Shown here in pieces: positions 1-64,000 of a stretch of 64,000 nt of DNA. Source of the DNA: Candidatus Dormiibacterota bacterium (GTDB lineage: Bacteria > Chloroflexota > Dormibacteria > CF-121). The notes below the pieces were generated by a model. It did no database searches, had not been told where the DNA came from, and worked only from the letters and a program-made list of their open reading frames with translations. Location of the stretch: the NCBI GenBank assembly GCA_035544955.1, contig DASZZN010000008.1:1-64000 (forward strand), given 5' to 3'. The stretch's first letter is position 1. Every line of letters begins with the position of its first letter. Position numbers and translations under genes: made by a program.

Positions 1-1215
1 CGCTGCCGACTCGAGGAGGTCGCCGCGGAACTTCGGGATGATGACGCCGCGCGATATCTCGCCCACGGAATGACCGGCGCGGCCAACGCGTTGGATGCCG
101 GCCGCAACGCTCGGCGGAGCCTCGACCTGCAGCACGAGGTCGACGGCGCCCATGTCGATGCCCAGCTCGAGGCTGGAGGTCGCGACGAGTCCGGGTAGCC
201 GGCCGGCCTTGAGCGCATCCTCTACAAGGAGGCGCTGCTCCTTGGCGATCGATCCGTGATGGGCACGGACCAGTTCCTCGCCTGCCAGCTCGTTGATCGC
301 CGCGGCCAGCCGCTCCGCCAGGCGGCGGGAATTCACGAAGATGATGGTCGAGCGGTGCTCGCGAACCAACTCGAGAATGCGGGGATGGATCGCCGGCCAG
401 ATGCTGCGGCGCGGTCCTTCCTGCTCAGCCCCAATCACGGCTGCGGGCCCACTGTACGTTTCAGTTCCCCGCTCGAGGTCCGCCATATCGTCGACGGGGA
501 CCTCGACCGTGATTTCCATCGGCTTGACGCGACCGGCATCGACGATGGTCACCTCGCGGTTGGTGCCGCCGAGGAAGCGCGCCGTTTCCGACAGCGGGCG
601 CTGGGTTGCCGAGAGCCCGATGCGTTGCGGCTCGGTCTTCGTCAGCGCCGCCAACCGTTCCAGGCTCAGCGCGAGGTGCGCCCCGCGCTTTGTGTCGGCC
701 ATCGAGTGGATCTCGTCGACAATCACCCACCGGATGCTCGGCAGGATCTGACGGGCCGCGCTCGTCAGCAGGAGGAACAGGGACTCCGGGGTGGTGATGA
801 GAATGTCCGGCGGATGGCGCTCGATCTGCCGGCGCTCGCGCGGCGGCGTGTCGCCGGTGCGGATCGCGATATTGAGCGGCGATAGCTTGAGACCCAGGCG
901 CTCGGCCTGCAGCCCGATGCCACGAAGGGGGGCCTGGAGGTTCCGCTCGATATCAACCGTCAGGGCCTTGAGCGGGGACACATAGAGCACCCGACACCGC
1001 TCGGCCTCGGCCGGCACCGGCTCCGTCGCGAGCCGGTCGATGCACCAGAAGAAGGCGGCAAGCGTCTTCCCACTGCCAGTGGGTGCCGACATCAGGGTGT
1101 GCTGCCCGGCGGCGACAGCCCGCCAGCCGCCTTCCTGGACTTCGGTTGGCGCCGGGAAGGCGCCCGCGAACCAGGCCCGCGCCGCAGGCGAAAACAGGTC
1201 CAGGACAGTGGGCAT
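1..1215 (-). CDS. lhr: Lhr-type DEAD/DEAH-box ATP-dependent helicase (N-terminal 405 residues; gene runs off the left edge)
   Basis: Superfamily 2 helicase of the Lhr type, used in DNA repair or RNA remodelling in the cytoplasm. Translation from the ATG at 1213-1215 begins MPTVLDLFSPAARAWF. It shows a Q-motif region, Walker A APTGSGKT (about residue 55), a DEIH Walker B/DEAH-type box, an SAT motif III, and the second RecA domain with an RAHHGS segment and a terminal VGRAGH motif VI. The frame is open to base 1, so the 3' end is missing and I cannot say whether the long Lhr C-terminal domains follow. The gene is transcribed away from panE, whose stop lies 30 bases behind its start. The family call is firm; the biological role is inferred from the family. 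Confidence 0.92.
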   Translation of the reverse strand, partial: MPTVLDLFSPAARAWFAGAFPAPTEVQEGGWRAVAAGQHTLMSAPTGSGKTLAAFFWCIDRLATEPVPAEAERCRVLYVSPLKALTVDIERNLQAPLRGIGLQAERLGLKLSPLNIAIRTGDTPPRERRQIERHPPDILITTPESLFLLLTSAARQILPSIRWVIVDEIHSMADTKRGAHLALSLERLAALTKTEPQRIGLSATQRPLSETARFLGGTNREVTIVDAGRVKPMEITVEVPVDDMADLERGTETYSGPAAVIGAEQEGPRRSIWPAIHPRILELVREHRSTIIFVNSRRLAERLAAAINELAGEELVRAHHGSIAKEQRLLVEDALKAGRLPGLVATSSLELGIDMGAVDLVLQVEAPPSVAAGIQRVGRAGHSVGEISRGVIIPKFRGDLLESAA

Positions 1216-1245
1216 AGGCTTAGTTTATTGCGGCGGGTCGGTGGG

Positions 1246-2247
1246 TCAAAACCTGAAGTGCTGTAGCAGCTCCTCTGGGCTCAGGTGGCGCCCGGTGGCG
1301 AAAACCGCCCGGCCTTGCTCCAGCAATCCGGTGTTGTATGGCGTCAGGCGGCCAATCTGTTTGCCGAGAGTGACGATCTCGCCGTTCAGGTAATCGAGCT
1401 CGCTACTCGAACCACGCTGAATGCTCTGCAGGGTTGACGGGCCATAGGTGCTGTCGGGTGGGAAATTGCCAGCGAGCCGCTTGCGGGAGATGCGGTAGCT
1501 GAGGGACATGGGAAGCGTCGACATCAGCCGAAAGGTCCGGGCCCGGCGGCTCTGGTCGAGACCGAACCCACCAAGCTGCGCCGTTCTGACACCTTCGCGA
1601 ATCGTCGCGATCGAGAGCCGGGCGAGCCCTGGATGGCGAAGCGCTTTTCCGATCGGCAACCCGGTAATCGCCATGATCGCGTTGTTCAAGTTGGCCATCA
1701 GCTTGGTCCAACGGGCGCGGGCGATATCCGGGACGATCTCAACCCTCATAGCAGGGCTGAGCAGCGCCACCACCGGGTCGACCCGCGCGGCGGCCTCGGG
1801 AAAGGGCGCTCCCACCTGAAAGAACTCGCGGGTGTTCTGCTCGACCACGCCCGGTTCGAGATATGTCGCACTGATATTGAGGACGCAACCCACCACCCGA
1901 CTACGTCCAAGGATGTCGGCCGCCTCGCGGTCCGACCGGACGCCATTCTGCATCGTGACGACAGTGGCATTCGAATTCTTCTGGGCAATGACCCGGCAGG
2001 CGTCCTGAACATCTTGAGACTTGACCGTGAGCAGAATGATGTCGGCTGCCCCCTCCAGCGTCGTCGTGGCAGGCAGTTGGACGACGTGCGACCCCTCAAG
2101 CGCTTTGACCAAAAGCCCTTTCGCGCGGATCGCGTTGACCTGAGCCTCGCGTCCGATCAGCTGGACACCGACGCCAGCATCGTGGAGTCGTGCTCCTACC
2201 AAACTCCCGATCGCGCCGGCGCCGTAGACGACAACCGTTTCAGGCAT
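1246..2247 (-). CDS. panE: 2-dehydropantoate 2-reductase (ketopantoate reductase)
   Basis: Cytoplasmic NADPH-dependent reduction of ketopantoate to pantoate for pantothenate/CoA synthesis. The 333-aa protein starts MPETVVVYGAGAIGSLVG, with the GAGAIG dinucleotide-binding loop at residues 9-14. It continues through an ILLTVKSQD strand, the MQNGV motif typical of ApbA/PanE N-domains, and a helical C-domain with the WTKLMANLNNA motif that contains the usual catalytic lysine. Length fits the family (about 300). It lies between the helicase gene (same strand) and the divergent RHS gene; only 125 bases separate its start from the RHS start. ApbA/PanE homologues sometimes reduce other 2-keto acids, so pantoate specificity is likely rather than proven. 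Confidence 0.88.
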   Translation of the reverse strand: MPETVVVYGAGAIGSLVGARLHDAGVGVQLIGREAQVNAIRAKGLLVKALEGSHVVQLPATTTLEGAADIILLTVKSQDVQDACRVIAQKNSNATVVTMQNGVRSDREAADILGRSRVVGCVLNISATYLEPGVVEQNTREFFQVGAPFPEAAARVDPVVALLSPAMRVEIVPDIARARWTKLMANLNNAIMAITGLPIGKALRHPGLARLSIATIREGVRTAQLGGFGLDQSRRARTFRLMSTLPMSLSYRISRKRLAGNFPPDSTYGPSTLQSIQRGSSSELDYLNGEIVTLGKQIGRLTPYNTGLLEQGRAVFATGRHLSPEELLQHFRF

Positions 2248-2300
2248 TTCCCCCTACAACTTACCGAAGCCTGGGACTGTGCCTCTTCACAACCCTTTGC

Positions 2301-2329
2301 TTGACCACCTGGCGCGGGGGGCGTAGAAG
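2301..2329 (+). promoter_or_regulatory. Candidate sigma70-type promoter for the RHS toxin gene
   Basis: TTGACC at 2301-2306 and TAGAAG at 2324-2329 are separated by 17 bases. The -10 match is weak (TAGAAG against TATAAT). The only other gene sharing this 125-base interval is the divergent panE. A purine-rich GAGGGG ribosome binding site follows at 2361-2366, before the ATG at 2373. Confidence 0.35.
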
Positions 2330-2372
2330 GGTAGGACACCTAGGGAAGGGTCGATCGTTAGAGGGGCAATCC

Positions 2373-5300
2373 ATGGCGGGCACTGTGCCAGCATCGTTGC
2401 GGAGACGCTCGCGGCAATTGTTGGTGGGGATCACGGCCATCTCCTTACTGTCTGCCGTGTTGCCGCAGCCCGCACGGGCTAACTCGACGTCACATCTTGT
2501 ACTGCGCGGAACAATTACAGGAGTCACCGTCAACCCCAACCTCAGTCTTACGCTCGCAGTCGACCGCACCACCGCGATTCCAGGCGACCGTCTGGCGTAT
2601 TCGGGTTCCGTCACCCACACGGGAATCACTGCTTGCATTACCGGCAGCCTCACCGCCCAGAACACCGGGAGCGCCACTGCAACCATCGGCTCCTACTTCG
2701 AAGAGCTCGACTACTGGGATTCCAACGCGCTCAAATGGACGCCCGTCGTTGGGGTCCAAAACACCCAGACAGCGTTCGTTCCGGTGGTCACCCCCGCGGT
2801 TACCACTGGGATCACGCTGACCGTTGTAAGCGCGCCGGCCACCGGCGTGACCTATCCCACCCAGGGCGACCCGATCCTTGGCGCTCAGATTGGGTCTGGA
2901 GCGACTGCAGCCTGGTCCGGACAGGCGTGCCTGACACTAACGGCCGCGCAACTCGCCTCCATCCAGGCGTCGCCAAAACTACGCCTCCGCGAACATGCCG
3001 AGGATAGCCCAGGGGATCCCGCCGGTGAACGGTGGACCGACCAGCCAGAATGTCCCAACCCGATTCGGGCGGGTTTCTTCAACGCTCGAAATGTCATGGT
3101 CACGGTCACTCCGCCATCCGGTAGCGCCGTCCAGATCACAAAGACAACTGTGCCCGCGTTCTCTTCCCTGGCACCGGGAGCATCGGCCAACTATTCGACG
3201 AGCTACCAGGTTCCCGTACCCGCCGCCAAGGGAGCCTCGGAAACGGATACGGCCTACTTCACCCGGTTGAGTGCGCTCGACGTATCGACGCTCACCGCGA
3301 CGGCGAGCGTTCGCGCGGATGGCCCAACGGGCCCGGTATCGGCAGCTGCGCCTCCCGCCGCAACCCTTGAACACTTGCCAATCGTCGGAATTACGAAAGC
3401 TGGCCCCGCCACCGCTGACGCGGGGAGCACGGCCACATACCCGCTCACCCTGAAAAACAGCGGCGGGGCGGTGGCGAGCAAATTGGCTATCATCGACGCT
3501 TTGCCCGGTGGGGCGACCGGAACGGTTTCCGGCGTGCCGCCGACGCTAGCCGCCGGCGCGAGCGGCACCGCGCAGGCGACCTACGCGATCCCGTCGAATC
3601 AGCAGCCTGGCAACCTGATTGACATCGCGGCGGTTACGTGGCAGGACGGCAACGGCAACGCATACGGCCCGGTATCGAGCAGCTTCAGCACATCGATCAA
3701 CAACTCGCTGGTGGGCGCAACTCTCGCCCTCTCACCCAGGGCTGCAGGGCCGATCCTCACTGGCAATACCCAAGCGATGCAGGCGACCTTGCTCAATCGT
3801 TTCAGTCTCCCGGTTGCCAACCGCGCCGTCAGCTTCACCGTTGCGGGCGTCAACCCGACAACCGGCACCGCCACGACTGATACCAACGGCATAGCGGTCT
3901 TCACGTACACGGGGGCAAACGTTGGTTCGGACGCAGTGCTGGCTACAGTGCCATCGACCTCGCCCCCGTTGCAATCGAACACGGCGACTGTGTCCTGGGT
4001 CGCCTTGACGCGCCCGGTCACCACGTCGCCGGTGCAAGGCAACTTCTACGACCTTAACTTCGGCTACTCGATTGCGATCAATCCAACCTACACGCCGGCC
4101 TTCGGCCAAACGTTCCCGAACATCGCCTTCAATCCCCCACCGGGGATCGTGCCCAACAACGTGTCCGGGTTAGGCGTTTACAGCCATCCCTTCACCGATG
4201 TCACGACCGACGTCAACGGCAACTACAGCGGCACGATCGTCGCCCAGGGCAATGGCCGTATCGCCGGCGGGGACATGTATAACTTCCAGGCCAGCTTCAC
4301 GGGCACGTTCAACGTCGCCGCTGCCGGCAAGGTCGCCTTCCAGATCCATGCTGCGGGAGCCATGATCTTCGGCATCGGTGGCGGCGCAACCCGGGTGACT
4401 GGACAGTTATACAATCCGCCGTCGGCCATGCCATTCACGGGCTACCCCGTGATGGGTGATCGGAATAAAGACTTCCCGATCGCCCCGATCAATATGGTCG
4501 TGAATTTCCCGGCGTCTGGCAGCTACCCATACGAGATCGACTATGCACCCTGCTGCGGCCAGGATTCACTGACCATGCGCGCCGTCGCCTACGCGGCCGA
4601 TCCGACGGGCCTTGCCGTCTACACCGGCTATGCCGAGACCCATCCCGGTGGACCGGGTGGCGGGTTCACTCCGATGCCATGGCAGGGGTCACCGAATACC
4701 AACTTCATGGGTGTCCTCGGGCCGTTCAGCTGGGATAACAGCGCGGTCCGCATCGACAACCCCGGCACCAGCGCCGTCGTCCTTGATGGCGTTTCTGTCG
4801 ATGTCGGAAATAAACACTACGACCAGTGGGGGTCGAACCTGACCGTTCCGGCCGGCGGGACCCTGATCGTCACGCAGATGGCCGATCAGACGATGGATAC
4901 ATCGGACATCAACGTGCCTTCGTGCACGATCTTCGGGACGATCCCCATCGTGCATGTGAAGCTCAATGGCGTTGTCCGCAACTACCCGGACATGTCGCAG
5001 GTCATCAACACGGGCGGGTCGGACATCGCCAACTGTGGGTTCGCGAATGAGTCACTGCCCTGGACGTCGGTTTCGTTCTCGCCGGTTGATGTCGGGCCGA
5101 TCCCACCCGCAGCGACCATCGCGCTAACACCCGCCTCGGCTGCGAGCGATACCGTCGGTCAGACGCAGGTGTTTACCGCCGCAGCCATGGACTCGACGGG
5201 GCGTCCGATCCAGAACCTGCCGGTGACGCTTTCGGTGTTCGGGGCGAACGGCGGCCAGGTGAACGGTACGACCGATGCCAGCGGCCTGGTCAATCTGTCG

Positions 5301-8300
5301 TACGTCGGGATCAACGCCGGCACAGACAACGTGCAGGTCACGGCAACGATTGCGGGGGCACGCACCGTGTCGAACGTGACGGTGGTTTCATGGACGACGC
5401 CTCCGGGTCCATCGCCGGGGTCGCCTGGGCCGCCGCCGCCCTCTATTACCGCGCCCTCACCCGCCGACGGCACCACGGTGACGAAGCCAGTCCCGATCAG
5501 CGCGACCATCACGCCACCAGCCGGCCAGACGATCACTTCCTGGAGCGTTTCCTACCAGGACCTCGATCCGGCCCCGCCCGTCATGCTGGCGAGCGGCACG
5601 GGAACGCCTCCGGCAACGCTGGCGACATTCGACCCCACGCTCTTGCCGAACGATACGTACGGCATCAGCATTTCGGCGACGGCAAGCGGTGGGGGAACCC
5701 AGACGCTGACCACGTCCGTGATCGTCTTCGGCAACTTGAAGCTCGGGCGCTACGTCACGACCTACCAGGACCTCAACGTACCGGTCAACGGCTTCCAGAT
5801 GCAGGTCCGCCGGACCTACGACAGCATTGACAAACGGGTCGGCGACTTCGGCGTCGGCTGGAAAGTCGAGATGGTCAACTTCCGCACAAGCACCAACCGA
5901 GCGCTCGGCGCCGGTGGCTGGACCCAGTACAACGCACTGTGCGGGGTGGGCCTTTGCTTGACAGCGTTCAAGAGTTCGTCCCCGCATTTCGTCGTCGTCG
6001 TATTCCCCGATGGCCACGACGAGATTTTCGACTTCACTCCGACCGGAGGCACGAATGTCTTTGTCGGCGGAGGCTCGGCCTTCACCGCGCGCCCCGGGAC
6101 CACATCGACACTCCAGGCCGACGGCAACGGAACGCTGACTTATACCTTCGACGGGAACCTCTACGACAGCATCGGGCTGCCCTTTAACCCGCAGCGCTTC
6201 CGGCTGACGACTCACGATGGTCATGTCCTGCTGCTCGATCGGACCACCGGTCTGGTCTCCGAAACGGACCGGAACGGTAACTCGCTGACCGTGGACGGGA
6301 CCGGTGTCCATTCGTCGTCGGGCGGCTCGATCACTCTGACGCGCGATGCCGCCAACGGAAATCGTATTACGGCCGCGACCGGGCCGAGCGGCCAGAGGCT
6401 CTCTTACAGCTACTCGTCGACGGGCGACCTGGCGACCTCGACCGATCCGAACGGCAACGTCACGACCTACGGCTACGACGCCGCACACGATTTACTCAGC
6501 GCGACGGGCCCAACCCAGACGCGCCCACTGACAACACTGACCTATGACAGCGGCGGGCGCCTGACCTCAATCACCGACGGCAACGGAAACACGACGCAGG
6601 TGACTTCGAATGTGGCCGGCCAGCAACAAACCGTGACCGACGCGGCCGGCCGGTTAACGACCGTCTACACCCTGGATGACATTGGTGACATTGTCCGCCA
6701 GGACCAGGTGTTCGACGCCAAAACACTGACAAGCACGGCGACCTACGATGCCGTCGGTCGTCCCTTAGGCCGCACCGATCCACTCGTCCACACATGGACT
6801 GGCAGCTACGACAGCAATGGAAACCTGTTGCAACTCTCTGGGCCGCTCACGCACAGTGTCCGGCTTGCCTACGATGCCTTCGGGGCGCCACTGAGCTTCA
6901 ACGACCCCGTGGGCAACGGGACAAGCTACGGGTACGACGCGAACGGCAACCTGACCAGCTTCACCAACGCCCTCGGGCAGACAGAGGCGTACGCCTACGA
7001 CGCCAATGGTAACCGGACGTCGCGGACCGATGCCTTGAACCACACCTGGAGGTACAGCTTCGACGGAAGTGGAAACACGACCTCGATGACGGACCCCTTG
7101 GGCAACGTTACGACCTACGCCTACGACGGTAGCGGACGGTTGATCGATAGCAAGGACCCGCTGCTGAACGACACGAGTTACGTCTATGACTCGCTCGGCA
7201 ACCTGCTGTCGACAAAGGATGCACTAGGCCAGACCACGTCCCAGATGTACGACGCGCTGGGGCGAGTTACCTCACGGACCGATGCCGCGGGCAAGATCAC
7301 GACGTATCAATACGATGGCACCAGCAAGCTGACGTCATCGACCGATCCATTAGGTGGCGTCACCAGGTACAGCTACGATGCGGACGGCCGTCTTGCCACC
7401 GTCACCGATGCCGCGGGCGGAGTGACGACCTATGGCTACGACGGCTCGGGGCAGCTCACGTCGCAAAAGGATGCGATCGGTCGCACCACCAGCTACGCCT
7501 ACGACAATGCGGGCCGCCTCGCGACGAAGACGATGCCCAACGTAGGCGTGTACACCTATGCCTACGATGCCGACGGACATCAGACGACGGTGACCGATCC
7601 GCTCGGTCACGTCACTGCCACGGGCTACGACGCGAACGGCCACGCCGTCACGAGCGTCGACCCCCTCGGCAACACGACGAAATACTCCGTCGACGCGCTC
7701 GGGCGTCCAGTTCAGACAACCGACCCGCTGGGCCAAATCTCGACTGCGGCTTACGACGCAGCTGGCCGGATGAGTGGAGCAAACGATCCGCTGAGCCACT
7801 CCACGACATATGGGTACGACGCAGCTGGCAACCGCACCGGTGTCACCGACGCGCTAGGCCACACGACAAGTTACGCATTTGATGCCGCCGGCCGGACGGT
7901 CTCCACGACCGACGCGCTCGGACGCAAGACCCAGTTCGGCTACGACCCGCTTGGCCACCTGACATCGACCAGCCTGCCATCGGGAATGACCACGACGTAT
8001 GGCTACGACGCGCTGGGCCGCGAAACCTCCGTCAAAGACCCGCTGGGTAATACCGGGACGTACGCGTACGACGCCGCGGGTCGACGGATCTCGTCGACCG
8101 ATCCGCTAAACCATACAGCGAGTTTCGGGTATGACGCTGCGGGTCGTATGACCACGATTACCGACGCACTGGGCGGAAAGGTGACGATCACGTTCGATGC
8201 TGCCGGAGAGAAGACGTCGATAGTCAACCCGAGGGGCGACACAACCGGCTTCACGTACGACCCCTTGGGCAACGTGGCGACCCAAACGAACCCGGCGGGC

Positions 8301-10361
8301 AAGGCCACGACAATGACTTACGACGCGGCCGGTCGACTGATTACGAAAGTCAACGGTCGCGGTATTACCGTCAACTACGGATATGACGCCGGCGATCACC
8401 AGACGTCAACCTCGTTCCCCGGCGGGTCAATCGCCCAGGCCTATGACGCCCTTGGTCGGCGAACGACCATGACCGATCCGACGGGTACTACGACGTTCGC
8501 GTATGACGCCGCCTCGAATGTCACAGTTGTTGGAGCGCCGCAGGGCACCGTCAGCTACGCGTACGACGCCGCGAACCGGCGCGCGTCGATGACGTTGTCG
8601 GGCGCTCGAACGGTTAGTTACACGTATGATGCCGCGAACCAACTCGCGGGTCTGACTGACTGGTTCAACCAGACCACAAGCATCACCTATACCCCGGATG
8701 GTCGGCGCAGTGTGATGACGCGCCCGGCCGGCATCAAGACCAGCTACGGCTACGACAACGCCGACCGGCTGACCTCGGTGAATAACGATGGGCCTTCGGG
8801 GCCGCTCAAGGATTTCAGCTACGCGCTCGATGCGGCGGGCAACCGCACGTCGGTGACCTCGGCGGTAGGTACCGAGAGCTACACCCTGGATGCCCTGAAC
8901 CGCCTGACGCAGGTCACGTATCCCAACGGCGACAAGGTGTCGTACGCCTATGACGCGGCTGGCAACCGCCTGACGGAATCGGTGAACGGCGTCACCACCA
9001 ACTACGGCTACAACGCCGCAGGGCAACTGCAGACGGTTGGCGCGACCACCTACAGCTACGACGCCGATGGCAATCTCATAAGCGCTGGCGCCGACAGCTT
9101 CAGCTGGGATTCGGTTGGGCGCCTCAATAGCGCGACCGTGAGCGGCACAACTTCTAGCTATAGCTACGATGGTGACGGGACTCGCACCGCCGCGAAAGTT
9201 GGATCAGCTTCCGCAGCGAATTATCTTTGGGATCGGCAGGAGGCGTTGCCGCTTCTGGTCGATGACGGGAGCCATGGGTACGTTCAGTCCGGTGGCTTGC
9301 TGGAACAGTTGGACAGCGGCGGGATATCGACCGGGCAGTATTCGTTGCCCGACGCCCTTGGCTCGGTTCGCGGACTGGCTAACCAGAGCGGAGCAATTTC
9401 CGGCAGTGCGGACTATGACGTTTTTGGCCCGCTCCGGTCGCAAACCGGCATGTCAACCGTCTTCGGGTTCACTGGCCAGCAAACCGACCCCTCGAGCCTC
9501 CTTTACCTGCGCGCCCGGTACCTGACCCCTGCCGGCGGGCGCTTTCTGTCGGCTGACCCCATCCTGCCGAGCGCAGCCGGCACCCAGGGTTTCAATAGTT
9601 ACACCTATGTCGGAGGTAATCCCTCTACCGCAACCGACCCTAGTGGCGAGCTCCTTGTCGAGGAAAGGCCAATCACCCAGGTTCCGGGTCGTGTGATCAT
9701 CTCTGACCGTGGACCGGGTGGAACCATCATCGGCACGATTCTCCGTTATGCCCTATGGGCTCTTGTTCTCGGAATCGCCGCCTCGATTCCCTCAGATAAA
9801 GCGGTGTTAGCTCCCACCCCGCTGCCACCAACCCCAGGCCCGCCGGGGACCACAACAGACAATGCAACACCCCTGACGGATAAGACTACGGTCGCGACTA
9901 CCAGCGGCGCACTAACCCTGAGTGAGCTCATTGTTCGCGCTCGTACTCGTTCCAAGCAGTCACTTTTCGTAGCTGTGGACGCAAGCGCGCTCATTGCCGG
10001 ATTGCAAGAAGATCAGGGTCCGGAGCTAGAGGCAGCTCTAGCGACGCGACGTCCCGTGGTGTCGCAAACAGCATTCAACCAGGCGACCGTTAGAACTGGA
10101 CCAGGCGCGTTGAGCGCGTGGCTGCAAACCCACCTGGGGCGCGAAGGTGCACCTGTCACGGATATCGAAGCGCAGCCCCTCGTAGACTTGGCACCACTGT
10201 TGAAGCCGGCACGACGACTTGGCCTTAGCGACGCAAAAATCGCACTATCAGCGATGAAGGAACTCCTGCCTCTGCTTGCTAGGGATGACCAGCTTGTCGG
10301 CTTTCTGCAGGCCATAGGGTATCCAGTGGAGCCGTTCCCTCGACCTTCCACGACTCCCTAG
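2373..10361 (+). CDS. Giant secreted RHS/YD-repeat polymorphic toxin with C-terminal PIN-like nuclease tip
   Basis: 2,662 aa. The ATG at 2373 is chosen because GAGGGG precedes it and a Sec signal peptide follows (RRRSR, a hydrophobic stretch, then QPARA). Upstream in-frame codons would put junk before the signal. Order: DUF11/CARDB-like repeats (about 30-460); Big-1-type Ig domain (about 500-575); an extended beta-rich region (about 555-900); a second Big-1 domain; a Pro/Gly hinge; the pre-RHS module RYVTTYQDLNVPVNGF (about 1125); dozens of YD repeats (about 1300-2280); and the RHS core ending FLSADP...NSYTYVGGNPSTATDPSG (about 2320-2425). After the core come a hydrophobic helix, a Pro/Thr linker and a toxin tip. 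The tip (about 2530-2655) has a VDASALIAGL start, LSDAKIALSA and LLARDDQLVGFLQAIGYPVE, the acidic pattern of PIN-domain RNases. The target is presumably RNA of competing cells; that is inferred. The immunity candidate starts 22 bases downstream. Confidence 0.9.
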   Translation: MAGTVPASLRRRSRQLLVGITAISLLSAVLPQPARANSTSHLVLRGTITGVTVNPNLSLTLAVDRTTAIPGDRLAYSGSVTHTGITACITGSLTAQNTGSATATIGSYFEELDYWDSNALKWTPVVGVQNTQTAFVPVVTPAVTTGITLTVVSAPATGVTYPTQGDPILGAQIGSGATAAWSGQACLTLTAAQLASIQASPKLRLREHAEDSPGDPAGERWTDQPECPNPIRAGFFNARNVMVTVTPPSGSAVQITKTTVPAFSSLAPGASANYSTSYQVPVPAAKGASETDTAYFTRLSALDVSTLTATASVRADGPTGPVSAAAPPAATLEHLPIVGITKAGPATADAGSTATYPLTLKNSGGAVASKLAIIDALPGGATGTVSGVPPTLAAGASGTAQATYAIPSNQQPGNLIDIAAVTWQDGNGNAYGPVSSSFSTSINNSLVGATLALSPRAAGPILTGNTQAMQATLLNRFSLPVANRAVSFTVAGVNPTTGTATTDTNGIAVFTYTGANVGSDAVLATVPSTSPPLQSNTATVSWVALTRPVTTSPVQGNFYDLNFGYSIAINPTYTPAFGQTFPNIAFNPPPGIVPNNVSGLGVYSHPFTDVTTDVNGNYSGTIVAQGNGRIAGGDMYNFQASFTGTFNVAAAGKVAFQIHAAGAMIFGIGGGATRVTGQLYNPPSAMPFTGYPVMGDRNKDFPIAPINMVVNFPASGSYPYEIDYAPCCGQDSLTMRAVAYAADPTGLAVYTGYAETHPGGPGGGFTPMPWQGSPNTNFMGVLGPFSWDNSAVRIDNPGTSAVVLDGVSVDVGNKHYDQWGSNLTVPAGGTLIVTQMADQTMDTSDINVPSCTIFGTIPIVHVKLNGVVRNYPDMSQVINTGGSDIANCGFANESLPWTSVSFSPVDVGPIPPAATIALTPASAASDTVGQTQVFTAAAMDSTGRPIQNLPVTLSVFGANGGQVNGTTDASGLVNLSYVGINAGTDNVQVTATIAGARTVSNVTVVSWTTPPGPSPGSPGPPPPSITAPSPADGTTVTKPVPISATITPPAGQTITSWSVSYQDLDPAPPVMLASGTGTPPATLATFDPTLLPNDTYGISISATASGGGTQTLTTSVIVFGNLKLGRYVTTYQDLNVPVNGFQMQVRRTYDSIDKRVGDFGVGWKVEMVNFRTSTNRALGAGGWTQYNALCGVGLCLTAFKSSSPHFVVVVFPDGHDEIFDFTPTGGTNVFVGGGSAFTARPGTTSTLQADGNGTLTYTFDGNLYDSIGLPFNPQRFRLTTHDGHVLLLDRTTGLVSETDRNGNSLTVDGTGVHSSSGGSITLTRDAANGNRITAATGPSGQRLSYSYSSTGDLATSTDPNGNVTTYGYDAAHDLLSATGPTQTRPLTTLTYDSGGRLTSITDGNGNTTQVTSNVAGQQQTVTDAAGRLTTVYTLDDIGDIVRQDQVFDAKTLTSTATYDAVGRPLGRTDPLVHTWTGSYDSNGNLLQLSGPLTHSVRLAYDAFGAPLSFNDPVGNGTSYGYDANGNLTSFTNALGQTEAYAYDANGNRTSRTDALNHTWRYSFDGSGNTTSMTDPLGNVTTYAYDGSGRLIDSKDPLLNDTSYVYDSLGNLLSTKDALGQTTSQMYDALGRVTSRTDAAGKITTYQYDGTSKLTSSTDPLGGVTRYSYDADGRLATVTDAAGGVTTYGYDGSGQLTSQKDAIGRTTSYAYDNAGRLATKTMPNVGVYTYAYDADGHQTTVTDPLGHVTATGYDANGHAVTSVDPLGNTTKYSVDALGRPVQTTDPLGQISTAAYDAAGRMSGANDPLSHSTTYGYDAAGNRTGVTDALGHTTSYAFDAAGRTVSTTDALGRKTQFGYDPLGHLTSTSLPSGMTTTYGYDALGRETSVKDPLGNTGTYAYDAAGRRISSTDPLNHTASFGYDAAGRMTTITDALGGKVTITFDAAGEKTSIVNPRGDTTGFTYDPLGNVATQTNPAGKATTMTYDAAGRLITKVNGRGITVNYGYDAGDHQTSTSFPGGSIAQAYDALGRRTTMTDPTGTTTFAYDAASNVTVVGAPQGTVSYAYDAANRRASMTLSGARTVSYTYDAANQLAGLTDWFNQTTSITYTPDGRRSVMTRPAGIKTSYGYDNADRLTSVNNDGPSGPLKDFSYALDAAGNRTSVTSAVGTESYTLDALNRLTQVTYPNGDKVSYAYDAAGNRLTESVNGVTTNYGYNAAGQLQTVGATTYSYDADGNLISAGADSFSWDSVGRLNSATVSGTTSSYSYDGDGTRTAAKVGSASAANYLWDRQEALPLLVDDGSHGYVQSGGLLEQLDSGGISTGQYSLPDALGSVRGLANQSGAISGSADYDVFGPLRSQTGMSTVFGFTGQQTDPSSLLYLRARYLTPAGGRFLSADPILPSAAGTQGFNSYTYVGGNPSTATDPSGELLVEERPITQVPGRVIISDRGPGGTIIGTILRYALWALVLGIAASIPSDKAVLAPTPLPPTPGPPGTTTDNATPLTDKTTVATTSGALTLSELIVRARTRSKQSLFVAVDASALIAGLQEDQGPELEAALATRRPVVSQTAFNQATVRTGPGALSAWLQTHLGREGAPVTDIEAQPLVDLAPLLKPARRLGLSDAKIALSAMKELLPLLARDDQLVGFLQAIGYPVEPFPRPSTTP

Positions 10362-10383
10362 TCAACGGTTACGCTATTGATCC

Positions 10384-11145
10384 GTGGACGAGGAGCTAAC
10401 GCGATGGCAGGCTGCCTTTGCCAGGTTGGTTAGCCAAGGCATCCACGCCGAAACAGCTTCGATGTTGGGATCTATACAGGTTCGGGGAACTGTACCTGAC
10501 GGTGAGCCATTCTTCCTTCATAGTCACGGGGACGTCTGGTGGCTAGGCGTAGGCGGCGATGAGCCGGCCTCCGCGCCATATTGGCATTGGATGTTGCGTC
10601 GGCCAACTAAGGTAGCCGTTTCGGCCGAGGAAGGAGTGCTCCATTTCATGGAGCTTTACGAGAAATACTTGAGCGATCGCCACGGCGCACAGGATGCGGA
10701 CACGACTTGGTGGAACCTCCGACACCGGCCGAGGCTTGACGATTCGTTACAACCCAACACCGGTGGGCTCGCGCTTAGCTGGCGTGGTGCCTCGAAAGAG
10801 GCGATTGAAGGCTTGCAGCGTAGCTTTAATCTGCGCTTTCCCGAGGACTACCTGCGATTCATCAGATCCTCCGACGGCGCCGTAGGTGAGGTCGGAAGTG
10901 CTTGGCTCGATATATGGAGCGTTTCCAAAGTTGAGCGCGAAAATGGGACAACCGAACGGGTCCAGGCCCGTGTTGCGTTCGGGTCCGGTGGCGACGGCCG
11001 GCGCTACGTTTTTGGCTCGGGGCCACTGACTAACATCATTGAAATCAGCCGCAAACCCTCACACGTGAAGGAAGTGGTTCGAGGTCGGAGTTTCGCGGAG
11101 TTTTTGAGTTCGCTCGTCATCCATCCGCCAACCGATCCAAGTTGA
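10384..11145 (+). CDS. SUKH (SMI1/KNR4)-like immunity protein for the PIN-tipped RHS toxin
   Basis: 253 aa, no signal peptide, so cytoplasmic. The GTG start at 10384 follows the RHS stop by 22 bases, the usual toxin-immunity spacing. The N-terminal half (about 1-120, with HSHGDVWWLGVGGDE and HWMLRRPTKVAV) resembles no family I can name. The C-terminal half (about 135-245) has the SUKH pattern: an amphipathic start, LRFPEDYLRFIRSSDGA, a WLDIWSV strand and a terminal FAEFLSSLVIHP helix. SUKH proteins bind and neutralise polymorphic toxins; assignment as antidote to the PIN tip rests on position. AT-richer codon use than the metabolic genes suits a mobile cassette. Confidence 0.72.
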   Translation: MDEELTRWQAAFARLVSQGIHAETASMLGSIQVRGTVPDGEPFFLHSHGDVWWLGVGGDEPASAPYWHWMLRRPTKVAVSAEEGVLHFMELYEKYLSDRHGAQDADTTWWNLRHRPRLDDSLQPNTGGLALSWRGASKEAIEGLQRSFNLRFPEDYLRFIRSSDGAVGEVGSAWLDIWSVSKVERENGTTERVQARVAFGSGGDGRRYVFGSGPLTNIIEISRKPSHVKEVVRGRSFAEFLSSLVIHPPTDPS

Positions 11146-11207
11146 GTCGGATTTAGTGGTGTAAATTCCTGGCCCGTTGCGTCGTGACGCCTCCCGTGGT
11201 TGACAGT

Positions 11208-11300
11208 TCAGGCTGCGGATTGCGTTGATCCAAGCGCCTCCTGCCGGACCTCGGCCGGCGTCCGATATTTGAGCGACTGGTGGGGCCGTAGGGCCAGGCG
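11208..11300 (-). pseudogene. 3' remnant of an IS3-type transposase
   Basis: The minus strand reads LRPHQSLKYRTPAEV followed by RQEALGS and a stop at 11208-11210. This is the typical C-terminal end of IS3-group integrase-like transposases (RPHxSLxYxTPAE). Everything upstream of about 11300 is missing and the DDE core is absent, so this is a scar. It sits at the junction between the intact immunity gene and the 5'-truncated SUKH-HEAT copy, so transposition probably caused that truncation. Confidence 0.7.
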
Positions 11301-11399
11301 GTCGACCACGCCATCTCCATCGCCGGACTGAAAATCGCGGGCGCGACAACGCGGGGTCATGCTCCAGCCGAGCATGGAGCGGTCGAAACACTAAAGACG

Positions 11400-11960
11400 C
11401 ACCCGGCCGCTGCATGGCTTCCCCTCTTCCAGGATGACCGTGGTGCGTTGCGAGTCGTGTCACTCCAGGGCAATACTGGCTCCCTTCTATTAGTAGACTT
11501 TGTTGAGCCTCCCGAAACCGTCTTGGAGTTTTCAGACCTACGAGCTATGGCGGCGGCTCTGCTGAAGGGCTGGAAGGCGGGAGCCTACCGGCGCGGCGAT
11601 CATGGCGATGTTTTAGAGGACCCGAGAAAATTGGCTACGCTCTACCGCGAGGGCGACTTCGGCCCGGTCGACATCGATGCTCTACTGCACGATCTGGCCG
11701 ACGGTTTGCCGGAAGTACAAACCCAAGCTCTGGTCCTCGTGCGAACGCGGCTCTACCCCGATGCCGTGCCGGGCCTAATTAGGCTCCTGACGGATGGGTC
11801 CTACCAAGGCAGGCTGTACGCGGCGGAGCTGCTGGGGGACATCGGTGACCGAGCAGCGATTGGTCCGCTCGAGCGCATGGCTGAACTCGATCCTGATCTG
11901 ACCATGAGGGGAATGGCAGTCAGATCGCTCAAAATGCTAGAGGCCTTGCCGGATCGCTAG
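11400..11960 (+). pseudogene. 5'-truncated SUKH-HEAT protein gene (copy 1)
   Basis: Homologous to the copy at 15051-15916. Similarity begins abruptly near 11409 (AWLPLFQDDRGALRVVSLQG), so most of the SUKH domain is gone. The remainder is open to 11960: the end of the SUKH fold (LLLVDFVEPPETVLEFS), a linker, and a HEAT-like helical repeat with PDAVPGLIRLL, GRLYAAELLGDIGDRAAIGPLE and MRGMAVRSLKML. No plausible start codon with a ribosome binding site lies at the truncation, and the IS3-type remnant is immediately upstream. Unlike copy 2, the central TTTT run is intact, so this copy preserves the ancestral frame there. Confidence 0.7.
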
Positions 11961-12151
11961 CGGTCCAACCGGCTTGCGGCCGGAAATAGGTCCAAATAAA
12001 TCGCCCTGGAACTGGTGGACGCTCAGGCGGCGAGCTCGTCCTGTCAAAAATGGTGAGGGTTAGTAATCTGCCTGACCAGCCTTGACCCAAGCTCCCCAAA
12101 GTCGTAAGAGGCAGAATCTTGCAGATTGCCCGCCGTTAGCATGATTAGGAT

Positions 12152-12550
12152 ATGTCTGAACCACCACTAGTAGCCGTCGATTTCAACGCCATGTGGGACC
12201 GTACGCATGTCTCTCTGGGTACGCTTGGCGTCAAGTGGGACCTAGAGCGTCAAGGCATCAAGATTGCGGAGGGACTTCGCTTGCGGGGGTACGACCTCGA
12301 TGTCGACCAAGATGGGAAGCGCGACAACCTCGTCTGCGAGGGGGTGGTTGTGCGCCTGAAAGCTACAGAGCACAACCCTAAATTCGACTGGCTGCTTGCG
12401 ACCGACCGAGTTGGTCACGAGTCAGACTTTCGCGACGATCCGGGCCACTGGGCACATCGCGTCGACTGGCGACACGAAGAGGAGATCCGTCAGCGCTGGC
12501 GCGAACAAAATCCTGGTTCGGATAGTGGACTCACCGCAGAAGGCCCCTAG
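12152..12550 (+). CDS. Small cytoplasmic protein of unknown family in the immunity array
   Basis: 132 aa, ATG start, MSEPPLVAVDFNAMWDRT. I do not recognise the family. It has no signal or membrane segment, is rich in Asp/Arg, and contains RGYDLDVDQDGKRDN (a calcium-loop-like DxDxDGxxD stretch, though inside an otherwise globular sequence) and a Trp-rich C-terminal third (HWAHRVDWRHEEE, RQRWREQ). It lies between two damaged toxin-immunity cassettes and ends about 40 bases before the displaced RHS tip, so an orphan immunity gene is the best guess. Whether it is expressed is unknown; the frame is intact and ends in a normal stop. Confidence 0.5.
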   Translation: MSEPPLVAVDFNAMWDRTHVSLGTLGVKWDLERQGIKIAEGLRLRGYDLDVDQDGKRDNLVCEGVVVRLKATEHNPKFDWLLATDRVGHESDFRDDPGHWAHRVDWRHEEEIRQRWREQNPGSDSGLTAEGP

Positions 12551-12589
12551 TTGTCTGCCCACCACGGTTCCAGGCGGCCGATCGAGATA

Positions 12590-13485
12590 CGTCGGTGGCT
12601 CGTCGACGGCGATCTATCCGCTGGCCGATGCGCTGGGCTCAATCCGCGTCTCGTCAACATCAGCGGCGCATTGGCTGGAGGCAGCGACTACGATGACTTC
12701 GGCGCGGTGCGTTCCCAGACCGGGAGCTCCAGCATCTTTGGATTCAGCGGTGAGCAGACAGATGGCAGCGGCCTGGTCTACCTTCGAGGACGCTATTACG
12801 GGCCCGTCGTCGGGCGCTTCCTATCGGCGGATGACCGTATGCCGAACGGGCCCGGGACACCGGGATACAACCTCTATGGCTACGTCGCGAATAACCCCAC
12901 CACGCTGACCGATCCGAGCGGCCACGCGAGTGGCGTTGAGTACGCGGCTAATGTGGTCACAAAGACGCCGAAGCCATTCTGGTATGACGCGATGTGGGCC
13001 GGGAGGGTTGTGGAGGAAGCCGGACCAATGGCTCCTGGGTATGGGATTTACCTGAAGCTTCTTGCCCTCGGCTTGGCCCTGGCGATCATCCCGTCCGATC
13101 AAGGTCAGTTACGTCAAAGCCCTAGTCCCAAACTTCCACTTGCCCCGCCCAACGCATCACCCACCCCTTCAGGGTCGCCCGAGACTGCCACGCAAACATC
13201 TCCTCTTCAGGCACCTGCGCCGCTGGATACCACGAGTAGAGCTCGGACGGGAGAGCCAGTTTACCGCGTCTACCAATCCCGGGGGGAAACCCGTTCGGAC
13301 TATTCTGGACGCCAGTAGACCCTACGCTTTACGGTCCATCAAAGTACCGGGTGGTCGCCGGCCTTCCCGACGTTCAAGCGTTGGGCAACTGTCTAATCTC
13401 GGGGACGCTCAGGGACACGAATGGCATCATTCCGAGCACGGCGAGACCAATCGGTAAACCGTTCTCCTATAGTCGGAATACTTGA
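12590..13485 (+). pseudogene. Displaced RHS core and toxin tip, broken by two frameshifts
   Basis: Homology to the RHS core starts near 12590 in one frame (STAIYPLADALGSIR). It shifts frame near 12640-12655 and continues LVNISGALAGGSDYDDFG through SGEQTDGSGLVYLRGRYYG to YVANNPTTLTDPSG. A hydrophobic helix ending AIIPSD and a Pro/Ser linker follow, the same layout as the full-length RHS gene. In the second frame the stop is at 13318. A -1 shift at the G6 run (13280-13285) opens a new frame to 13485, reading GNPFGLFWTPVDPTLYG, YRVVAGLPDVQALGN and SGTLRDTNG. With the preceding VYRVYQ this matches a recurrent RHS tip type (VYRV...SWTPVDP...AGLP). No start codon or signal peptide is left, so this is an orphan tip, typical of RHS cassette turnover. 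Confidence 0.75.
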
Positions 13486-13530
13486 TTCCTTTGGCGGTGG
13501 TTCAGGTGCAAGGAGCTCATATCGAAACCC

Positions 13531-14229
13531 TTGATCCTCCCTATGGGGCGACCCGGCCAATCCGCCGAGGACCGTGCCCCAATGCCCCAGCACGCCGACG
13601 ACCGCAATCGGCTCGTAGTGAGAACTGAAAGTGTGAGCTCGCAGTCGTTTTGGCTCGGTGATCGAGATAACATTCCGAACGACTTCGATGGCGTTCTGCG
13701 CACCTGTCAGATTGTTCGCCGTCTCTTAGTTGTGGACGACGATGACAAGCCATACGATGACCGCTACCTGTTGGTGATCGTTGATCCTGCATTTCCGCTC
13801 AAAGACGGTTCCATCGCGCCAGAAATCGCGCTTCTCGAACCAAGTGGGCATTCTGACCTGGGGGGGCTAGACAATGAGCCTGGTGGACAACAGCCATGGT
13901 GGACGGTGTTCATAGCACACGTTGTCGACCGGTCGCGGATCGATGATGGCATCGTTCCACTCCGGGGGCTGATTGCGCAAGCGTCTGGTCAGATCGCATT
14001 GCGCCCGGATCTCTTACCGACCTCTCAGCGAGAGTCTTTTGAGCGAGGGTTAGCATTCTTGCGACGATTCGTCGAACGAGAAGGGCACGCTGCAGTGCCA
14101 TCGGATTACGTCGAGAACGGGTTCCCCCTTGGCCTGTGGGTCGAGAACATTCGCTTGTATACCGCCGAGGGCCTTCCATCTGATCAGGCGCAGGAGTTGA
14201 ATGCACTGCCAGGATGGAGGTGGAACTAG
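13531..14229 (+). CDS. Probable immunity-type protein with a C-terminal helicase-associated (HA) domain
   Basis: Starts about 45 bases after the displaced toxin-tip frame ends, the place expected for its immunity gene. The start is uncertain: TTG 13531, ATG 13543 and ATG 13582 are in frame, with an AAGGAG at 13510-13515. The N-terminal 150 residues (DDRNRLVVRTESVSSQSFWL, YDDRYLLVIVDPAFPLKDGS) form an alpha/beta region I cannot assign. The last 60 residues (FERGLAFLRRFVEREGHAAV, then GFPLGLWVENIR and LNALPGWRW) match the helicase-associated domain, a three-helix module normally repeated at the ends of phage or plasmid helicases. HA plus an unknown domain in an immunity position is unusual. Confidence 0.6.
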   Translation: MILPMGRPGQSAEDRAPMPQHADDRNRLVVRTESVSSQSFWLGDRDNIPNDFDGVLRTCQIVRRLLVVDDDDKPYDDRYLLVIVDPAFPLKDGSIAPEIALLEPSGHSDLGGLDNEPGGQQPWWTVFIAHVVDRSRIDDGIVPLRGLIAQASGQIALRPDLLPTSQRESFERGLAFLRRFVEREGHAAVPSDYVENGFPLGLWVENIRLYTAEGLPSDQAQELNALPGWRWN

Positions 14230-14414
14230 AAAACAGCCCCGACCGGCGATCCGACCCCAGCTGGTCCAAATCGCTTGGAGTGCCGCATCTCAACCACACT
14301 GGAAATGGACCGAACCGTGGGGGCTGGACAATGACGTTATCGATCATCGAGCTGGCAGCAACTACCGAGCCACCCACCCGTGCCTTTTTGACGAAACTGA
14401 TGACTAGCTAATAG

Positions 14415-14870
14415 ATGCTATTCGAAGAAGCCAGCCTACGGATGCGTAGGTACCGTGGTGACAAGGAGCTTGGCGGCGGCGCCACTCAGGCCGACATGAC
14501 GGAGGCCGAGGCTGCGCTTGGCACCACGTTCCCCGAAAGCTACAAGGCATTCCTCCGCGAGTTCGGGTGGGGAGGCGTTGGATCGTGGGAATTGTTCGGC
14601 GTGGGTCGCTCCGTCCCAGAATATCTCAACCTGGTACGGATGACGGGGATGGAACGCACGGTCGCGCACCCGCATATACCGCGAGCCTTGATCCCGATAA
14701 TGAATGACGGTTTTGGCAACCACTACTGCCTGGCTACTGCATCCCTGAATAAGGGTGAGTGCCCAGTGGTTTTTTGGGACCACGAGAAGGATGCGAAACA
14801 AGAGCCCAAGGTGGTTTCACCACAGTTCGACCTCTGGCTGCTTGACCTCTTGCGAGAGTCGGGCATATAG
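14415..14870 (+). CDS. SUKH (SMI1/KNR4) family immunity protein
   Basis: 151 aa and intact, ATG start at 14415. The whole protein is one SUKH domain: a helix with MTEAEAALGTTFPESYKAFL and REFGWGGVGSWELFGV, a central beta region (PRALIPIMNDGFGNHYCLA), then CPVVFWDHEKDAKQEPKVV and a C-terminal helix FDLWLLDLLRE. Length matches single-domain SUKH immunity proteins. No toxin tip lies directly upstream, so it is an orphan immunity gene kept in the array, probably protecting against a toxin no longer encoded here or made by neighbours. Confidence 0.85.
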   Translation: MLFEEASLRMRRYRGDKELGGGATQADMTEAEAALGTTFPESYKAFLREFGWGGVGSWELFGVGRSVPEYLNLVRMTGMERTVAHPHIPRALIPIMNDGFGNHYCLATASLNKGECPVVFWDHEKDAKQEPKVVSPQFDLWLLDLLRESGI

Positions 14871-15050
14871 CCTCCGTCAACCGCAGCATGTGGTACATGT
14901 CTACACGGGGGATGAGGCTGGGTCTCTCCGGCCCCGACCCGATCTCGACCGCCACTCAATGGAGACGCTGGCGGCCTGTTAAGGCAGCGACAAGAGCCAT
15001 CCTTACTTAGACATCGCTCTTTTTATGAGCGGCAGCGATAGGATCGGGTT

Positions 15051-15916
15051 CTGAACAGCGAGGCCTTCGGGCAAATTCTCGTCGATCTCGAAACCGAGTT
15101 GCGCCAGCGCGCGCCAGCGCTCGCTAGAGCCCTCCGCCCAGGACTGACCGGCCCTAAGATTGCGGCGCTTCTCAGTGATTTCCCCTACCAGCTCCCGGAA
15201 CTCGTCAAAATACTCTTCCGCTGGCATGACGGAGCCGACATTGTAGAGGGGCCGTACCGCGCCGAAATGTTTCCGGGCGGTCAGATGCTACCGCTCGATG
15301 TCGGCCTGTCCAAATGGAATCAGGCAATCGAGGGGGACAGACGAGCCGGCCGATCGCTATGGAACCCTGCATGGTTTCCCCTGTTCCAGGATGACCGTGG
15401 TGCGTTGCGAGTCGTGTCGCTCCAGGGCAATAATGGCTCGATTCTATTCGTCGACTTTGTCGAGCTTCCGGAAACCGTAATGGAGTTTCAGACCTAGGCG
15501 ACATGGCCGCGACTCTGCTAAAGCGATGGCAGGCGGGAGCTTATTGGCAGGGTGATCGTGGCGATGTTCTGGAGGACCCGCGAAAGGTGGCGGCGCTCTA
15601 CCGCGAAGCCGACTTCGCCCCGGTCGACATCGACGGTCTACTGCGCGATCTCGCCGACGGTTCGCCCGAGGCGCAAACCCAGGCTCTGGTCCGCATGCGA
15701 ACGCGGCTCTACCCCGATGCCGTACCGGGCCTCATCAGGCTCTTGAAGGGTGGGTCCTACCAAGGTCGGCTCTACGCGGCAGAGCTGCTTGGAGACATCG
15801 GTGACCGAGCAGCGATTGGTCCGCTCAGGCGCACGGCTGAACTCGATCCTGATCTGACCATCAGGGGAATGGCAGTCAGATCGCTCAAAATGCTCGAGTC
15901 TTCCGCGGGTCGCTAG
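15051..15916 (+). pseudogene. SUKH-HEAT protein gene (copy 2), split by a one-base deletion
   Basis: The first part is open from a possible CTG at 15051 (LNSEAFGQILVDLETELRQR) through a SUKH domain (FPYQLPELVKILFRWHDGAD, WFPLFQDDRGALRVVSLQG, ILFVDFVELPETVMEF) to a stop at 15495-15497. Copy 1 has GAGTTTTCAGACCTA where this copy has GAGTTTCAGACCTA: loss of one T creates the stop. The second part, 15503-15916, continues in the ancestral frame with the HEAT-like repeats (GRLYAAELLGDIGDRAAIGP). Apart from that base the two copies remain highly similar, so duplication and decay are recent. Confidence 0.75.
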
Positions 15917-16011
15917 TCGAGGCCAACAGCTCGGACAGCCTTCCCGGGCAGCGGATTAGCCCTTCAAATGGACTGGACGCGGATCGGCCGAATGGAGCGC
16001 CCACGCTGCTA

Positions 16012-16017
16012 TATAAT
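16012..16017 (+). promoter_or_regulatory. Perfect TATAAT -10 element upstream of the first yggT gene
   Basis: TATAAT at 16012-16017 lies in a short AT-rich island with the dyad-like ATGCTATCATGTCTATAGCG. No convincing -35 hexamer sits 16-18 bases upstream. An AAAGGAG ribosome binding site follows shortly before the ATG at 16085. Confidence 0.4.
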
Positions 16018-16084
16018 ATGCTATCATGTCTATAGCGTTTGAGCCACGCTCGGTACCCATCTGCGGGCTCAAAGGAGAATCATC

Positions 16085-16522
16085 ATGGCCGACTCATACG
16101 ATCGCGAAGTCGTCCGACAGGAGACGACGACAGGCGAGCCGGTTCGGCCGGTCGCGCCCGTTACGCCCGTAACGACCTCGTCGACCTCGCGAACGGCTGT
16201 CTACCGCGAGAGCGGCAGCAGCACGCGTGTAATCCAGGCCGTCTGGTGGATCGTCGGTTTCATCGAAGTCCTGATCGCGATTCGCTTGGTGCTCAAGCTA
16301 TTCGGTGCGAATCCGGCGCCGTTTGTCCGCTTCATGTACGACGTGACCTGGCCACTGGTGGCGCCCTTCCACGGCATCTTCAACACCGCTCAGGAAGGCA
16401 AGTCCATTCTCGAGCCGGAGTCGCTGGTCGCGATGGCGATCTATGCCCTGATCGGATGGGGCGTCGTCTCGCTCATCCGGCTCATGTCCCGTCCGCGTTC
16501 GAGCACGACAGTCGTCGACTGA
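16085..16522 (+). CDS. YggT-family membrane protein
   Basis: 145 aa. A soluble Thr/Val/Pro-rich N-terminal 50 residues is followed by two predicted membrane segments: VIQAVWWIVGFIEVLIAIRL and, after the loop FVRFMYDVTWPLVAPFHGIF, a second one around VAMAIYALIGWGVVSLIRLM. The APFHGIFNTA and EPESLVA signatures recur in the two minus-strand paralogues at 19389 and 19806. YggT proteins are small two-segment inner-membrane proteins linked loosely to osmotic shock survival, turgor and cell division; their biochemical role is unknown. A terminator hairpin follows directly, so this is a monocistronic gene. Confidence 0.82.
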   Translation: MADSYDREVVRQETTTGEPVRPVAPVTPVTTSSTSRTAVYRESGSSTRVIQAVWWIVGFIEVLIAIRLVLKLFGANPAPFVRFMYDVTWPLVAPFHGIFNTAQEGKSILEPESLVAMAIYALIGWGVVSLIRLMSRPRSSTTVVD

Positions 16523-16544
16523 CCGGCTGAGTCCGCTGTCTGAA

Positions 16545-16570
16545 GCCGCCCCACGTGGGGCGGCTTTTCT
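16545..16570 (+). terminator. Intrinsic terminator after the first yggT gene
   Basis: GCCGCCCC (16545-16552), a short ACGT-type centre and GGGGCGGC (16557-16564) form a GC-only stem followed by TTTTCTATTT. It lies 23 bases past the stop codon. Confidence 0.9.
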
Positions 16571-16728
16571 ATTTGTGACGTCAACCTGCGTGGTCAATTT
16601 TTCGCGTTGAGTAGCGGCCGCTCCGACATATCGCTCCTCGTTTGGTTTTTCTATTGACACCGCCTCAGGTCCGCGTCATATTCCGATCACATCTTTCGGC
16701 ATTAGCGGGGGTTCGGGGGAGGAAAGTC

Positions 16729-19326
16729 ATGTCAACCAACCATCTATCGTTTGCACGTTCGCGCCTAGCGCGCCGCGTCTTGATCCGCGCGCCCGTGCTC
16801 GCCCTTGGTGCCGCCGTCGTCCTGCTTGCTCAGGTCGGTGCTGGTGCCGCGCCAGGCCGCTCCGTTTCAGCCCTGGGGGCGAAAACCATCCTTCATCCGG
16901 TTGGGCGTGCCCAGGTAACCACGATGCGGACGACAAACTCTTCGGCTCCGGTTCACGCAGGCGTGGTTCCCGTCCGCGCGATGAATCCAGCCGCCCTCGC
17001 TGCGGCAAAGCGCCGCGCCGATGCGGCGGCGATCCACGCCGTACCGACGATTCCCTCTCCAGTTGGACCGGGACCGGCGGCACGGAAGCCGTTGGCGGCG
17101 ATCTTCAATAACGTCAATCAGCCCGGTTTATCGGCTTCCGACGAGGGTAACGGGGTTACCCCGCCGGACACCACGGGCGCGATCGGCCCCAACTTTTACG
17201 TGGAGTTTGTGAACCAATTCGTCGGGGTCTTCAATCGCAGCACGCTGGCCCGCGTCGCCGCGCTTGACCTGGCGAGCTTTGTCGGCGCCCCGTCCGGCCT
17301 CGCCACGACGGATGTGCAGATCCAATGGGATCCGCAGTCGAACCGCTGGATCTATGCGCTCATCGGCTTCCAGACAAGCAACAACTACGTGCTCTTCGGT
17401 TGGACGAAGACCGCCGACCCGAGCAGCCTGCCAGGAGGCTGGTGCCGCTACGGCGTCGGCACCGGGAGCAGCCTGAACGACTATCCCAAGCTAGGGCACG
17501 ACGCCAACTTCATCACGATCGGCGCCAACGTGTCCAGCGACACCGTGCCGACCTACCCCTTCGTCACCGCCAACATCTGGGCGATCCCCAAGCCGCTCGC
17601 CGGCGACACGTCGTGCAGCTCGCCGGTGTCGGCGTGGTACTTCGCGGACGCGACGCACCTCCTGCACAACGCCGATGGCTCGCTGGCCTTCACCCCAGTG
17701 CCGGCCAACACCGCGGACGGATCATCGCCCGGATACATCGTCGGCGCCCACGACGATTCGACCGCGCCACAGTCGAAGGTCATGGTCTGGCATTTCGCCC
17801 CCGGACCGACGTTGGTTGCCGATGGTGACATAACCGTCGGAACGTTCAGCGTTCCGCCGAGCGTGCCCCAACCGGGCACGACCTACCTGCTCGACAGCCT
17901 CGATGGACGCCTGACCCAGGCGGTGCAACTCCGCGACCCGTCGGCCGGAGGCGTCGAGGCGGTCTGGACCCAGCACACTGTGGCCGGGGCAACCGGGCGC
18001 GCCGTGGTCCGCTGGGATGAGTTCGCACCGTCGACGCTTACCGTGCTCCAGGAGGGCGAGATCGGCAGCGCCACGGACCACGTCTTCAACGGTGCGATTT
18101 CGCCGTCGTCTGCCGGCAATGATGCCGGGGTCTTCTACAACCGGGGGAGTGGATCGACGTTGGCCGTGATCGGCGCACAGACCCGAGGGAGTTCGACACC
18201 GCTGGGCCAGATGGACGCCGGTGAAGTCGTCCTTGGGACGAGTGCGACCTTCGACCAGGAGACCCTCTTCCAGGGCAACTGCACGGCTAACCCGTGTCGC
18301 TGGGGTGACTACTCCGGCGCCTCGCCCGACCCGAGCAACGCGGGCGTCGTCTGGGGCAGCAACCAGTTGGCCGGGCCGGCCCTTCTCGGCCTCGCCCAAT
18401 GGACCACGCAGAATTTCGCGATCAGCACCGGCCCGGTGTCGGCGCCCGATTTCAGCATGTCGGTCGCGCCGGCGAGCCAGACCGTCGTGGTCGGAAACCA
18501 AACGAGCTACACCGTCACGATCACGCCGGCCGGCGGTTTCAGCGGCCAGGTGGCCCTGAGCGTTGATGGTCTCCCAGGCGGGGCAAACGGGACGTTCACT
18601 CCTAACCCGGCGACGGGTTCGTCGACCCTCACCGTTACCACCGCGACGACGACGCCGACCGGTACCTATCCCCTGACGGTCAGGGGAGTGAGCGGCACGT
18701 TGAGCCATTCAGCCCCGGCCACGCTGGTGGTGAATGCCGCGCCAGACTTCTCACTGAGCGCCACGCCAGCGAGTGCGTCGGTTGGTGGCAGCGTCACGAG
18801 CACGACCTATGGCGTGACGATCACACCCATCAACGGCTTCAATAGCCCGGTCACGCTGAGCGCGAGTGGGCCGCTGATCGGGGCGCTGGGGACCTTTAGC
18901 CCGAACCCCGCGATTACCTCATCGACACTGACGGTCAGCATCATGTCGAACACGCCGGCCGGTACCTACACCCTGACGCTCACCGGAACCAGCGGCAGCC
19001 TGAGCCATTCGACGACGGTGACACTGGTCGTCAATTCGGACTTCTCGCTCAGTGCCTCGCCGACCAGCCGCACGATCAGACACGGCCGGTCGACAACGTA
19101 CACAATCACCATCAACGCGCTCAATGGCTTCAGAGGGTCAGTCAACCTTGCCGTTGCGGGGCTTCCCTCCGGATCCTCGGGCGGCTTCAGCCCGAATCCG
19201 GCAACGACGTCTTCCGTGCTGACGGTGAACACCGGCGGTGGGACCACCGGCACCTTTACCCTTACGATCAGCGGGACGGGCGGCGGCAAAACGCACACGG
19301 TCACGGTCACGCTCGTCTTGAACTGA
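16729..19326 (+). CDS. Secreted surface protein with a beta-propeller-like N-terminal region and three Ig-like repeats
   Basis: 865 aa from the ATG at 16729, which follows GGGGGAGGAAAG and starts the signal sequence (SRLARRVLIRAPVLALGAAV, cleavage near GAGAAPG). Residues about 130-590 are a Gly/Trp/Asp-rich all-beta region beginning GNGVTPPDTTGAIGP with WCRYGVGTG, YPKLGHDANFITIGAN and CRWGDYSGASPDPSN. This pattern is common in large secreted proteins of soil bacteria and probably folds as a propeller. From about 600 to the end, three repeats of roughly 95 residues each carry a Y-x-V/I-T-I core, GGFSGQV/GFNSPV, an xFxPNPA motif and a TLT tail. Paired Cys in the N-part fit an extracellular location. 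No enzymatic residues are recognised; adhesion or cell-surface interaction is inferred. Confidence 0.6.
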   Translation: MSTNHLSFARSRLARRVLIRAPVLALGAAVVLLAQVGAGAAPGRSVSALGAKTILHPVGRAQVTTMRTTNSSAPVHAGVVPVRAMNPAALAAAKRRADAAAIHAVPTIPSPVGPGPAARKPLAAIFNNVNQPGLSASDEGNGVTPPDTTGAIGPNFYVEFVNQFVGVFNRSTLARVAALDLASFVGAPSGLATTDVQIQWDPQSNRWIYALIGFQTSNNYVLFGWTKTADPSSLPGGWCRYGVGTGSSLNDYPKLGHDANFITIGANVSSDTVPTYPFVTANIWAIPKPLAGDTSCSSPVSAWYFADATHLLHNADGSLAFTPVPANTADGSSPGYIVGAHDDSTAPQSKVMVWHFAPGPTLVADGDITVGTFSVPPSVPQPGTTYLLDSLDGRLTQAVQLRDPSAGGVEAVWTQHTVAGATGRAVVRWDEFAPSTLTVLQEGEIGSATDHVFNGAISPSSAGNDAGVFYNRGSGSTLAVIGAQTRGSSTPLGQMDAGEVVLGTSATFDQETLFQGNCTANPCRWGDYSGASPDPSNAGVVWGSNQLAGPALLGLAQWTTQNFAISTGPVSAPDFSMSVAPASQTVVVGNQTSYTVTITPAGGFSGQVALSVDGLPGGANGTFTPNPATGSSTLTVTTATTTPTGTYPLTVRGVSGTLSHSAPATLVVNAAPDFSLSATPASASVGGSVTSTTYGVTITPINGFNSPVTLSASGPLIGALGTFSPNPAITSSTLTVSIMSNTPAGTYTLTLTGTSGSLSHSTTVTLVVNSDFSLSASPTSRTIRHGRSTTYTITINALNGFRGSVNLAVAGLPSGSSGGFSPNPATTSSVLTVNTGGGTTGTFTLTISGTGGGKTHTVTVTLVLN

Positions 19327-19332
19327 GGACTG

Positions 19333-19363
19333 GATCTCCCTCCCCCAATAAGGGAGGGAGATC
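19333..19363. terminator. Perfect inverted repeat between convergent genes, likely bidirectional terminator
   Basis: GATCTCCCTCCC (19333-19344) and GGGAGGGAGATC (19352-19363) pair over 12 bases around an 8-base loop. The element sits between the end of the secreted-protein gene and the end of the convergent yggT gene. It has no long U-tract, so strength is uncertain. Confidence 0.6.
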
Positions 19364-19388
19364 TACCCATTCAACGCCAGAGCGTGGC

Positions 19389-19742
19389 TTAGCGCGCGGG
19401 CGCGCCGCCCCGGGTGACGACCCGCACCAGGGCGGCAAGGCCCCAGCCGATCAGCGCGTAGATGGCAATGGCGACCAGGGACTCGGGTTCAAAGACATTA
19501 CGGCCGTTGGCCGCGGTGTTGAAGATCCCATGAAACGGGGCAACGAACACCTGCGTCAGGTCGTAGATGAAGGTGACGAAGCTTGCCTGGGTCGAAGCGG
19601 CGAGCAGCTTGAACAGAAGGCGGATGATCAAAAGCGCGATGACGATTCCCGTAAGCAGCCAGACAGCCTGCTCTGCCCGCAAGCTGTACGCTGGTCGATC
19701 GGTCGTCACAGTCGTAGTGCTGTTTTCGCGTGATTGTTGCAT
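19389..19742 (-). CDS. YggT-family membrane protein (tandem copy 1)
   Basis: 117 aa, ATG start, MQQSRENSTTTVTTDRPAYS. A short Ser/Thr-rich N-terminus leads to membrane segment AVWLLTGIVIALLIIRLLF, the loop FVTFIYDLTQVFVAPFHGIF, and a second segment VAIAIYALIGWGLAALVRVV. It is nearly identical over most of its length to the neighbouring copy at 19806, so this is a recent tandem duplication, while the 16085 homologue is more divergent. The function of YggT proteins is not established. Confidence 0.82.
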   Translation of the reverse strand: MQQSRENSTTTVTTDRPAYSLRAEQAVWLLTGIVIALLIIRLLFKLLAASTQASFVTFIYDLTQVFVAPFHGIFNTAANGRNVFEPESLVAIAIYALIGWGLAALVRVVTRGGAPAR

Positions 19743-19805
19743 CCCCGTGTAACGGAGAATCTGTAGGCAGTCCTGCGGAGACTCAGCGCCTCCTAGCGAT
19801 GCGGT

Positions 19806-20156
19806 TCACGCGGAAGCGCCGCCTCGGGTTACGACTCGGACCAGGCTGGCAAGGCCCCAGCCAATCAACGAGTAGATGGCGATGGCGACGAGGGACTCGG
19901 GTTCAAAAACACTATGGCCGTTGGCCGCCGTGTTGAAGATCCCATGGAAGGGCGCGACGAACACCTGGGTCAGGTCGTAAATGAACGTGACGAAGCTTGC
20001 CTGGGTCGAAGCGCCAAGGAGCTTGAATAGGAAGCGAATGGCCAGGAGTGCGTCGACCACTCCCGCGAGCAGCCAGACGGCCTGCTCTGCCCGCAAACTG
20101 TACCCAGGTCGATCGGTCGTGACAGTCGTCGTGCTGTTCTCGTGTGCTGCTTGCAT
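19806..20156 (-). CDS. YggT-family membrane protein (tandem copy 2)
   Basis: 116 aa from the ATG at 20156 (MQAAHENSTTTVTTDRPGYS), chosen because it aligns with the start of the sister copy. The open frame reaches further upstream only through a TTG. Two membrane segments flank the conserved FVTFIYDLTQVFVAPFHGIF loop. Its 5' end and leader (about 20124-20208) are repeated near 21408-21490, where only a vestige of a further copy survives. The leader contains a CAGTC/GACTG hairpin immediately before the weak GACGGG ribosome binding site. Confidence 0.82.
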   Translation of the reverse strand: MQAAHENSTTTVTTDRPGYSLRAEQAVWLLAGVVDALLAIRFLFKLLGASTQASFVTFIYDLTQVFVAPFHGIFNTAANGHSVFEPESLVAIAIYSLIGWGLASLVRVVTRGGASA

Positions 20157-20208
20157 CCCGTCAGTCTTACCGACTGGCAGGCGCCTTGCCTCCTGCAAAT
20201 GCCGGGGG
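20124..20208. repeat. Direct repeat A: yggT 5' end plus structured leader
   Basis: About 85 bases shared with 21408-21490, including GCATCCCGTCAGTCTTACCG and CCTCCTGCAAATGC. On the minus strand it holds an AGGAGGC, then a CAGTC-GGTAA-GACTG hairpin, then the yggT start. Confidence 0.75.
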
Positions 20209-20300
20209 ACCGGCCGCTATTTTGCCCGGATGACCGCTTCCAGGAGCCCGATCAGTTCGACTGGAAGACGCGGATATCGCTCGAAGATCCCGGCAATGAA

Positions 20301-20322
20301 AGAGGCCCCCGAAGGGGCCTCT
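20301..20322 (-). terminator. Intrinsic terminator after the DUF3494 gene
   Basis: On the minus strand AGAGGCCCC and GGGGCCTCT form a 9-bp stem around a TTCG-type loop, followed by TTTC. It lies 14 bases past the stop of the ice-binding-like gene. Confidence 0.85.
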
Positions 20323-20335
20323 GGCGTCTAACTAC

Positions 20336-21211
<876 letters not shown>

Positions 21212-21407
21212 GGTTTCTCCTCTTGTCACGTGATCGAGGTAATCGGGGAACGTGTTAACCAGGTCATAGGGGTTCCCTCCTTGAGTCCTTCCACCAAGAA
21301 ACCGGCGCGGCGCCGCGGTCAACGAAGAGGACACCACTGGGCCCGGACTCAAACCAGAGCGACAAGGCGCCCGCTTCACGGTCCGAAAGCAAGCTCATCC
21401 AAAGTGC

Positions 21408-21490
21408 GTCGTCGCGCTGTTTTCGGGTGCTGCATGCATCCCGTCAGTCTTACCGACTGGCGACCGCCCCGCCTCCTGCAAATGCGGGGG
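21408..21490. repeat. Direct repeat B: vestigial yggT 5' end and leader
   Basis: Matches 20124-20208. On the minus strand it still reads a start, MHAAPENSATT, and then runs into HFG and a stop, so only the first dozen codons of a yggT copy remain. The CAGTC/GACTG hairpin and the AGGAGG stretch of the leader are conserved. It lies 11 bases past the lysJ stop codon and about 200 bases upstream of the DUF3494 start. Confidence 0.7.
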
Positions 21491-21500
21491 TGTTGGTTGG

Positions 21501-22673
21501 TTAGCGCGCCTGGCGAAGCGCCTCGGCAAGCACGTCGATTCCCTCGTCGAGCTGGGCATCCTGGATGAGAATCGATGGCAGGAACCGGATGACGGTTCCC
21601 CCTGCGGGCAGGACGAGCACGCCGGCCTCCTGCATCGCCTTGATCACGACGGTCACCGGCTTCTTGAGCTCGACGGCCTGCATCATGCCCCGGCCGCGAA
21701 CCTCGCGAATCAGCGGCAACCGGAGGTCGCGAATGCGCTCTTGAAAACGCGTTCCCGCCTGGGCTGCGCGAGCATGCAACGTCTCGTCGGAGAGGACACG
21801 GAGCGTCACGGCACCGGCGGCGCAGACCAACGGATTACCGGCAAAGGTGCTCCCGTGGCTGCCCTTAGGCACTCGGTCGCTGACTGCCTCAGTGGCCACG
21901 GTCACGCCCACTGGCAGGCCGTTGGCGATCGACTTCGAAAGGCACAGGATGTCGGGCACGATGTCCTCGCGGGTGAAGGCAAACGGGCTCCCAGTCCGAA
22001 ACCCGGTTTGGATCTCGTCACATATCAGAAGGATGCCGCGCGCGTCGCATCGTTCGCGGATCCCTCTCAGATAGCCGTCGGCGGGCACCCGGATGCCACC
22101 CTCGCCCTGGATCGGCTCGACGATCACCGCCGCGACCGAGTCGTCCAGCACCTTGTCCAGTGCCTCGAGATCATCGAACGGGACGTGACGGACGCCTTCG
22201 AGCATCGGGGCGAACGGGTCACGATACTTCGCGTCAGCAGTCGCGGAAAGGGCGCCAAAGGTACGTCCGTGATAGGCGCGGTGGGTGGCGACGATGCCGA
22301 TGCGTCCGGTGGCGACGCGCGCATACTTGAGCGCGGCCTCGACGGCCTCGGCGCCCGAGTTCCCGAAGGAGATCCGGCTCAGGGGTGGGGGCAGCAGCGC
22401 ACCCAATGCGTCGAGGAAATCCTGGCGAGCCGGCGTGTCGAAGCTCTGGTGGGCATTGGTCAGCTGCGACGCCTGCAGCTTGATGGCATCGGTCACCAGC
22501 GGGTGGGCGTGCCCGAGGAGATTCACACCATAGTTGGTCATCAGGTCGAGGTATCGCCGGTCCTTGTCATCCCACAGGTACGACCCCTCGCCGCGAACGA
22601 GGGTCAACCCCCGGCTCGCGTGCAGTGGAATCGGGCTGAGCTGGGTGTGCGTCGCGGTCAGGTCGTGACCCAT
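21501..22673 (-). CDS. lysJ: LysW-gamma-L-lysine/LysW-ornithine aminotransferase (class III, PLP)
   Basis: 390 aa. Transfers an amino group from glutamate to the LysW-bound semialdehyde, the penultimate step of LysW-mediated lysine (and probably ornithine) synthesis. The family is shared with ArgD. Visible features are NYGVNLLGHAHPLV, the phosphate-binding GNSGAEAVEAALKYAR, the PLP-stacking HRAYHGRTFG, IVEPIQGEGGIRVP, the aspartate motif LLICDEIQTGFRTG, the Schiff-base lysine in DILCLSKSIANGLPVG, and GSHGSTFAGNPLVCAA. The ATG start overlaps the end of lysZ by 16 bases, so the two are translationally coupled. It is the last gene of the operon; no clear terminator follows. As the only ArgD/LysJ homologue in the window it probably serves both pathways. 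Confidence 0.9.
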   Translation of the reverse strand: MGHDLTATHTQLSPIPLHASRGLTLVRGEGSYLWDDKDRRYLDLMTNYGVNLLGHAHPLVTDAIKLQASQLTNAHQSFDTPARQDFLDALGALLPPPLSRISFGNSGAEAVEAALKYARVATGRIGIVATHRAYHGRTFGALSATADAKYRDPFAPMLEGVRHVPFDDLEALDKVLDDSVAAVIVEPIQGEGGIRVPADGYLRGIRERCDARGILLICDEIQTGFRTGSPFAFTREDIVPDILCLSKSIANGLPVGVTVATEAVSDRVPKGSHGSTFAGNPLVCAAGAVTLRVLSDETLHARAAQAGTRFQERIRDLRLPLIREVRGRGMMQAVELKKPVTVVIKAMQEAGVLVLPAGGTVIRFLPSILIQDAQLDEGIDVLAEALRQAR

Positions 22674-23452
22674 GTCCCCGCTCCTTCGAAGGCGCGCATC
22701 AGCGGGTGCTCACCGCGCCCATCGAGCAGTCCGACCGCCTTGATGCCGCGGCGGATGGCCTGTGCCGCCGCCAGCAGCTTGACGCGCGCCCGTCCCTTGC
22801 CATATTCCGATATCCGCTCGACCTCATCGAGGTGAATCAATGGGATCACACTTCGCTCGTCGCTGACGTCGCGCATGAAGCCGGGGGTGTCGGCAAAGAT
22901 CAGCAGACGCTCGGCCTGCAGCGCGCTGGCGATCTCCATCGCTAGGCGGTCGCCGTCGATATTGATGGCGACGCCCTCGTGGCTGATCGCGGGTGGTGTG
23001 ATGACCGGCATGTAACCATTGTCGAGCAGCAGCCGCAAGAGCTTCGGCTCGACCCGCTCGATGCTGCCGCTGTGATCGCCGTGCAGGATTTTGACCTTGT
23101 CGCCTTCCTTGATGCGCAGGTCCGGCTTACGCCGGCCGATCGCGATGCCTCCGTCCATCGCCGTCAGGCCCACCGCGTTTGAACCCAGGGCGCGAAGCCG
23201 CTCCACGATGCGCTTGTTCTGCTTGCCGGCGTAGGCCATCAGGAAGTGATCCATGGTGATCGCGTCGGTGAAGCGGCTGATCTCGCCTCGTTCGGAGGTG
23301 ACCATTCGTGGCGGATGGCTCAACCGCGCGGAAAGCTCATTCAGCTCCTTGTTGGCGCCGTGCACCAGCACCAGCGGCTCCTCGCAGGCGGCGACATCGC
23401 GCAGCAACGGGTCGAAGTCGGTCAGGCTGCCGCCGATCTTGATGACCAGCAC
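22658..23452 (-). CDS. lysZ: LysW-gamma-L-alpha-aminoadipate/LysW-glutamate kinase
   Basis: 264 aa amino acid kinase of the ArgB/LysZ family. It phosphorylates the side-chain carboxylate of LysW-bound aminoadipate (or glutamate). The GTG at 23452 is chosen because the sequence then starts VLVIKIGGSLTDF, where LysZ proteins start, and because it lies 2 bases after the lysY stop. The longer open frame adds only a nonconserved Pro/Arg-rich extension. Motifs are KIGGSL (phosphate loop), LVLVHGANKELNEL, the ITMDHFLMAYAGKQNK stretch, PPAISHEGVAINIDGDRLA and LLIFADTPGFMRD. The HGANKE motif in place of the HGGG of N-acetylglutamate kinases fits LysZ rather than ArgB. Confidence 0.9.
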   Translation of the reverse strand: MLVIKIGGSLTDFDPLLRDVAACEEPLVLVHGANKELNELSARLSHPPRMVTSERGEISRFTDAITMDHFLMAYAGKQNKRIVERLRALGSNAVGLTAMDGGIAIGRRKPDLRIKEGDKVKILHGDHSGSIERVEPKLLRLLLDNGYMPVITPPAISHEGVAINIDGDRLAMEIASALQAERLLIFADTPGFMRDVSDERSVIPLIHLDEVERISEYGKGRARVKLLAAAQAIRRGIKAVGLLDGRGEHPLMRAFEGAGTWVTT

Positions 23453-23454
23453 GG

Positions 23455-24507
23455 CTAAATGGGGTACAGGCCCGGGAAGTCGAGGCCGGTTCGCTCGTCC
23501 CATCCGAAGCGGATGTTGAGTGCTTGCACCGCCTGGCCGGCCGCGCCCTTCATCAGGTTGTCGAGCGCACTCATGACGACCACGCGACGCGAGTGCGGGT
23601 CCCGCTCGAAGCCCACATCGCAGTAGTTCGTACCGGACAGGATCTTCGGGTTGGGATAGCGGTGGATCCCCTGTGACTCCTTGATGATCCGCATGAACGG
23701 CTCATCGGCGTAGGCCGCACGGTAGATCTTCCAGAGATCTTTCTCGGTGAGGTCGTCGCTGAGGAACACGTGGGCTGTGACCAGGATGCCACGGACCGCC
23801 TCCACGGCGGTCGCCGAGAAGGCGATCTTGGGACCATGGCCGTTGGGAGATTGAAGACCCAGCTCCTGGATGATCTCGGCGCTGTGCCGATGCGCGGTGG
23901 GCGCGAACGATCGCATCTCGCCGCTGCGATGGGGGTGGTGCGACGCCGGTCCCGACTCCGCGCCGCCGGCAGAAGACCCGGTCTTGCCTTCGATCACGAT
24001 CGGCATCGAAGGGTCGACGACGCCGGCGCGCGTCAGCGGATAGAGGCCAAGAATGGCGGCGGTCGCCAGGCAGCCACCCGCCGCCAGGCGGTCAGCGGTG
24101 CGGATCTGCTCGCGGTGCAGCTCCGGAAGCGCATAGACGAAGTCATTGAGCAGGGCGGGCTGCGGATGCTCCCAGCCGTACCAGGTCGGGTAGCCGGCCC
24201 GGTCACGCAAGCGGAAGTCCGCCGAGAGGTCGATGATCGTCGGCGCCAGCGTCTGCAGCTGGTCGATTTCCTTGCTGGTCTGGCCGTGGGGCAGCGCCAG
24301 GAACAGGACATCGACCGGCTGTAGCGATTCTCGCGACTGGAACTTCAGCTCGGTCCGCCGCCGGAGATGCGGGTGCACCGTGTGTACGAACTTTCCGCCG
24401 AGGCGTTCGGACGTCACCTGCGTCACCTCGACCTCCGGATGCGACAGGAGGAGTCGAAGCAGCTCTCCGCCGGCGTAACCGGCCCCGCCGATAACCGCGG
24501 TTTTCAA
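23455..24507 (-). CDS. lysY: LysW-gamma-L-alpha-aminoadipyl-6-phosphate/LysW-glutamyl-phosphate reductase
   Basis: 350 aa NADPH-dependent reductase of the ArgC/LysY family, forming the LysW-bound semialdehyde. It begins (TTG start, overlapping the lysK stop as TTGA) [20 protein letters not shown], with the nucleotide loop GGAGYAGGELLRLL. Then come FLALPHGQTSKE, IIDLSADFRLRD, the catalytic Cys in AAGGCLATAAILGLYPL, GKTGSSAGGAESGPASHHPH and the catalytic His region RSFAPTAHRHSAEI. The SSAGGAESGPASHHP stretch is the LysY-like variant of the ArgC loop. The rare TTG start and stop overlap imply coupling with lysK. Confidence 0.9.
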   Translation of the reverse strand: MKTAVIGGAGYAGGELLRLLLSHPEVEVTQVTSERLGGKFVHTVHPHLRRRTELKFQSRESLQPVDVLFLALPHGQTSKEIDQLQTLAPTIIDLSADFRLRDRAGYPTWYGWEHPQPALLNDFVYALPELHREQIRTADRLAAGGCLATAAILGLYPLTRAGVVDPSMPIVIEGKTGSSAGGAESGPASHHPHRSGEMRSFAPTAHRHSAEIIQELGLQSPNGHGPKIAFSATAVEAVRGILVTAHVFLSDDLTEKDLWKIYRAAYADEPFMRIIKESQGIHRYPNPKILSGTNYCDVGFERDPHSRRVVVMSALDNLMKGAAGQAVQALNIRFGWDERTGLDFPGLYPI

Positions 24508-25577
24508 CGCGCCAGCTGGTTGAGCGCCGTGGTCAGCACATTGACCCCACGGGCGAAGTCCTCGAGGTCCATCGCCTCGTCCGGCGTGTGGTCGAGCTTG
24601 GAATCGCCGGGTCCATAGGCGAGCGTCGGGCAGCCCCAGACGGGGGCGAGGATGTTCATGTCAGAGGTTCCTGTCTTCATCTTGAACCGCGGCGTGCCAC
24701 CAGCGTCACGGATACCTTTGAGAAAGGCTCGCACAACCGGCGTGTTCTTCTCCGCCCGAACGGCGGCATCCGCATACTCGAAGCGCAGCTCGGCGCCTTG
24801 CGCCCATTGTTCCAACTCTTGCTGAAAGGACGGCACATCGAAGTTCGGGGGCAGGCGAAACCCGACCGTCATGGCGGCGGTGTCGCGGAAACCGTCGTGG
24901 TCGGCATGGAATCGAAGGATGCGCGCGTCGAGCCGCTCGAAGGTCCCGAGCCCCTCACCCTGCGCGGCCGCATGATCCTGCACGCGGCGCACGAAGGCGG
25001 TAGCCCGATCGGCCGCACTCTCGTTGGGTCCGGCGCCATGGCCCATCGGCTGGGAGAGCCGGTAGCGGAGCTTGAGGCTGCCTTTGTAGCCGAGCGTGAC
25101 GGCGTCCCACCCGCTCGGTTCGAGGATCACGAGCTGATCGGGCGCCTTCCGGTTCACGAGATGACGGGCCCCGCGCGAGCTGCCCTCTTCCTCGACGGCG
25201 CCGATGACGGTGAAGCGACAGGCGGCTCCGTCGGGTTGCCGCGCCACCGCCGTGATAGCGGCGGCCAGCGGGCCCTTGGCGTCGACTGCACCGCGGCCGA
25301 ATAGCCGATTCCCCTCGCGCCGCACCGGGATGAACCCGGGGACCGTATCCATGTGTCCGAGGAGCAGCACTTCGCGCGGCCCGCTACCCCAAAAGGCGAT
25401 GACGTTGCCGGCTTCGTCCCGTCTCGCGGCGAAGCCCATCGCCCGCAGCCGTGACACCAGCCACTGGCCCAGCTCGCGCTCCTGCGTGGAGACGCTCGGG
25501 ATCGACACCATCTCCTCGAGCAGCTCGATGCCGGATTCGGTGACAGGCTCGGTCTGCGCGGTCAGCTCGGTGATCAC
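24504..25577 (-). CDS. lysK: LysW-gamma-lysine/LysW-ornithine carboxypeptidase (M20 family)
   Basis: 357 aa zinc amidohydrolase that releases lysine (or ornithine) from the LysW C-terminus, the last LysW-bound step. The GTG at 25577 overlaps the lysX stop as GTGATC. The much longer open frame upstream is the lysX gene read in another frame. M20 motifs: [19 protein letters not shown] (metal His and Asp), [26 protein letters not shown] (catalytic Glu pair), [19 protein letters not shown], and [25 protein letters not shown] near the C-terminus. It is shorter than ArgE/DapE, as expected for LysK. Confidence 0.9.
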
Positions 25578-26428
25578 GCCGGCACCGCCTCGAGCGCGCC
25601 GACCCGCAGCACGTAATCGACGATCCGGCCGGGGATGTCGACGCCGGTGGTGTCGATGCTGTTGCGGAACTCCATCGTGTAGTTGACCTCGCTCACGACC
25701 ATACCGTCCGGGTGCTCGAGCAGGTCGATGGCCAGTACGCCGCCACCGACGGCGCCGGCCGCGGCGCGCGAGAGACGGTCGATCTCGGGGGTCACGGGGC
25801 AGTTGCGAGCCTGGCCGCCGCGGGCCGTGTTCGTGATCCAGTGAGACGACTCGCGGTAGATGGCGCAAATGGTCTCATCGCCGACCACGAAGCTGCGGAT
25901 GTCGCGCGACGGCTTGTCGACGTACTCCTGGATGTAGAAGATCGCGTGCTGGTAGGAGCCGAGCGTGTCCTTGTGCTCGAGCAGCGCTTCGGCGGCGTCG
26001 CGGTCCGAGATCTTTGCCAGCAATCGCCCCCAGGAGCCGACCGCCGGCTTGAGCACGACGGGATAGCCCAGCGTCTCGATCGCCTCGAGCGCCGATTCGG
26101 GCGTGAAGGCGATCAGCGTGCGAGGGCTGGGAACGCCGGCGGCGATCAGCGACGTGGTGGTGTTGATCTTGTCGCCGCAGGTCAGCGCCACCTCGTAGGT
26201 GTTGACCGTCGGCACGCCCCACTGGTTGAGGATGCGCAGCGAGTAGAGCGCCCGCGAGTGGTGTAGGCAGCGCTCGAGCACCACGTCGAAGTGCCTCGGC
26301 TGCGCCGCCAGGTCGAAGACCAGCTCCCGGTCGTCGATCTTCTCGATCTCCAGATGACGGCGGGCGAAGCCCTCGAAGAGCAGTTTCTCCTCGGCACGGA
26401 TGCGGGAGCACAGAACGCCGATTCTCAC
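25574..26428 (-). CDS. lysX: LysW-alpha-aminoadipate ligase LysX (ATP-grasp)
   Basis: 284 aa RimK-type ATP-grasp enzyme that joins the alpha-amino group of alpha-aminoadipate to the C-terminal glutamate of LysW. The GTG at 26428 ([13 protein letters not shown]) is one base after the lysW stop, so the pair is coupled. Motifs: [80 protein letters not shown], and the metal site [20 protein letters not shown]. The [14 protein letters not shown] tail closely resembles Thermus-type LysX. The paralogue at 29866 differs exactly there, so I call this copy LysX and the other ArgX. Confidence 0.9.
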
Positions 26429-26429
26429 G

Positions 26430-26609
26430 TCACTCGCCCCAGTCTTCCTCTTCCTCGGGCGCCAGGCGGAGCTCGGCCGGGTCCCGCTCGACCACTTCCA
26501 GCTCCGCGCCGCAGTCGCTGCAGGGTACGATCTCGCCCTTCTCGACGTCCGCCGCGAGCTTGACATCGGCCGCGCACTCCGGACACTTCGCGGTTACTGC
26601 AGTTGCCAT
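26430..26609 (-). CDS. lysW: LysW amino-group carrier protein
   Basis: 59 aa, ATG at 26609 directly abutting the lysU stop. The carrier protects the amino group of alpha-aminoadipate (and, with ArgX, glutamate) and tethers intermediates for LysZ, LysY, LysJ and LysK. Two CxxC knuckles (KCPEC at 9-12 and PCSDC at 30-33) form the zinc-binding globular part. An acidic stretch ([10 protein letters not shown]) ends in the invariant EDWGE, whose terminal Glu is the attachment point. This one small gene identifies the whole pathway. No second lysW copy is in the window. Confidence 0.96.
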
Positions 26610-27107
26610 TTACGACACCTCCTCGATCGCGGCCCAGCCGCGTGTTTTGATCAGGTCGATCAGCGTCCCGGCTTCCATGATGGCGACCGCCACCGGCCCG
26701 GGTGTTTCCCCCTGGAATATCTTGCCACCGACATCAATGCCGCCGGAACGGATGTCGATCGAGACCGGGTCGCCGTCCTGGACCGCGTCGTAGACCGAAT
26801 CGCACTGGATCACCGGCAGGCCAATGTTGATCGCGTTCCGGTAGAAGATCCGCGCGAAGCTGCGCGCCACGACCGCCTGGACGCCGGCCGCTTTGATCGC
26901 CATCGGGGCATGCTCGCGCGAGCTGCCGCACCCGAAGTTGCGGCCGCCGACGATGACGTCGCCCGCCTGGACGCTGCCGGCGAAGTCGGGCCGGGCCTCG
27001 ATGAAGCAGGCCTTGCCCAGCGCGGCCGGATCGGTGGTGACGTTGTAGCGGCCCGGGATGATCGCATCGGTCGAGATCCCGTCACCGAACTTGAAGACCC
27101 TGGCCAT
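26610..27107 (-). CDS. lysU: Homoaconitase small subunit (LeuD/HacB-like)
   Basis: 165 aa swivelling-domain subunit that completes homoaconitase with LysT (homocitrate to homoisocitrate). The ATG at 27107 (MARVFKFGDGISTDAIIPGR) shares one base with the lysT stop (TGATG). An upstream in-frame start would overlap lysT further and adds nothing conserved. Motifs: FGDGISTDAIIPGRYN and GGRNFGCGSSREHAPMAIKA (the substrate-recognition loop is in the first, the GCGSSREHA signature in the second). LeuD is the main alternative, but the operon position beside homocitrate synthase and lysW argues for the lysine pathway. Confidence 0.88.
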   Translation of the reverse strand: MARVFKFGDGISTDAIIPGRYNVTTDPAALGKACFIEARPDFAGSVQAGDVIVGGRNFGCGSSREHAPMAIKAAGVQAVVARSFARIFYRNAINIGLPVIQCDSVYDAVQDGDPVSIDIRSGGIDVGGKIFQGETPGPVAVAIMEAGTLIDLIKTRGWAAIEEVS

Positions 27108-28387
27108 CAGTTCCTCACTCCAACCAATTCCCACACCCGCCTGGGGAGGTCGGGGACGGGGAGCAGGCGGGGATCGGCGATCGCGCCGGCCAGCGCCGAG
27201 GCCGCGGCGACGGCCGGGTTCGCGAGGTAGATCTCGGCCTGCGCACTGCCCATCCGACCGGCGTAGTTCCGGTTGCTAGTGGAGAGCGCGCGTTCGCCGG
27301 CGCCGAGCACGCCGTGCTGACGGCCGAGGCAGGGGCCGCAGCCGGCGTTCATCACGAGCGCGCCGGCCTCCATGAAGGTCTGGATGTAGCCGCGGGCCAG
27401 CGCCTCCATGTAGATCTGCTTGGAGGCGGGGACGACGATCGTCCGGGTGCGCGGGTGAACCTGCTTGCCCTTGAAATAGCCGGCGACGATCGCCAGGTCC
27501 TCGATCCGGCCGTTCGCGCAGCTGCCGACGAACACCTCGTCGAGCTCCGTGCCTTCGACCGCGCTCAGGTCCTGGACGTTGTCGATCGCCGGCGGGCAGG
27601 CGATCTGCGGTTCGAGTTTCTCCGCGTCAACCTCGATGACACTGCGGTACACGGGAGCGACCGGGTGCAGGTCGAGCACCGCGGCCTCGCCGAGGTAGGC
27701 CCGAGTGTGCTCATCGGGCTCGCACAGACCCGCCTTTCCGCCGAAGTCAACCGTCAGGTTGGCGAGCGTGAGGCGTTCGTCCACGCTCATGGCCTCGACG
27801 GCCTGACCTCCCCACTCCACCGCCAGGTAATTGGCGCCCTCGGCGCCCAGCATTCGGATCACCTTCAGCGCGAGGTCCTTGGGGAAGATGCCAGGAGGCA
27901 GTGCCCCACGAAGGTTGATCCGGATCGTCTCCGGCACGCGGAACCAGGTCTTGCCGGTGGCGAAGGTGACCGCGATGTCCGTCGATCCGAATCCCGCCGA
28001 AAAACAGCCGAGCGCGCCATAGGTGGTGCTATGCGAGTCGGCGCCGACCACGATGCCACCCGGCCGGATGAATCCCTTCTCCACCATCAGCTGGTGGCAG
28101 ATGCCTTCCTGGAAGACGTGCGTCACGCCGTACTCGTCGGCAAAGTCGCGGACGATCTTGTGGAGGCCGGCCGACGCCACGGTGTTCGCCGGCAGGATGT
28201 GATCGAAAACCATGATGACGCGCTCCGGATCCCAGAGCGGGACCCCGAGCTTGCGGAAGGCCTCGATCGCCAGCGGGCCGGTGACATCGTGCGCCATGGC
28301 GTAGTCAACCGGTGCGACCACGATCTCACCGGCATGGACATTCCGTCCGAGCCGTCGCGAGAAGATCTCTTCGGTCAGTGTTCCCAT
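27107..28387 (-). CDS. lysT: Homoaconitase large subunit (LeuC/HacA-like)
   Basis: 426 aa 4Fe-4S hydro-lyase subunit of the alpha-aminoadipate route. Motifs: VMVFDHILPANTVAS, the GICHQLMVEKGF region, VVGADSHSTTYGALG, cluster cysteines in VFVGSCANGRIEDL and NAGCGPCLGRQHGVLG, and STSNRNYAGRMGS near the C-terminus. Length fits the compact LeuC2/HacA type rather than the 470-aa LeuC. It starts 14 bases after the hcs stop and overlaps lysU by one base. Confidence 0.88.
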   Translation of the reverse strand: MGTLTEEIFSRRLGRNVHAGEIVVAPVDYAMAHDVTGPLAIEAFRKLGVPLWDPERVIMVFDHILPANTVASAGLHKIVRDFADEYGVTHVFQEGICHQLMVEKGFIRPGGIVVGADSHSTTYGALGCFSAGFGSTDIAVTFATGKTWFRVPETIRINLRGALPPGIFPKDLALKVIRMLGAEGANYLAVEWGGQAVEAMSVDERLTLANLTVDFGGKAGLCEPDEHTRAYLGEAAVLDLHPVAPVYRSVIEVDAEKLEPQIACPPAIDNVQDLSAVEGTELDEVFVGSCANGRIEDLAIVAGYFKGKQVHPRTRTIVVPASKQIYMEALARGYIQTFMEAGALVMNAGCGPCLGRQHGVLGAGERALSTSNRNYAGRMGSAQAEIYLANPAVAAASALAGAIADPRLLPVPDLPRRVWELVGVRN

Positions 28388-28401
28388 TGGGTTTCCCTCT
28401 C

Positions 28402-29529
28402 CTATGCCGGGACCGAGCCCCGAAGCAGATCGTCGAGTTCGTCGTTGCTGAGTGGTCCCGCGTCCGCGCGGCGCTTCACCTCGTTTGTGAGCGTCCGCAA
28501 TTCGTGGTCCGTCAGCGTCAGCCCCAGCGCGGTGGCCCGGCTGGCGATCGCGTGGCGGCCGGTCAACCGATGGCCGGCCATCACCGTGCGCTCCCGTCCG
28601 AAGCGCGCCGGATCGAAGATCTCGTAGCTCGAGGGGTCGTTCAGCACCGCGTTGGTGTGCATCCCGGCCTTGTGATGAAAGGCGGTGTCGCCGGTGATGG
28701 CGGCGTTGAACGGGATCTCGACCCCGACCATGTCGGCGACCATCCGGTCCAGCTGGGGCAGGATCTCGAGCCGGTAGTGCGCCACCAGCTCGGGCTTCAC
28801 ACTGAGCAAGCGGGCGATCATGCCGCTCAGCGGCACGATGCCGTTGCGTTCGCCGATCCCGAGCACGGTGGTGTCGATATGCGTGGCGCCCGCCTCCAGC
28901 GCCGCAAAGGCGTTGGCGATGGCGCAGCCGGTGTCGTTGTGGGCATGGAACTCGATGTCGCAGTCGACAGCTTTGCGCACCATCGAGACCATCTCGAAGA
29001 CTTGGTTCGGTGTGGCGATCCCGACAGTGTCGGCCAGTCCCACCCGCTGCGGGTGCAGGCGGTCGATCGCCTGGTAGACGCGCAAAAGGTCGCGCGGCTC
29101 CGAGCGGAAGGAGTCCTCGCTGCTGAAGCGCACCTCCAGCCCCCGCGACTGGATGTACTGGACGACCTCGGTGCCGGCTTCGATGATCTGGTCCACCGTC
29201 TTGCCATGCGAGAACTCCCGCATGGCCGACGAGGTGCCGAAGAGCACGTCGATCCCGTCCGCGCCGGTATCGATGGCGACCCGGGCGTCATCCAGATGAC
29301 AGCGGACGTGGGTCAAGACCTTGGCCCGAAGCGGGAGCGCCGCGACCGTCCGCAGGTCGGCCTCGGACTGCGGCGAAGCGCACGGCGAGGTCAACTCGAG
29401 ATACTCGACCCCGAACTCATCGAGCATGTCCGCGATCGCGATCTTCTGCGAGCGAGTGAAGTGCGCCGGGGCGAACTGCTCGCCTTCCCGAAGCGTCGAC
29501 TCGATGATGTTGAACGCTTGAATGGTCAT
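28402..29529 (-). CDS. hcs: Homocitrate synthase
   Basis: 375 aa TIM-barrel acyltransferase condensing acetyl-CoA with 2-oxoglutarate, the committed step of lysine synthesis by the aminoadipate route. The ATG at 29529 follows GGAGG by 5 bases. Motifs: [69 protein letters not shown], the metal-binding [29 protein letters not shown], and [11 protein letters not shown] in the C-terminal subdomain. SPxASPQS and FGTSS are close to Thermus/Deinococcus homocitrate synthase; 2-isopropylmalate synthases are usually longer with a regulatory domain. The lysine-type T-box upstream supports this call. Confidence 0.92.
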
Positions 29530-29540
29530 GGCACCTCCGA

Positions 29541-29834
29541 AAAATAAAAAGCCTTCGTCCACCGGGACGAGAGGCCTTCTCTCGTGGTACCACCCGACTT
29601 TGCCGCTCTCTCGCAAGAACGACCTCTTTGAGTCCGCGGCCCGCTGCCTGAAGACTCCAGCCCGATCACGGGGGCCATCCGGCGAGGCCTACTGCGGATT
29701 GCTCCGTTCGACCTGCGGCTCCGAGGCCTTTTTCGGCGGTGCCCTGGATTCTCCTTCTCAGCTGCCGGAGACTCTCTGTAATCCCAGCGTCCGCGTACTC
29801 GCCCTCATCGACGCCTTTCCGTATGAACTTGTAA
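29541..29834 (-). promoter_or_regulatory. T-box riboswitch leader, probable lysine specifier, controlling the hcs-lysJ operon
   Basis: A complete T-box reads on the minus strand. Stem I has lower helix GAGG/CCUC (29806-29803 with 29726-29723), an AGUA S-turn (29799-29796), helix GCGG/CCGC, an upper CUGG.AUU/AAUCCAG helix, the AGAGAG bulge and a GGCAGCUGAGA distal loop. The specifier strand is CGAAAAAGG: after the GAA motif the codon is AAA (29731-29729); shifting by one gives AAG. Both are lysine. The T-box core GGGTGGTACCACG is at 29595-29583. Its flanking GAGAG pairs with CTCTC for the antiterminator. The competing terminator stem spans 29575-29551 (one bulge, CGGT loop) and ends in TTTTTATTTT. 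Uncharged tRNA-Lys should permit read-through; charged tRNA should terminate. Confidence 0.93.
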
Positions 29835-29840
29835 GTGTCA

Positions 29841-29869
29841 ACCATAACCGTCAGGCCGCTAGGTGTCAA
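29841..29869 (-). promoter_or_regulatory. Sigma70-type promoter of the lysine operon
   Basis: A consensus -35 TTGACA (29869-29864), 17-base spacer and TATGGT (29846-29841) place the transcription start near 29834, just before the T-box stem I. The -35 overlaps the argX stop codon (29868-29866), so the promoter is embedded in the end of argX. Confidence 0.85.
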
Positions 29870-30735
29870 GCCGCCGTAGGCTTTGCGGCAACCTCTATCA
29901 AGTAGTCGATGACGTGATCCGCGACCTGGATCCCGGTCGCGTCCATGAAGCCGTGAAATTCGGGTGTGTAGTTGAGCTCGTTGACCAGCAGCCCGTCCGG
30001 ATGCTCGAGCAGGTCGACGGAGAGGAATCCACCGCCGACCGCGGCCGCCGCTTTGCGGCAGAGCTGATCGATCTCGGGGGTGACCTCCATCTGGGAGGCG
30101 ATACCGTTGCGCGCCGTGTTGGTGATCCAGTGGTCGGAGCTCCGGTAAATGGCGCCGATCGTCTGCTCCCCCACCACGATCGCCCGGATGTCGCGATCGG
30201 GTTTGTTGACGTATTCCTGGATGTAAAAAATGCCGTGCTGGTAGGAGCCAAGCACCTCTTTGTGCTCGAGCACCGCCTCGGCGGCATCCCGGTCGTTGAT
30301 CTTCGCCAGCAGCCGGCCCCACGAGCCGACCATCGGCTTCAGCACGACCGGGTACCCCATCGCCTCGATCGCTTCCAGTGCGGCCTCCCGGGTGAAGGCA
30401 ACGACAGTCCTTGGGATGGGCAAGCCGGCGCGCGCGAGGGCGGCAGTGGTGAGGATCTTGTCGCCGCAGATCCGTGCCACCCGTGGCCGGTTGACGGTCG
30501 GCACACCGGCCGCTTGCAGCAGCGTCAGCGCGTAGAGCGACCGCCCGTGGTGGATGGAGCGGTCCAGGACCACGTCCGGGGCGTTCGGAAAGGGGCTGCC
30601 GATCGGGAACTGGATGAGGTCTTCGTCGAGGCGCTCGAAGGGGATGGCGCGCTGGCGGAGCGCCGCGAACAGCGCCTTCTCCTCGATGCGGACACGGGAG
30701 CAGAGGATGCCGATCATCGTTTGTTGCGTAATCAT
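29866..30735 (-). CDS. argX: LysW-glutamate ligase, ArgX-type (LysX paralogue)
   Basis: 289 aa RimK-type ATP-grasp enzyme expected to attach glutamate to LysW, opening ornithine/arginine synthesis. It shares the LysX framework ([57 protein letters not shown]). The substrate-side loops differ: [20 protein letters not shown] where LysX has GGQARNC, and [20 protein letters not shown] where LysX has [15 protein letters not shown]. It precedes the T-box on the same strand and is divergent from the argG-like gene at 30787 across 51 bases. Two starts are possible (30735 and 30717); GGAAA precedes the first. The ligand preference is inferred from paralogy, gene context and loop divergence. If wrong, it would be a second LysX. 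Confidence 0.78.
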
Positions 30736-30752
30736 ACAGGTTTCCGTATACT
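30724..30752 (+). promoter_or_regulatory. Candidate promoter of the argG-like/argH/argR/argG operon
   Basis: TTGCGT (30724-30729), 17 bases, TATACT (30747-30752). AGGAGG follows 9 bases before the ATG at 30787. It overlaps the 5' end of argX on the other strand. I looked for an ArgR-type TGAATwwwwATTCA dyad here and found none convincing. Confidence 0.6.
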
Positions 30753-30786
30753 TATGCGACTACACCCGGTCAGGAGGCTATACAAC

Positions 30787-32031
30787 ATGCTGGCTTTGAA
30801 GAGCAAGTTACTGGAGAAGGTCGACGCGACGCCGGTCAAGACCGCCAAGAAGGTCGCGCTCGCTTACTCCGGAGGATTGGACTCATCCCTTTGCGCGGTC
30901 CTGGCGAAAGAGAAATACCAGGTCGAGGAGCTGTTCGCGATCACGGTGGACGTGGGCCAGGGCCAGGATGAGATGGATGCCGCGATCTCGAAGGCCAAGG
31001 TGCTGGGCATCACGCCGATCGTGATCGACGCCAAGCAGGAGTTTGCGGACCTGTGGCTGACGAAGGCCATCCAGGCCAATTCCAGCTACGAAGGCTACCC
31101 GGTCTCCACGTCAATGACGCGCCAGCTGATTGCCTCGAAGATCGCCTTACTGGCGCTCAAGCTCGGCTGCGACGCCATCATGGAAGGTAGCAGCGGCAAG
31201 GGCAACGACCAGTACCGGATGCACAACGTTTTCAAGCTCTTCGCGCCGCAGCTCGAGGTCCTCGTGCCGGTGCGCGACTTCGACCTGACGCGGGGCGAAG
31301 AGGAGGAGCTGTCCAAAGAGCTCGGGATCCCCATCACCGAGGTCATGCAGGGCGGCGACGACAAGACGCTGTGGTGCCGCAGCTTGGCCTCCGGTGCGGT
31401 TGGACTCAACCAACCGATTCCGGATCATGCCTGGCTCTGGCTGAAGACGCCGTCGCAAACGAGCTCGACGCCGACGCAGGTTTCGGTCACGTTCGAAGGC
31501 GGCGTCCCCGTGGCCCTCGACGGCACCAGGATGCCCCTGCCGGAGATCGTGGCGAAGCTCAACGTCATCGCCGGCAATCATGGCATCGGCAAGATCGACA
31601 TCTTCGAGGACGGCATCATGGGCCTGAAGTCGCGCGAGCTCTACGAGGCGCCCGCGGCGGCCGTCCTCCTGAAACTGCACCACGACCTGGAGCAGTTCAC
31701 CCTCACCAAGGAGGAAATCGACTACAAGGCCGGGGTCGACCAGAAGTGGGCCCACCTCGTGTACCACGGCGCCTGGTTTAGCCCGCTGAAGGAAGCGTTG
31801 GACGCCTTCATCGCGACCACCCAGACCAACGTCAACGGCACGGTGACGGCCAACCTGTTCCATGGCACGATCGACCTGGAGTCGCGCCAGAGCAATAACT
31901 CGCTCTTCTTTCCGGAGATCCGCGGATTGCAGAGCCGGAGCTTCAACCAGCAGTGGTGCGGGCCGGCCGCGCAGATCGGTGGCTTGCCGTGGGAGATCCT
32001 GGCCAAGCGGAACGCGAAGGTCGCGCACTGA
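30787..32031 (+). CDS. Divergent argininosuccinate synthase-like protein
   Basis: 414 aa. The ATG at 30787 has AGGAGG upstream; the frame extends far upstream only as antisense of argX. N-type ATP pyrophosphatase loop ALAYSGGLDSSLCAVL (27-42), FAITVDVGQGQDEMDAAI, YEGYPVSTSMTRQLIASKIA and EGSSGKGNDQYRMHNVFKLF are clearly of the ArgG fold. But the segment that reads SVDENLWGRS in the second ArgG here is VMQGGDDKTLWCRSLASGA, and the C-terminus (FFPEIRGLQSRSFNQQWCGP) lacks the usual SSFDS/DQ ending. It may be a diverged ArgG or an ArgG-like ligase with a different substrate. Being first gene of the arg operon and divergent from argX, it is probably part of arginine metabolism. Confidence 0.75.
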   Translation: MLALKSKLLEKVDATPVKTAKKVALAYSGGLDSSLCAVLAKEKYQVEELFAITVDVGQGQDEMDAAISKAKVLGITPIVIDAKQEFADLWLTKAIQANSSYEGYPVSTSMTRQLIASKIALLALKLGCDAIMEGSSGKGNDQYRMHNVFKLFAPQLEVLVPVRDFDLTRGEEEELSKELGIPITEVMQGGDDKTLWCRSLASGAVGLNQPIPDHAWLWLKTPSQTSSTPTQVSVTFEGGVPVALDGTRMPLPEIVAKLNVIAGNHGIGKIDIFEDGIMGLKSRELYEAPAAAVLLKLHHDLEQFTLTKEEIDYKAGVDQKWAHLVYHGAWFSPLKEALDAFIATTQTNVNGTVTANLFHGTIDLESRQSNNSLFFPEIRGLQSRSFNQQWCGPAAQIGGLPWEILAKRNAKVAH

Positions 32032-33389
32032 GCAAACAGCCGTGGGGTGGGCGATTTGGCGAAGAGCCGGATCCGCTGGTCGACGAGTTCACGCGATCGC
32101 TCGATGTCGACAGCCGGCTCTATCGCGAGGACATCGCCGGTAGCCGCGCCTGGGCGAAGGCGCTCGTCCGCGCGGGTGTGCTGACGCCGGAGGAACAGCT
32201 GCGCATCGACCTGGCGCTCCAGGAGATCGGGGCGGAGCTCGCCTCCGGCGCCCCGTCGGCCGGAAGCGAAGACATCCACATGGCGGTCGAGAAGCGCCTG
32301 CGGGAGAAGCTCGGTCCGCTCGGCGGCAAGCTGCACACCGGCCGGAGCCGCAATGACCAGGTCACCCTGGATCTGCGGCTGTATGTCAGGGCCGCCGGCG
32401 CCCAGTTGCTGGAGGCGCTGGCTGGGCTCGAGTCGGCGCTGATCGCCCGGGCCGAGGAACACCTCGACACCGTGATGCCAGGTTACACGCACACGCAGCG
32501 GGCGCAACCCGTTCTACTCGCCCACCATCTGCTCGCCTACGTCGAGATGCTCCACCGGGACGGCGGCCGGATCGCGGATGCGCTCGGTCGGGCCGACGTC
32601 TCTCCGCTGGGCGCGGGTGCGCTCGCCGGGAGCGGTTTTCCCATCGACCGCGCCGAGCTAGCCCATGACCTCGGCTTCGGCATGGCCAGTGCCAACTCGC
32701 TCGATGCCGTCGCCGACCGCGACTTCGTTCTCGAGCTACTGGCGGCGTGCAGCATCGCGATGATCCATCTCTCCCGCCTTTGCGGGGAGATCGTGCTCTG
32801 GACCAGCGTCGAATTCTCCTTCGCGGCGTTGCCCGACGCGCTCGCCAGCGGCAGCTCGATGATGCCGAACAAAAAGAACCCGTGCGCCGCCGAACTCGTC
32901 CGCGCGAAGAGCGGGCGGGTCGCCGGCGACCTGGTGAATCTCCTGATGGTGCTCAAGGGCCTCCCGCTCGCCTACAACCGCGACTTGCAAGAGGACAAGG
33001 AGGCACTCTTCGACGGCGTCGATACGACCATCGCCTGTCTCAATGTGACCGCGCGCCTGGTGCAGGGCCTGCAATTCGACCCGGGCGTGATGCGCAAGGC
33101 GGCGCTCCAGGGATACACGCTGGCGACCGAGCTCGCCGATTACCTGTCCAGGAAAGGCATGCCGTTTCGCGATGCGCATCACCTCGTGGGAAGGATGGTG
33201 GCGGACGCGATCGCCACGCATCGCGGTCTGGAGGACTACACCCTTCCCGAGCTGCAGCAGTTTTCGCCGCTCTTCGCTGCAGACACGATCGACCACCTGA
33301 CGCTCGAAGGCGCACTCAACTCGCGCGACGTTCTCGGAGGCACGGCGCCGGCACGCGTGAAGGAGGCGCTCGCGCATGTCAAAGCGTAA
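32028..33389 (+). CDS. argH: Argininosuccinate lyase
   Basis: About 453 aa fumarase/aspartase-superfamily lyase splitting argininosuccinate into arginine and fumarate. A CTG at 32028, overlapping the preceding TGA as CTGA with GAAGG 8 bases upstream, gives the family-typical start SKQPWGGRFGEEPDPLVDEF. The nearest standard in-frame starts (ATG 31953, GTG 31989) would add residues antisense to nothing and nonconserved. Motifs: KLHTGRSRNDQVTLDLRLYV, PGYTHTQRAQPVLLAHHLLA, and the catalytic-serine loop SGSSMMPNKKNPCAAELVRA. Its 3' end overlaps argR by 14 bases. Confidence 0.92.
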   Translation: MSKQPWGGRFGEEPDPLVDEFTRSLDVDSRLYREDIAGSRAWAKALVRAGVLTPEEQLRIDLALQEIGAELASGAPSAGSEDIHMAVEKRLREKLGPLGGKLHTGRSRNDQVTLDLRLYVRAAGAQLLEALAGLESALIARAEEHLDTVMPGYTHTQRAQPVLLAHHLLAYVEMLHRDGGRIADALGRADVSPLGAGALAGSGFPIDRAELAHDLGFGMASANSLDAVADRDFVLELLAACSIAMIHLSRLCGEIVLWTSVEFSFAALPDALASGSSMMPNKKNPCAAELVRAKSGRVAGDLVNLLMVLKGLPLAYNRDLQEDKEALFDGVDTTIACLNVTARLVQGLQFDPGVMRKAALQGYTLATELADYLSRKGMPFRDAHHLVGRMVADAIATHRGLEDYTLPELQQFSPLFAADTIDHLTLEGALNSRDVLGGTAPARVKEALAHVKA

Positions 33390-33858
33390 GCGGCAGGAGG
33401 CAATCCTCTCCTTGATCGCCAAGCACCAGATCGCGACCCAGGAAGAACTGGTCGAACGCCTCGGCCGCGTCGGCATCCACACGACGCAGGCAACCGTGTC
33501 GCGTGACATCGCCGAGCTTGGGCTGGTTCGCGTTGGCGGGCCGGAGAGCCACTATGTCAAGCCAAACGACGGCCTGGGGGCGGCCTCGCCGGCTGGTCGC
33601 GAGGACCGGCTTCGCCGCTTGCTGCGCGACCTGCCGCTGACCGTCCGTCGAGGGCAGGGGATCGCCGTCCTGACCACGACGCCGGGCTCGGCGAATTCGA
33701 TCGCCTCGGCCATGGACGCGGTCGCATGGCCGGAAGTGATCGGGACGCTCGCCGGCGATGACACGATCTTCGTTGCCCTCGCGCTCCATCCACGCGCCTA
33801 CGGCGGGCTCGCCCAGCGGCTGGCTGGCCTCGGCGCCTACATTCAACCAGAGGACTGA
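33376..33858 (+). CDS. argR: Arginine repressor ArgR
   Basis: 160 aa. The N-terminal winged helix (KRKRQEAILSLIAKHQIATQ, with HTTQATVSRDIAELGLVRV as recognition region) is followed by the hexamerisation/arginine-binding domain with VLTTTPGSANSIASAMD and the arginine-contacting GTLAGDDTIFVAL. ATG at 33376 with AAGGAGG upstream, overlapping argH; its stop shares one base with the argG start (TGATG). It probably represses the arg operon with L-arginine as corepressor, and may also act on argX. Confidence 0.93.
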   Translation: MSKRKRQEAILSLIAKHQIATQEELVERLGRVGIHTTQATVSRDIAELGLVRVGGPESHYVKPNDGLGAASPAGREDRLRRLLRDLPLTVRRGQGIAVLTTTPGSANSIASAMDAVAWPEVIGTLAGDDTIFVALALHPRAYGGLAQRLAGLGAYIQPED

Positions 33859-35186
33859 TGCCAGAGAAGATCGTCCTCGCCTTCTCCGGTGGCCTCGACA
33901 CCACCGTGGCCGTGAAATGGCTCCAGGAGACCCGCGGCTTCGACGTGGTCGCTCTGACGGTCGACCTTGGCAGCCAGCCAAACTTGAAGGCGATCCGCGA
34001 GCGGGCGCTTGCCGCCGGAGCGGTCCAGGCGTACGTCCTCGACACCCGGCAGCCCTTCATCGACCGGTTTTGCTGGCCGGCCCTGAAGGCGGACGCGATC
34101 TACCAGGGCCAGTACCCGCTGGCAACCGCACTTGGCCGTCCGCTGATCGCCCAGCTCCTCGTCGAGGTGGCAGCCCGGGAGGGAGCGACCTGGGTGGGCC
34201 ACGGTTCGACCGGGAAGGGAAACGACCAGGTCCGCTTCGATGTGGCCGTCGGAGCCCTCAACCCGAATCTGAAGGTGCTGGCGCCGCTGCGGGACGGGAT
34301 GTCGATGACTCGGGAGGAGGAGATCGCCTACGCCCGCGCCCACAAACTCCCCATTGAGGTCAAGCCCGAATCGCCGTACAGTGTGGACGAGAATCTGTGG
34401 GGGCGATCCATCGAGGCCGGGGTCCTGGAGGATGCTCTCCTCAAACCCCCCGAGGACGCATTTCTCTGGACCTCGTCGGTGGACACCGCCCCCGCCAGCT
34501 CGGCGGTCATCGAGCTGACCTTCGAGAAGGGCGTTCCCACAGCGCGCGATGGGCGCCAACTCGGGGGCGTGACTTTGGTCGAGGAATTGAACCGGCTGGG
34601 AGGCCTCCACGGGGTCGGCCGGATCGACATGATCGAGGACCGCTTCGTGGGGATCAAATCGCGAGAGATCTACGAGGCGCCGGCGGCGGTCATCCTCCAC
34701 GCGGCACACCGGGCGCTGGAAGACATGGTGCTCGATGCCGAGGTCGCGCGCTTCAAGGCTTCAGTCGCGGCGGAGTACGCGCGCATGGTGTACCAGGGCA
34801 AGTGGTTTACGAGCCACCGGCGCGACCTCAATGCCTACGTCGAGAGCACCCAGAGCGCCGTCACAGGAACGGTCCGCGTCAAGCTCCACAAGGGAAGCGT
34901 GCAGGTGATCGGCCGGTCGTCGCCCTACTCGCTCTACCGCCCGCAGCTCGCCACCTACTCATCGGGCGACCAGTTCGATCACCAGGCCGCGGTCGGGTTC
35001 ATCAAGCTGGTCGGCCTACCTGTCCGCACTCAGGCCGAGGTGCAGGGGACCGCGCTCACAGAGCCCCTACTTGAAGACGATCGCCATGTTGTTGAAGTCG
35101 GCCCAGGAGCGCTCGAACTCGGCCTTGCTGAACCAGTACTGGGAGCCGCTGTGCCAGGGGTCGTTGACCCGGACCTGCGTCGCTGA
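33858..35186 (+). CDS. argG: Argininosuccinate synthase (canonical)
   Basis: Condenses citrulline and aspartate with ATP. Typical ArgG motifs: KIVLAFSGGLDTTVAVKWLQ, TVDLGSQPNLKAI, GHGSTGKGNDQVRFDVAVGA, PYSVDENLWGRSIEAGVLED, LWTSSVDTAP, GRIDMIEDRFVGIKSREIYE and YSSGDQFDHQAAVGFIKLVG. The family normally ends near residue 400. Here the frame continues about 40 residues (LEDDRHVVEVGPGALELGLA...) to 35186, antisense to the 3' end of the convergent peptidase gene over 120 bases. The tail is probably a nonconserved extension. Start ATG overlaps the argR stop. Confidence 0.93.
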   Translation: MPEKIVLAFSGGLDTTVAVKWLQETRGFDVVALTVDLGSQPNLKAIRERALAAGAVQAYVLDTRQPFIDRFCWPALKADAIYQGQYPLATALGRPLIAQLLVEVAAREGATWVGHGSTGKGNDQVRFDVAVGALNPNLKVLAPLRDGMSMTREEEIAYARAHKLPIEVKPESPYSVDENLWGRSIEAGVLEDALLKPPEDAFLWTSSVDTAPASSAVIELTFEKGVPTARDGRQLGGVTLVEELNRLGGLHGVGRIDMIEDRFVGIKSREIYEAPAAVILHAAHRALEDMVLDAEVARFKASVAAEYARMVYQGKWFTSHRRDLNAYVESTQSAVTGTVRVKLHKGSVQVIGRSSPYSLYRPQLATYSSGDQFDHQAAVGFIKLVGLPVRTQAEVQGTALTEPLLEDDRHVVEVGPGALELGLAEPVLGAAVPGVVDPDLRR

Positions 35187-35882
35187 CACGCCGCTCAACG
35201 TCACGACGTGCTCGATCAGCGAGTAGCGAATCTTGATCTTCTCGTCGAACGTCGTCCAGTAGCCAACGTAGGGTCGGTCCCAGCCTGTCTCGGTCCAGGC
35301 CATCACCGGATGGCCGGCGGCGAGATCGGCGTAAATCTTGGCGGCCGTCCAGCCTTCACCACCCTCGGCGTTCGGAACGCCGTGCGACTGCACGAGCGCC
35401 AGAAGAGGCGGATAGTAGATCCCGTAGCCCGTCGGGATAAGGTCGGCGCCGTCGATGTTGCCGACGAAATTCTTGTATGGGTTGCCCCATTGAACGACGA
35501 CCTTCTGGCCATTCGCAAGTCTTCCCATGACCGGAGATCGGGTGTCGGGCGGTGGTTGCATCGCGATCAATTGGTTTTGCGTGTAGTTGATGCCGAGCGC
35601 GCCGAGTGCCATTTGCAGCGCGGCTGTTTCGCAGTCCAGGTTCCGCAACTGCTTGTAGACCGGCACGTAGAACGCGACCGTGCCATTTGGCACCGGAGCC
35701 GCGGTCGGTGTGGGTGTCGGCTCTGGCGTTGGGCTCGGCGTCGGTGGCGGATTCCCGACGACGAACAAGGGCGATGGGGTCGGCCGGGCGGCCGAGAGCT
35801 TGTAGGTTGGTGATGCGACGACGGTGAGCGCGCCCGCCACCAGTACCACAAGCGTCGCCAAGAAGAGGATCAGCGTTCTCAT
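35067..35882 (-). CDS. Secreted C39-like (papain-fold) cysteine peptidase
   Basis: 271 aa. N-terminal signal or anchor helix (TLILFLATLVVLVAGALTVV) is followed by a Pro/Thr-rich spacer (residues about 45-70, PTPSPTPEPTPTPTAAP). The peptidase_C39_2-like domain follows: FYVPVYKQLRNLDCETAALQ with the likely catalytic Cys, AAGHPVMAWTETGW, SLIEHVVTLSGV with the likely His, and QVRVNDPWHSGSQYWFSKAE with the Asp. Acts outside the cell, perhaps on wall peptides or bacteriocin-like substrates. Its 3' end overlaps argG on the other strand. Confidence 0.75.
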   Translation of the reverse strand: MRTLILFLATLVVLVAGALTVVASPTYKLSAARPTPSPLFVVGNPPPTPSPTPEPTPTPTAAPVPNGTVAFYVPVYKQLRNLDCETAALQMALGALGINYTQNQLIAMQPPPDTRSPVMGRLANGQKVVVQWGNPYKNFVGNIDGADLIPTGYGIYYPPLLALVQSHGVPNAEGGEGWTAAKIYADLAAGHPVMAWTETGWDRPYVGYWTTFDEKIKIRYSLIEHVVTLSGVSATQVRVNDPWHSGSQYWFSKAEFERSWADFNNMAIVFK

Positions 35883-35895
35883 TGCTTGTTCGTTT

Positions 35896-36216
35896 CTATC
35901 TCCCGCCCCCTTTAGGGGGAGGGTCGGGGAGGGGGCTCACTGGTACGTAGTCCCGAGCTCCAGTCTGGGGATTGTACCTGACCTTCATCAGCTGTCCCGT
36001 CGTCGGATCGACGAAACGCTCCCCGGTTTCTTGCCAGGAACCGCCAGGGGTGACAGCCGGATGGTAGCGCCCACGCTCGAAAAGCACCGCCGCGACAACA
36101 ACCGCGCCGTTCACGAACAGGTAAAAGACGAGGCCTACGACGACCCCGGCAAGTGCAAGGGCGATCGCGCCAACCACGGCGAGTACGCCGTAGGCGAGAA
36201 TCGCCTTGCGCAGCAT
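35896..36216 (-). CDS. Small membrane protein with cytosolic tail
   Basis: 106 aa. Two hydrophobic stretches (AILAYGVLAVVGAIALALAG and VGLVFYLFVNGAVVVAAVLF), then a soluble tail with GSWQETGERFVDPTTGQLMK and a Pro-rich end. The tail phrase FVDPTTGQLMKVRYNPQTGARDY resembles a modification-neutral beta hairpin seen in small hypothetical proteins. No function recognised. It lies 13 bases upstream of the peptidase gene and 4 bases after ybjQ, likely one transcript. Confidence 0.65.
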   Translation of the reverse strand: MLRKAILAYGVLAVVGAIALALAGVVVGLVFYLFVNGAVVVAAVLFERGRYHPAVTPGGSWQETGERFVDPTTGQLMKVRYNPQTGARDYVPVSPLPDPPPKGGGR

Positions 36217-36220
36217 CGAC

Positions 36221-36547
36221 TCAGCTCTGGAGCGGCTCGATGACGGCGGCCGTCCCGTAGGCGACGATCTCGCTCATCGTATTGCCGATCTCCGACGAGT
36301 CGTACTGCATCCGGATCACCGCATTCGCCCCCATCGCAGTCGCGTTCTGGACCATGCGGTCCACCGCATGCCGCCGGGCGTCCTCGAGGAGCTCGGTGTA
36401 CTCGACGATCTCGCCGCCACCCAGCGAGCGCAGCCCGGCCATGATGTTGCCGCCCAGCCCGCGACTTCTCACCACGAGTCCGAACACCTGCCCTTTCATT
36501 TCCACGATCCGATGCCCAGTGACTTCCTCGGTTGTGACGACGATCAT
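36221..36547 (-). CDS. YbjQ/UPF0145 family protein
   Basis: 108 aa. ATG at 36547 after AGGAGAG. The single domain has ATTxEVxGxxIxxxxG-type features (VTTEEVTGHRIVEMKGQVFG), LVVRSRGLGGNIMAGLRSLG, GGEIVEYTELLEDARRHAVD and AMGANAVIRMQYDSSEIG, all standard for UPF0145. These proteins form pentameric rings and lack an assigned biochemical function. The second strand of the sheet ends VAYGTAAVI. Neighbours are a small membrane protein and a two-component system. Confidence 0.88.
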   Translation of the reverse strand: MIVVTTEEVTGHRIVEMKGQVFGLVVRSRGLGGNIMAGLRSLGGGEIVEYTELLEDARRHAVDRMVQNATAMGANAVIRMQYDSSEIGNTMSEIVAYGTAAVIEPLQS

Positions 36548-36569
36548 CTTCGCTCTCCTCTTGTGATGG

Positions 36570-37175
36570 TCAAAGCCATCCCAGGTCCTCGGCGATTCGA
36601 GCCGCCTCGGTGCGGTTGCTGACTTCGAGTTTTTGGATCGCCGACGATAGGTAGTTGCGCACGGTTCCCTCCGACAAGAACAGGGCCTTTGCGATCTCCG
36701 CGATGCCCGCGCCGTTGCGGCCCGCCACCAGCACCTCGCGCTCACGGTCGGACAGAGGGCTGATGCCCGTGCTCAGCGCCGCTGCAGCCAATCCGGGGTC
36801 GACCACGCGCTCGCCCGCCATCGTCCGCCGGATCGCTAGCGCCAGCTCGTGCGCCGGCGCGTCCTTCAACATGAATCCCGATGCGCCGCTCTCCATGGCG
36901 CGCCGCAGGAAGCCCGGGCGCCCGAAGGTGGTGAGAATCAGCGTCCGGCAGGCAGGGAGTTCCTTGCGCAATTGGCCCGCGGCCGTGATGCCGTCGCCGC
37001 CGGGCATCTCGATGTCGAGCAGGGCCACGTCGGGCCGCGCCTGCAACGCGAGCGGCAGCACCTCGTCCGCCCGATCGGTCTCGGCCACGATCTCGATGTC
37101 GCCCTCCATCGCGAGCAGTGCTTTGAGTGCGCCACGAACCATGCCCTGATCCTCGGCGATCAGAACACGGATCAC
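36570..37175 (-). CDS. NarL/LuxR-type response regulator (DesR/LiaR-like)
   Basis: 201 aa from the GTG at 37175, which overlaps the kinase stop as GTGATC. Receiver domain: IRVLIAEDQGMVRGALKALL (acidic pair ED), phosphoacceptor Asp in DVALLDIEMPGGDGITA, TLILTTFGRPGFLRRAMESG, and Lys in GFMLKDAPAHELA. Helix-turn-helix: PLSDREREVLVAGRNGAGIA, EIAKALFLSEGTVRNYLSSA. Probably controls the ABC exporter genes just upstream on the same strand, as in LiaSR/DesKR-type systems. Confidence 0.92.
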   Translation of the reverse strand: MIRVLIAEDQGMVRGALKALLAMEGDIEIVAETDRADEVLPLALQARPDVALLDIEMPGGDGITAAGQLRKELPACRTLILTTFGRPGFLRRAMESGASGFMLKDAPAHELALAIRRTMAGERVVDPGLAAAALSTGISPLSDREREVLVAGRNGAGIAEIAKALFLSEGTVRNYLSSAIQKLEVSNRTEAARIAEDLGWL

Positions 37176-38296
37176 GCGGTCACGCGGTCGACTGGGATAG
37201 CCACCTCGGGCAACGGAAGGGAGACCCTGAGCCGAAATCCTTCGTGTGGCAAAGGCTCGGCGGTGAGGGTTCCGCCGCGCTCGAGCACGCGCTCGCGAAG
37301 TCCGCGCAATCCACTGCCTGGCTGTAGCGTCCCGCCGCGGCCATCGTCCACCACCTCGACGGTGGCACGACCGTCTTGGTTGGTGATGCGGATCGAGCAA
37401 CGCGTCGCCTGGCTGTGCCGCATCACGTTCGTCACCCCTTCGCGCACCGTCCAGGCGAGAACAGCCTCCACGGCGGGCGGCAGCGGGGCATGGTCCTGGT
37501 CGACGTGATATTGAATTCCAGCGGCGGTGAGGGCCTCGTGAGCGCCCGCGAGTTCCGCGGCAAGGGTGGGCTGACGATACCCGGCGACTGCCTCGCGAAC
37601 TTCGCGCAGCGCTTCGCGTGCCACCTTCTCGATGTCTTCGACTTCGTGGGCTGCCAGACCAGGCGTGTTCTTGATCAACCGGCCCGCCAACTCGCTCTTC
37701 AGCGCAATCACGGACAGGCTATGGCCGAGCAGGTCGTGCAGGTCTCTTGCGAACCGAAGGCGCTCCTCGCCCACCGCCAGCCTGGCGATCTGTTCGCGGG
37801 CGAGCGAGAGTTGCCGGTTGGCCTGCAGTAATAGGTGGCCGGCCACGGCGGCGAGCCCAACGATGGCGTCGTTGAGCACCTCACCGCTGGCCTGTAAGGG
37901 TGAAACGCCGCGAAGGACGTCGAGGATCCCACCGGTCAGCGCGACAACAGCGATCAAGGGTACGGCCACCCGCCAGCGGAAGGCTGCGCCCGCCATCACG
38001 GCGACGCAGACCACCACCGTGCCGTACTTCGCGGGCGTCATCAGCGTGAAGCTGCCGATGAAGAGGGCGTTGAGGGCGACCGCGACCACACGAAAGCGCT
38101 GGTCCGGTCCTGCCAGGATGCGCGTCCAGAACCAGATCCAGACCGCGCCGCTCGCGATGAGCAGCCCGAGCGCCAGCGCCTTGCCGTCCGGACTGAAGGG
38201 CCCGCTGAGGATCACGCCGATCGGATAGAGGTAAAAAGCAAGCCAGGCCACCATGAAGAGGCGGCCCAGCTTGATTACGCGAGCGTTCAGACCCAT
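37172..38296 (-). CDS. DesK/LiaS-type sensor histidine kinase
   Basis: 374 aa. About five membrane helices in the first 160 residues, with no large external sensor domain, so it probably senses the membrane itself. Then a coiled linker, the HisKA_3 dimerisation site RFARDLHDLLGHSLSVIALK with the phosphorylated His, and an HATPase: VREGVTNVMRHSQATR (N-box), VEVVDDGRGGTLQPGSGLRG (G1/G2 boxes). The four-base overlap with the response regulator marks the cognate pair. Confidence 0.92.
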   Translation of the reverse strand: MGLNARVIKLGRLFMVAWLAFYLYPIGVILSGPFSPDGKALALGLLIASGAVWIWFWTRILAGPDQRFRVVAVALNALFIGSFTLMTPAKYGTVVVCVAVMAGAAFRWRVAVPLIAVVALTGGILDVLRGVSPLQASGEVLNDAIVGLAAVAGHLLLQANRQLSLAREQIARLAVGEERLRFARDLHDLLGHSLSVIALKSELAGRLIKNTPGLAAHEVEDIEKVAREALREVREAVAGYRQPTLAAELAGAHEALTAAGIQYHVDQDHAPLPPAVEAVLAWTVREGVTNVMRHSQATRCSIRITNQDGRATVEVVDDGRGGTLQPGSGLRGLRERVLERGGTLTAEPLPHEGFRLRVSLPLPEVAIPVDRVTA

Positions 38297-38307
38297 CCGC
38301 TCCCAGC

Positions 38308-39039
38308 CTAGGCGATCACTCCCTGGAGGTCGACCGTCCCCAGGAACCGCTGCTCCGGGTTCGCTTTCACGTCAGACAGCACCTTGCCATCCTTGAGCCG
38401 GACGACGCGATCGGTCTGAGCGGCGATGTCCATATCGTGGGTGACGAGGATAAAGGTCGACCCGAGCTCCCGGTTCATCCGCCGCATCAGGGCGACGAGC
38501 TGTTGGCTTGTCTCACTATCCAGCTCGCCGGTGGGCTCATCGCCGAGAACGATTTCCGGCCGGCTGATCAGCGCTCGGGCGATTGCGACCCGCTGCTGTT
38601 CGCCGCCTGACAGCTGATCGGGCCGGTGATGCATGCGGTCCTTGAGCCCGACCTCCTCCAGCAGCGTCGCCGCCCGCGCCTTGCCGTCCTTGCCGTTCTT
38701 GTGGTACCGCAGCGGCAGCATCACATTCTGGATGGCGTTCAGGCTTGGCAGCAGGTTGAACTCCTGGAAGATGAAACCCAGTTTCTTGCCGCGAAGGTCG
38801 GCCCGGGCTCCATCGCGGAGCTTGCCGGTATCGACGCCGTCGAGGAGGACTTGGCCGCTGGTGGGTCGGAGCAGCAGACCGAGCAAATCCAGCGTCGTCG
38901 TTTTGCCGCTGCCCGACCGGCCGACGATGGAGATGAACTCCCCGGATTCGATTCTCAAACTAATCCCGTCGACCGCCTTGACGGTCGTTGAAGCTTGCTT
39001 GTAGTGCTTGGTCAGCTCGTGAAGTTCGATGGTTCCCAT
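38308..39039 (-). CDS. ABC transporter ATP-binding protein (MacB/LolD type)
   Basis: 243 aa. Walker A SIVGRSGSGKTTTLDLLGLL, Q-loop GFIFQEFNLLPSLNAIQNVM, signature QLSGGEQQRVAIARALISRP, Walker B EIVLGDEPTGELDSETS, H-loop TFILVTHDMDIAAQTDRVVR. FQEFNLLP and GEPTGxLDS are typical of the MacB/FtsE/LolD exporter subfamily. It powers the FtsX-like permease encoded 11 bases upstream. Together with the two-component genes it forms a likely antimicrobial-peptide or membrane-stress export module. Confidence 0.93.
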   Translation of the reverse strand: MGTIELHELTKHYKQASTTVKAVDGISLRIESGEFISIVGRSGSGKTTTLDLLGLLLRPTSGQVLLDGVDTGKLRDGARADLRGKKLGFIFQEFNLLPSLNAIQNVMLPLRYHKNGKDGKARAATLLEEVGLKDRMHHRPDQLSGGEQQRVAIARALISRPEIVLGDEPTGELDSETSQQLVALMRRMNRELGSTFILVTHDMDIAAQTDRVVRLKDGKVLSDVKANPEQRFLGTVDLQGVIA

Positions 39040-39050
39040 ATGGTTGCCTC

Positions 39051-40256
39051 CTACGCCGCCCGCAGCGCCCGCACCGGATCCATCCGGGAGGCACGAAGGG
39101 CAGGAATAATGCCGGCGGCGGCGCCCAGTCCGACCGAGAACAGGATCGCCACGATCACGAGGCGCCAGGTCAGCAGGAAGAGCGTCAGATTGGCCGATGC
39201 CGTCGCCGCGTTGATCAAGCTGGTCAGACCCCAGCCGAGGAGCAGCCCGATGCCGCCGCCGATCCCGCCGATCACGATCGCCTCGAGCAGGTACTCGCGG
39301 AGGATGTGTCCCACCTTGGCGCCAACGGCCTTCTTCAACCCAATCTCACGGACACGCTCGGTGACCGCCATCAGCATCGTGTTGATCACGGACAGGCCGC
39401 CGACGACGAGCGCGATCAGCGCCGCGCCGGTGGTGATGGCGGTGAAGATCGCCCCGCCTGCGTTGAAGCTGGCGACAATCACGCTCGGCTTGGTGGCCTT
39501 GACGCCGGGAACTTCAGCGTTGATTTTGTCCGCGAGCTTATCGAGGTCGACGCCCGGCTTGCCGTATACGGTTGCCCCATTGACGAGCTTTGTCGTGTCG
39601 ATGCTGCTCCGGATGCTCGCCGGCAGCGTTTCCTTCAGAAGCATCTGCGAATCGGCGAGGCTGACATACGCCCCGGTGTCGGGAGCGGTCTGCGTCTTCG
39701 CCAGGACGCCGACCACGCTGAAGGTATGGTTGATGAAGTCGGGCGGCGCGTCCTTCGCCCGGATGGGGAGGTCGATCGTGTTGCCGACGTTCTTTTTGAA
39801 CTCGGTGGCGAAGTCAGATCCCAAGACCACCTCGCCGGTGGCGTTCGGGTTGAGGTCGCGACCCTGCGCGATGTGGAGCTTGAAGGCGCTATAGTCATTG
39901 GCTCGCGGATCTAGGTTCGAGATATAGTCCGGGATCCCGAATGAGACGGTGTTCGTGCTGCCCGGCTTGGCACTCACGCTCACGTCCGGAAATGCCGCGG
40001 CGACTCCGTCAACTTTTTCCAGCGCCGCAACCCGGTCGAGCGTGAGCAGGCCGCCGCCGAAGCCGCCGACCGCGCCGCTGGAGCTGTCTGCGACCTGGAC
40101 GTTGGACCCAAAGTAGGTCGCGCCCCCGGAGAGCAGCGCGTTGAACTTCTCCGCCATCGCACCCATCGTGACCAGGGCGAGCACGCCGATCACGATTCCG
40201 CTGATGGTCAGGATGTTGCGCAGCTTGCGCCGCGTGAGATTTCGAATGATTTCCAT
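39051..40256 (-). CDS. ABC transporter permease (MacB/FtsX family)
   Basis: 401 aa. N-terminal membrane helix (NLTRRKLRNILTISGIVIGV) is followed by a large periplasmic/extracellular MacB_PCD domain (about 45-260) with GGGLLTLDRVAALEKVDGVA and GEVVLGSDFATEFKKNVGNT. Three C-terminal helices carry the FtsX signature: VGGLSVINTMLMAVTERVRE, IGLKKAVGAKVGHILREYLL, and GAAAGIIPALRASRMDPVRAL. First gene of a four-gene unit: permease, ATPase, kinase, regulator. Confidence 0.92.
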   Translation of the reverse strand: MEIIRNLTRRKLRNILTISGIVIGVLALVTMGAMAEKFNALLSGGATYFGSNVQVADSSSGAVGGFGGGLLTLDRVAALEKVDGVAAAFPDVSVSAKPGSTNTVSFGIPDYISNLDPRANDYSAFKLHIAQGRDLNPNATGEVVLGSDFATEFKKNVGNTIDLPIRAKDAPPDFINHTFSVVGVLAKTQTAPDTGAYVSLADSQMLLKETLPASIRSSIDTTKLVNGATVYGKPGVDLDKLADKINAEVPGVKATKPSVIVASFNAGGAIFTAITTGAALIALVVGGLSVINTMLMAVTERVREIGLKKAVGAKVGHILREYLLEAIVIGGIGGGIGLLLGWGLTSLINAATASANLTLFLLTWRLVIVAILFSVGLGAAAGIIPALRASRMDPVRALRAA

Positions 40257-40452
40257 GAGATCCTCCTCTTCTGTGGCCGGCTATTGAATCGATACTGCCG
40301 ATCGAGTCTGTCCGAAAGATGTGGCAGGTTGATGCCGAACCATGCGCGATTTCATGTCACGACGGTAGCGCCCCACCGTCTTTCAAACCAGTCGCAGGGG
40401 TCAGCTATTCCGCGTGACTTGTGTAACAGTTATCGAGCGGGCCGAGTCGCGC

Positions 40453-40481
40453 TTGACTGCGCCATAGAAAACGTCTATAGC
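40453..40481 (+). promoter_or_regulatory. Promoter and LysR-type dyad upstream of the LysR regulator; leaderless arrangement
   Basis: TTGACT (40453-40458), 17 bases, TATAGC (40476-40481). The GTG start follows only 6 bases after the -10, so the transcript probably begins at or next to the start codon. A perfect 15-base dyad ATAGA-N5-TCTAT (40464-40478, T-N11-A type) overlaps the -10, fitting autoregulation. Confidence 0.7.
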
Positions 40482-40487
40482 TAGGAC

Positions 40488-41405
40488 GTGCTGCTGGCCC
40501 AGGTCGAGGGGTTTCTCGAAGTCGCGCGCCGGGGAAACGTGAGTCGGGCGGCCGAGGCGATGTTCGTCACCCAGCCGACGCTGACCGCCCGCCTCCACGC
40601 GCTCGAGCGGGAGTTGGGCGAGCCGCTCTTCGCGCGGACCCGCCGTGGCATGCGCCTGACCGACGCCGGCCGGGCTTTCCTCCCCTTTGCCGAACGCGCC
40701 ATGCGGGCGGTGCGCGATGGTCGCCAGGCGCTGAATGACGCCCGCTCCGCCTCCGCCGGCCGGCTGGTGCTCGGAGCCGCCCCGGCCGTCAGCACCTACA
40801 TTCTCCCGGCACTCCTCCAGCGGTTTGCGGCCGCCTACCCGCGGATCGAGGTGGCGGTCCGGACCGGACATTCGGAAGACGTCCTGCAGATGTTGCTCCG
40901 CGACGAGGTCCAGCTGGCCATGGTGCGGACCATGCGACACCCGGACATCGAGTCGATCCCCCTGTACGAAGAGGCGCTGGTCCTGGTCGTGCCGCCCGGT
41001 CACCCCTTCGCCGAACGATCGAGCGTCGGCATCGCCGACGTCGCCTCGGAGCGGCTGATCTTCTTCGACCGCACCTCGAGCTACTACGAGCTGACCCAGT
41101 CCTTCTTTCTCAGCTTGGGCGTGACGCCGCGCGAGGTGATGGAGCTGGACAACATCGAGTCGGCGAAGAAGATGGTCGAGCGCCGCCTCGGCATCGCCCT
41201 GCTTCCCCGTTCGGCCGTCGCGGGCGAGCTGGCCGCGAAGACCCTGACCCAGGTCGCTGTCACCGACGCGCCGGCGATGTCGCAAAAGATCGTGGTGATC
41301 CGCCGCCGCGACCAGGGCCGGCCATCAGGAACGGTCGCGGCCTTCCTCAACCTGGTGCGCGACTCCGATCCTGCCGCCGACGCGCATCTCCTCTCCACAG
41401 TTTGA
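40488..41405 (+). CDS. LysR-type transcriptional regulator
   Basis: 305 aa, GTG start. The winged helix is FLEVARRGNVSRAAEAMFVT with QPTLTARLHALERELGEPLF. The periplasmic-binding-like effector domain runs from about residue 90 (RLVLGAAPAVSTYILPALLQ) to LGIALLPRSAVAGELA. The NIESAKKMVERRLGIALLP segment is typical of the CysB/CbbR-like subfamily. The regulated genes are not evident: upstream is the divergent ABC exporter unit, downstream a convergent nucleotidyltransferase and the isocitrate lyase-type gene, the latter a plausible target. Confidence 0.9.
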   Translation: MLLAQVEGFLEVARRGNVSRAAEAMFVTQPTLTARLHALERELGEPLFARTRRGMRLTDAGRAFLPFAERAMRAVRDGRQALNDARSASAGRLVLGAAPAVSTYILPALLQRFAAAYPRIEVAVRTGHSEDVLQMLLRDEVQLAMVRTMRHPDIESIPLYEEALVLVVPPGHPFAERSSVGIADVASERLIFFDRTSSYYELTQSFFLSLGVTPREVMELDNIESAKKMVERRLGIALLPRSAVAGELAAKTLTQVAVTDAPAMSQKIVVIRRRDQGRPSGTVAAFLNLVRDSDPAADAHLLSTV

Positions 41406-41916
41406 AAATGGGCGGCACCTCAAGGTCAAACGCCCGGCATAGGGCGAGGACATCTCGATAATCCGTCTCATCCGGCGTGTATGTCATATGGCCTCTGACT
41501 TGGAATGCCGCCGTCTCACACTTGACTGGTCTGTCGGCGATTGTCCCTCGTCCCTCGAGTGAACCCACCTCGAATGGCAATCCCGCTGGACCATACACAC
41601 TAACCCCGGTTGCCGAGATCAGCGTTTCGCTGAAGTCCACTAAGTGGGCGTCGACCAGGCGTCCGCGCCCGTCACGGAGCACCCAGTTGAAGTCGTTATC
41701 CACACGGTGGGTGCTAAAGCCTGCCGCTTCCATGGCCGCCGCATAAGCCGCGCGGTCCGCAGCCGAGATCGTGATGTCGAGATCTTCGTGTGCACGACTT
41801 TGATGGCCGAGAAGCGCATCAACCCCCCAGCCGCCATTTAGCCATACGTCGATTCCGTGCAGCTCAAGCCAGCCGAGTAGCTCGACTACATCCGAGGCGT
41901 TCATCATCGCCATCAT
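41347..41916 (-). CDS. Lincosamide/aminoglycoside nucleotidyltransferase-like protein
   Basis: 189 aa. The polymerase-beta-type nucleotidyltransferase core is seen in HGIDVWLNGGWGVDALLGHQ (GG...D) followed by SRAHEDLDITISAADR with the DxD metal pair, then a second acidic site LVDAHLVDF. It matches the Lnu/Aminoglyc_resit group that transfers AMP to lincosamides or related antibiotics. Whether it confers resistance is unknown. Its 3' end overlaps the convergent LysR gene by 59 bases. Confidence 0.78.
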   Translation of the reverse strand: MMAMMNASDVVELLGWLELHGIDVWLNGGWGVDALLGHQSRAHEDLDITISAADRAAYAAAMEAAGFSTHRVDNDFNWVLRDGRGRLVDAHLVDFSETLISATGVSVYGPAGLPFEVGSLEGRGTIADRPVKCETAAFQVRGHMTYTPDETDYRDVLALCRAFDLEVPPIFKLWRGDARRRQDRSRAPG

Positions 41917-41952
41917 CCATTGTCTGTCTCCCCAGCGGGATCGAGCCGGGGC

Positions 41953-43107
41953 TTAGACGACGCGGTCTTCGGGAAGGGTCTCGACGAACTCCTGGCCGAG
42001 ACGGGCCGCGTCGTACGCCTTACCGACCAGGTGGTGGTAGGGCACGCCCGAGAAGAAATGGTGGCTCTTGGTGGGGAAGTCCTGGCCTTGCTCGAATTCC
42101 TTCCGCTGCAGCGCGATGTACCCGTCCTGCTGGTCCGTCGACATTGCCTGGAGGAGCACACTCAGGCCATGCCCTGCGGCATGCTGCGCGCCCAGGGTGA
42201 TGAAGATGAACTTCACGCCCATCTCAGCCAGCTCGGCAAAGGTCATCGGGTTCGGCTCGCTGATCCACTTGAACGACGATGACCAGTTGAAGGCGAAGCG
42301 CGCGTCCGGAAAGCGCTTCTTGATCTGCTCGGTAAAGGTTTCGACGGCGCCGCGATCGGCCGTGGGGAACTCGCACCAGAGCAGGTCGGGAATGCCGCTG
42401 TCGAGGTAACGCAGGCCGCGATCGACGGCTAGCTCCATGTGCCGCAGCGGCTCGGGCGCGTCAACGGCGCTGAGGCCGTCGGTGCGGGCAATGATGACGA
42501 AGTCGCGGTTGCCCAGGTCGTCGGCGACCGCCCGCGCCATCCGCAGCTTGCCCACCATCTCGTTGACCGGGATGAGCGCCTTGCCGCCGATGTGGCCGCA
42601 ACGCTTGGGGAGCACCTGGTCTTCGATGTGTGCCGCTGCCACGCCCGCGGTCACGTAGAGCTCGGTGGTGCGCTGGACGTTGAAGATGTTGCCGTAGCCG
42701 CCGTCCATGTCGACGATCACCGGCGGGATGTCGAGATGCCTTGGCGCAACGCCCTTCTCCGGATCGCCTACCGCCATCGTCAGCTGGAATTTGCGCAGCG
42801 CGCCCACTGTCCGCCGGGCAGCGTCCGCGATCTCGACGTTGGAGTAGAGGTCCATGTCGGTCGTCCCCAGGTGCCCAATGGCGAAGGAGTAGCCACTGAA
42901 GTAGACGGCCTTGAAGCCGTAGTACATGACGAGCTGGGCGCCCATCGGGTCGTAGACCCCCGGTCCGAACAGGAACGGCTCCGTATCGAGCAGCTCGCGC
43001 ATCCGGGTGCTGGGATGGACGAAGCGTGAAGCCGGCACCTTGAACCCCTCCGGCAACAGCGGGCTGGGGGCGAGCTTGCTGGTTTGCGGCACGGCGATCC
43101 GGGACAT
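41953..43107 (-). CDS. Isocitrate lyase/PEP mutase-family enzyme, probable isocitrate lyase
   Basis: 384 aa TIM-barrel. GVYDPMGAQLVMYYGFKAVY, VIVDMDGGYGNIFNVQRTTE, AAHIEDQVLPKRCGHIGGKA (the K-R/K-C-G-H active-site Cys motif of isocitrate lyases), VIIARTDGLSAVD, FAFNWSSSFKW and QHAAGHGLSVLLQAM are visible. KRCGH and the WSSSF motif favour isocitrate lyase over 2-methylisocitrate lyase. It is shorter than E. coli AceA (434). No malate synthase is in the window, so a glyoxylate bypass cannot be confirmed. A tiny Cys-rich ORF lies 10 bases upstream. Confidence 0.82.
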   Translation of the reverse strand: MSRIAVPQTSKLAPSPLLPEGFKVPASRFVHPSTRMRELLDTEPFLFGPGVYDPMGAQLVMYYGFKAVYFSGYSFAIGHLGTTDMDLYSNVEIADAARRTVGALRKFQLTMAVGDPEKGVAPRHLDIPPVIVDMDGGYGNIFNVQRTTELYVTAGVAAAHIEDQVLPKRCGHIGGKALIPVNEMVGKLRMARAVADDLGNRDFVIIARTDGLSAVDAPEPLRHMELAVDRGLRYLDSGIPDLLWCEFPTADRGAVETFTEQIKKRFPDARFAFNWSSSFKWISEPNPMTFAELAEMGVKFIFITLGAQHAAGHGLSVLLQAMSTDQQDGYIALQRKEFEQGQDFPTKSHHFFSGVPYHHLVGKAYDAARLGQEFVETLPEDRVV

Positions 43108-43117
43108 CAGTACCGGC

Positions 43118-43225
43118 TTATTCGTTCCCGTGATCGCGTTCGCAGTCGTCTGGGCAGCCGCACTCCACGACCTCGGCCCGACACTGGTAGTCGTCGCGCG
43201 CCGTCTGGATGACTCGCCCTTCCAT
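43118..43225 (-). CDS. Tiny Cys-rich protein upstream of the isocitrate lyase-type gene
   Basis: 35 aa from ATG 43225 (38 aa from ATG 43234): MEGRVIQTARDDYQCRAEVV then ECGCPDDCERDHGNE. Four cysteines in a C-x7-C-x-C-x3-C pattern could bind a metal or Fe-S cluster. It ends 10 bases before the next gene, on the same strand and with a candidate promoter upstream. No clear ribosome binding site is present, and I know of no named family. Either a regulatory or metal-binding microprotein or a chance frame. Confidence 0.45.
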   Translation of the reverse strand: MEGRVIQTARDDYQCRAEVVECGCPDDCERDHGNE

Positions 43226-43243
43226 GCTGATCATGGGTGAAAC

Positions 43244-43272
43244 GTTATCAACTAACGAGTCATCAAGTCCAA
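43244..43272 (-). promoter_or_regulatory. Candidate promoter for the Cys-rich ORF and isocitrate lyase-type gene
   Basis: On the minus strand TTGGAC (43272-43267), 17 bases, GATAAC (43249-43244). The surrounding AT-rich stretch has related TTGAT/TTAGTTGATAAC segments. Confidence 0.4.
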
Positions 43273-43304
43273 TCGTTTCTGGCGATTGGGGCGATAAACG
43301 ACTC

Positions 43305-43592
43305 CTATATCACGTGGAAGCTGGCCGCCATCTCCAGGCCCAGCGCTACGGCCGCCAGGAGCAGCAAGATCGCCACGATCCGCGCGTCATTCGTCGCCGC
43401 GATCGCGGCGAGCCGGGCCTTCCCCAACCGGGCAGCGACCTCCAGTCCGGTGGTGCGCAGGACCGCTCCAGCCGCGAGCGCCAACCGCGCCCGGACGGCG
43501 CCGAGGCGACGCAGAACCTCCGAGTGGATTCGAACCGGCGACGCGCGTTCGGCCTGCTGCGGCAGCGGACCACGCACCGAAAACATTCCCAT
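43305..43592 (-). CDS. Small protein with one C-terminal membrane segment
   Basis: 95 aa from the ATG at 43592, preceded by AAGGAGG at an 8-base spacing. Basic, Ala-rich N-terminal two thirds with a helical VLRRLGAVRARLALAAGAVL, then IVAILLLLAAVALGLEMAAS as the only membrane segment. A longer frame to 43646 lacks that ribosome binding site. No family recognised; possibly a tail-anchored membrane protein. Confidence 0.5.
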   Translation of the reverse strand: MGMFSVRGPLPQQAERASPVRIHSEVLRRLGAVRARLALAAGAVLRTTGLEVAARLGKARLAAIAATNDARIVAILLLLAAVALGLEMAASFHVI

Positions 43593-43694
43593 CTCGCTTC
43601 CCTCCTTCCCTGAGTTCGCCGAGCGAACGGGGCTCCTGATCGACACCGTAGCAGATCACCCGCGGTCCACGCCCAGGCGGCCCGGGGTCCTGGG

Positions 43695-44270
43695 TCAGGC
43701 GAGGGGCGGCTGGTTCCAGAGTCGGATCACTGGATCGGCGTGCTCGTAGCCCAGGACGCTGACGGTCGCGGTCTGCAGCGCATAGTGGCGGCCGCCTTCG
43801 GGTGGCTCGCCAAGCCAGCGGGCGGCGAGCACACGCAGCACGTGTCCGTGGGCAAAGAGCAAGACGTCACCGCGAACCGCGCGGACTTCGGCGACCACGC
43901 GGTCGGCGCGGCGGCCGACATCGGCGGCCGTCTCGCCGCCGGGGCAGCCGTCCCGCCATAGGGACCAGTTGGGGTGGAGCTCTTCGATCTGCTGGGAGGT
44001 GAGACCCTCGTAGCGGCCGTAATCCCACTCGACCAGATCGGGTCGCACCTGGGCCTGCTCGCCATAGCCCGCGAGGCGGCAGGTTTCGAGGGCGCGCTGG
44101 AGCGGGCTCGTGAGGACGAGCGCAAACCTCCAGGCGTGCAGCCGCGGGCCGAGCGCGCGGGCCTGGCGTTCTCCCTCATCCGTGAGGGGAAGATCGGTTT
44201 TGCCGGTGTGGCGAAGACTGAGACTCCATATCGTCTCCCCGTGGCGCGCCAGCACCACCGACTGGGCCAA
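43695..44270 (-). CDS. Histidine phosphatase (phosphoglycerate mutase-like)
   Basis: 191 aa, TTG start at 44270 (AQSVVLARHGETIWSLSLRH). Catalytic RHGE motif at about 9-12, the first arginine of TSPLQRALETCRLA, acid base in VEWDYGRYEGLTSQQIEE, and the second His in LLFAHGHVLRVLAARWLGEP. A cobalamin-type or general phosphate ester phosphatase is equally possible. It starts 11 bases after the adjacent LiaF-like gene; the much longer frame upstream is an antisense-type extension. Confidence 0.85.
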   Translation of the reverse strand: MAQSVVLARHGETIWSLSLRHTGKTDLPLTDEGERQARALGPRLHAWRFALVLTSPLQRALETCRLAGYGEQAQVRPDLVEWDYGRYEGLTSQQIEELHPNWSLWRDGCPGGETAADVGRRADRVVAEVRAVRGDVLLFAHGHVLRVLAARWLGEPPEGGRHYALQTATVSVLGYEHADPVIRLWNQPPLA

Positions 44271-44281
44271 CGGGATTGGCC

Positions 44282-45193
44282 TCAGCCGGTCCGGAAGTCG
44301 ACGCGGGAGGCGCCGCCGCTGATCTCGATGTCGTAACGGTCGGAGGCCGACGCGTAACCGGGGCTCTGACGCTGGAAGTCGCCACCGATCGCCGCGTACG
44401 AGGACCCGTTGATGTGGAGCCCGCTCACCCCGCCGCTGGCCGCCACATGCCACTGGGTGCCGGCCGGCGCCCGGAGCGTCAGGTTGCTGACGCCTCCTGA
44501 AATGTTGATCACGACGGTGCCCTTCGGGCTGGGCAACTGTGCGTCCATCCGGCTGAAGCCGCCCGAGATGTCCATCTTGGCCAGCTGCAGATGGCGCAGG
44601 TCGAGGTGCGCGTTGGTGGTGCCGCTGCCGATCGTGATGCTCCAGGGGATGCGATCGGTCAGGGTGACCACGACGTGCCGCCGTGACGCACCGAGCAGGT
44701 TGAGAGGAACGAAGCCCGAGCTCTGCTTGATCTGCAAGGTGCCGCTCTCGTGGTCGAGGCTGATCGTCGGCGGGTAGTCGCTGCCCGGGTAATCGACCCG
44801 CGCCTGGTAGAGCGAGTCGCCCAAGCTGCCCGCTTGAATGTCGACGGTCGCCCCGCTGTAGTTCAGGTCCAGGGTCGCCGCCGTCAGGCCGCCGAGGCTC
44901 TCCGAAGAGTTCGCCTGCCGCGTGCCGAAGGGGGCCGCCGGTGCCAGGGCGGCATAGGCCACGGCGGCGCCCACGATCACGACCGTGGCGCCCAGCCCGG
45001 TCAGCGTGGCTTGCTGGCGTGGCAGCGTGTGATTGAGGATCAGTTGCAGTCCGAGAATGACGAGCAGCAATGGCCACAGGTCACCGAGCCGCAGCAGGGC
45101 GTCCGAAGAGAGGACGCCGGTATTGGACAGCAGAACGACGACGCCGATTGCGATCAGGACCAGCGGGAACAGCAGGCCGCGGCTCCTGTACAT
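44282..45193 (-). CDS. LiaF/toastrack-type membrane protein
   Basis: 303 aa. Four hydrophobic helices at the N-terminus (LLFPLVLIAIGVVVLLSNTG, LLRLGDLWPLLLVILGLQLI and two further) correspond to the LiaF transmembrane module. A C-terminal toastrack beta-solenoid with repeated short strands follows: LDLNYSGATVDIQAGSLGDS, MDISGGFSRMDAQLPSPKGT, VVINISGGVSNLTLRAPAGT and IEISGGASRVDF. Such proteins act in envelope-stress signalling next to PspC, which is the next gene upstream on the same strand. Confidence 0.78.
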   Translation of the reverse strand: MYRSRGLLFPLVLIAIGVVVLLSNTGVLSSDALLRLGDLWPLLLVILGLQLILNHTLPRQQATLTGLGATVVIVGAAVAYAALAPAAPFGTRQANSSESLGGLTAATLDLNYSGATVDIQAGSLGDSLYQARVDYPGSDYPPTISLDHESGTLQIKQSSGFVPLNLLGASRRHVVVTLTDRIPWSITIGSGTTNAHLDLRHLQLAKMDISGGFSRMDAQLPSPKGTVVINISGGVSNLTLRAPAGTQWHVAASGGVSGLHINGSSYAAIGGDFQRQSPGYASASDRYDIEISGGASRVDFRTG

Positions 45194-45199
45194 GGCTGC

Positions 45200-45742
45200 C
45201 TAGCGGCGGCGAGCCAGAAACAGCAGCCCGGCGGCGATCAGGATGACGGGGCCCACGATCTCCCAGTGGATGAGGCGGAACCATCCGAGATTGGCGGCCA
45301 GGAAGTACGCGCCGATCACGATCAGGATGATGCCGAGCCACAGCCCCCTGGGTCGGTCACCATGGGTGGCTCCTGGCCCGCGACCCTGCGAGGGCGGGGA
45401 TGCCGGCACGCCAGCCGGCGATGTGGGAGTCGCGGCGCCGGTGGGGTGCGTACGAAAGCCGGTGCGAAAGTCCTCCCGGACTTCGTCACCCATCGCGCGC
45501 AGGCGAGCACCGATGTTTCGCGTGGCCGATGTCGGCGCACCCTCCGGTGGCTCCATCAGGAACCAGAGGGCCAGGTAGAGGAGGACGCCGATACCAATTC
45601 CGGGTGGGATCAAGGCAAGGATGACGAAGACGATGCGGACCAGCAGGGGGTCGACACCGAAGTAGATGGCGAGGCCCGAACAGACGCCCCCGATGATCCG
45701 ATCCGGTCCACGCCGCAAGACGCCCCCTGTCGTCTCACCCAT
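45200..45742 (-). CDS. PspC-domain membrane protein
   Basis: 180 aa. The PspC domain is LRRGPDRIIGGVCSGLAIYF followed by GVDPLLVRIVFVILALIPPG and a second helix (LLYLALWFLMEP). A disordered Thr/Pro/Gly linker leads to a LiaF-type helical pair (LWLGIILIVIGAYFLAANLG, IVGPVILIAAGLLFLARRR). Phage-shock-type envelope-stress proteins regulate or buffer membrane damage. Seven bases separate it from the LiaF-like gene, so the two are co-transcribed. Confidence 0.88.
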   Translation of the reverse strand: MGETTGGVLRRGPDRIIGGVCSGLAIYFGVDPLLVRIVFVILALIPPGIGIGVLLYLALWFLMEPPEGAPTSATRNIGARLRAMGDEVREDFRTGFRTHPTGAATPTSPAGVPASPPSQGRGPGATHGDRPRGLWLGIILIVIGAYFLAANLGWFRLIHWEIVGPVILIAAGLLFLARRR

Positions 45743-45776
45743 GGCCCCGGCAATTATCCCACGTCGTGTGAGCGCG

Positions 45777-45806
45777 AAAAAAGAGGGCGCCCAGGCGCGC
45801 CCTCGT
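45777..45806 (-). terminator. Intrinsic terminator after the 51-aa membrane protein gene
   Basis: On the minus strand GAGGGCGCGCC and GGCGCCCTC-type arms form a GC-rich stem followed by TTTTTTCGC. It lies 15 bases past the stop codon at 45821. Confidence 0.85.
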
Positions 45807-45820
45807 CGAGTTCCGCGTTC

Positions 45821-45976
45821 CTAGACGGCTCGCCGGCCGACCAGCAAGTTGTAGACGATCCCGATGATCGCGAGGATCAGAAGCAGGTGGATAAGGCCCC
45901 CAGCGACGTGCAGCGAAAGGCCGAGCAGCCACAAGACGAAGAGGACGACGACGACGGTCCAGATCAAGCTAACCAT
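45821..45976 (-). CDS. Lmo0937-family small membrane protein
   Basis: 51 aa, too short for most gene finders. ATG at 45976 with GGGAGG upstream. Two hydrophobic helices, WTVVVVLFVLWLLGLSLHVA and LIHLLLILAIIGIVYNLLVG, with a short basic end GRRAV, the layout of Lmo0937-family proteins found in many soil bacteria. Function unknown, often stress induced. It has its own consensus promoter and terminator, so it is an independent unit. Confidence 0.82.
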   Translation of the reverse strand: MVSLIWTVVVVLFVLWLLGLSLHVAGGLIHLLLILAIIGIVYNLLVGRRAV

Positions 45977-46276
45977 GAAGAACCTCCCGTAAGGGATATC
46001 GTGCTACTTGATAACCGCGATATCATATTAGCGCTAGGCGATCATGGTGTCAACCTGGGTGGTGGTGACCCGGACCCGGGCCTTCCGCCGGCTCTCAACA
46101 GCCGGGCTCGCCGGGGTGACCGCAACAGGGGGTGGGAGGAAATCGAAGTCGGTTCCGAAGGAGAATACGGAGCTTGCGACCGAGCGGCATCGGCTGGCGA
46201 AGATTGCCGATGAACGCGTCTCCGGATCCTCGGTGGTCCCTCATCCTCCCCATCCTAGGAAAGCGCTCAGCCGCCG
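45977..46276. other. Intergenic stretch without a gene
   Basis: Holds the promoter of the 51-aa membrane protein gene (46025-46053). A plus-strand frame at 46044-46280 has no ribosome binding site and an implausible basic/Gly composition. I see nothing else in it. Confidence 0.7.
46025..46053 (-). promoter_or_regulatory. Consensus promoter of the Lmo0937-type gene
   Basis: TTGACA (46053-46048), 17 bases, TAATAT (46030-46025). It is among the best -35/-10 pairs in the window and implies high basal expression for a tiny membrane protein. Confidence 0.85.
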
Positions 46277-47509
46277 CTAATCCAGGTTTTTGACGACATC
46301 CCCGCCGCGGACCACCATCCGCACGTGGGTCGGGTCGGCGAAGATCGCGGGGTCCTCGAGTGGGTCGGCGTCGAGCACGATGAGGTCGGCCCGCTTGCCC
46401 TCTTCGACGGTGCCGACCTCCTTCTCGATGCGCATCAGGGCCGCGTTGGTGCGGGTGGCCGCGATGATCGCGTTCATCGCGCCCATCACACGAGCCTGGC
46501 AGGCGATCTCCTTGCCTTTCTCACCCTGCATCTCGGCCAGCACATCGGATCCAGATCCGATCCGCAGGCCCTTTTCGAAGGCGAGGCCTAAGGAGTCGTA
46601 GGCGCCGGTCAGTCCGTGGCGGATCTTGCGCACCATGTCCGGGGTCCAGCCGTCGCCCGCTTCGCGTGCCGCGAGGAGCTCGTAGGTGATGACCGTCGGC
46701 ACCAGGTAGACATCGTTGGCGGCCAGCATCTGGTCGGCGGTGGCCTCGTCGAGGAAGTTGCCATGCTCGATGGAGCGGACGCCCGCATTCAGGCAGTTCT
46801 GGATCGCCCGCGGCGCGTAGGCATGCGCCAGCACGTAGGTCCCGACGGCACCGGCCACGTCGACGGCGGCTGCCAGCTCCTCGACGGAAAACTGGACATG
46901 GTCCAGCTCATCGGTGGGTGAGGCCGCGCCGCCGCTTGCCATCATCTTGATTTGGTCGGCGCCGCGACGGATGACTTCGCGGGCGGCCCAACGCACGGCA
47001 TCCGCGCCGTCCGCGAGGATCGACTCCGAGGCCAGCCCGGGCGCGACCGGAAAGCTCGCGCGCGAGGTGCGTGGCCGATGGTCGCCGTGTCCGCCGGTCT
47101 GCGAGATGAATGCGCCACTGATGAAGATCCGCGGGCCGCGGATCAATCCAAGGCGGACGGCTTCCTTGAATCCCCAGTCGAGGCCGCCCGCATCGCGGAC
47201 CGTCGTAAAGCCGGCGTCGAGCGTAGCTTCGATCACCTTCGCGATCCGCAACGCCAGGACGGCGGGTGGAAGGGCCACCTCGGCGGCGGCATCGAGGTCG
47301 ATGATCGCCAGGTGCACGTGGGCGTCGAGCAATCCAGGCATCAGCGTGCGCCCCTGGCAATCGATCACCTGGGCGCCGCGCGGCCCGGCAGGCCCGCTTG
47401 AGGCGCCGATCCGCCGGATCCGTCCGTCCTCTACGACGACCCGCGCATCTGGCTGTGGATCGCGGCCGGTGCAGTCGAGGACGGTGGCGTGCTCGAAGAC
47501 AGCGTTCAC
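46277..47509 (-). CDS. Metal-dependent amidohydrolase (imidazolonepropionase/prolidase-like)
   Basis: 410 aa, GTG start. TIM-barrel amidohydrolase: metal pair in LMPGLLDAHVHLAIIDLDAA, carboxylated-lysine region GADQIKMMASGGAASPTDEL, further metal His in YVLAHAYAPRAIQNCLNAGV and RSIEHGNFLDEATADQMLAA, and the catalytic Asp region GLRIGSGSDVLAEMQGEKGK. C-terminal composite sheet: GTVEEGKRADLIVLDADPLE. The subfamily cleaves N-acyl or Xaa-Pro peptides, or acts on hydantoin-like rings; the exact substrate cannot be read. No signal peptide. Confidence 0.85.
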   Translation of the reverse strand: MNAVFEHATVLDCTGRDPQPDARVVVEDGRIRRIGASSGPAGPRGAQVIDCQGRTLMPGLLDAHVHLAIIDLDAAAEVALPPAVLALRIAKVIEATLDAGFTTVRDAGGLDWGFKEAVRLGLIRGPRIFISGAFISQTGGHGDHRPRTSRASFPVAPGLASESILADGADAVRWAAREVIRRGADQIKMMASGGAASPTDELDHVQFSVEELAAAVDVAGAVGTYVLAHAYAPRAIQNCLNAGVRSIEHGNFLDEATADQMLAANDVYLVPTVITYELLAAREAGDGWTPDMVRKIRHGLTGAYDSLGLAFEKGLRIGSGSDVLAEMQGEKGKEIACQARVMGAMNAIIAATRTNAALMRIEKEVGTVEEGKRADLIVLDADPLEDPAIFADPTHVRMVVRGGDVVKNLD

Positions 47510-47525
47510 GGCTTGACTAGTCTAT

Positions 47526-48308
47526 CTACGACCCGACGTACGTCAGAAACAGATCGGTGCCGTAGGCAAGCAGGAAACCGAACAGGAGTCCCCAGGCCAT
47601 GGCGATCGGGGAATTGAAGCGGCGGCCGAGGTGAAACATCTCGCCGATGACGTAAAAAAGCGCGCCCGCGGCGAGTGCCAGGAAGAGCACATAGACGTAG
47701 GTCGAGGTGAACGCATAGCCGATGACGGTGCCAAGGAAGGTGGGGCCGCCGCCGATCAGCCCGGCCGTGAATAAGAAGCGCCAGGACGGCATCGCCTCGT
47801 CGGCCGCCAGGGGCGCCGCGATGCCGAAACCCTCGGTCACATTGTGGAGCGCGAAACCGATCACCAGCACCACCGCGAAGGCGACCGCGCCGGTGGCGGC
47901 AGACTGGCCGATGGCGAGTCCCTCCGAGAGGTTGTGCAGTCCCAGCCCGGTGGCGATCATCATCGCCAGCATCTTGGGAGGCGGCGGCGCGGCGTCCTTC
48001 GTCCGGCCGAAGAGGCGGGCGTTGACATAGATCAGGCTGAGCAGCCCGACGGCGAGGCCGGCCCCGAAGATCAGCACCAGCGCGAAAAAGCGACGATCAC
48101 CCTGGTGCAGGCCCGAGAGCGCCGTCTGGACCGGTTCCGAGGCGTGCGTGAGGATATCCCAGAGCAGGAACAGCAAGACGCCGGTTGCCACGGCATTCAA
48201 CAGCCCGCGAACGGTGCGCGAGACGCCGCGGATCCGGCCGACCGGGAGACCGATGAAGATGGTGGCGCCGGCGATGGCGCCGAGCAGGGCAGCGGTGCCG
48301 TGACTCAC
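47526..48308 (-). CDS. ZIP-family divalent metal transporter
   Basis: 260 aa, GTG start. About eight membrane helices. Metal-binding helices IV and V carry the ZIP signatures GLGLHNLSEGLAIGQSAATG and GFALHNVTEGFGIAAPLAAD. A cytoplasmic loop (FGRTKDAAPPPPKML) separates helices III and IV. Imports zinc, iron or manganese. It is divergent from the DtxR-type regulator gene across 19 bases, so the pair is co-regulated by metal. Confidence 0.9.
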   Translation of the reverse strand: MSHGTAALLGAIAGATIFIGLPVGRIRGVSRTVRGLLNAVATGVLLFLLWDILTHASEPVQTALSGLHQGDRRFFALVLIFGAGLAVGLLSLIYVNARLFGRTKDAAPPPPKMLAMMIATGLGLHNLSEGLAIGQSAATGAVAFAVVLVIGFALHNVTEGFGIAAPLAADEAMPSWRFLFTAGLIGGGPTFLGTVIGYAFTSTYVYVLFLALAAGALFYVIGEMFHLGRRFNSPIAMAWGLLFGFLLAYGTDLFLTYVGS

Positions 48309-48327
48309 GGTTATATATTGTTAGTAG

Positions 48328-49062
48328 GTGCGAAGCTCACAATTAGATAACGCTAACACACGCTTCCGCCCACCCTCGGAGGTCATCGCTCACTACCTGG
48401 AGGCGATTTATTACATCCGGGCGGAAGGCGAGGTCGTGCGCAGTGCCCGCCTGGCGGACTGGCTCTCCGTCAGCCGGCCGACGGTGACGGTGGCGCTTCG
48501 GCGTATGACCCGCGACGGAATGGTCCGGTTGAACGCGCACAAGGAAATCCAGCTGACGGCGCGCGGCGATGCTGCCGCGGCGGCCATCGTCCGGCGGCAC
48601 CGCATCGTCGAGCGCTGGATGACCGACATCCTGGGGCTCGACTGGGTCGCCGCCGACGCCGAGGCCGAGCGGCTGGAGCACGCGGTGTCGGAGGTGGTGG
48701 AGGAGAGGCTTTACCGCAAGATGGGGAGACCCAAAACCTGCCCGCATGGCAACCCGATCCCGGGCCACTCGACGATGCGGGCGAACGAGCTCCGCTTGTC
48801 AGCCCTTGGGGCCGGAGAGACCGGGACCATTACGAGGATCTCGGAGGTGGCGCAGCGCGAGGCACCCCCGCTGCTGCAGTACCTTCACGAGCGAGGCCTT
48901 CACCCCGGAACGCGAATCACGGTCGAGGAGGTCGACACGGTCGGGCGGACGATACGACTTCGGGCGGCTCGGATGCTGACGCTCAGCACCGAGACCGCCT
49001 CAAAGCTTTCGGTTGTGCGCTCGCCTACGCGGAGACCGGAACGGGCGTCCGCTCCTCGCTGA
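48328..49062 (+). CDS. DtxR/MntR-type metal-dependent regulator
   Basis: 244 aa. GTG at 48328; a TATATT element (48314-48319) ends 8 bases upstream and no Shine-Dalgarno is present, so the mRNA looks leaderless. Winged helix: VIAHYLEAIYYIRAEGEVVR, SARLADWLSVSRPTVTVALR. Dimerisation and metal domain with HRIVERWMTDILGLDW, AERLEHAVSEVVEERLY, CPHGNPIPGHST. C-terminal SH3-like/FeoA domain from about 150 (GETGTITRISEVAQREAPPL). It probably represses the divergent ZIP gene at high metal. Confidence 0.9.
   Translation: MRSSQLDNANTRFRPPSEVIAHYLEAIYYIRAEGEVVRSARLADWLSVSRPTVTVALRRMTRDGMVRLNAHKEIQLTARGDAAAAAIVRRHRIVERWMTDILGLDWVAADAEAERLEHAVSEVVEERLYRKMGRPKTCPHGNPIPGHSTMRANELRLSALGAGETGTITRISEVAQREAPPLLQYLHERGLHPGTRITVEEVDTVGRTIRLRAARMLTLSTETASKLSVVRSPTRRPERASAPR
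48343..48356. promoter_or_regulatory. TTAG-N6-CTAA dyad near the ZIP/DtxR divergent start region
   Basis: TTAGATAACGCTAA is a half-match to the DtxR-type TTAGGTTAGCCTAACCTAA consensus. It lies just inside the 5' end of the regulator gene, so binding could block both transcripts. Confidence 0.4.
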
Positions 49063-49168
49063 CGACGGCTGCGACTTTAACTTTCGTCGTCGCCGAGTGC
49101 GGCAGGACGAGCCAGCCGGCGAAGACGATGGCGCTGCAGATCACGGCCAGAACGGTTGTCGCATCCAT
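49025..49168 (-). CDS. 47-aa single-pass membrane protein beside the ammonium channel
   Basis: MDATTVLAVICSAIVFAGWL then VLPHSATTKVKVAAVVSEER and a short end TPVPVSA. ATG at 49168 with GGAGGAAAA upstream; it follows the amt stop by 20 bases on the same strand. One membrane segment, a basic-to-neutral tail. No named family known to me; co-transcription with amt suggests a channel-associated microprotein. Its 3' end overlaps the convergent regulator gene by 38 bases. Confidence 0.6.
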   Translation of the reverse strand: MDATTVLAVICSAIVFAGWLVLPHSATTKVKVAAVVSEERTPVPVSA

Positions 49169-49188
49169 GAGTTTTCCTCCTCCCTTAC

Positions 49189-50415
49189 TTAAAGGGCGTA
49201 CGCGGGTTCGCCGTGTTGCGAGATGTCGAGGCCAAGGAGTTCTTCGTCTTCTTGCACGCGGAGCGGAACGAAGATGTTGACGACTTTGAGGATCACGAAG
49301 GTGCCGCCGGCCGCCCAGGCCCAGGAGGCGCCGATCGCGGCAAGTTGATACAGGACCTGCTTCGGGTTGCCGTAAAAGAGGCCGTTGGCGGCGGTTGAGT
49401 TGATCGCGACGGTAGCGAACAGCCCGGTCGCGAGCGCGCCCCAGGTGCCACCGATGCCGTGGACCGCCCAGACGTCGAGGGCGTCGTCGACGTGGATCCG
49501 CTCGCGCAGCTGAATCGCCATGTAGCAGAACACCCCGGCGCCGAATCCGATCACGATTGCCCCCATCACGTTGACGTACCCGGAGGCCGGAGTGATCGCC
49601 ACCAGGCCGGCGACGGCCCCGGCGGCGGCGCCGAGCACGCTCGGCTGGCGCTTGTGGTACCAGCTGACCGTCATCCACGTGAGGGCGGCCATCGCGGTCG
49701 CGGTGTTGGTGACGACGAAGGCGCTGGTCGCCAGGCTGCCGGCCGCGACGGCGCTCCCGGCGTTGAAGCCGAACCAGCCGAACCAGAGGAGGCAGGCACC
49801 GAGGACCGTCATGGTGGCGTCGTGTGGCTCGACTTTCTCCTTACCAAAGCCGAGCCGCCTCCCTAGTACCAGCGCGGCTACGAGAGCCGAGACGCCGGAA
49901 CTGATATGGACGACGGTCCCGCCGGCGAAGTCGAGCGCGCCGAGGTTATGGAGCCAGCCGCCGGCGCCCCAGACCCAGTGCGCGATCGGGTCATAGACGA
50001 AGGTCGCCCACAGGAGGGAGAAGATGACGAAGGCCTTGAAGCGCTGGCGTTCGGCGAACGCCCCGCTGATGAGCGCGGGCGTGATGACGGCGAACATCAT
50101 TTGAAAAACCATATAAGCCTGATGTGGGATGGTGGGCGCGTAATCCGCGTTCGGCGTGAAGCCCACGTTGTTCAAGCCGACCCATTCGAGGCCGCCGATG
50201 AGATGGAACTTGTCCGGTCCGAACGCGAGACTGTAGCCCCAGAGAACCCACTGGACACTGATGAGGCAGAGGATGAAAAAACTGTGCATGATTGTTGACA
50301 GGACGTTCTTGCGGCGGACGAGCCCCCCGTAAAAGAAACCGAGTGCCGGCGTCATCAACATCACGAGCGCAGCCGAAGCAAGGACCCAGGCGGTATCGCC
50401 ACTATCGATTTTCAT
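49189..50415 (-). CDS. amt: Ammonium transporter (Amt/Rh family)
   Basis: 408 aa from the ATG at 50415 (MKIDSGDTAWVLASAALVML); the upstream frame lacks hydrophobic continuity. Eleven helices typical of Amt. Motifs: ALGFFYGGLVRRKNVLSTIM (Amt signature), FAERQRFKAFVIFSLLWATF, the conserved WVWGAGGWLHNLGALDFAGG and TVVHISSGVSALVAALVLG with the first pore His, GFNAGSAVAAG, and ALDVWAVHGIGGTWGALATG with the second pore His. Imports ammonium. The PII gene glnK often found next to amt is absent; a 47-aa membrane protein occupies that place. Confidence 0.93.
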   Translation of the reverse strand: MKIDSGDTAWVLASAALVMLMTPALGFFYGGLVRRKNVLSTIMHSFFILCLISVQWVLWGYSLAFGPDKFHLIGGLEWVGLNNVGFTPNADYAPTIPHQAYMVFQMMFAVITPALISGAFAERQRFKAFVIFSLLWATFVYDPIAHWVWGAGGWLHNLGALDFAGGTVVHISSGVSALVAALVLGRRLGFGKEKVEPHDATMTVLGACLLWFGWFGFNAGSAVAAGSLATSAFVVTNTATAMAALTWMTVSWYHKRQPSVLGAAAGAVAGLVAITPASGYVNVMGAIVIGFGAGVFCYMAIQLRERIHVDDALDVWAVHGIGGTWGALATGLFATVAINSTAANGLFYGNPKQVLYQLAAIGASWAWAAGGTFVILKVVNIFVPLRVQEDEELLGLDISQHGEPAYAL

Positions 50416-50718
50416 GCCGGGATTGTCCGACGATTGGACCCACTGAGGTAATGGACCGAGGCCACGGAAATCGCCGCCGGACCTCGTGCACCCAGCACAA
50501 AACAAGATGTTCCCTCCCCCTCTGGGAGGGTGGGGAGTTCGCGGTGCGTCGCCAGGGCGAACGAGGACCTAAGGAGAGGTCCTCGCTGGAAGGAAGGCCG
50601 TCCCGAACACGCTGATCTGCGGGATGCCTGGATATGCCCTCTCATTCTCAGGGTCGTCGCCCGTGAGCGCCATGGGCGTGACGCGACAAATGCCTCGAAT
50701 CGTCTTGTGCGGCGTGGC
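50416..50718. other. Intergenic region with a perfect 9-bp inverted repeat
   Basis: Between the amt start and the end of the MBL-fold gene. At 50562-50585 CGAGGACCT and AGGTCCTCG pair perfectly around an AAGGAG loop. The loop is a complete Shine-Dalgarno sequence. No U-tract follows and no gene starts right after it, so its role is unclear. No tRNA or other gene seen. Confidence 0.5.
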
Positions 50719-51393
50719 TCAGACGGGCGTCGGACGGCGCCAGGTGCGGTTGTCGTGGCAGAAGTGGATGGAGGTGGGCTTCAACCGCCGCAGCTTGTCC
50801 AGCGACTGATGGAAGGTCGGGACGTCTTCCATCATGCCCTCCTGCGGCGCCTCGCCCTCGAACATCCTGACCGTCCAGCAGGCATCGCCCGTCAGCAGGG
50901 CGGGGCCCGCGGTGGTATCGACCTCGATGCTCTGGTGGCCGGGTGTATGGCCGGGGGTGGTGAGCACCCGGACGCCGGGCATGATCTCGCGCTCCCCGTC
51001 CAGGAGTTCGTAGCGCGCGCCGGCGAAGTCAAGCCACTCCGCGGGCGTGTCCGGATAACGGTGTCGCCGCTCGTACTCCAGTCGCTGCACGTAGAAGGGC
51101 GCCTGCGGAAACACGGCGTTCTGCCCGCAGTGGTCGAAGTGGAGGTGCGAGTTGATGACCCAGCGAATGTCGGAGGGATCCACGTCATGGGCGCGCAGCG
51201 CGTCCGCCACGGAGGCGTTGACCGGGCGGTAGTCCTTGATCAATTCCAACGGCGTGCCGTAACCGGTATCGACCAGTCCCGCGCCGCTGGGGTGCTTGAT
51301 CAAGAAGCCGTGCACCGGGATCTGGAGCGGGTACTCCGCCAGCCAGATGTGGCCGAGATTCAGTCGGACGATCGCATCCGGCGGGAGCGGCAC
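50719..51393 (-). CDS. Metallo-beta-lactamase-fold hydrolase (N-acyl homoserine lactonase-like)
   Basis: 224 aa. Metal-binding HLHFDHCGQN (HxHxDH), GHTPGHQSIEV with the next His, an Asp in LLTGDACWTV, and a C-terminal His in SIHFCHDNRTW. The HLHFDHCG motif and length resemble quorum-quenching lactonases of the AiiA type, but related glyoxalases and arylsulfatases share it. No signal peptide. Substrate not determinable. Confidence 0.82.
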   Translation of the reverse strand: MPLPPDAIVRLNLGHIWLAEYPLQIPVHGFLIKHPSGAGLVDTGYGTPLELIKDYRPVNASVADALRAHDVDPSDIRWVINSHLHFDHCGQNAVFPQAPFYVQRLEYERRHRYPDTPAEWLDFAGARYELLDGEREIMPGVRVLTTPGHTPGHQSIEVDTTAGPALLTGDACWTVRMFEGEAPQEGMMEDVPTFHQSLDKLRRLKPTSIHFCHDNRTWRRPTPV

Positions 51394-51413
51394 CCCGCGA
51401 TGCTACACGCGGC

Positions 51414-52661
51414 CTATGCCTTGAGCAGCGGCAGGATTTCGTAGGTGCCGCCGAGCAGGTCGGAGGCGGGCGCTTTGAGATATCCCTGCAGGACGGAGGC
51501 GTACACCGAGCGGAAGTCCGTGGTGAATTTCAGGTTGCCGTTGTCCAGGGCGCTGAGGCTCGGCTGCTGACCGTAGAGTCCACCTTTGACCGGCGCGCCC
51601 AGCAAGAACATCGGCGCCGCCGTCCCGTGGTCGGTGCCGGCGCTGCCGTTCTCCTTGACGCGACGGCCGAACTCCGACCAGGTCATGACGAGCACCTTGT
51701 CGCCGTAACCATGACCCGCGAGGTCCTGCATGAAGGCGGTGAGCGCCTGGTCGAGGTCGAGCAGCAGCTTGTCATGGACAGGCTTCTCGTTCGAATGGTT
51801 GTCGAACCCACCCAGGGTGACGTGTGCCACACGCACGCCCAGTCCGGACACGATCGTCTCCGCCACCAGCTTGAGCGAGCTCGCGATTGCGCTCTTGGCC
51901 GGATACGCGGCCTTCGCCACGTAGCTCGCATCGGTCGCCTGGAGCGCGTGCGAGGCTTGCAGCGCCTCGTTCAAGGTCGCGTCGAACAGTGCCCCGAAGG
52001 GCGCCGGGCCGGCGCCTTTGAACGCGCCGTAAAACTTCATCAGCGGGTTTTCGACGTCGACCTGGGTGCCGTGCTCGTTGACCGGCTGCAGGCGGAACGT
52101 CTTCAAGGATTGCAACGCGGTCACGGGCGCCTTCGAGCGCAGCTCCGGTGGGACCAGCGAGCCCGCACTCACGCCTTCAAGCGCGTGGTTGGGAGACTCA
52201 CCCACCTGGTCGAGGTAGTTGAGGTAGCGGCCCAGCCAGCCGTCGCCAATGCCGCTGTTCACGTTGGCGGTCTCCCAGATCGACATCGAGGCGAAGTGGG
52301 AGAGGTTGGGGCTTGGATAACCGACGCCCTGCACGATGGCGAGCTGTCCGGCATCAAAGCTTGCCTTCAGCCCCTTGAGGTTCGCGTGCAGGCCAAGCTG
52401 GCTATTCAATGGCAACACGCCCTGGTCCTGGCGAAGCGTCGGCCGGGCGTCGTGGTAGGCGCCGTCGGTGAAGGGGATCACGGTGTTCAGCCCGTCGTTG
52501 CCCCCGGCAAGCTGCACCAGCACCAGAATCCGGTCGCTGGGTACGGCGTTGGGGGAGTCCGCGGCGGCCGCCGCCACGCCGTTGGCGAACACCGACGGCA
52601 CGGCCGACCCCGCGAAGACCGGGATCAGGCCCTGCTTCATGAAGTCGCGGCGGCTAAACAT
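51414..52661 (-). CDS. DUF1501 protein, Tat-exported
   Basis: 415 aa. Twin-arginine signal SRRDFMKQGLIPVFAG at the N-terminus. The sulfatase-like DUF1501 domain has ILVLVQLAGGNDGLNTVIPF, SHFASMSIWETAN, GVRVAHVTLGGFDNHSNEKP, MTWSEFGRRVKENGSAGTDH and GTAAPMFLLGAPVKGGLYG. These are the canonical GGNDGLN, W-x-T, DxH and SEFGRR-N-xGTDHG signatures. The family always accompanies DUF1800; the pair is transcribed DUF1800 first, 15 bases apart. Function unknown; the fold suggests a periplasmic alkaline-phosphatase-like enzyme. Confidence 0.93.
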   Translation of the reverse strand: MFSRRDFMKQGLIPVFAGSAVPSVFANGVAAAAADSPNAVPSDRILVLVQLAGGNDGLNTVIPFTDGAYHDARPTLRQDQGVLPLNSQLGLHANLKGLKASFDAGQLAIVQGVGYPSPNLSHFASMSIWETANVNSGIGDGWLGRYLNYLDQVGESPNHALEGVSAGSLVPPELRSKAPVTALQSLKTFRLQPVNEHGTQVDVENPLMKFYGAFKGAGPAPFGALFDATLNEALQASHALQATDASYVAKAAYPAKSAIASSLKLVAETIVSGLGVRVAHVTLGGFDNHSNEKPVHDKLLLDLDQALTAFMQDLAGHGYGDKVLVMTWSEFGRRVKENGSAGTDHGTAAPMFLLGAPVKGGLYGQQPSLSALDNGNLKFTTDFRSVYASVLQGYLKAPASDLLGGTYEILPLLKA

Positions 52662-52676
52662 GGTGGTTCATCTCCA

Positions 52677-54143
52677 TCAATTCAGTTGGAATTCCGGCGT
52701 CGCCAGCACCATGAAGAGCAGGCCAGCCCGGGTTGTGGGATGCGCCGCGGCGAACGCCTGCAGCCCATCCTTCGTTGTGGGGCTGAGGTTGCCGTCCACC
52801 AGGGTGCTCGTCAGTTGGTCGAGGGTCGAGTTGGTCAGCGATGACGCCATCCGCTGCGTGGCGGCGTTGACGAAGTTAACCCGGGTCAGCAGCGTCGAGC
52901 TATTGATCCAGGAGGTCCCGGCGGGCCAGCCCGCCACATTGGGCGGGTAAAAGAGCATCTGGCCCATGGAGGCTGTCGCCGCCACGGCGGCGCCGTAGGT
53001 CTTGGCGTCGCTACCGGTCGTCCTCAGGGTCTGGGCTGCCAGCTCAGCCGGGCTCTTGATCAGGGCGCGGTACGCCTTCGGTGAGTAGAAGGCGTCCATG
53101 GAGAAGATTTCCCGGACGACGGCCCCCACGTTGTAGTGCGATTGCTGGAAGGTGTCGGCAAGGTGACGCACGATCTCCGGCTCGGGATTGGAGTAGGCGA
53201 AAAAGCTGAACAGGCGGGTGGAGAGGCGCTCGGCCGTCGCGCGGAGCGGCACCAGCATCTCGACGATGTCGTCGCCCGTGAAGTTGCCGGTTTTCCCCAT
53301 GAAGGTCTTCTGTCCGCTGTCGAAGTATTTCGGGTTGAAGGCGGACACCGTCGTGTAGCGCTGTTGCTTGGAGCCTTTGAGGGTCCAGCCGGTGAACGAA
53401 CGCGCCGACTCGCGCACGTCGTCCTCGGTGTAGTGCCCGATGCCGGTGGTAAAGAGTTCCATCAGCTCCCGGGCGTAGTTCTCGTTGGGCTTGCCTTTGC
53501 GGTTGTTCTCCGTGTCGAGGTAGACCATCATCGCGGGGTCTTTGGACACCGCCTTCAGCAAGTCGTCGAAGTTGGCGAGCGCCATCTTCCGAAAGAGCTC
53601 GTTCTGCGTATAGAGCTGCGTGGTACCGGCTTTGTCCAGCCCGCTGGTCAGTAGGCTGTGCCAGAAGAGGGTCATCTTTTCCTCGAGGGGTCGCGTCGTC
53701 TGCACCATCCGCTGCAGCCACCATGCCTGCAGCGCACCCGCATTTGGGCCCTTTTCCGTGCTGAAGTCGAGCGTCGGGAGCTGCGCCTCTAGCGCGGCAT
53801 TGGACGTCTGTTGGTAGTTCAGCACCGACTGCGTCATCATCGTGCTGGTCATGGCCGCGTAGTGATCGAGCTCCGCGCTGGTCGCTCCGAAACCGGCCCG
53901 GCGAAGCAGATGAGCCGCCCGAACGCGCGGGGTGCTGAGCGCACCCTGGTAGCTATGGGTGTAATCCCGCACCCTGTCGAGGATCTGTGACAGGTCATTG
54001 CCTTTCCAGAGCGCGGCGAGCGCAGCCGCGGTCGCGCCGGCGGCTCCGGTCGCGAGCACGGCTCGCCTCGATACCGGCCGCTGCCAGATCGGCTTTGACG
54101 TCGTCACGGGCGTCGGCGCGATCGGAGCGTCGTCCATGGTCAT
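52677..54143 (-). CDS. DUF1800 protein, Tat-exported
   Basis: 488 aa from the ATG at 54143. Tat-type signal: PVSRRAVLATGAAGATAAAL. DUF1800 signatures: AHLLRRAGFGATSAELD, KMTLFWHSLLTSGLDKAG (FWHxH-like), LYTQNELFRKMALANFDDLL, NENYARELMELFTTGIGHYT, DDVRESARSFTGWTLKGSKQ, and YPPNVAGWPAGTSWINSSTL. It is the standard partner of the DUF1501 gene that follows. Function unknown; possibly an electron-transfer or matrix protein outside the cell. Confidence 0.92.
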   Translation of the reverse strand: MTMDDAPIAPTPVTTSKPIWQRPVSRRAVLATGAAGATAAALAALWKGNDLSQILDRVRDYTHSYQGALSTPRVRAAHLLRRAGFGATSAELDHYAAMTSTMMTQSVLNYQQTSNAALEAQLPTLDFSTEKGPNAGALQAWWLQRMVQTTRPLEEKMTLFWHSLLTSGLDKAGTTQLYTQNELFRKMALANFDDLLKAVSKDPAMMVYLDTENNRKGKPNENYARELMELFTTGIGHYTEDDVRESARSFTGWTLKGSKQQRYTTVSAFNPKYFDSGQKTFMGKTGNFTGDDIVEMLVPLRATAERLSTRLFSFFAYSNPEPEIVRHLADTFQQSHYNVGAVVREIFSMDAFYSPKAYRALIKSPAELAAQTLRTTGSDAKTYGAAVAATASMGQMLFYPPNVAGWPAGTSWINSSTLLTRVNFVNAATQRMASSLTNSTLDQLTSTLVDGNLSPTTKDGLQAFAAAHPTTRAGLLFMVLATPEFQLN

Positions 54144-54234
54144 TTGTAGCCTATGGCTCGAGCGTGAACTCGGCCTGAGAGGCCCCTTAGAAGGTTCAAC
54201 GGCGGTTCGCCACCCGCTCCGGCGGGCGATCGTT

Positions 54235-55190
54235 CTAGATGTAGTTCCCACTCAGGTTGTTGACAGCCGCTAGCGGAGCTTTGCCTCCCAGGGCGGTGTG
54301 GGTCCGGCGCGCATTATAGAAGTGAACCCAGGGCTGGAGGGTAGCGAGGCGCCGTTCATTGCTGCGGTAGAGGCGGACGTAGGCCCACTCGCGGATCAGC
54401 GTCTGGATGAAACGCTCGGCTTTGCCATTCGTCCCCGGGTGATAGGGACGCGTGAGCACGTGGGAAGCGTGCACCTCACGCAGGGCATCTTTGAAGAGGC
54501 GCGAGGTGCGAAAGGAACGAGCGCAATCGGTCATAATCCGCTCGACCTGAATCCCGTGCCGCATGAAGAAGCTCGTCGCCTCCACCAGGAAACGAGCCGC
54601 GGTCTCGCCCCGTTCGTCTGGATACGCCCGGACAAAGGCCAGCCGGCTGGCGTCGTCGACAGCCACATGGACGAAGTCAGTCCCGAGGCGGCTCGGTTTG
54701 TGTGGCCGCACGGCCTCACGACCCCACACCCGGTGCCCACCACCAGGTGGGATTCGACCAAGCTTCTTGACGTCCACGTGGATTAACTGTCCCGGCCGCT
54801 CCATTACGGAGCGCAGCGGGGTGCCGGTCGGCGGGTCAAAGTCCCGCAGGCGCGCGCCCTGGTACCGACGGAGCACGGCGTAAATCGTCGAGCGTGGATG
54901 TCGCAGCACCGGCGCCAATCGGTGTGACCCCAGTGTTGCTGGCGGCGGGCGGCCAGAATCCGGTTGACCTGGTCCGAGCTCAGCCGACGGGGCGACCGCT
55001 GCGGCCGCGAGCTCCGATCTTCTAACCCCGGCTGGCCTTCCGTCCGGAATCGGGCCAGCCATTTGTACGCTGTTGCCCTCGAGATCCCCATGGCCTCGGC
55101 GACCCGCACCGTCGGCCAGCCACCTTCAACGATCCGTCGCACCACGAGTTCCCGCCCCGCCACGGTGAGCTTCGCCCTACGATGAGCCAT
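54235..55190 (-). pseudogene. Frameshifted IS481-type transposase
   Basis: The N-terminal helix-turn-helix half is open from the ATG at 55190 (MAHRRAKLTVAGRELVVRRI, GISRATAYKWLARFRTEGQP). It loses frame near 54935. The catalytic half reads RLAPVLRHPRSTIYAVLRRY, GQLIHVDVKKLGRIPPGGGH (first catalytic Asp), FVHVAVDDASRLAFVRAYPD, IMTDCARSFRTSRLFKDALR, and HHTRPYHP-type segment TRPYHPGTNGKAERFIQTLI. The stop codon TAG at 54235-54237 is made partly from the CTAG target duplication. Recent insertion with a single disabling shift, or an expressed frameshifted form. Confidence 0.85.
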
Positions 55191-55275
55191 GAGAGCCTCC
55201 TGTCGGTCTGGATTTGGACACCCAAACCGTGCAAGAGGCTCTGTCGTTTGTCAACAACGTCCGTGGGAACTACAT
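54239..55275. mobile_element. IS481-type insertion sequence, 1,037 bp, with CTAG target duplications
   Basis: Terminal inverted repeats start ATGTAGTTCCCAC and share GTTGTTGACA further in (left end 54239 on, right end at 55275 inverted). CTAG occurs on both flanks (54235-54238 and 55276-55279), the known target choice of IS481 elements. Insertion is one base downstream of the phosphoesterase stop codon, so no gene was broken, though the unit between the phosphoesterase and DUF1800 genes was split. Confidence 0.9.
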
Positions 55276-55280
55276 CTAGA

Positions 55281-56681
55281 TCAGCTGTACGGTCCGGATG
55301 AAGCAGGACCCGGCGCCGGCGTCGTCGGCAGCACCTGCCCGGGGCGTGGTTGCTGGGTGAAGTCGAAGTCGTTGATCAGGTTGCCCAGCTGGGACGCGTT
55401 CTCGCGAACGCCTGGACGTGGGTCCGGCCGCCCGTCTGTCTTGGGGTCGAGTCGCTGGCCGCCGAGAAAGTCGTCCTCGATGAATTTCACGTAGGCGTCG
55501 AAGCTAAGGGTCTGGTGATCGATGTACCCCTGGCGGGCGTAGGGGCTGATGACGAGGCCGGGCACCCGCAGTCCATAGCCGTTCTGGTCGACGACCGGCG
55601 GCTTGACGTGGTCATAGAAGCCGCCCCAGTCGTCCCAGGCGAGGAAGATCGCGGTGCTATCCCACTCCGGGCCCTGCATCGCGGCATTGATGAGGCTGGT
55701 GACCCAGGCCTGGCCCTGGCTCACCAGCGCCGGTGGATGTTCGCTGTCCGGCCCGCTCGGCGCGATCCACGCGACGGCCGGCAGCGTCCCTTCTTTGGCC
55801 GCCGCGAAGTAGTTCGAGGCGTCGGTCACGTTCGGCAGCTCGCCGTCCGCCTTGACGGTGTCGAAATAGGGCAGTGGGTTCCAGATGCCCGGTGTCTTGG
55901 CTCGCTGCAAGGTGGGCGGGCAGGCCATGGTGTCGTCCGCGCAGTCGGGCTCGGTCCCGCCCTCGACGTAATACTTCCAGCTGACCTTGCTCTTGTGCAG
56001 CAGGTAGGTGAGATCGGTCCACGCATAGTCGGGAGGTTGGACCGGTTTCCCGGCATGCTTCTTGAAATCCGGTGGGGTGCCGGGGTTCTGCAGCGCATTG
56101 ACGCAGCTCGTTGGGTCGCCGGGGATGCTGCAGTGCGCCGACCACTCCGAGACCATGAAGAGGTGCTCCGGCAAGCTCCAGGAGGCGTTCGGCTCGAACA
56201 TCCGGTCCTGCAGCACGAAGTGCTGGGCGTAGAACCAGTAGTTCGGGATCTCGCGAGCGTCGTGGAATCCCATCACGTCCGTCTTGTCACCGCCGCAGGC
56301 CGGGTTGTCCGTTTGCGAGCAACCCTTCTTCCCCTTCGCCGCTTGTGCGACAAAGCCGTCCATTTTGCCGCCGTTGATATCCGCGATCGCGTCGGTCTGG
56401 CCATGGGGGCCTCCGCCGTTGAGGTCGTTGGCGTTGTGATACGGCGTGACGCAGCCGCCGGCGGGATCGGGGACGCAGACATTCTTGGGTAACCCGTTGG
56501 CGCCCGGATAGGTGCCGAAGTAGCTGTCGAAGGTCCGGTTCTCCTGCATGATCACGATCACATGCTTGATCTTGTGGATCCCTGTATCCGCCGTCCCCGG
56601 ACCGATGACGAGGCAGGAGCTGAGCACCGAGGCGGTGCCGAGCAGCGCAACCAGGCGAATCGCCGCCTGTCGATGGTGCAT
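55281..56681 (-). CDS. Secreted/lipoprotein phosphoesterase (PF04185; phospholipase C/acid phosphatase type)
   Basis: 466 aa. Lipoprotein signal [17 protein letters not shown] with lipobox LSSC near residue 23. Metal-dependent phosphoesterase motifs: [20 protein letters not shown] (first metal site plus ENRTFD), [86 protein letters not shown]. Hydrolyses phospholipids or phosphomonoesters outside the cell. ATG 56681 is preferred; GTG 56684 is adjacent. The IS481 element lies directly downstream. Confidence 0.9.
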
Positions 56682-56750
56682 CACCGGATGGAACGGTCGC
56701 GTTGGCCGGCTCTTTCGGTTACGACGCAGCGTGAAGCCGGCTCGACCCGG

Positions 56751-56870
56751 CTAGTAACCCGGGCGTGCGCTGGATGACGTCGTTCCCCCGGAGCCGTTTG
56801 ACGTGCCGCACCCGGCGATGCCCACGACGAGGAGCATGGAGCCGAGCAGCAGAACGATGACGCGCCTCAT
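56751..56870 (-). CDS. 39-aa lipoprotein
   Basis: MRRVIVLLLGSMLLVVGIAG then CGTSNGSGGTTSSSARPGY. A textbook lipoprotein signal with lipobox IAGC followed by a short Ser/Gly/Thr-rich disordered tail of 19 residues. ATG at 56870; the stop codon is at 56751-56753. It lies between the formate dehydrogenase operon and the phosphoesterase gene on the same strand. Such minimal lipoproteins have no named family; it may be processed to a peptide or be decayed from a longer gene. Confidence 0.55.
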   Translation of the reverse strand: MRRVIVLLLGSMLLVVGIAGCGTSNGSGGTTSSSARPGY

Positions 56871-56880
56871 CTCTGGCTAA

Positions 56881-57831
56881 TTACGCCGGCGCGTTACGCT
56901 CGGGGTCGCGGCGTTGCACGAACTGGAAGCCAAAGCGGCCCTTGACACAGAGATGGCCGCGAGTGACGTCGTGGTCGAGTGGTGAGGTGACTTTCACGAT
57001 CGTGTTGTCCTGTACGTGCAGGTCTGTGGTACAGCCGACCCCGCAGTAGCCGCAGATCGTGGAGGTCACCGTTTGCCGTGATTCGTCCCAGGTGCCGCCT
57101 TCCCGCATGTCGTACTCACTTTTGAACATCAACGCGCCGGTCGGGCAGACGCCGATACAGTTGCCGCAGTAGACGCAGGCGGATTGCGGGAGTCCGACGG
57201 CGAATTCGGTCGATATCCGTGCTTCGAAGCCCCTTCCCGCAACCGTGATCGCGAAGGTGTTCTGCGCGTCGACCCCGCACGCCTCAACGCACTTGTAACA
57301 GAGGATGCATTTCGAGTAGTCGCGAACGTAGAGTTCGTTGTCGATCTTGACCGGCTGCCGCACCGAGGCCGCCGCTCCGGATTCGGGTGCTTCGTGACGG
57401 CCGGTGCGAGCTCCATCGCGCTCACCGGCCCGGCTGGCGGCCGGCGGGCCATAGCGTTCCGGCCGGACCTTGTATTCGTTCATCCACCGCTTGACCTCGG
57501 GGGCCGTGAGCGACATGTCGGCGGACGAAGCCAGGAACTCCAGAACCATCCTTCGGCTGTGCTGGACCCGCTCCGAGCCGGTCTTGATCTTCATACCCGC
57601 CTCGACCGGCCGGGAGCACGCCGGGACAAGGGTACGTGATCCCTCGACTTCGACGACGCAGACCCGGCAGACGTTGACCGGATGGAGAGTGTCGATGTAA
57701 CAGAGCGTGGGCGTGTCGATCTGTTGCCGGCGACAGGCCTGGAGGATGGTCGTCCCCTCCGGCACCTGCACTTCGAGACCATCGATGCTGATCCCGATCA
57801 GTCGCTTGGGCTGCACCATGAGCGCACTCAT
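56881..57831 (-). CDS. NuoG/FdhA N-terminal half: Fe-S subunit of formate dehydrogenase
   Basis: 316 aa. 2Fe-2S domain: Cys 44, 55, 58 and 72 in TLCYIDTLHPVNVCRVCVVE and VPACSRPV. The usual NuoG His-Cys cluster segment is present without its cysteines (LASSADMSLTAPEVKRWMNE). Two 4Fe-4S clusters: CILCYKCVEACGVDAQNTFA and CVYCGNCIGVCPTGAL. It ends with the Fe4S4 module of molybdopterin oxidoreductases (STICGYCGVGCTTDLHVQDN, TRGHLCVKGRFGFQFVQ). That last module normally sits at the start of the catalytic chain, which here lacks it. Last gene of the fdh operon, overlapping the NuoEF fusion by 4 bases (57828-57831). Confidence 0.88.
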   Translation of the reverse strand: MSALMVQPKRLIGISIDGLEVQVPEGTTILQACRRQQIDTPTLCYIDTLHPVNVCRVCVVEVEGSRTLVPACSRPVEAGMKIKTGSERVQHSRRMVLEFLASSADMSLTAPEVKRWMNEYKVRPERYGPPAASRAGERDGARTGRHEAPESGAAASVRQPVKIDNELYVRDYSKCILCYKCVEACGVDAQNTFAITVAGRGFEARISTEFAVGLPQSACVYCGNCIGVCPTGALMFKSEYDMREGGTWDESRQTVTSTICGYCGVGCTTDLHVQDNTIVKVTSPLDHDVTRGHLCVKGRFGFQFVQRRDPERNAPA

Positions 57832-59675
57832 CGTCCGCGGCTCCGGTTACCGCTGAACAGGCCAAGCCGCAAGGCCGATTCTGCGGCGGCCGACGCCGTC
57901 TGCCCGAGGCCGCAGATGGACGCGTCCCGCATCGCCCGGCCAATGTCCGACAGCATGGCGACATCGTCCGGTGAACCGCTTCCGGCCAGCCTGTACAGCG
58001 CCTCTTCCTGGCGGACCGTGCCGACACGGCAAGGTACGCATTGCCCGCAGGACTCATCGCGGAAGAAGCGTGCAATCCGGAGCACGATGGCGTTCATGTC
58101 CACGGAATCGTCGAAGGCCATGACGACGCCGGAGCCGAGCGTGACCCCGGCAGCGCGGGTCGCCTCGAACGTGAGCGGGAGGTCGAACTGGTCGCTCGTG
58201 ACGAAGGAGCCGGCTGCTCCACCCAGCAGGATCGCCTGCAGCCGTCCGTGGACGCCGCCGGCGAGGTCGAGCACCTGCCGCAGGGTGAGGCCGAAGGGCG
58301 CCTCGTAGAGGCCCGGCCGGCCAACCGCACCGGAAAGGCAGAACAGCCGGGTGCCTGTGGATTCCGGTGTGCCGATGGCGGCAAAGGCGCGTCCGCCGGC
58401 GGTGACGATGTCCGGAATGTTGAGCAGCGTCTCGACATTGTTCACCACCGTTGGTTTGCCGAAGAGGCCCGACTGCACCGGGAACGGCGGCTTATTGCGC
58501 GGCTCACCCCGCTTGCCCTCGATGGAATTGAACAACGCTGTCTCTTCGCCGCAGATATAGGCGCCTCCGCCCCGCCGAACCTCGATGGTGAAATCGACGC
58601 CGCGTCCCATGATGTCCGATCCCAGCAGGCCGCGGTCCTCCGCCTGGTCGATGGCGTGTTGGATGCGCTGGCGCGCGAGGGGATACTCGCCCCGGACATA
58701 GAGATAGCCGCGCTCGCAGCCCGTTGCATAGCCGCCGATGGTCATCGCCTCGACGATAGCGAAGGGATCCTGCTCCATCAGGATCCGGTCCTTGAAGGTT
58801 CCGGGCTCTGACTCGTCGGCGTTGCACACGAGATAATGCGGCCGCTCCGGCGCCCGTGCCACCGCCTCCCATTTGCGCCCGGTCGGAAAGGCGGCGCCAC
58901 CACGGCCTAGCAGTTTGGAGTCCGCGATTTCACGGATCACGCCCTCCGCGCCCAACTCGAAGGCGCGGCGCAGCGCGGCGTATCCACCCGCCGCGCGATA
59001 GCTGTCTAGCGACTGCGGATCGACCACGCCAACGCGGCGCAGCAGGCGGAGGCCCGGATCACCCACCTGGGGGATCGCCTGTGGGGCAGGGTGGGGCCAG
59101 GGTTTACCCGCCATGAGTCCGGTGATCAGCTCCGCGTCCGCGGCTGCGATGGACGCTTCGCCGTGTGTTGCTCGATTTCCTGCCCGCTGGACGAAGGCGC
59201 CCGGAGCGCGGTCACAAAGGCCTAGGCATGGACTGCGGTGCCAGGTTGCGGTTCTATCGGGGTGAGCGCTGCCGTCGCTTCCGGCGCGCCGTTCAATCTT
59301 GTGGCAGAGTTCATCCGCTCCCGCCGCTTTGCAGGCGATGTCGTCGCACACATGAACGACGAGCGGCGGTTGCGGCTCCAGCGAAAGAAGCGCGTACCCG
59401 GTGGCGACACCATAGGCTTCAGCAGGCGGGATGGTCAGGCGGGCGCAGACGTAGTCCAGCGCTCCCGGGCTGATGAAACCGACGCCATCCTGAACGGCGT
59501 GAAGCGTGGGCAGCAGCAGGTGGCGGCGCGCCCGAGCCGCATGGCCGCCAAAGGCGACCCGCTGATCGACCGGGCTCTCAACGCCGCCCTGCCAGCCGGA
59601 GGGCGGCCCAAGCAGTTCGTCGACCGCAGCTCGCTCCTCAGCCGTTGCTGGCGGCGCGGCGAGCTTGATGTCCAT
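57828..59675 (-). CDS. fdhB: Fused NuoE-NuoF-like diaphorase subunit of formate dehydrogenase
   Basis: 615 aa. NuoE half (about 40-180): 2Fe-2S ligands in VVHVCDDIACKAAGADELCH and HRSPCLGLCDRAPGAFVQ. NuoF half: LLGRGGAAFPTGRKWEAVAR (FMN/NAD loop), YLVCNADESEPGTFKDRILM, YATGCERGYLYVRGEYP, AYICGEETALFNSIEGKRGE, PTVVNNVETLLNIP, and 4Fe-4S in DESCGQCVPCRVGTVRQEEA with the later Cys in ASICGLGQTASAA. It accepts electrons from the catalytic subunit and reduces NAD. Fused EF subunits are known in soluble FDH and hydrogenase. The ATG is 3 bases after the fdhA stop. Confidence 0.93.
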   Translation of the reverse strand: MDIKLAAPPATAEERAAVDELLGPPSGWQGGVESPVDQRVAFGGHAARARRHLLLPTLHAVQDGVGFISPGALDYVCARLTIPPAEAYGVATGYALLSLEPQPPLVVHVCDDIACKAAGADELCHKIERRAGSDGSAHPDRTATWHRSPCLGLCDRAPGAFVQRAGNRATHGEASIAAADAELITGLMAGKPWPHPAPQAIPQVGDPGLRLLRRVGVVDPQSLDSYRAAGGYAALRRAFELGAEGVIREIADSKLLGRGGAAFPTGRKWEAVARAPERPHYLVCNADESEPGTFKDRILMEQDPFAIVEAMTIGGYATGCERGYLYVRGEYPLARQRIQHAIDQAEDRGLLGSDIMGRGVDFTIEVRRGGGAYICGEETALFNSIEGKRGEPRNKPPFPVQSGLFGKPTVVNNVETLLNIPDIVTAGGRAFAAIGTPESTGTRLFCLSGAVGRPGLYEAPFGLTLRQVLDLAGGVHGRLQAILLGGAAGSFVTSDQFDLPLTFEATRAAGVTLGSGVVMAFDDSVDMNAIVLRIARFFRDESCGQCVPCRVGTVRQEEALYRLAGSGSPDDVAMLSDIGRAMRDASICGLGQTASAAAESALRLGLFSGNRSRGR

Positions 59676-59678
59676 GGG

Positions 59679-61595
59679 TTAGCCGGTCGGCGCTGCCGCC
59701 GGCACCTCGAGCTTCTCGATCCGGATCGCGCTTGCCTTGAACTCCGCCGTACCCGACTTCGGGTCAGTGGCATCGATGGTCAGAACGTTGGTGGGCACTT
59801 CGTCCGGAAAGTGAAGCGTCATGAAGGCGAGCCCGGGGCGCAGCCCGGTGTCATAGCGGATTGGCACTGGGATTGATCCGCGCCGGGACCTGGCACACAC
59901 CATCTCGCCATCCGCGACGTGATAGCGACTGCCGTCCTCGGGTGAGATGTGGAGGAACTCACCCTCGCGCAACGGCGAACTATATAGACCCGATTGCACG
60001 CCCGTATTGAACGAGTCCAGGCGGCGCCCCGTCGTGAGGCGGATTGGAAACTCCTCCGAGAGTGCGTCCACGGGCGGCTCGAACTCGACCGCGTGGAACG
60101 GCGCGGGCGGTCCTTCGACGGGATCTGCCCACAGTCGTCCGTGCAGGAAGAGACTCCCCGGATGCTTCTCGTCGAGGCAGGGCCACTGAATGCCGTTGAG
60201 CTCCTCCAGCCGGCGGTAGCTCATACCGGCGTGCATTGGGCTCAGGCTTCGTACTTCATCCCAGACCTGCTCGGCGCCGGGCGTCCCGAAATCATGACCG
60301 AGCCGCCGGGCGATCTCGCAGATGATCTCGATGTCGTCCCGCGCGCCGGCGGGTGGCTCCAGCGCCTTGCGGACCCGCTGAACCCGGCGCTCACTGCTGG
60401 TCACCGTTCCCTCCGACTCACACCATCCAGCCGCGGCGGGTAATACCACGTGGGCCATCTCGGCGGTCGGAGTCATGAAGATGTCCTGCACCACCAGGTG
60501 GTCCAGCTTGCCGAGCAGGTGCTTGGCGCGTTGCTGATCGGCTTCCGACTGCGCCGGGTTCTCCCCGATGACATAGAGCGTCGTGAGGTCCCCGCGGTCC
60601 ATGGCCTCGAACATCTGTGACAGATGCCAGCCGCGCTTGGGCGGGATCATGCAGTTCCACGCCCGCTCGAACTTCTCCCGCTTCTCAGCGTCCTCCACGT
60701 CCTGGAAGCCGGGCAGCTTGTTCGGGATCGCGCCCATGTCGCCGCCACCCTGGACGTTGTTCTGCCCGCGAAGCGGGTTGAGTCCCGAGCCATAGCGCCC
60801 GACGTGGCCGGTGAGCAGGGCGAGGTTGATCAGCGCCACCACGTTGTCGACGGCGTTGTGGTGCTCGGTGATTCCCAGCGTCCAGCAGATCTGGGCGCGG
60901 TCGGCGCGCGCGTACTCGTGGGCCACCGTCTTGATGACGTCCGCCGGCACCCCGGTGTCCCGCTCGGCCCGCTCCAACGTGTAACCCTCCACGGTTCCGC
61001 GGTAGGCGTCGAAGCCGGTCGTGGCGCGCTCGATGAACTCGGTGTTCGTAAGTCCGGCGTGAATGATCTCGCGGCCCATGGCATTGGCCAGCGCGATGTC
61101 CGATCCCACGTCGATGCCAAGCCAGGTATCCGCCCACTGTGCCGAGCTGCTTCGCCGCGGATCGACCGCGATCAGGCGCGCTCCCCGATGGACACCCTTG
61201 AGGACATGGTGGAAGAAGATGGGGTGCGTCTCACGCGCGTTCGATCCCCATAAGATGATGAAATCCGTTTCTTCGACCTCACGGTAGGAACTTGTTCCTC
61301 CCCCTGCCCCGAACACTGCCGCCAGACCGACGACACTTGGCGCGTGTCAAGTTCGGTTGCAGCTGTCGACGTTGTTGGAGCCGATGACTGCACGGGCGAA
61401 CTTTTGAGCCATGAAGTTCATCTCGTTAGTGGTCTTCGAGCAGCTGAAGCAGCCGTACGCCGTCGGACCCTTGTGCGAGATCGCGGTCCTGAAGCCGGCG
61501 GCCGCTCGATCCAGAGCCTCACCCCATGATGCCGCTCGCAGGGATCCGTTGTCGCGGATCATCGGCGTGGTCAGACGCCGCTGCTCCTTGCCCAT
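59679..61595 (-). CDS. fdhA: Selenocysteine-containing formate dehydrogenase catalytic subunit
   Basis: 638 aa if the TGA at 61349-61347 is read as selenocysteine (residue 83). The ATG at 61595 (MGKEQRRLTTPMIRDNGSLR) opens the molybdopterin domain at the usual boundary. Before the TGA: KTTNEMNFMAQKFARAVIGS, NNVDSCNRT. After it: HAPSVVGLAAVFGAGGG, SYREVEETDFIILWGSNARE. The order C-x-R-x-U-H-x-P-S-V-x-G-L is the Sec140 site of E. coli FdhH. Further on: LNPLRGQNNVQGGGDMGAIP, LYVIGENPAQSEADQQRAKH, LVVQDIFMTPTAEMAHVVLP and the C-terminal IRLTTGRRLDSFNTG. No 4Fe-4S module is in this chain; it is encoded at 56881-57831. Oxidises formate to CO2. Confidence 0.92.
61318..61349 (-). promoter_or_regulatory. 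UGA selenocysteine codon with SECIS-like hairpin
   Basis: UGA at 61349-61347. Twelve bases later GUCGUC (61334-61329) and GGCGGC (61323-61318) pair fully (with two G-U pairs) around the loop GGUCU. In E. coli fdhF the SECIS apical loop likewise holds GGUCU at this distance from the UGA. A further GACAC/GUGUC pairing right after the UGA is possible. Confidence 0.82.
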
Positions 61596-61607
61596 GTCTC
61601 CGGCTCG

Positions 61608-61636
61608 AGTATAAGAGGTCGCAAAACGGCTGTCGG
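61608..61636 (-). promoter_or_regulatory. Candidate promoter of the formate dehydrogenase operon
   Basis: On the minus strand CCGACA (61636-61631), 17 bases, TATACT (61613-61608). It lies 12 bases before the fdhA ATG, so the 5' leader would be only about 5 bases. The divergent pxpA has TAGCAT (61661-61666) 6 bases before its GTG, so both transcripts start in this 77-base gap. Confidence 0.55.
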
Positions 61637-61672
61637 CGCCTGCCCTTTTCGAAGGCGACGTAGCATTCTCGC

Positions 61673-62446
61673 GTGCGTCAGCTCGACCTGAATGCCGATG
61701 TCGGCGAAGGCGACCCGGATGCAGACGCTGCCCTATTGCTGCTGGTGACGTCGGCGAATATCGCCTGTGGACGGCATGCGGGTGATCCGCGGACGATGCG
61801 GACGACGGTCGCACTCGCAGTCCGCCACGGCGTGGCCGTCGGGGCACACCCAGGCTACGATGACCGGGCGAACTTCGGCCGGCGCTCGATGCATCTGAGT
61901 GCCGCTGACATCAAAGATCTCCTAGTCGAGCAACTGGGGGCGATCGACGCCATCGCACGGTCCGAGGGGTCCATCCTCCGCCACGTCAAGCCCCACGGCG
62001 CGCTCTACAACCAGGCCGAGACTGACGACCTGGTCGCGGAGGCCATCGTCGCTGCCGTTCGGGCTTTCAATCCCAACCTTCCCCTGGTCGGGCGCGCGGG
62101 GTCGGCGATGGCGGACGCCGCGGCGGCGGTCGGGCACCCCTTTACGCCGGAGGCGTTTGCCGACCGGCGCTACCGACCGGACGGCTCGTTGTTGCCACGG
62201 TCGCAGCCGGGCGCCGTGCTCACCGATCCGGAGGAGGTGGCGCGCCAGGTTCGTTCGCTGGTCACTCATGGTGAAGTTATCGCAAGCGACGGCAGCCACC
62301 TCCCGATTGCGTTTGAAACCCTATGCCTGCATGGCGACACGCCCGGCTCCGCGGCGCTGGCGGCCCGCATCCGCCAGGAGCTGAGCGCGCTTGGGGTGGC
62401 AGTCTCCGCGCCGCGTTCGCCGGGCGCCGCTACTCTCCGGCCCTGA
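61673..62446 (+). CDS. pxpA: 5-oxoprolinase subunit A (LamB/YcsF family)
   Basis: 257 aa, GTG start. RQLDLNADVGEGDPDADAAL, TSANIACGRHAGDPRTMRTT, VALAVRHGVAVGAHPGYDDR, FGRRSMHLSAADIKDLLVEQ, GSILRHVKPHGALYNQAETD, PFTPEAFADRRYRPDGSLLP, RSQPGAVLTDPEEVARQVRS and TLCLHGDTPGSAALAARIRQ are all strong family motifs (DVGE, ACGxHAGDP, GAHPxxPD-like, KPHGALYN, LVxRxxxGAxI, CxHGDxP). Together with PxpB and PxpC it opens 5-oxoproline to glutamate; those partners are not in this window. The 3' end overlaps the next gene. Confidence 0.93.
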   Translation: MRQLDLNADVGEGDPDADAALLLLVTSANIACGRHAGDPRTMRTTVALAVRHGVAVGAHPGYDDRANFGRRSMHLSAADIKDLLVEQLGAIDAIARSEGSILRHVKPHGALYNQAETDDLVAEAIVAAVRAFNPNLPLVGRAGSAMADAAAAVGHPFTPEAFADRRYRPDGSLLPRSQPGAVLTDPEEVARQVRSLVTHGEVIASDGSHLPIAFETLCLHGDTPGSAALAARIRQELSALGVAVSAPRSPGAATLRP

Positions 62447-63402
62447 TCGCGGTCCTCGTCCTCGCGGTCGGAGGCTCCGCCGTCCTCGGGCACCAGCTGG
62501 GCTCGTCGAACGCGAAGCCGGCGGGCTCCCCGGCGAAGCGGCTCGCGGTCATCGATCCATATGCGGCCGGCGGCACCTGGTTCAAAGGCAACCTGCATGT
62601 CGCCTCGGTGCGCGGCGTGGGCAAGGACCTGCCGTCGGCCCTGGGTGCCTGGTATGCGGCGCACGGCTACGCCTTCCTGGGGATTAGCGATATGAATACC
62701 TACACCTGGCCCGAGGAATATGGCAATCGCGCCCTCCCCGGTGTGCCGACGGTGGACGCGACCTACGCCTTTGCCGATGTGCTGGCGGTCGGCATCGATC
62801 ACTGGCTGCCGGCGCAGACGCTCCAGGGTGTGATCGACTGGATCGCGGCTGATGGGGGGCTTCCCGTTCTCGCCGCGCCACTGTCGCCCGCCAAGCCGCA
62901 GCCGCTGGCCACCGTCATGGGCCTCCGTGGCCTCTACGGATTGGAGGTCTACGACGCCCGGCTCGCGCTCGGAAACGCGACCGGGGCAGATGCCACGTCA
63001 GTGTGGGATCGGCTCCTGTCAGCCGGAAACCGCGTGTACGCCGTCGCCGGTGACGACGCCACCGGTGTCAACGATCCCGCCATCGGCGGTGCCTGGATCA
63101 ACGTGCTCGCCCCGGCAGACGACCTGTCCTCACTGCTGAGCTCGCTTCGCCGTGGGGCATTTGTCGCCTCCAGCGGTGCCGAGTTCACCAGCCTGGCCGT
63201 GGCGGGGACGACGATCACCGCCGAGGCGGCGCCCGGCTCGAGCCTGCGATTCATCGGCCGCGGCGGCCAGTTACTGAAAACCGTCTCGGCCCGCGCCGGC
63301 ACCTATCGGGTCAGCGGGCATGAGGGCTATGTCCGGGTCGAGGCGATCCGCGACGACGGCGCCCGGGCCTGGAGTCAGCCCTTCTTCATCACCTGGAGGT
63401 GA
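62323..63402 (+). CDS. Membrane-anchored, degenerate PHP-like domain protein
   Basis: 359 aa. The ATG at 62323 overlaps pxpA by 124 bases; no other standard start is in frame before the membrane segment YSPALIAVLVLAVGGSAVLG (about 38-57), so this or an internal rare start is used. The outside domain follows the PHP phosphoesterase plan: KGNLHVASVRGVGKD, LGAWYAAHGYAFLGISDMNT, LAVGIDHWLPAQTLQGVIDW, and a beta domain with TISAEAAPGSSLRFIGRGGQ-like strands. But the metal positions are changed: LHVA where LHxH is usual and SDMN where TDHN is usual. So a catalytically dead or repurposed PHP. Confidence 0.6.
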   Translation: MPAWRHARLRGAGGPHPPGAERAWGGSLRAAFAGRRYSPALIAVLVLAVGGSAVLGHQLGSSNAKPAGSPAKRLAVIDPYAAGGTWFKGNLHVASVRGVGKDLPSALGAWYAAHGYAFLGISDMNTYTWPEEYGNRALPGVPTVDATYAFADVLAVGIDHWLPAQTLQGVIDWIAADGGLPVLAAPLSPAKPQPLATVMGLRGLYGLEVYDARLALGNATGADATSVWDRLLSAGNRVYAVAGDDATGVNDPAIGGAWINVLAPADDLSSLLSSLRRGAFVASSGAEFTSLAVAGTTITAEAAPGSSLRFIGRGGQLLKTVSARAGTYRVSGHEGYVRVEAIRDDGARAWSQPFFITWR

Positions 63403-63672
63403 CGCCGGATTAGGGTTGAGCCTGCTGCCTGGCTATGGCAGCGACCGACCGCGGCGAGGGCGGCGCGGGTCGCCCTCCGGAGCGGCGCAGAGGGACCGAA
63501 TCGCCTCACCCACGATGGCACGTCTGACGCAAGTGATCTGGACCCGAACGGCAGAGGCGTTTAACGCCGGCCGATCTGGGGCCGATTCAAACTCAGCAGG
63601 TCGGCCCCTCGAGCAGTCCGGAGGGTGCGCCGCAGTCAGCCGTGGTCGGCTGGCGTCAGCGGGCGCTACCCA

Positions 63673-64000
63673 CTAGCGCAACTCGATCGACGCCGTTTGC
63701 GACTGGGGCGTCGGGCTGGGTCCAACCGCCGTCGTGAACTTCCAGACGGCGCGGCCGGCCGTGCCGTTGAGGGTGTAGGTCAGGTCCGCCGTATAGGTGG
63801 TCCCCGCCGCGAGGGGGACGTTCGCGAGGTAGGCGAACGAGTTCTCCATATCCGGGTCGGTCGGCCGCAGCGTAATCCCTGGCAGGTCCGTACCCGACGG
63901 ATCGCGGAAATGGAAGGCGCCGATCGTGACCTTTGAATTGCGGTCGAACGTTGCGGTCACCGGGTAGCCGATCGGATAGCTGGCGTTCGGCGCCGGGTCC
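63673..64000 (-). CDS. Secreted protein with Ig-like C-terminal domain (5' end beyond the window)
   Basis: The last 109 codons run in from the right edge: DPAPNASYPIGYPVTATFDR, SKVTIGAFHFRDPSG, LPGITLRPTDPDMENSFAYL and AAGTTYTADLTYTLNGTAGR, ending WKFTTAVGP and a short tail. The Y/W-rich strands and TYTADLxYxLNGT pattern match the Ig-like domain found after CAP (SCP/PR-1) domains in secreted proteins. Only this part is visible, so the catalytic or ligand part is unknown. Confidence 0.6.
   Translation of the reverse strand, partial: DPAPNASYPIGYPVTATFDRNSKVTIGAFHFRDPSGTDLPGITLRPTDPDMENSFAYLANVPLAAGTTYTADLTYTLNGTAGRAVWKFTTAVGPSPTPQSQTASIELR

Follow-up and report, generated by a model that had tools for sequence, protein, structure and literature searches.

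LysW-dependent lysine and arginine synthesis is known from the LysX/ArgX system of Sulfolobus, and the known LysW-dependent versions have OTC and one ArgG downstream of ornithine. OTC requires carbamoyl phosphate and has a fold unrelated to that of ArgG. The window analyzed here, the whole stretch of 64,000 nucleotides, likewise has LysW, two LysX-type ligases, LysZ, LysY, LysJ, and LysK, but it differs from these versions in that two ArgGs are present and no OTC was found. The first of the two (ArgG1) would serve the same pathway step as ArgF, including the variants of that enzyme that use acetylornithine or succinylornithine. The nitrile synthetase ArtA (9leh, 9lei) has the ArgG fold in common with ArgG1 (22-24% identity in structure alignment); it is much more remote from ArgG1 than ArgG is, and the depositors' name implies other chemistry. 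ArcE, the Thermococcus arginine synthetase, works with ArcB and occurs independently of the argininosuccinate genes, according to its description (PMC13260591). Compared by that description, it resembles the proposed ArgG1 route as a non-standard arginine/citrulline interconversion. A search of the open-access literature, in which few subscription papers were covered, found neither a second ArgG family nor an OTC-free citrulline route.

The preliminary description had reported two unlike ArgGs in one operon, and both open reading frames were indeed recovered at the positions given there, with 36% identity over 390 columns. The operon argG1-argH-argR-argG2 lies on the + strand, with adjacent genes overlapping or almost abutting, and argX is divergent from it with a gap of 51 bp to argG1. 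The features of the locus are as follows:

21501-22673, - strand: lysJ, named by reading and synteny
22658-23503, - strand: lysZ, named by reading and synteny
23455..24507, - strand: lysY/argC, profile match
24504..25868, - strand: lysK-type M20 peptidase, domain match; longest ORF, true start more internal
25574..26566, - strand: lysX; longest ORF, profile match begins at residue 49
26430..26609, - strand: lysW carrier protein, profile/domain matches
26610..28387, - strand: LeuC/LeuD-type homoaconitase subunits, named by reading and synteny
28402..29616, - strand: homocitrate-synthase-like gene, HMGL-like and HCS_D2 domains
29866..30735, - strand: argX, the second ligase of the LysX type, oriented away from argG1, TIGR02144 326 bits
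30724..30760, no strand: inverted repeat TTGCGTAATCATAC-N8-GTATACTTATGCGAC, between and overlapping the starts of argX and argG1, from the family alignment
30787..32031, + strand: argG1, divergent argininosuccinate-synthase-like ligase, 414 aa, from motif reading, profile scores, alignment, tree, and fold
32029..33389, + strand: argH, canonical argininosuccinate lyase; start codon uncertain, longest ORF from 31953
33376..33858, + strand: argR, arginine repressor, NF002880 121 bits, under the curated cut-off of 200
33858..35186, + strand: argG2, canonical argininosuccinate synthase, from motifs, profile scores, and alignment

ArgG1 and ArgG2 are the only PF00764 genes in the genome, and the argH of the operon is its sole ArgH above the TIGR00838 cut-off. 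Gene context predicts that ArgX is glutamate-specific. The inverted repeat is kept in 16 aligned family sequences, with a diverged left half in L086, and is a putative ArgR operator.

As described previously, ArgG1 keeps the SGGLDSS and GKGNDQ motifs and has GGDDKTLWCRS in place of SVDENLWGRS. The latter is present in ArgG2, whose assignment as canonical ArgG held, with 546 bits on NF001770, far above the cut-off of 334. ArgG1 carries both Pfam domains (PF00764 and PF20979) above cut-off and scores above two argG models (TIGR00032, 338 against a cut-off of 268; NF001770, 345 against 334) and below NF010392 (384 against 512). Curated models would thus label it “argininosuccinate synthase”, masking a distinct enzyme and a missing arginine step. 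Its fold is that of ArgG (structure match 7k5z, E 2.6e-30), with pLDDT below 50 over stretches of the loops of interest in the AlphaFold model. In a quick tree with SH-aLRT support and long-branch warnings, ArgG1 formed a deep clade apart from canonical ArgG. The two ArgGs did not group, and joint clustering would have spoken against the special task suggested for ArgG1 in the preliminary description.

That suggestion gained further support from the active site (human numbering). All 81 ArgG1 sequences differ from all 67 canonical ones by S180G, N184T, E191A, R272G, and H116E, so that positions 191 and 180 are Ala and Gly in 81/81 ArgG1 and Glu and Ser in 67/67 canonical ArgG; V126Y and F128M are likewise fixed. 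These changes fall on substrate- and ATP-contact residues. Changing E191 or S180 reportedly inactivates human ASS (PMC13289927). Retained are the ATP loop (P-loop), the aspartate site, and most citrulline contacts; the residues kept include Asn123, Asp124, Arg127, Ser189, Glu270, and Tyr282. The aspartate-site residues Thr/Ser119 and Asn123 are kept in 81/81 ArgG1, and Asp124 in 12/12 rows of one alignment (A1) and 17/17 rows of another (A2).

ArgG1 was found in 17 of the 18 genomes of the window's family, and its presence is thus more than chance. One of these copies is partial; they share 75-94% identity with that of the window. This identity and the deep clade rule out a recent or decaying duplicate. 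Judged from its sequence, ArgG1 is an old relative of ArgG whose active site has been remodeled and strongly conserved; it is present in this soil bacterium and recurs across many phyla. Canonical ArgG accompanies it in 40/41 genomes outside the family, in 16/17 genomes of a phylum sample (where a second match served as the criterion), and in 6/6 Syntrophales. ArgH usually follows ArgG1 and is its neighbor more often than ArgG2 is, and in 28/41 genomes no more than 3 kb separates ArgG1 from the sole ArgH above cut-off. The partner ArgH is canonical in the window's family and mostly a divergent form elsewhere, indicating that no special lyase seems needed. Apart from ArgH, no neighboring gene recurred over all lineages examined, and the idea that neighbors might point to one substrate everywhere was therefore dropped. 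In some lineages ArgG1 stands beside amidohydrolase, DUF6282, and M20 genes, in others near pyrimidine, histidine, or purine genes, and at one locus (L123) it is placed between pyrBI and carA.

The single carbamoyltransferase-fold gene of the window genome is PyrB; neither OTC nor ArgJ was found there. No anabolic OTC was found in the family (0/18 genomes): it gave 13 single carbamoyltransferase matches, and the 12 readable ones were all PyrB. An extra carbamoyltransferase occurs only in two genomes (G007 and G011) and was ruled out as a hidden OTC because it is of the ArcB type; in G007 it adjoins arginine deiminase. With no anabolic OTC found in the family, ArgG1 may belong to an arginine route that is not yet known. 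The phylum sample comprised 251 genomes, 208 of them with an ArgG-like match. Here, OTC was under cut-off in 10/17 genomes with ArgG1 vs 7/191 without it (Fisher p 9e-9, kinship ignored), and OTC losses cluster by lineage. One assembly with ArgG1 and without OTC (G213) consists of 2 contigs and is 99% complete. The seven ArgG1 genomes with OTC all carry a long ArcB-like form; Ktedonobacteria retain an ArcB-like OTC. Such a form can reportedly act anabolically (PMC9239276).

Outside the family, 17 of the 41 ArgG1 genomes have OTC above cut-off; the remaining 24 may include many incomplete bins. In Syntrophales, OTC was found alongside ArgG1 in 4/6 ArgG1 genomes, and in the remaining two the contig breaks off at PyrB, in the place expected for OTC; its absence in G072 and G076 is probably an assembly gap. 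ArgG1 thus need not replace OTC, and a strict rule that ArgG1 means no OTC is broken. A reduced Dependentiae genome (G047) has the arrangement ArgR-binding protein-ArgG2-ArgG1-ArgH-permease-ATPase. OTC, PyrB, CarA, and ornithine-making genes were not detected in its 989,963 bases, and tblastn for LysW, LysX, LysZ, LysJ, and ArgC found none. Its transporter could import citrulline or arginine.

We tentatively hypothesize that ArgG1, with its ArgG fold, works as a ligase that depends on aspartate, consumes ATP, and acts on an earlier arginine intermediate than citrulline, most plausibly ornithine plus CO2. Ornithine and CO2 would form ornithine delta-N-carbamate, which ArgG1 would adenylate and condense with aspartate to succinyl-ureido ornithine; the adjacent ArgH would then remove fumarate, leaving citrulline. 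ArgG2 and ArgH would convert citrulline to arginine by the usual route. Both steps would use aspartate and release fumarate, and two ArgG/ArgH rounds would stand in for carbamoyl phosphate and OTC. Substrate, intermediate, direction, and the replacement of OTC itself are all predicted. The separate clade, the active-site changes, the operon with argH and argR beside argX, the co-occurrence with ArgG2, the sole ArgH near ArgG1, the gene set of G047, and the failure to find OTC in the family, with its link across the phylum, count for this mechanism. Against it count the OTC kept in Syntrophales, the ArcB-like form of the seven OTC-bearing ArgG1 genomes in the phylum sample, the 17 OTC-bearing ArgG1 genomes outside the family, the canonical ArgH of the window's family, the possible import in Dependentiae, and the clustering of OTC losses by lineage. 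That it amounts to a carbamoyl-phosphate-free arginine route in ten or so phyla, in which ArgG1 and ArgH make citrulline and canonical ArgG and the same ArgH make arginine, including a compact module in intracellular bacteria, is possible but doubtful. If ArgG1 does replace OTC, it would provide a new citrulline route and a candidate to close a gap left open by genome-based tools, and predictions of arginine making would shift in many uncultured phyla. If it does not, an ancient conserved twin of ArgG still needs a substrate.

It seems rather unlikely that citrulline is still the substrate, with ArgG1 serving as an isozyme of argininosuccinate synthase or as a subunit that partners ArgG2 (in a hetero-oligomer or for regulation), and the OTC absence otherwise caused. 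The shared fold, the two argG models passed, the retained P-loop and the six residues named above, and the nearly constant presence of ArgG2 agree with such a role, but E191A and S180G are fixed at positions where substitutions abolish human ASS, the reduced Dependentiae genome retains both ArgGs, and ArgG1 adjoins ArgH more often than ArgG2.

We also consider it unlikely that ArgG1 and ArgH serve a pathway other than arginine synthesis and make a different product there, whether amidino, guanidino, or ureido. The altered active site, the varied neighbors in some lineages, and the OTC retained in Syntrophales would suit this explanation. However, in the window's family the gene sits in an arginine operon with argR, adjacent to argX and sharing an operator-like element. 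The ArgH that accompanies ArgG1 is usually the only one in the genome, and the Dependentiae module includes ArgR.

Direct joining of ornithine with N-carbamoyl-L-aspartate, the PyrB product, to argininosuccinate, to be finished by canonical ArgH, would require neither OTC nor a new lyase and would leave most pockets as they are, since the product is the same; the position of ArgG1 at L123 also fits. It is nevertheless improbable, as ArgG2 would be left without a substrate in OTC-less genomes, yet is retained, and ArgG1 occurs in G047, in which PyrB and CarA were not detected.

Action on LysW-bound ornithine or citrulline is very improbable: ArgG1 does lie inside the LysW cluster in the window's family and at some other loci, and a substrate whose alpha-amino group is blocked might be accommodated by the missing Glu191, but ArgG1 with the same fixed residues was found without LysW-pathway genes. 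The carrier-bound citrulline of the preliminary description is therefore unlikely as a general rule, and a LysW-only enzyme was ruled out by the ArgG1-ArgH pair of G047, where none of these genes was found, and by Ktedonobacteria loci without nearby LysW genes. In the neighborhood survey, LysW genes were near ArgG1 in part of the loci only.

Both ArgG reading frames claimed in the preliminary description are present in the window. ArgG1 is a divergent ArgG-like ligase and ArgG2 a canonical argininosuccinate synthase, and they are arranged as follows:

29866-30735, - strand, argX, divergent from argG1
30787-32031, + strand, argG1
end at 33389, + strand, argH
33376-33858, + strand, argR
33858-35186, + strand, argG2

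Neighbouring genes from argG1 to argG2 overlap or touch, and the starts of argX and argG1 are 51 bp apart. An inverted repeat lies between argX and argG1, and also over their start, in 16 aligned sequences of the window's family (f1, 18 genomes; left half diverged in one), and is a putative ArgR operator. Beyond argX, the - strand carries a homocitrate-synthase-like gene, LeuC/LeuD-type subunits, lysW, lysX, lysK, lysY/argC, lysZ and lysJ. The LysW cluster (21501-30735) includes two LysX-type ligases, and both lysine and arginine are probably made on the LysW carrier in f1, a soil Chloroflexota lineage. Two PF00764 genes and no ArgJ were found in the window's genome (95.4% complete). The argG2 tail (35067-35186) shares about 114-120 nt with the 3' end of a C39-like gene convergent to it, as seen again in other genomes of the genus; at this position no C39-like gene was matched in f1's other genera.

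Gene order is identical throughout f1 as far as the contigs reach. The sister families f2-f4 carry argC, lysZ/argB-like, lysJ/argD-like, argR, argG and argH, an argC/argB/argD-type cluster in place of the LysW cluster of f1. Their single ArgG is closer to ArgG2 (55-60% identity) than to ArgG1 (34-41%), indicating that ArgG2 is the inherited copy and ArgG1 the added one. Two genomes (G003, L059; G010, L064) have an additional contig with argG2, perhaps from a second strain in the bin.

Scanning a species-level genome collection yielded 138 relatives, of which 80 were retained and 66 analyzed as loci outside f1 (L106-L172 without L130). With 56-64% identity, these are assigned by their record titles to Chloroflexota, Rubrobacter, Armatimonadetes, Syntrophaceae, other Deltaproteobacteria, Latescibacterota, Planctomycetes, Bacillota, Spirochaetales, Parachlamydiales, Dependentiae, Nitrospirota, Poribacteria and archaea. 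In a tree of 45 of 81 ArgG1 and 45 of 67 canonical sequences plus human and Thermus, built by a quick method that raised long-branch warnings, ArgG1 falls on one side of a branch that has full support by SH-aLRT; its stem measures 2.25 changes per site. Judged by sequence, ArgG1 is an enzyme family of its own. Its AlphaFold model (mean pLDDT 79) has the ArgG fold, with argininosuccinate synthases as best PDB matches.

Aligning the 81 ArgG1 and 67 canonical sequences (human numbering) revealed that ArgG1 retains the P-loop, Asn123 and Ser189; Asp124, Arg127, Glu270 and Tyr282 are invariant in two smaller alignments (A1, A2). Seven changes, H116E, V126Y, F128M, S180G, N184T, E191A and R272G, each occur in 81/81 ArgG1 sequences, the original residue being present in 66 or 67 of the 67 canonical ones. 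In a 2026 variant study of human ASS (PMC13289927), Glu191 contacts citrulline and Ser180 ATP, and E191Q and S180N/I leave little or no activity. The fixed changes are suggestive, though not proof, of a substrate other than citrulline.

In 53/66 loci ArgG1 has an ArgH gene nearby, almost always immediately downstream. Genome-level counts cover 41 of these loci, one per genome, picked mostly for longer stretches. ArgH passes the cut-off exactly once in 35 genomes, twice in four and never in two, and the sole ArgH lies within 3 kb of ArgG1 in 28/41. Most partner ArgHs are of a divergent type with fixed changes; that of f1 is canonical. Canonical ArgG accompanies ArgG1 in 40/41 genomes, and the stretch covered in the exception (G046, L114) stops in lysJ, after which ArgG2 comes in related loci L107 and L108.

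The f1 genomes carry one PF02729 gene (13 genomes), a split gene (one), two (two) or none (two). All 12 single genes read, of 13, are PyrB, and the extra genes in G007 and G011 (L074) are ArcB-type, that of G007 adjoining arginine deiminase (L073:4657-7999). Families f3 and f4, of the same class, have two each, and the three second genes read are all ornithine carbamoyltransferase (OTC). ArgG1 was present in 17 of 251 phylum genomes at least 85% complete. Among the 208 with an ArgG-like match (E < 1e-20; the 43 others, 19 of them also without OTC, were excluded), OTC fell below the TIGR00658 cut-off in 10/17 genomes with ArgG1 versus 7/191 without, and was clearly absent (best match E > 1e-50) in 9/17 versus 2/191. 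The Fisher p (9e-9) is too good, because the 17 genomes represent three families. All seven OTCs in phylum-sample ArgG1 genomes are of a long, ArcB-like form. Irrespective of completeness, OTC passed the cut-off in 17 of the 41 genomes reached via loci and not in 24. Among 17 genomes of the order of G076, Syntrophales, OTC was found in 11/11 without ArgG1 and in four of six with it, so ArgG1 does not exclude OTC; in the other two, PyrB lies at a contig edge. Since OTC is kept in Syntrophales and Ktedonobacteria, ArgG1 there may serve as an alternative to OTC without replacing it, or have another role.

The reduced Dependentiae genome G047 was searched by tblastn (989,963 bases; contigs 1-20 minus 1,271 bases), which may overlook genes with distant queries. 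Matches were obtained for ArgG1, ArgG2, ArgH, ArgR, binding proteins and an aminotransferase, and none for PyrB, OTC, ArcA/B, CarA, ArgC, LysZ, LysJ, LysK, LysX or LysW. TIGR00658 had no match whatever, and CarB was not among the seven long ORFs, a part of the total, scanned by Pfam. The Dependentiae operon (L115:6930-13401; 1.0 Mb genome) encodes ArgR, an amino-acid binding protein, ArgG2, ArgG1, ArgH, a permease and an ATPase; a similar module, binding protein and permease followed by ArgG2-ArgG1-ArgH, occurs on Parachlamydiales contig L149. That a reduced genome keeps a pair of ArgGs with a single ArgH and a transporter, and no detected carbamoyl-phosphate enzymes, best fits an ArgG1 step beyond the ability of ArgG2, perhaps starting with a precursor, for instance ornithine, that is taken up from outside.

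Together, the findings suggest a step in arginine synthesis for which ArgH and both ArgGs are needed and OTC is dispensable. We infer that the simplest chemistry meeting this need starts from ornithine carbamate and aspartate: ArgG1 would condense the two, and ArgH would then yield citrulline. That ArgG1 and ArgH thus make citrulline from ornithine, CO2 and aspartate without carbamoyl phosphate is put forward tentatively, as a reading that may well prove wrong. The neat alternative, with carbamoyl-aspartate and ornithine as substrates of ArgG1, is improbable, as it leaves no work for ArgG2 and is at odds with G047. No description of the ArgG1 subfamily or an OTC-free citrulline route was found in the open-access literature searched; the GapMind paper (PMC7311316) attributes a carbamoyltransferase gap in Bacteroidetes to succinylated intermediates.

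Further neighbours were observed at some loci. A DUF6282 gene lies directly upstream of ArgG1-ArgH in four loci from two groups, Armatimonadetes and Deltaproteobacteria (L112:7625-12702, L163, L164, L170), some of which add an amidohydrolase and/or M20 peptidase. In L123:6482-11015, ArgG1 is flanked by a divergent pyrBI fusion and carA.
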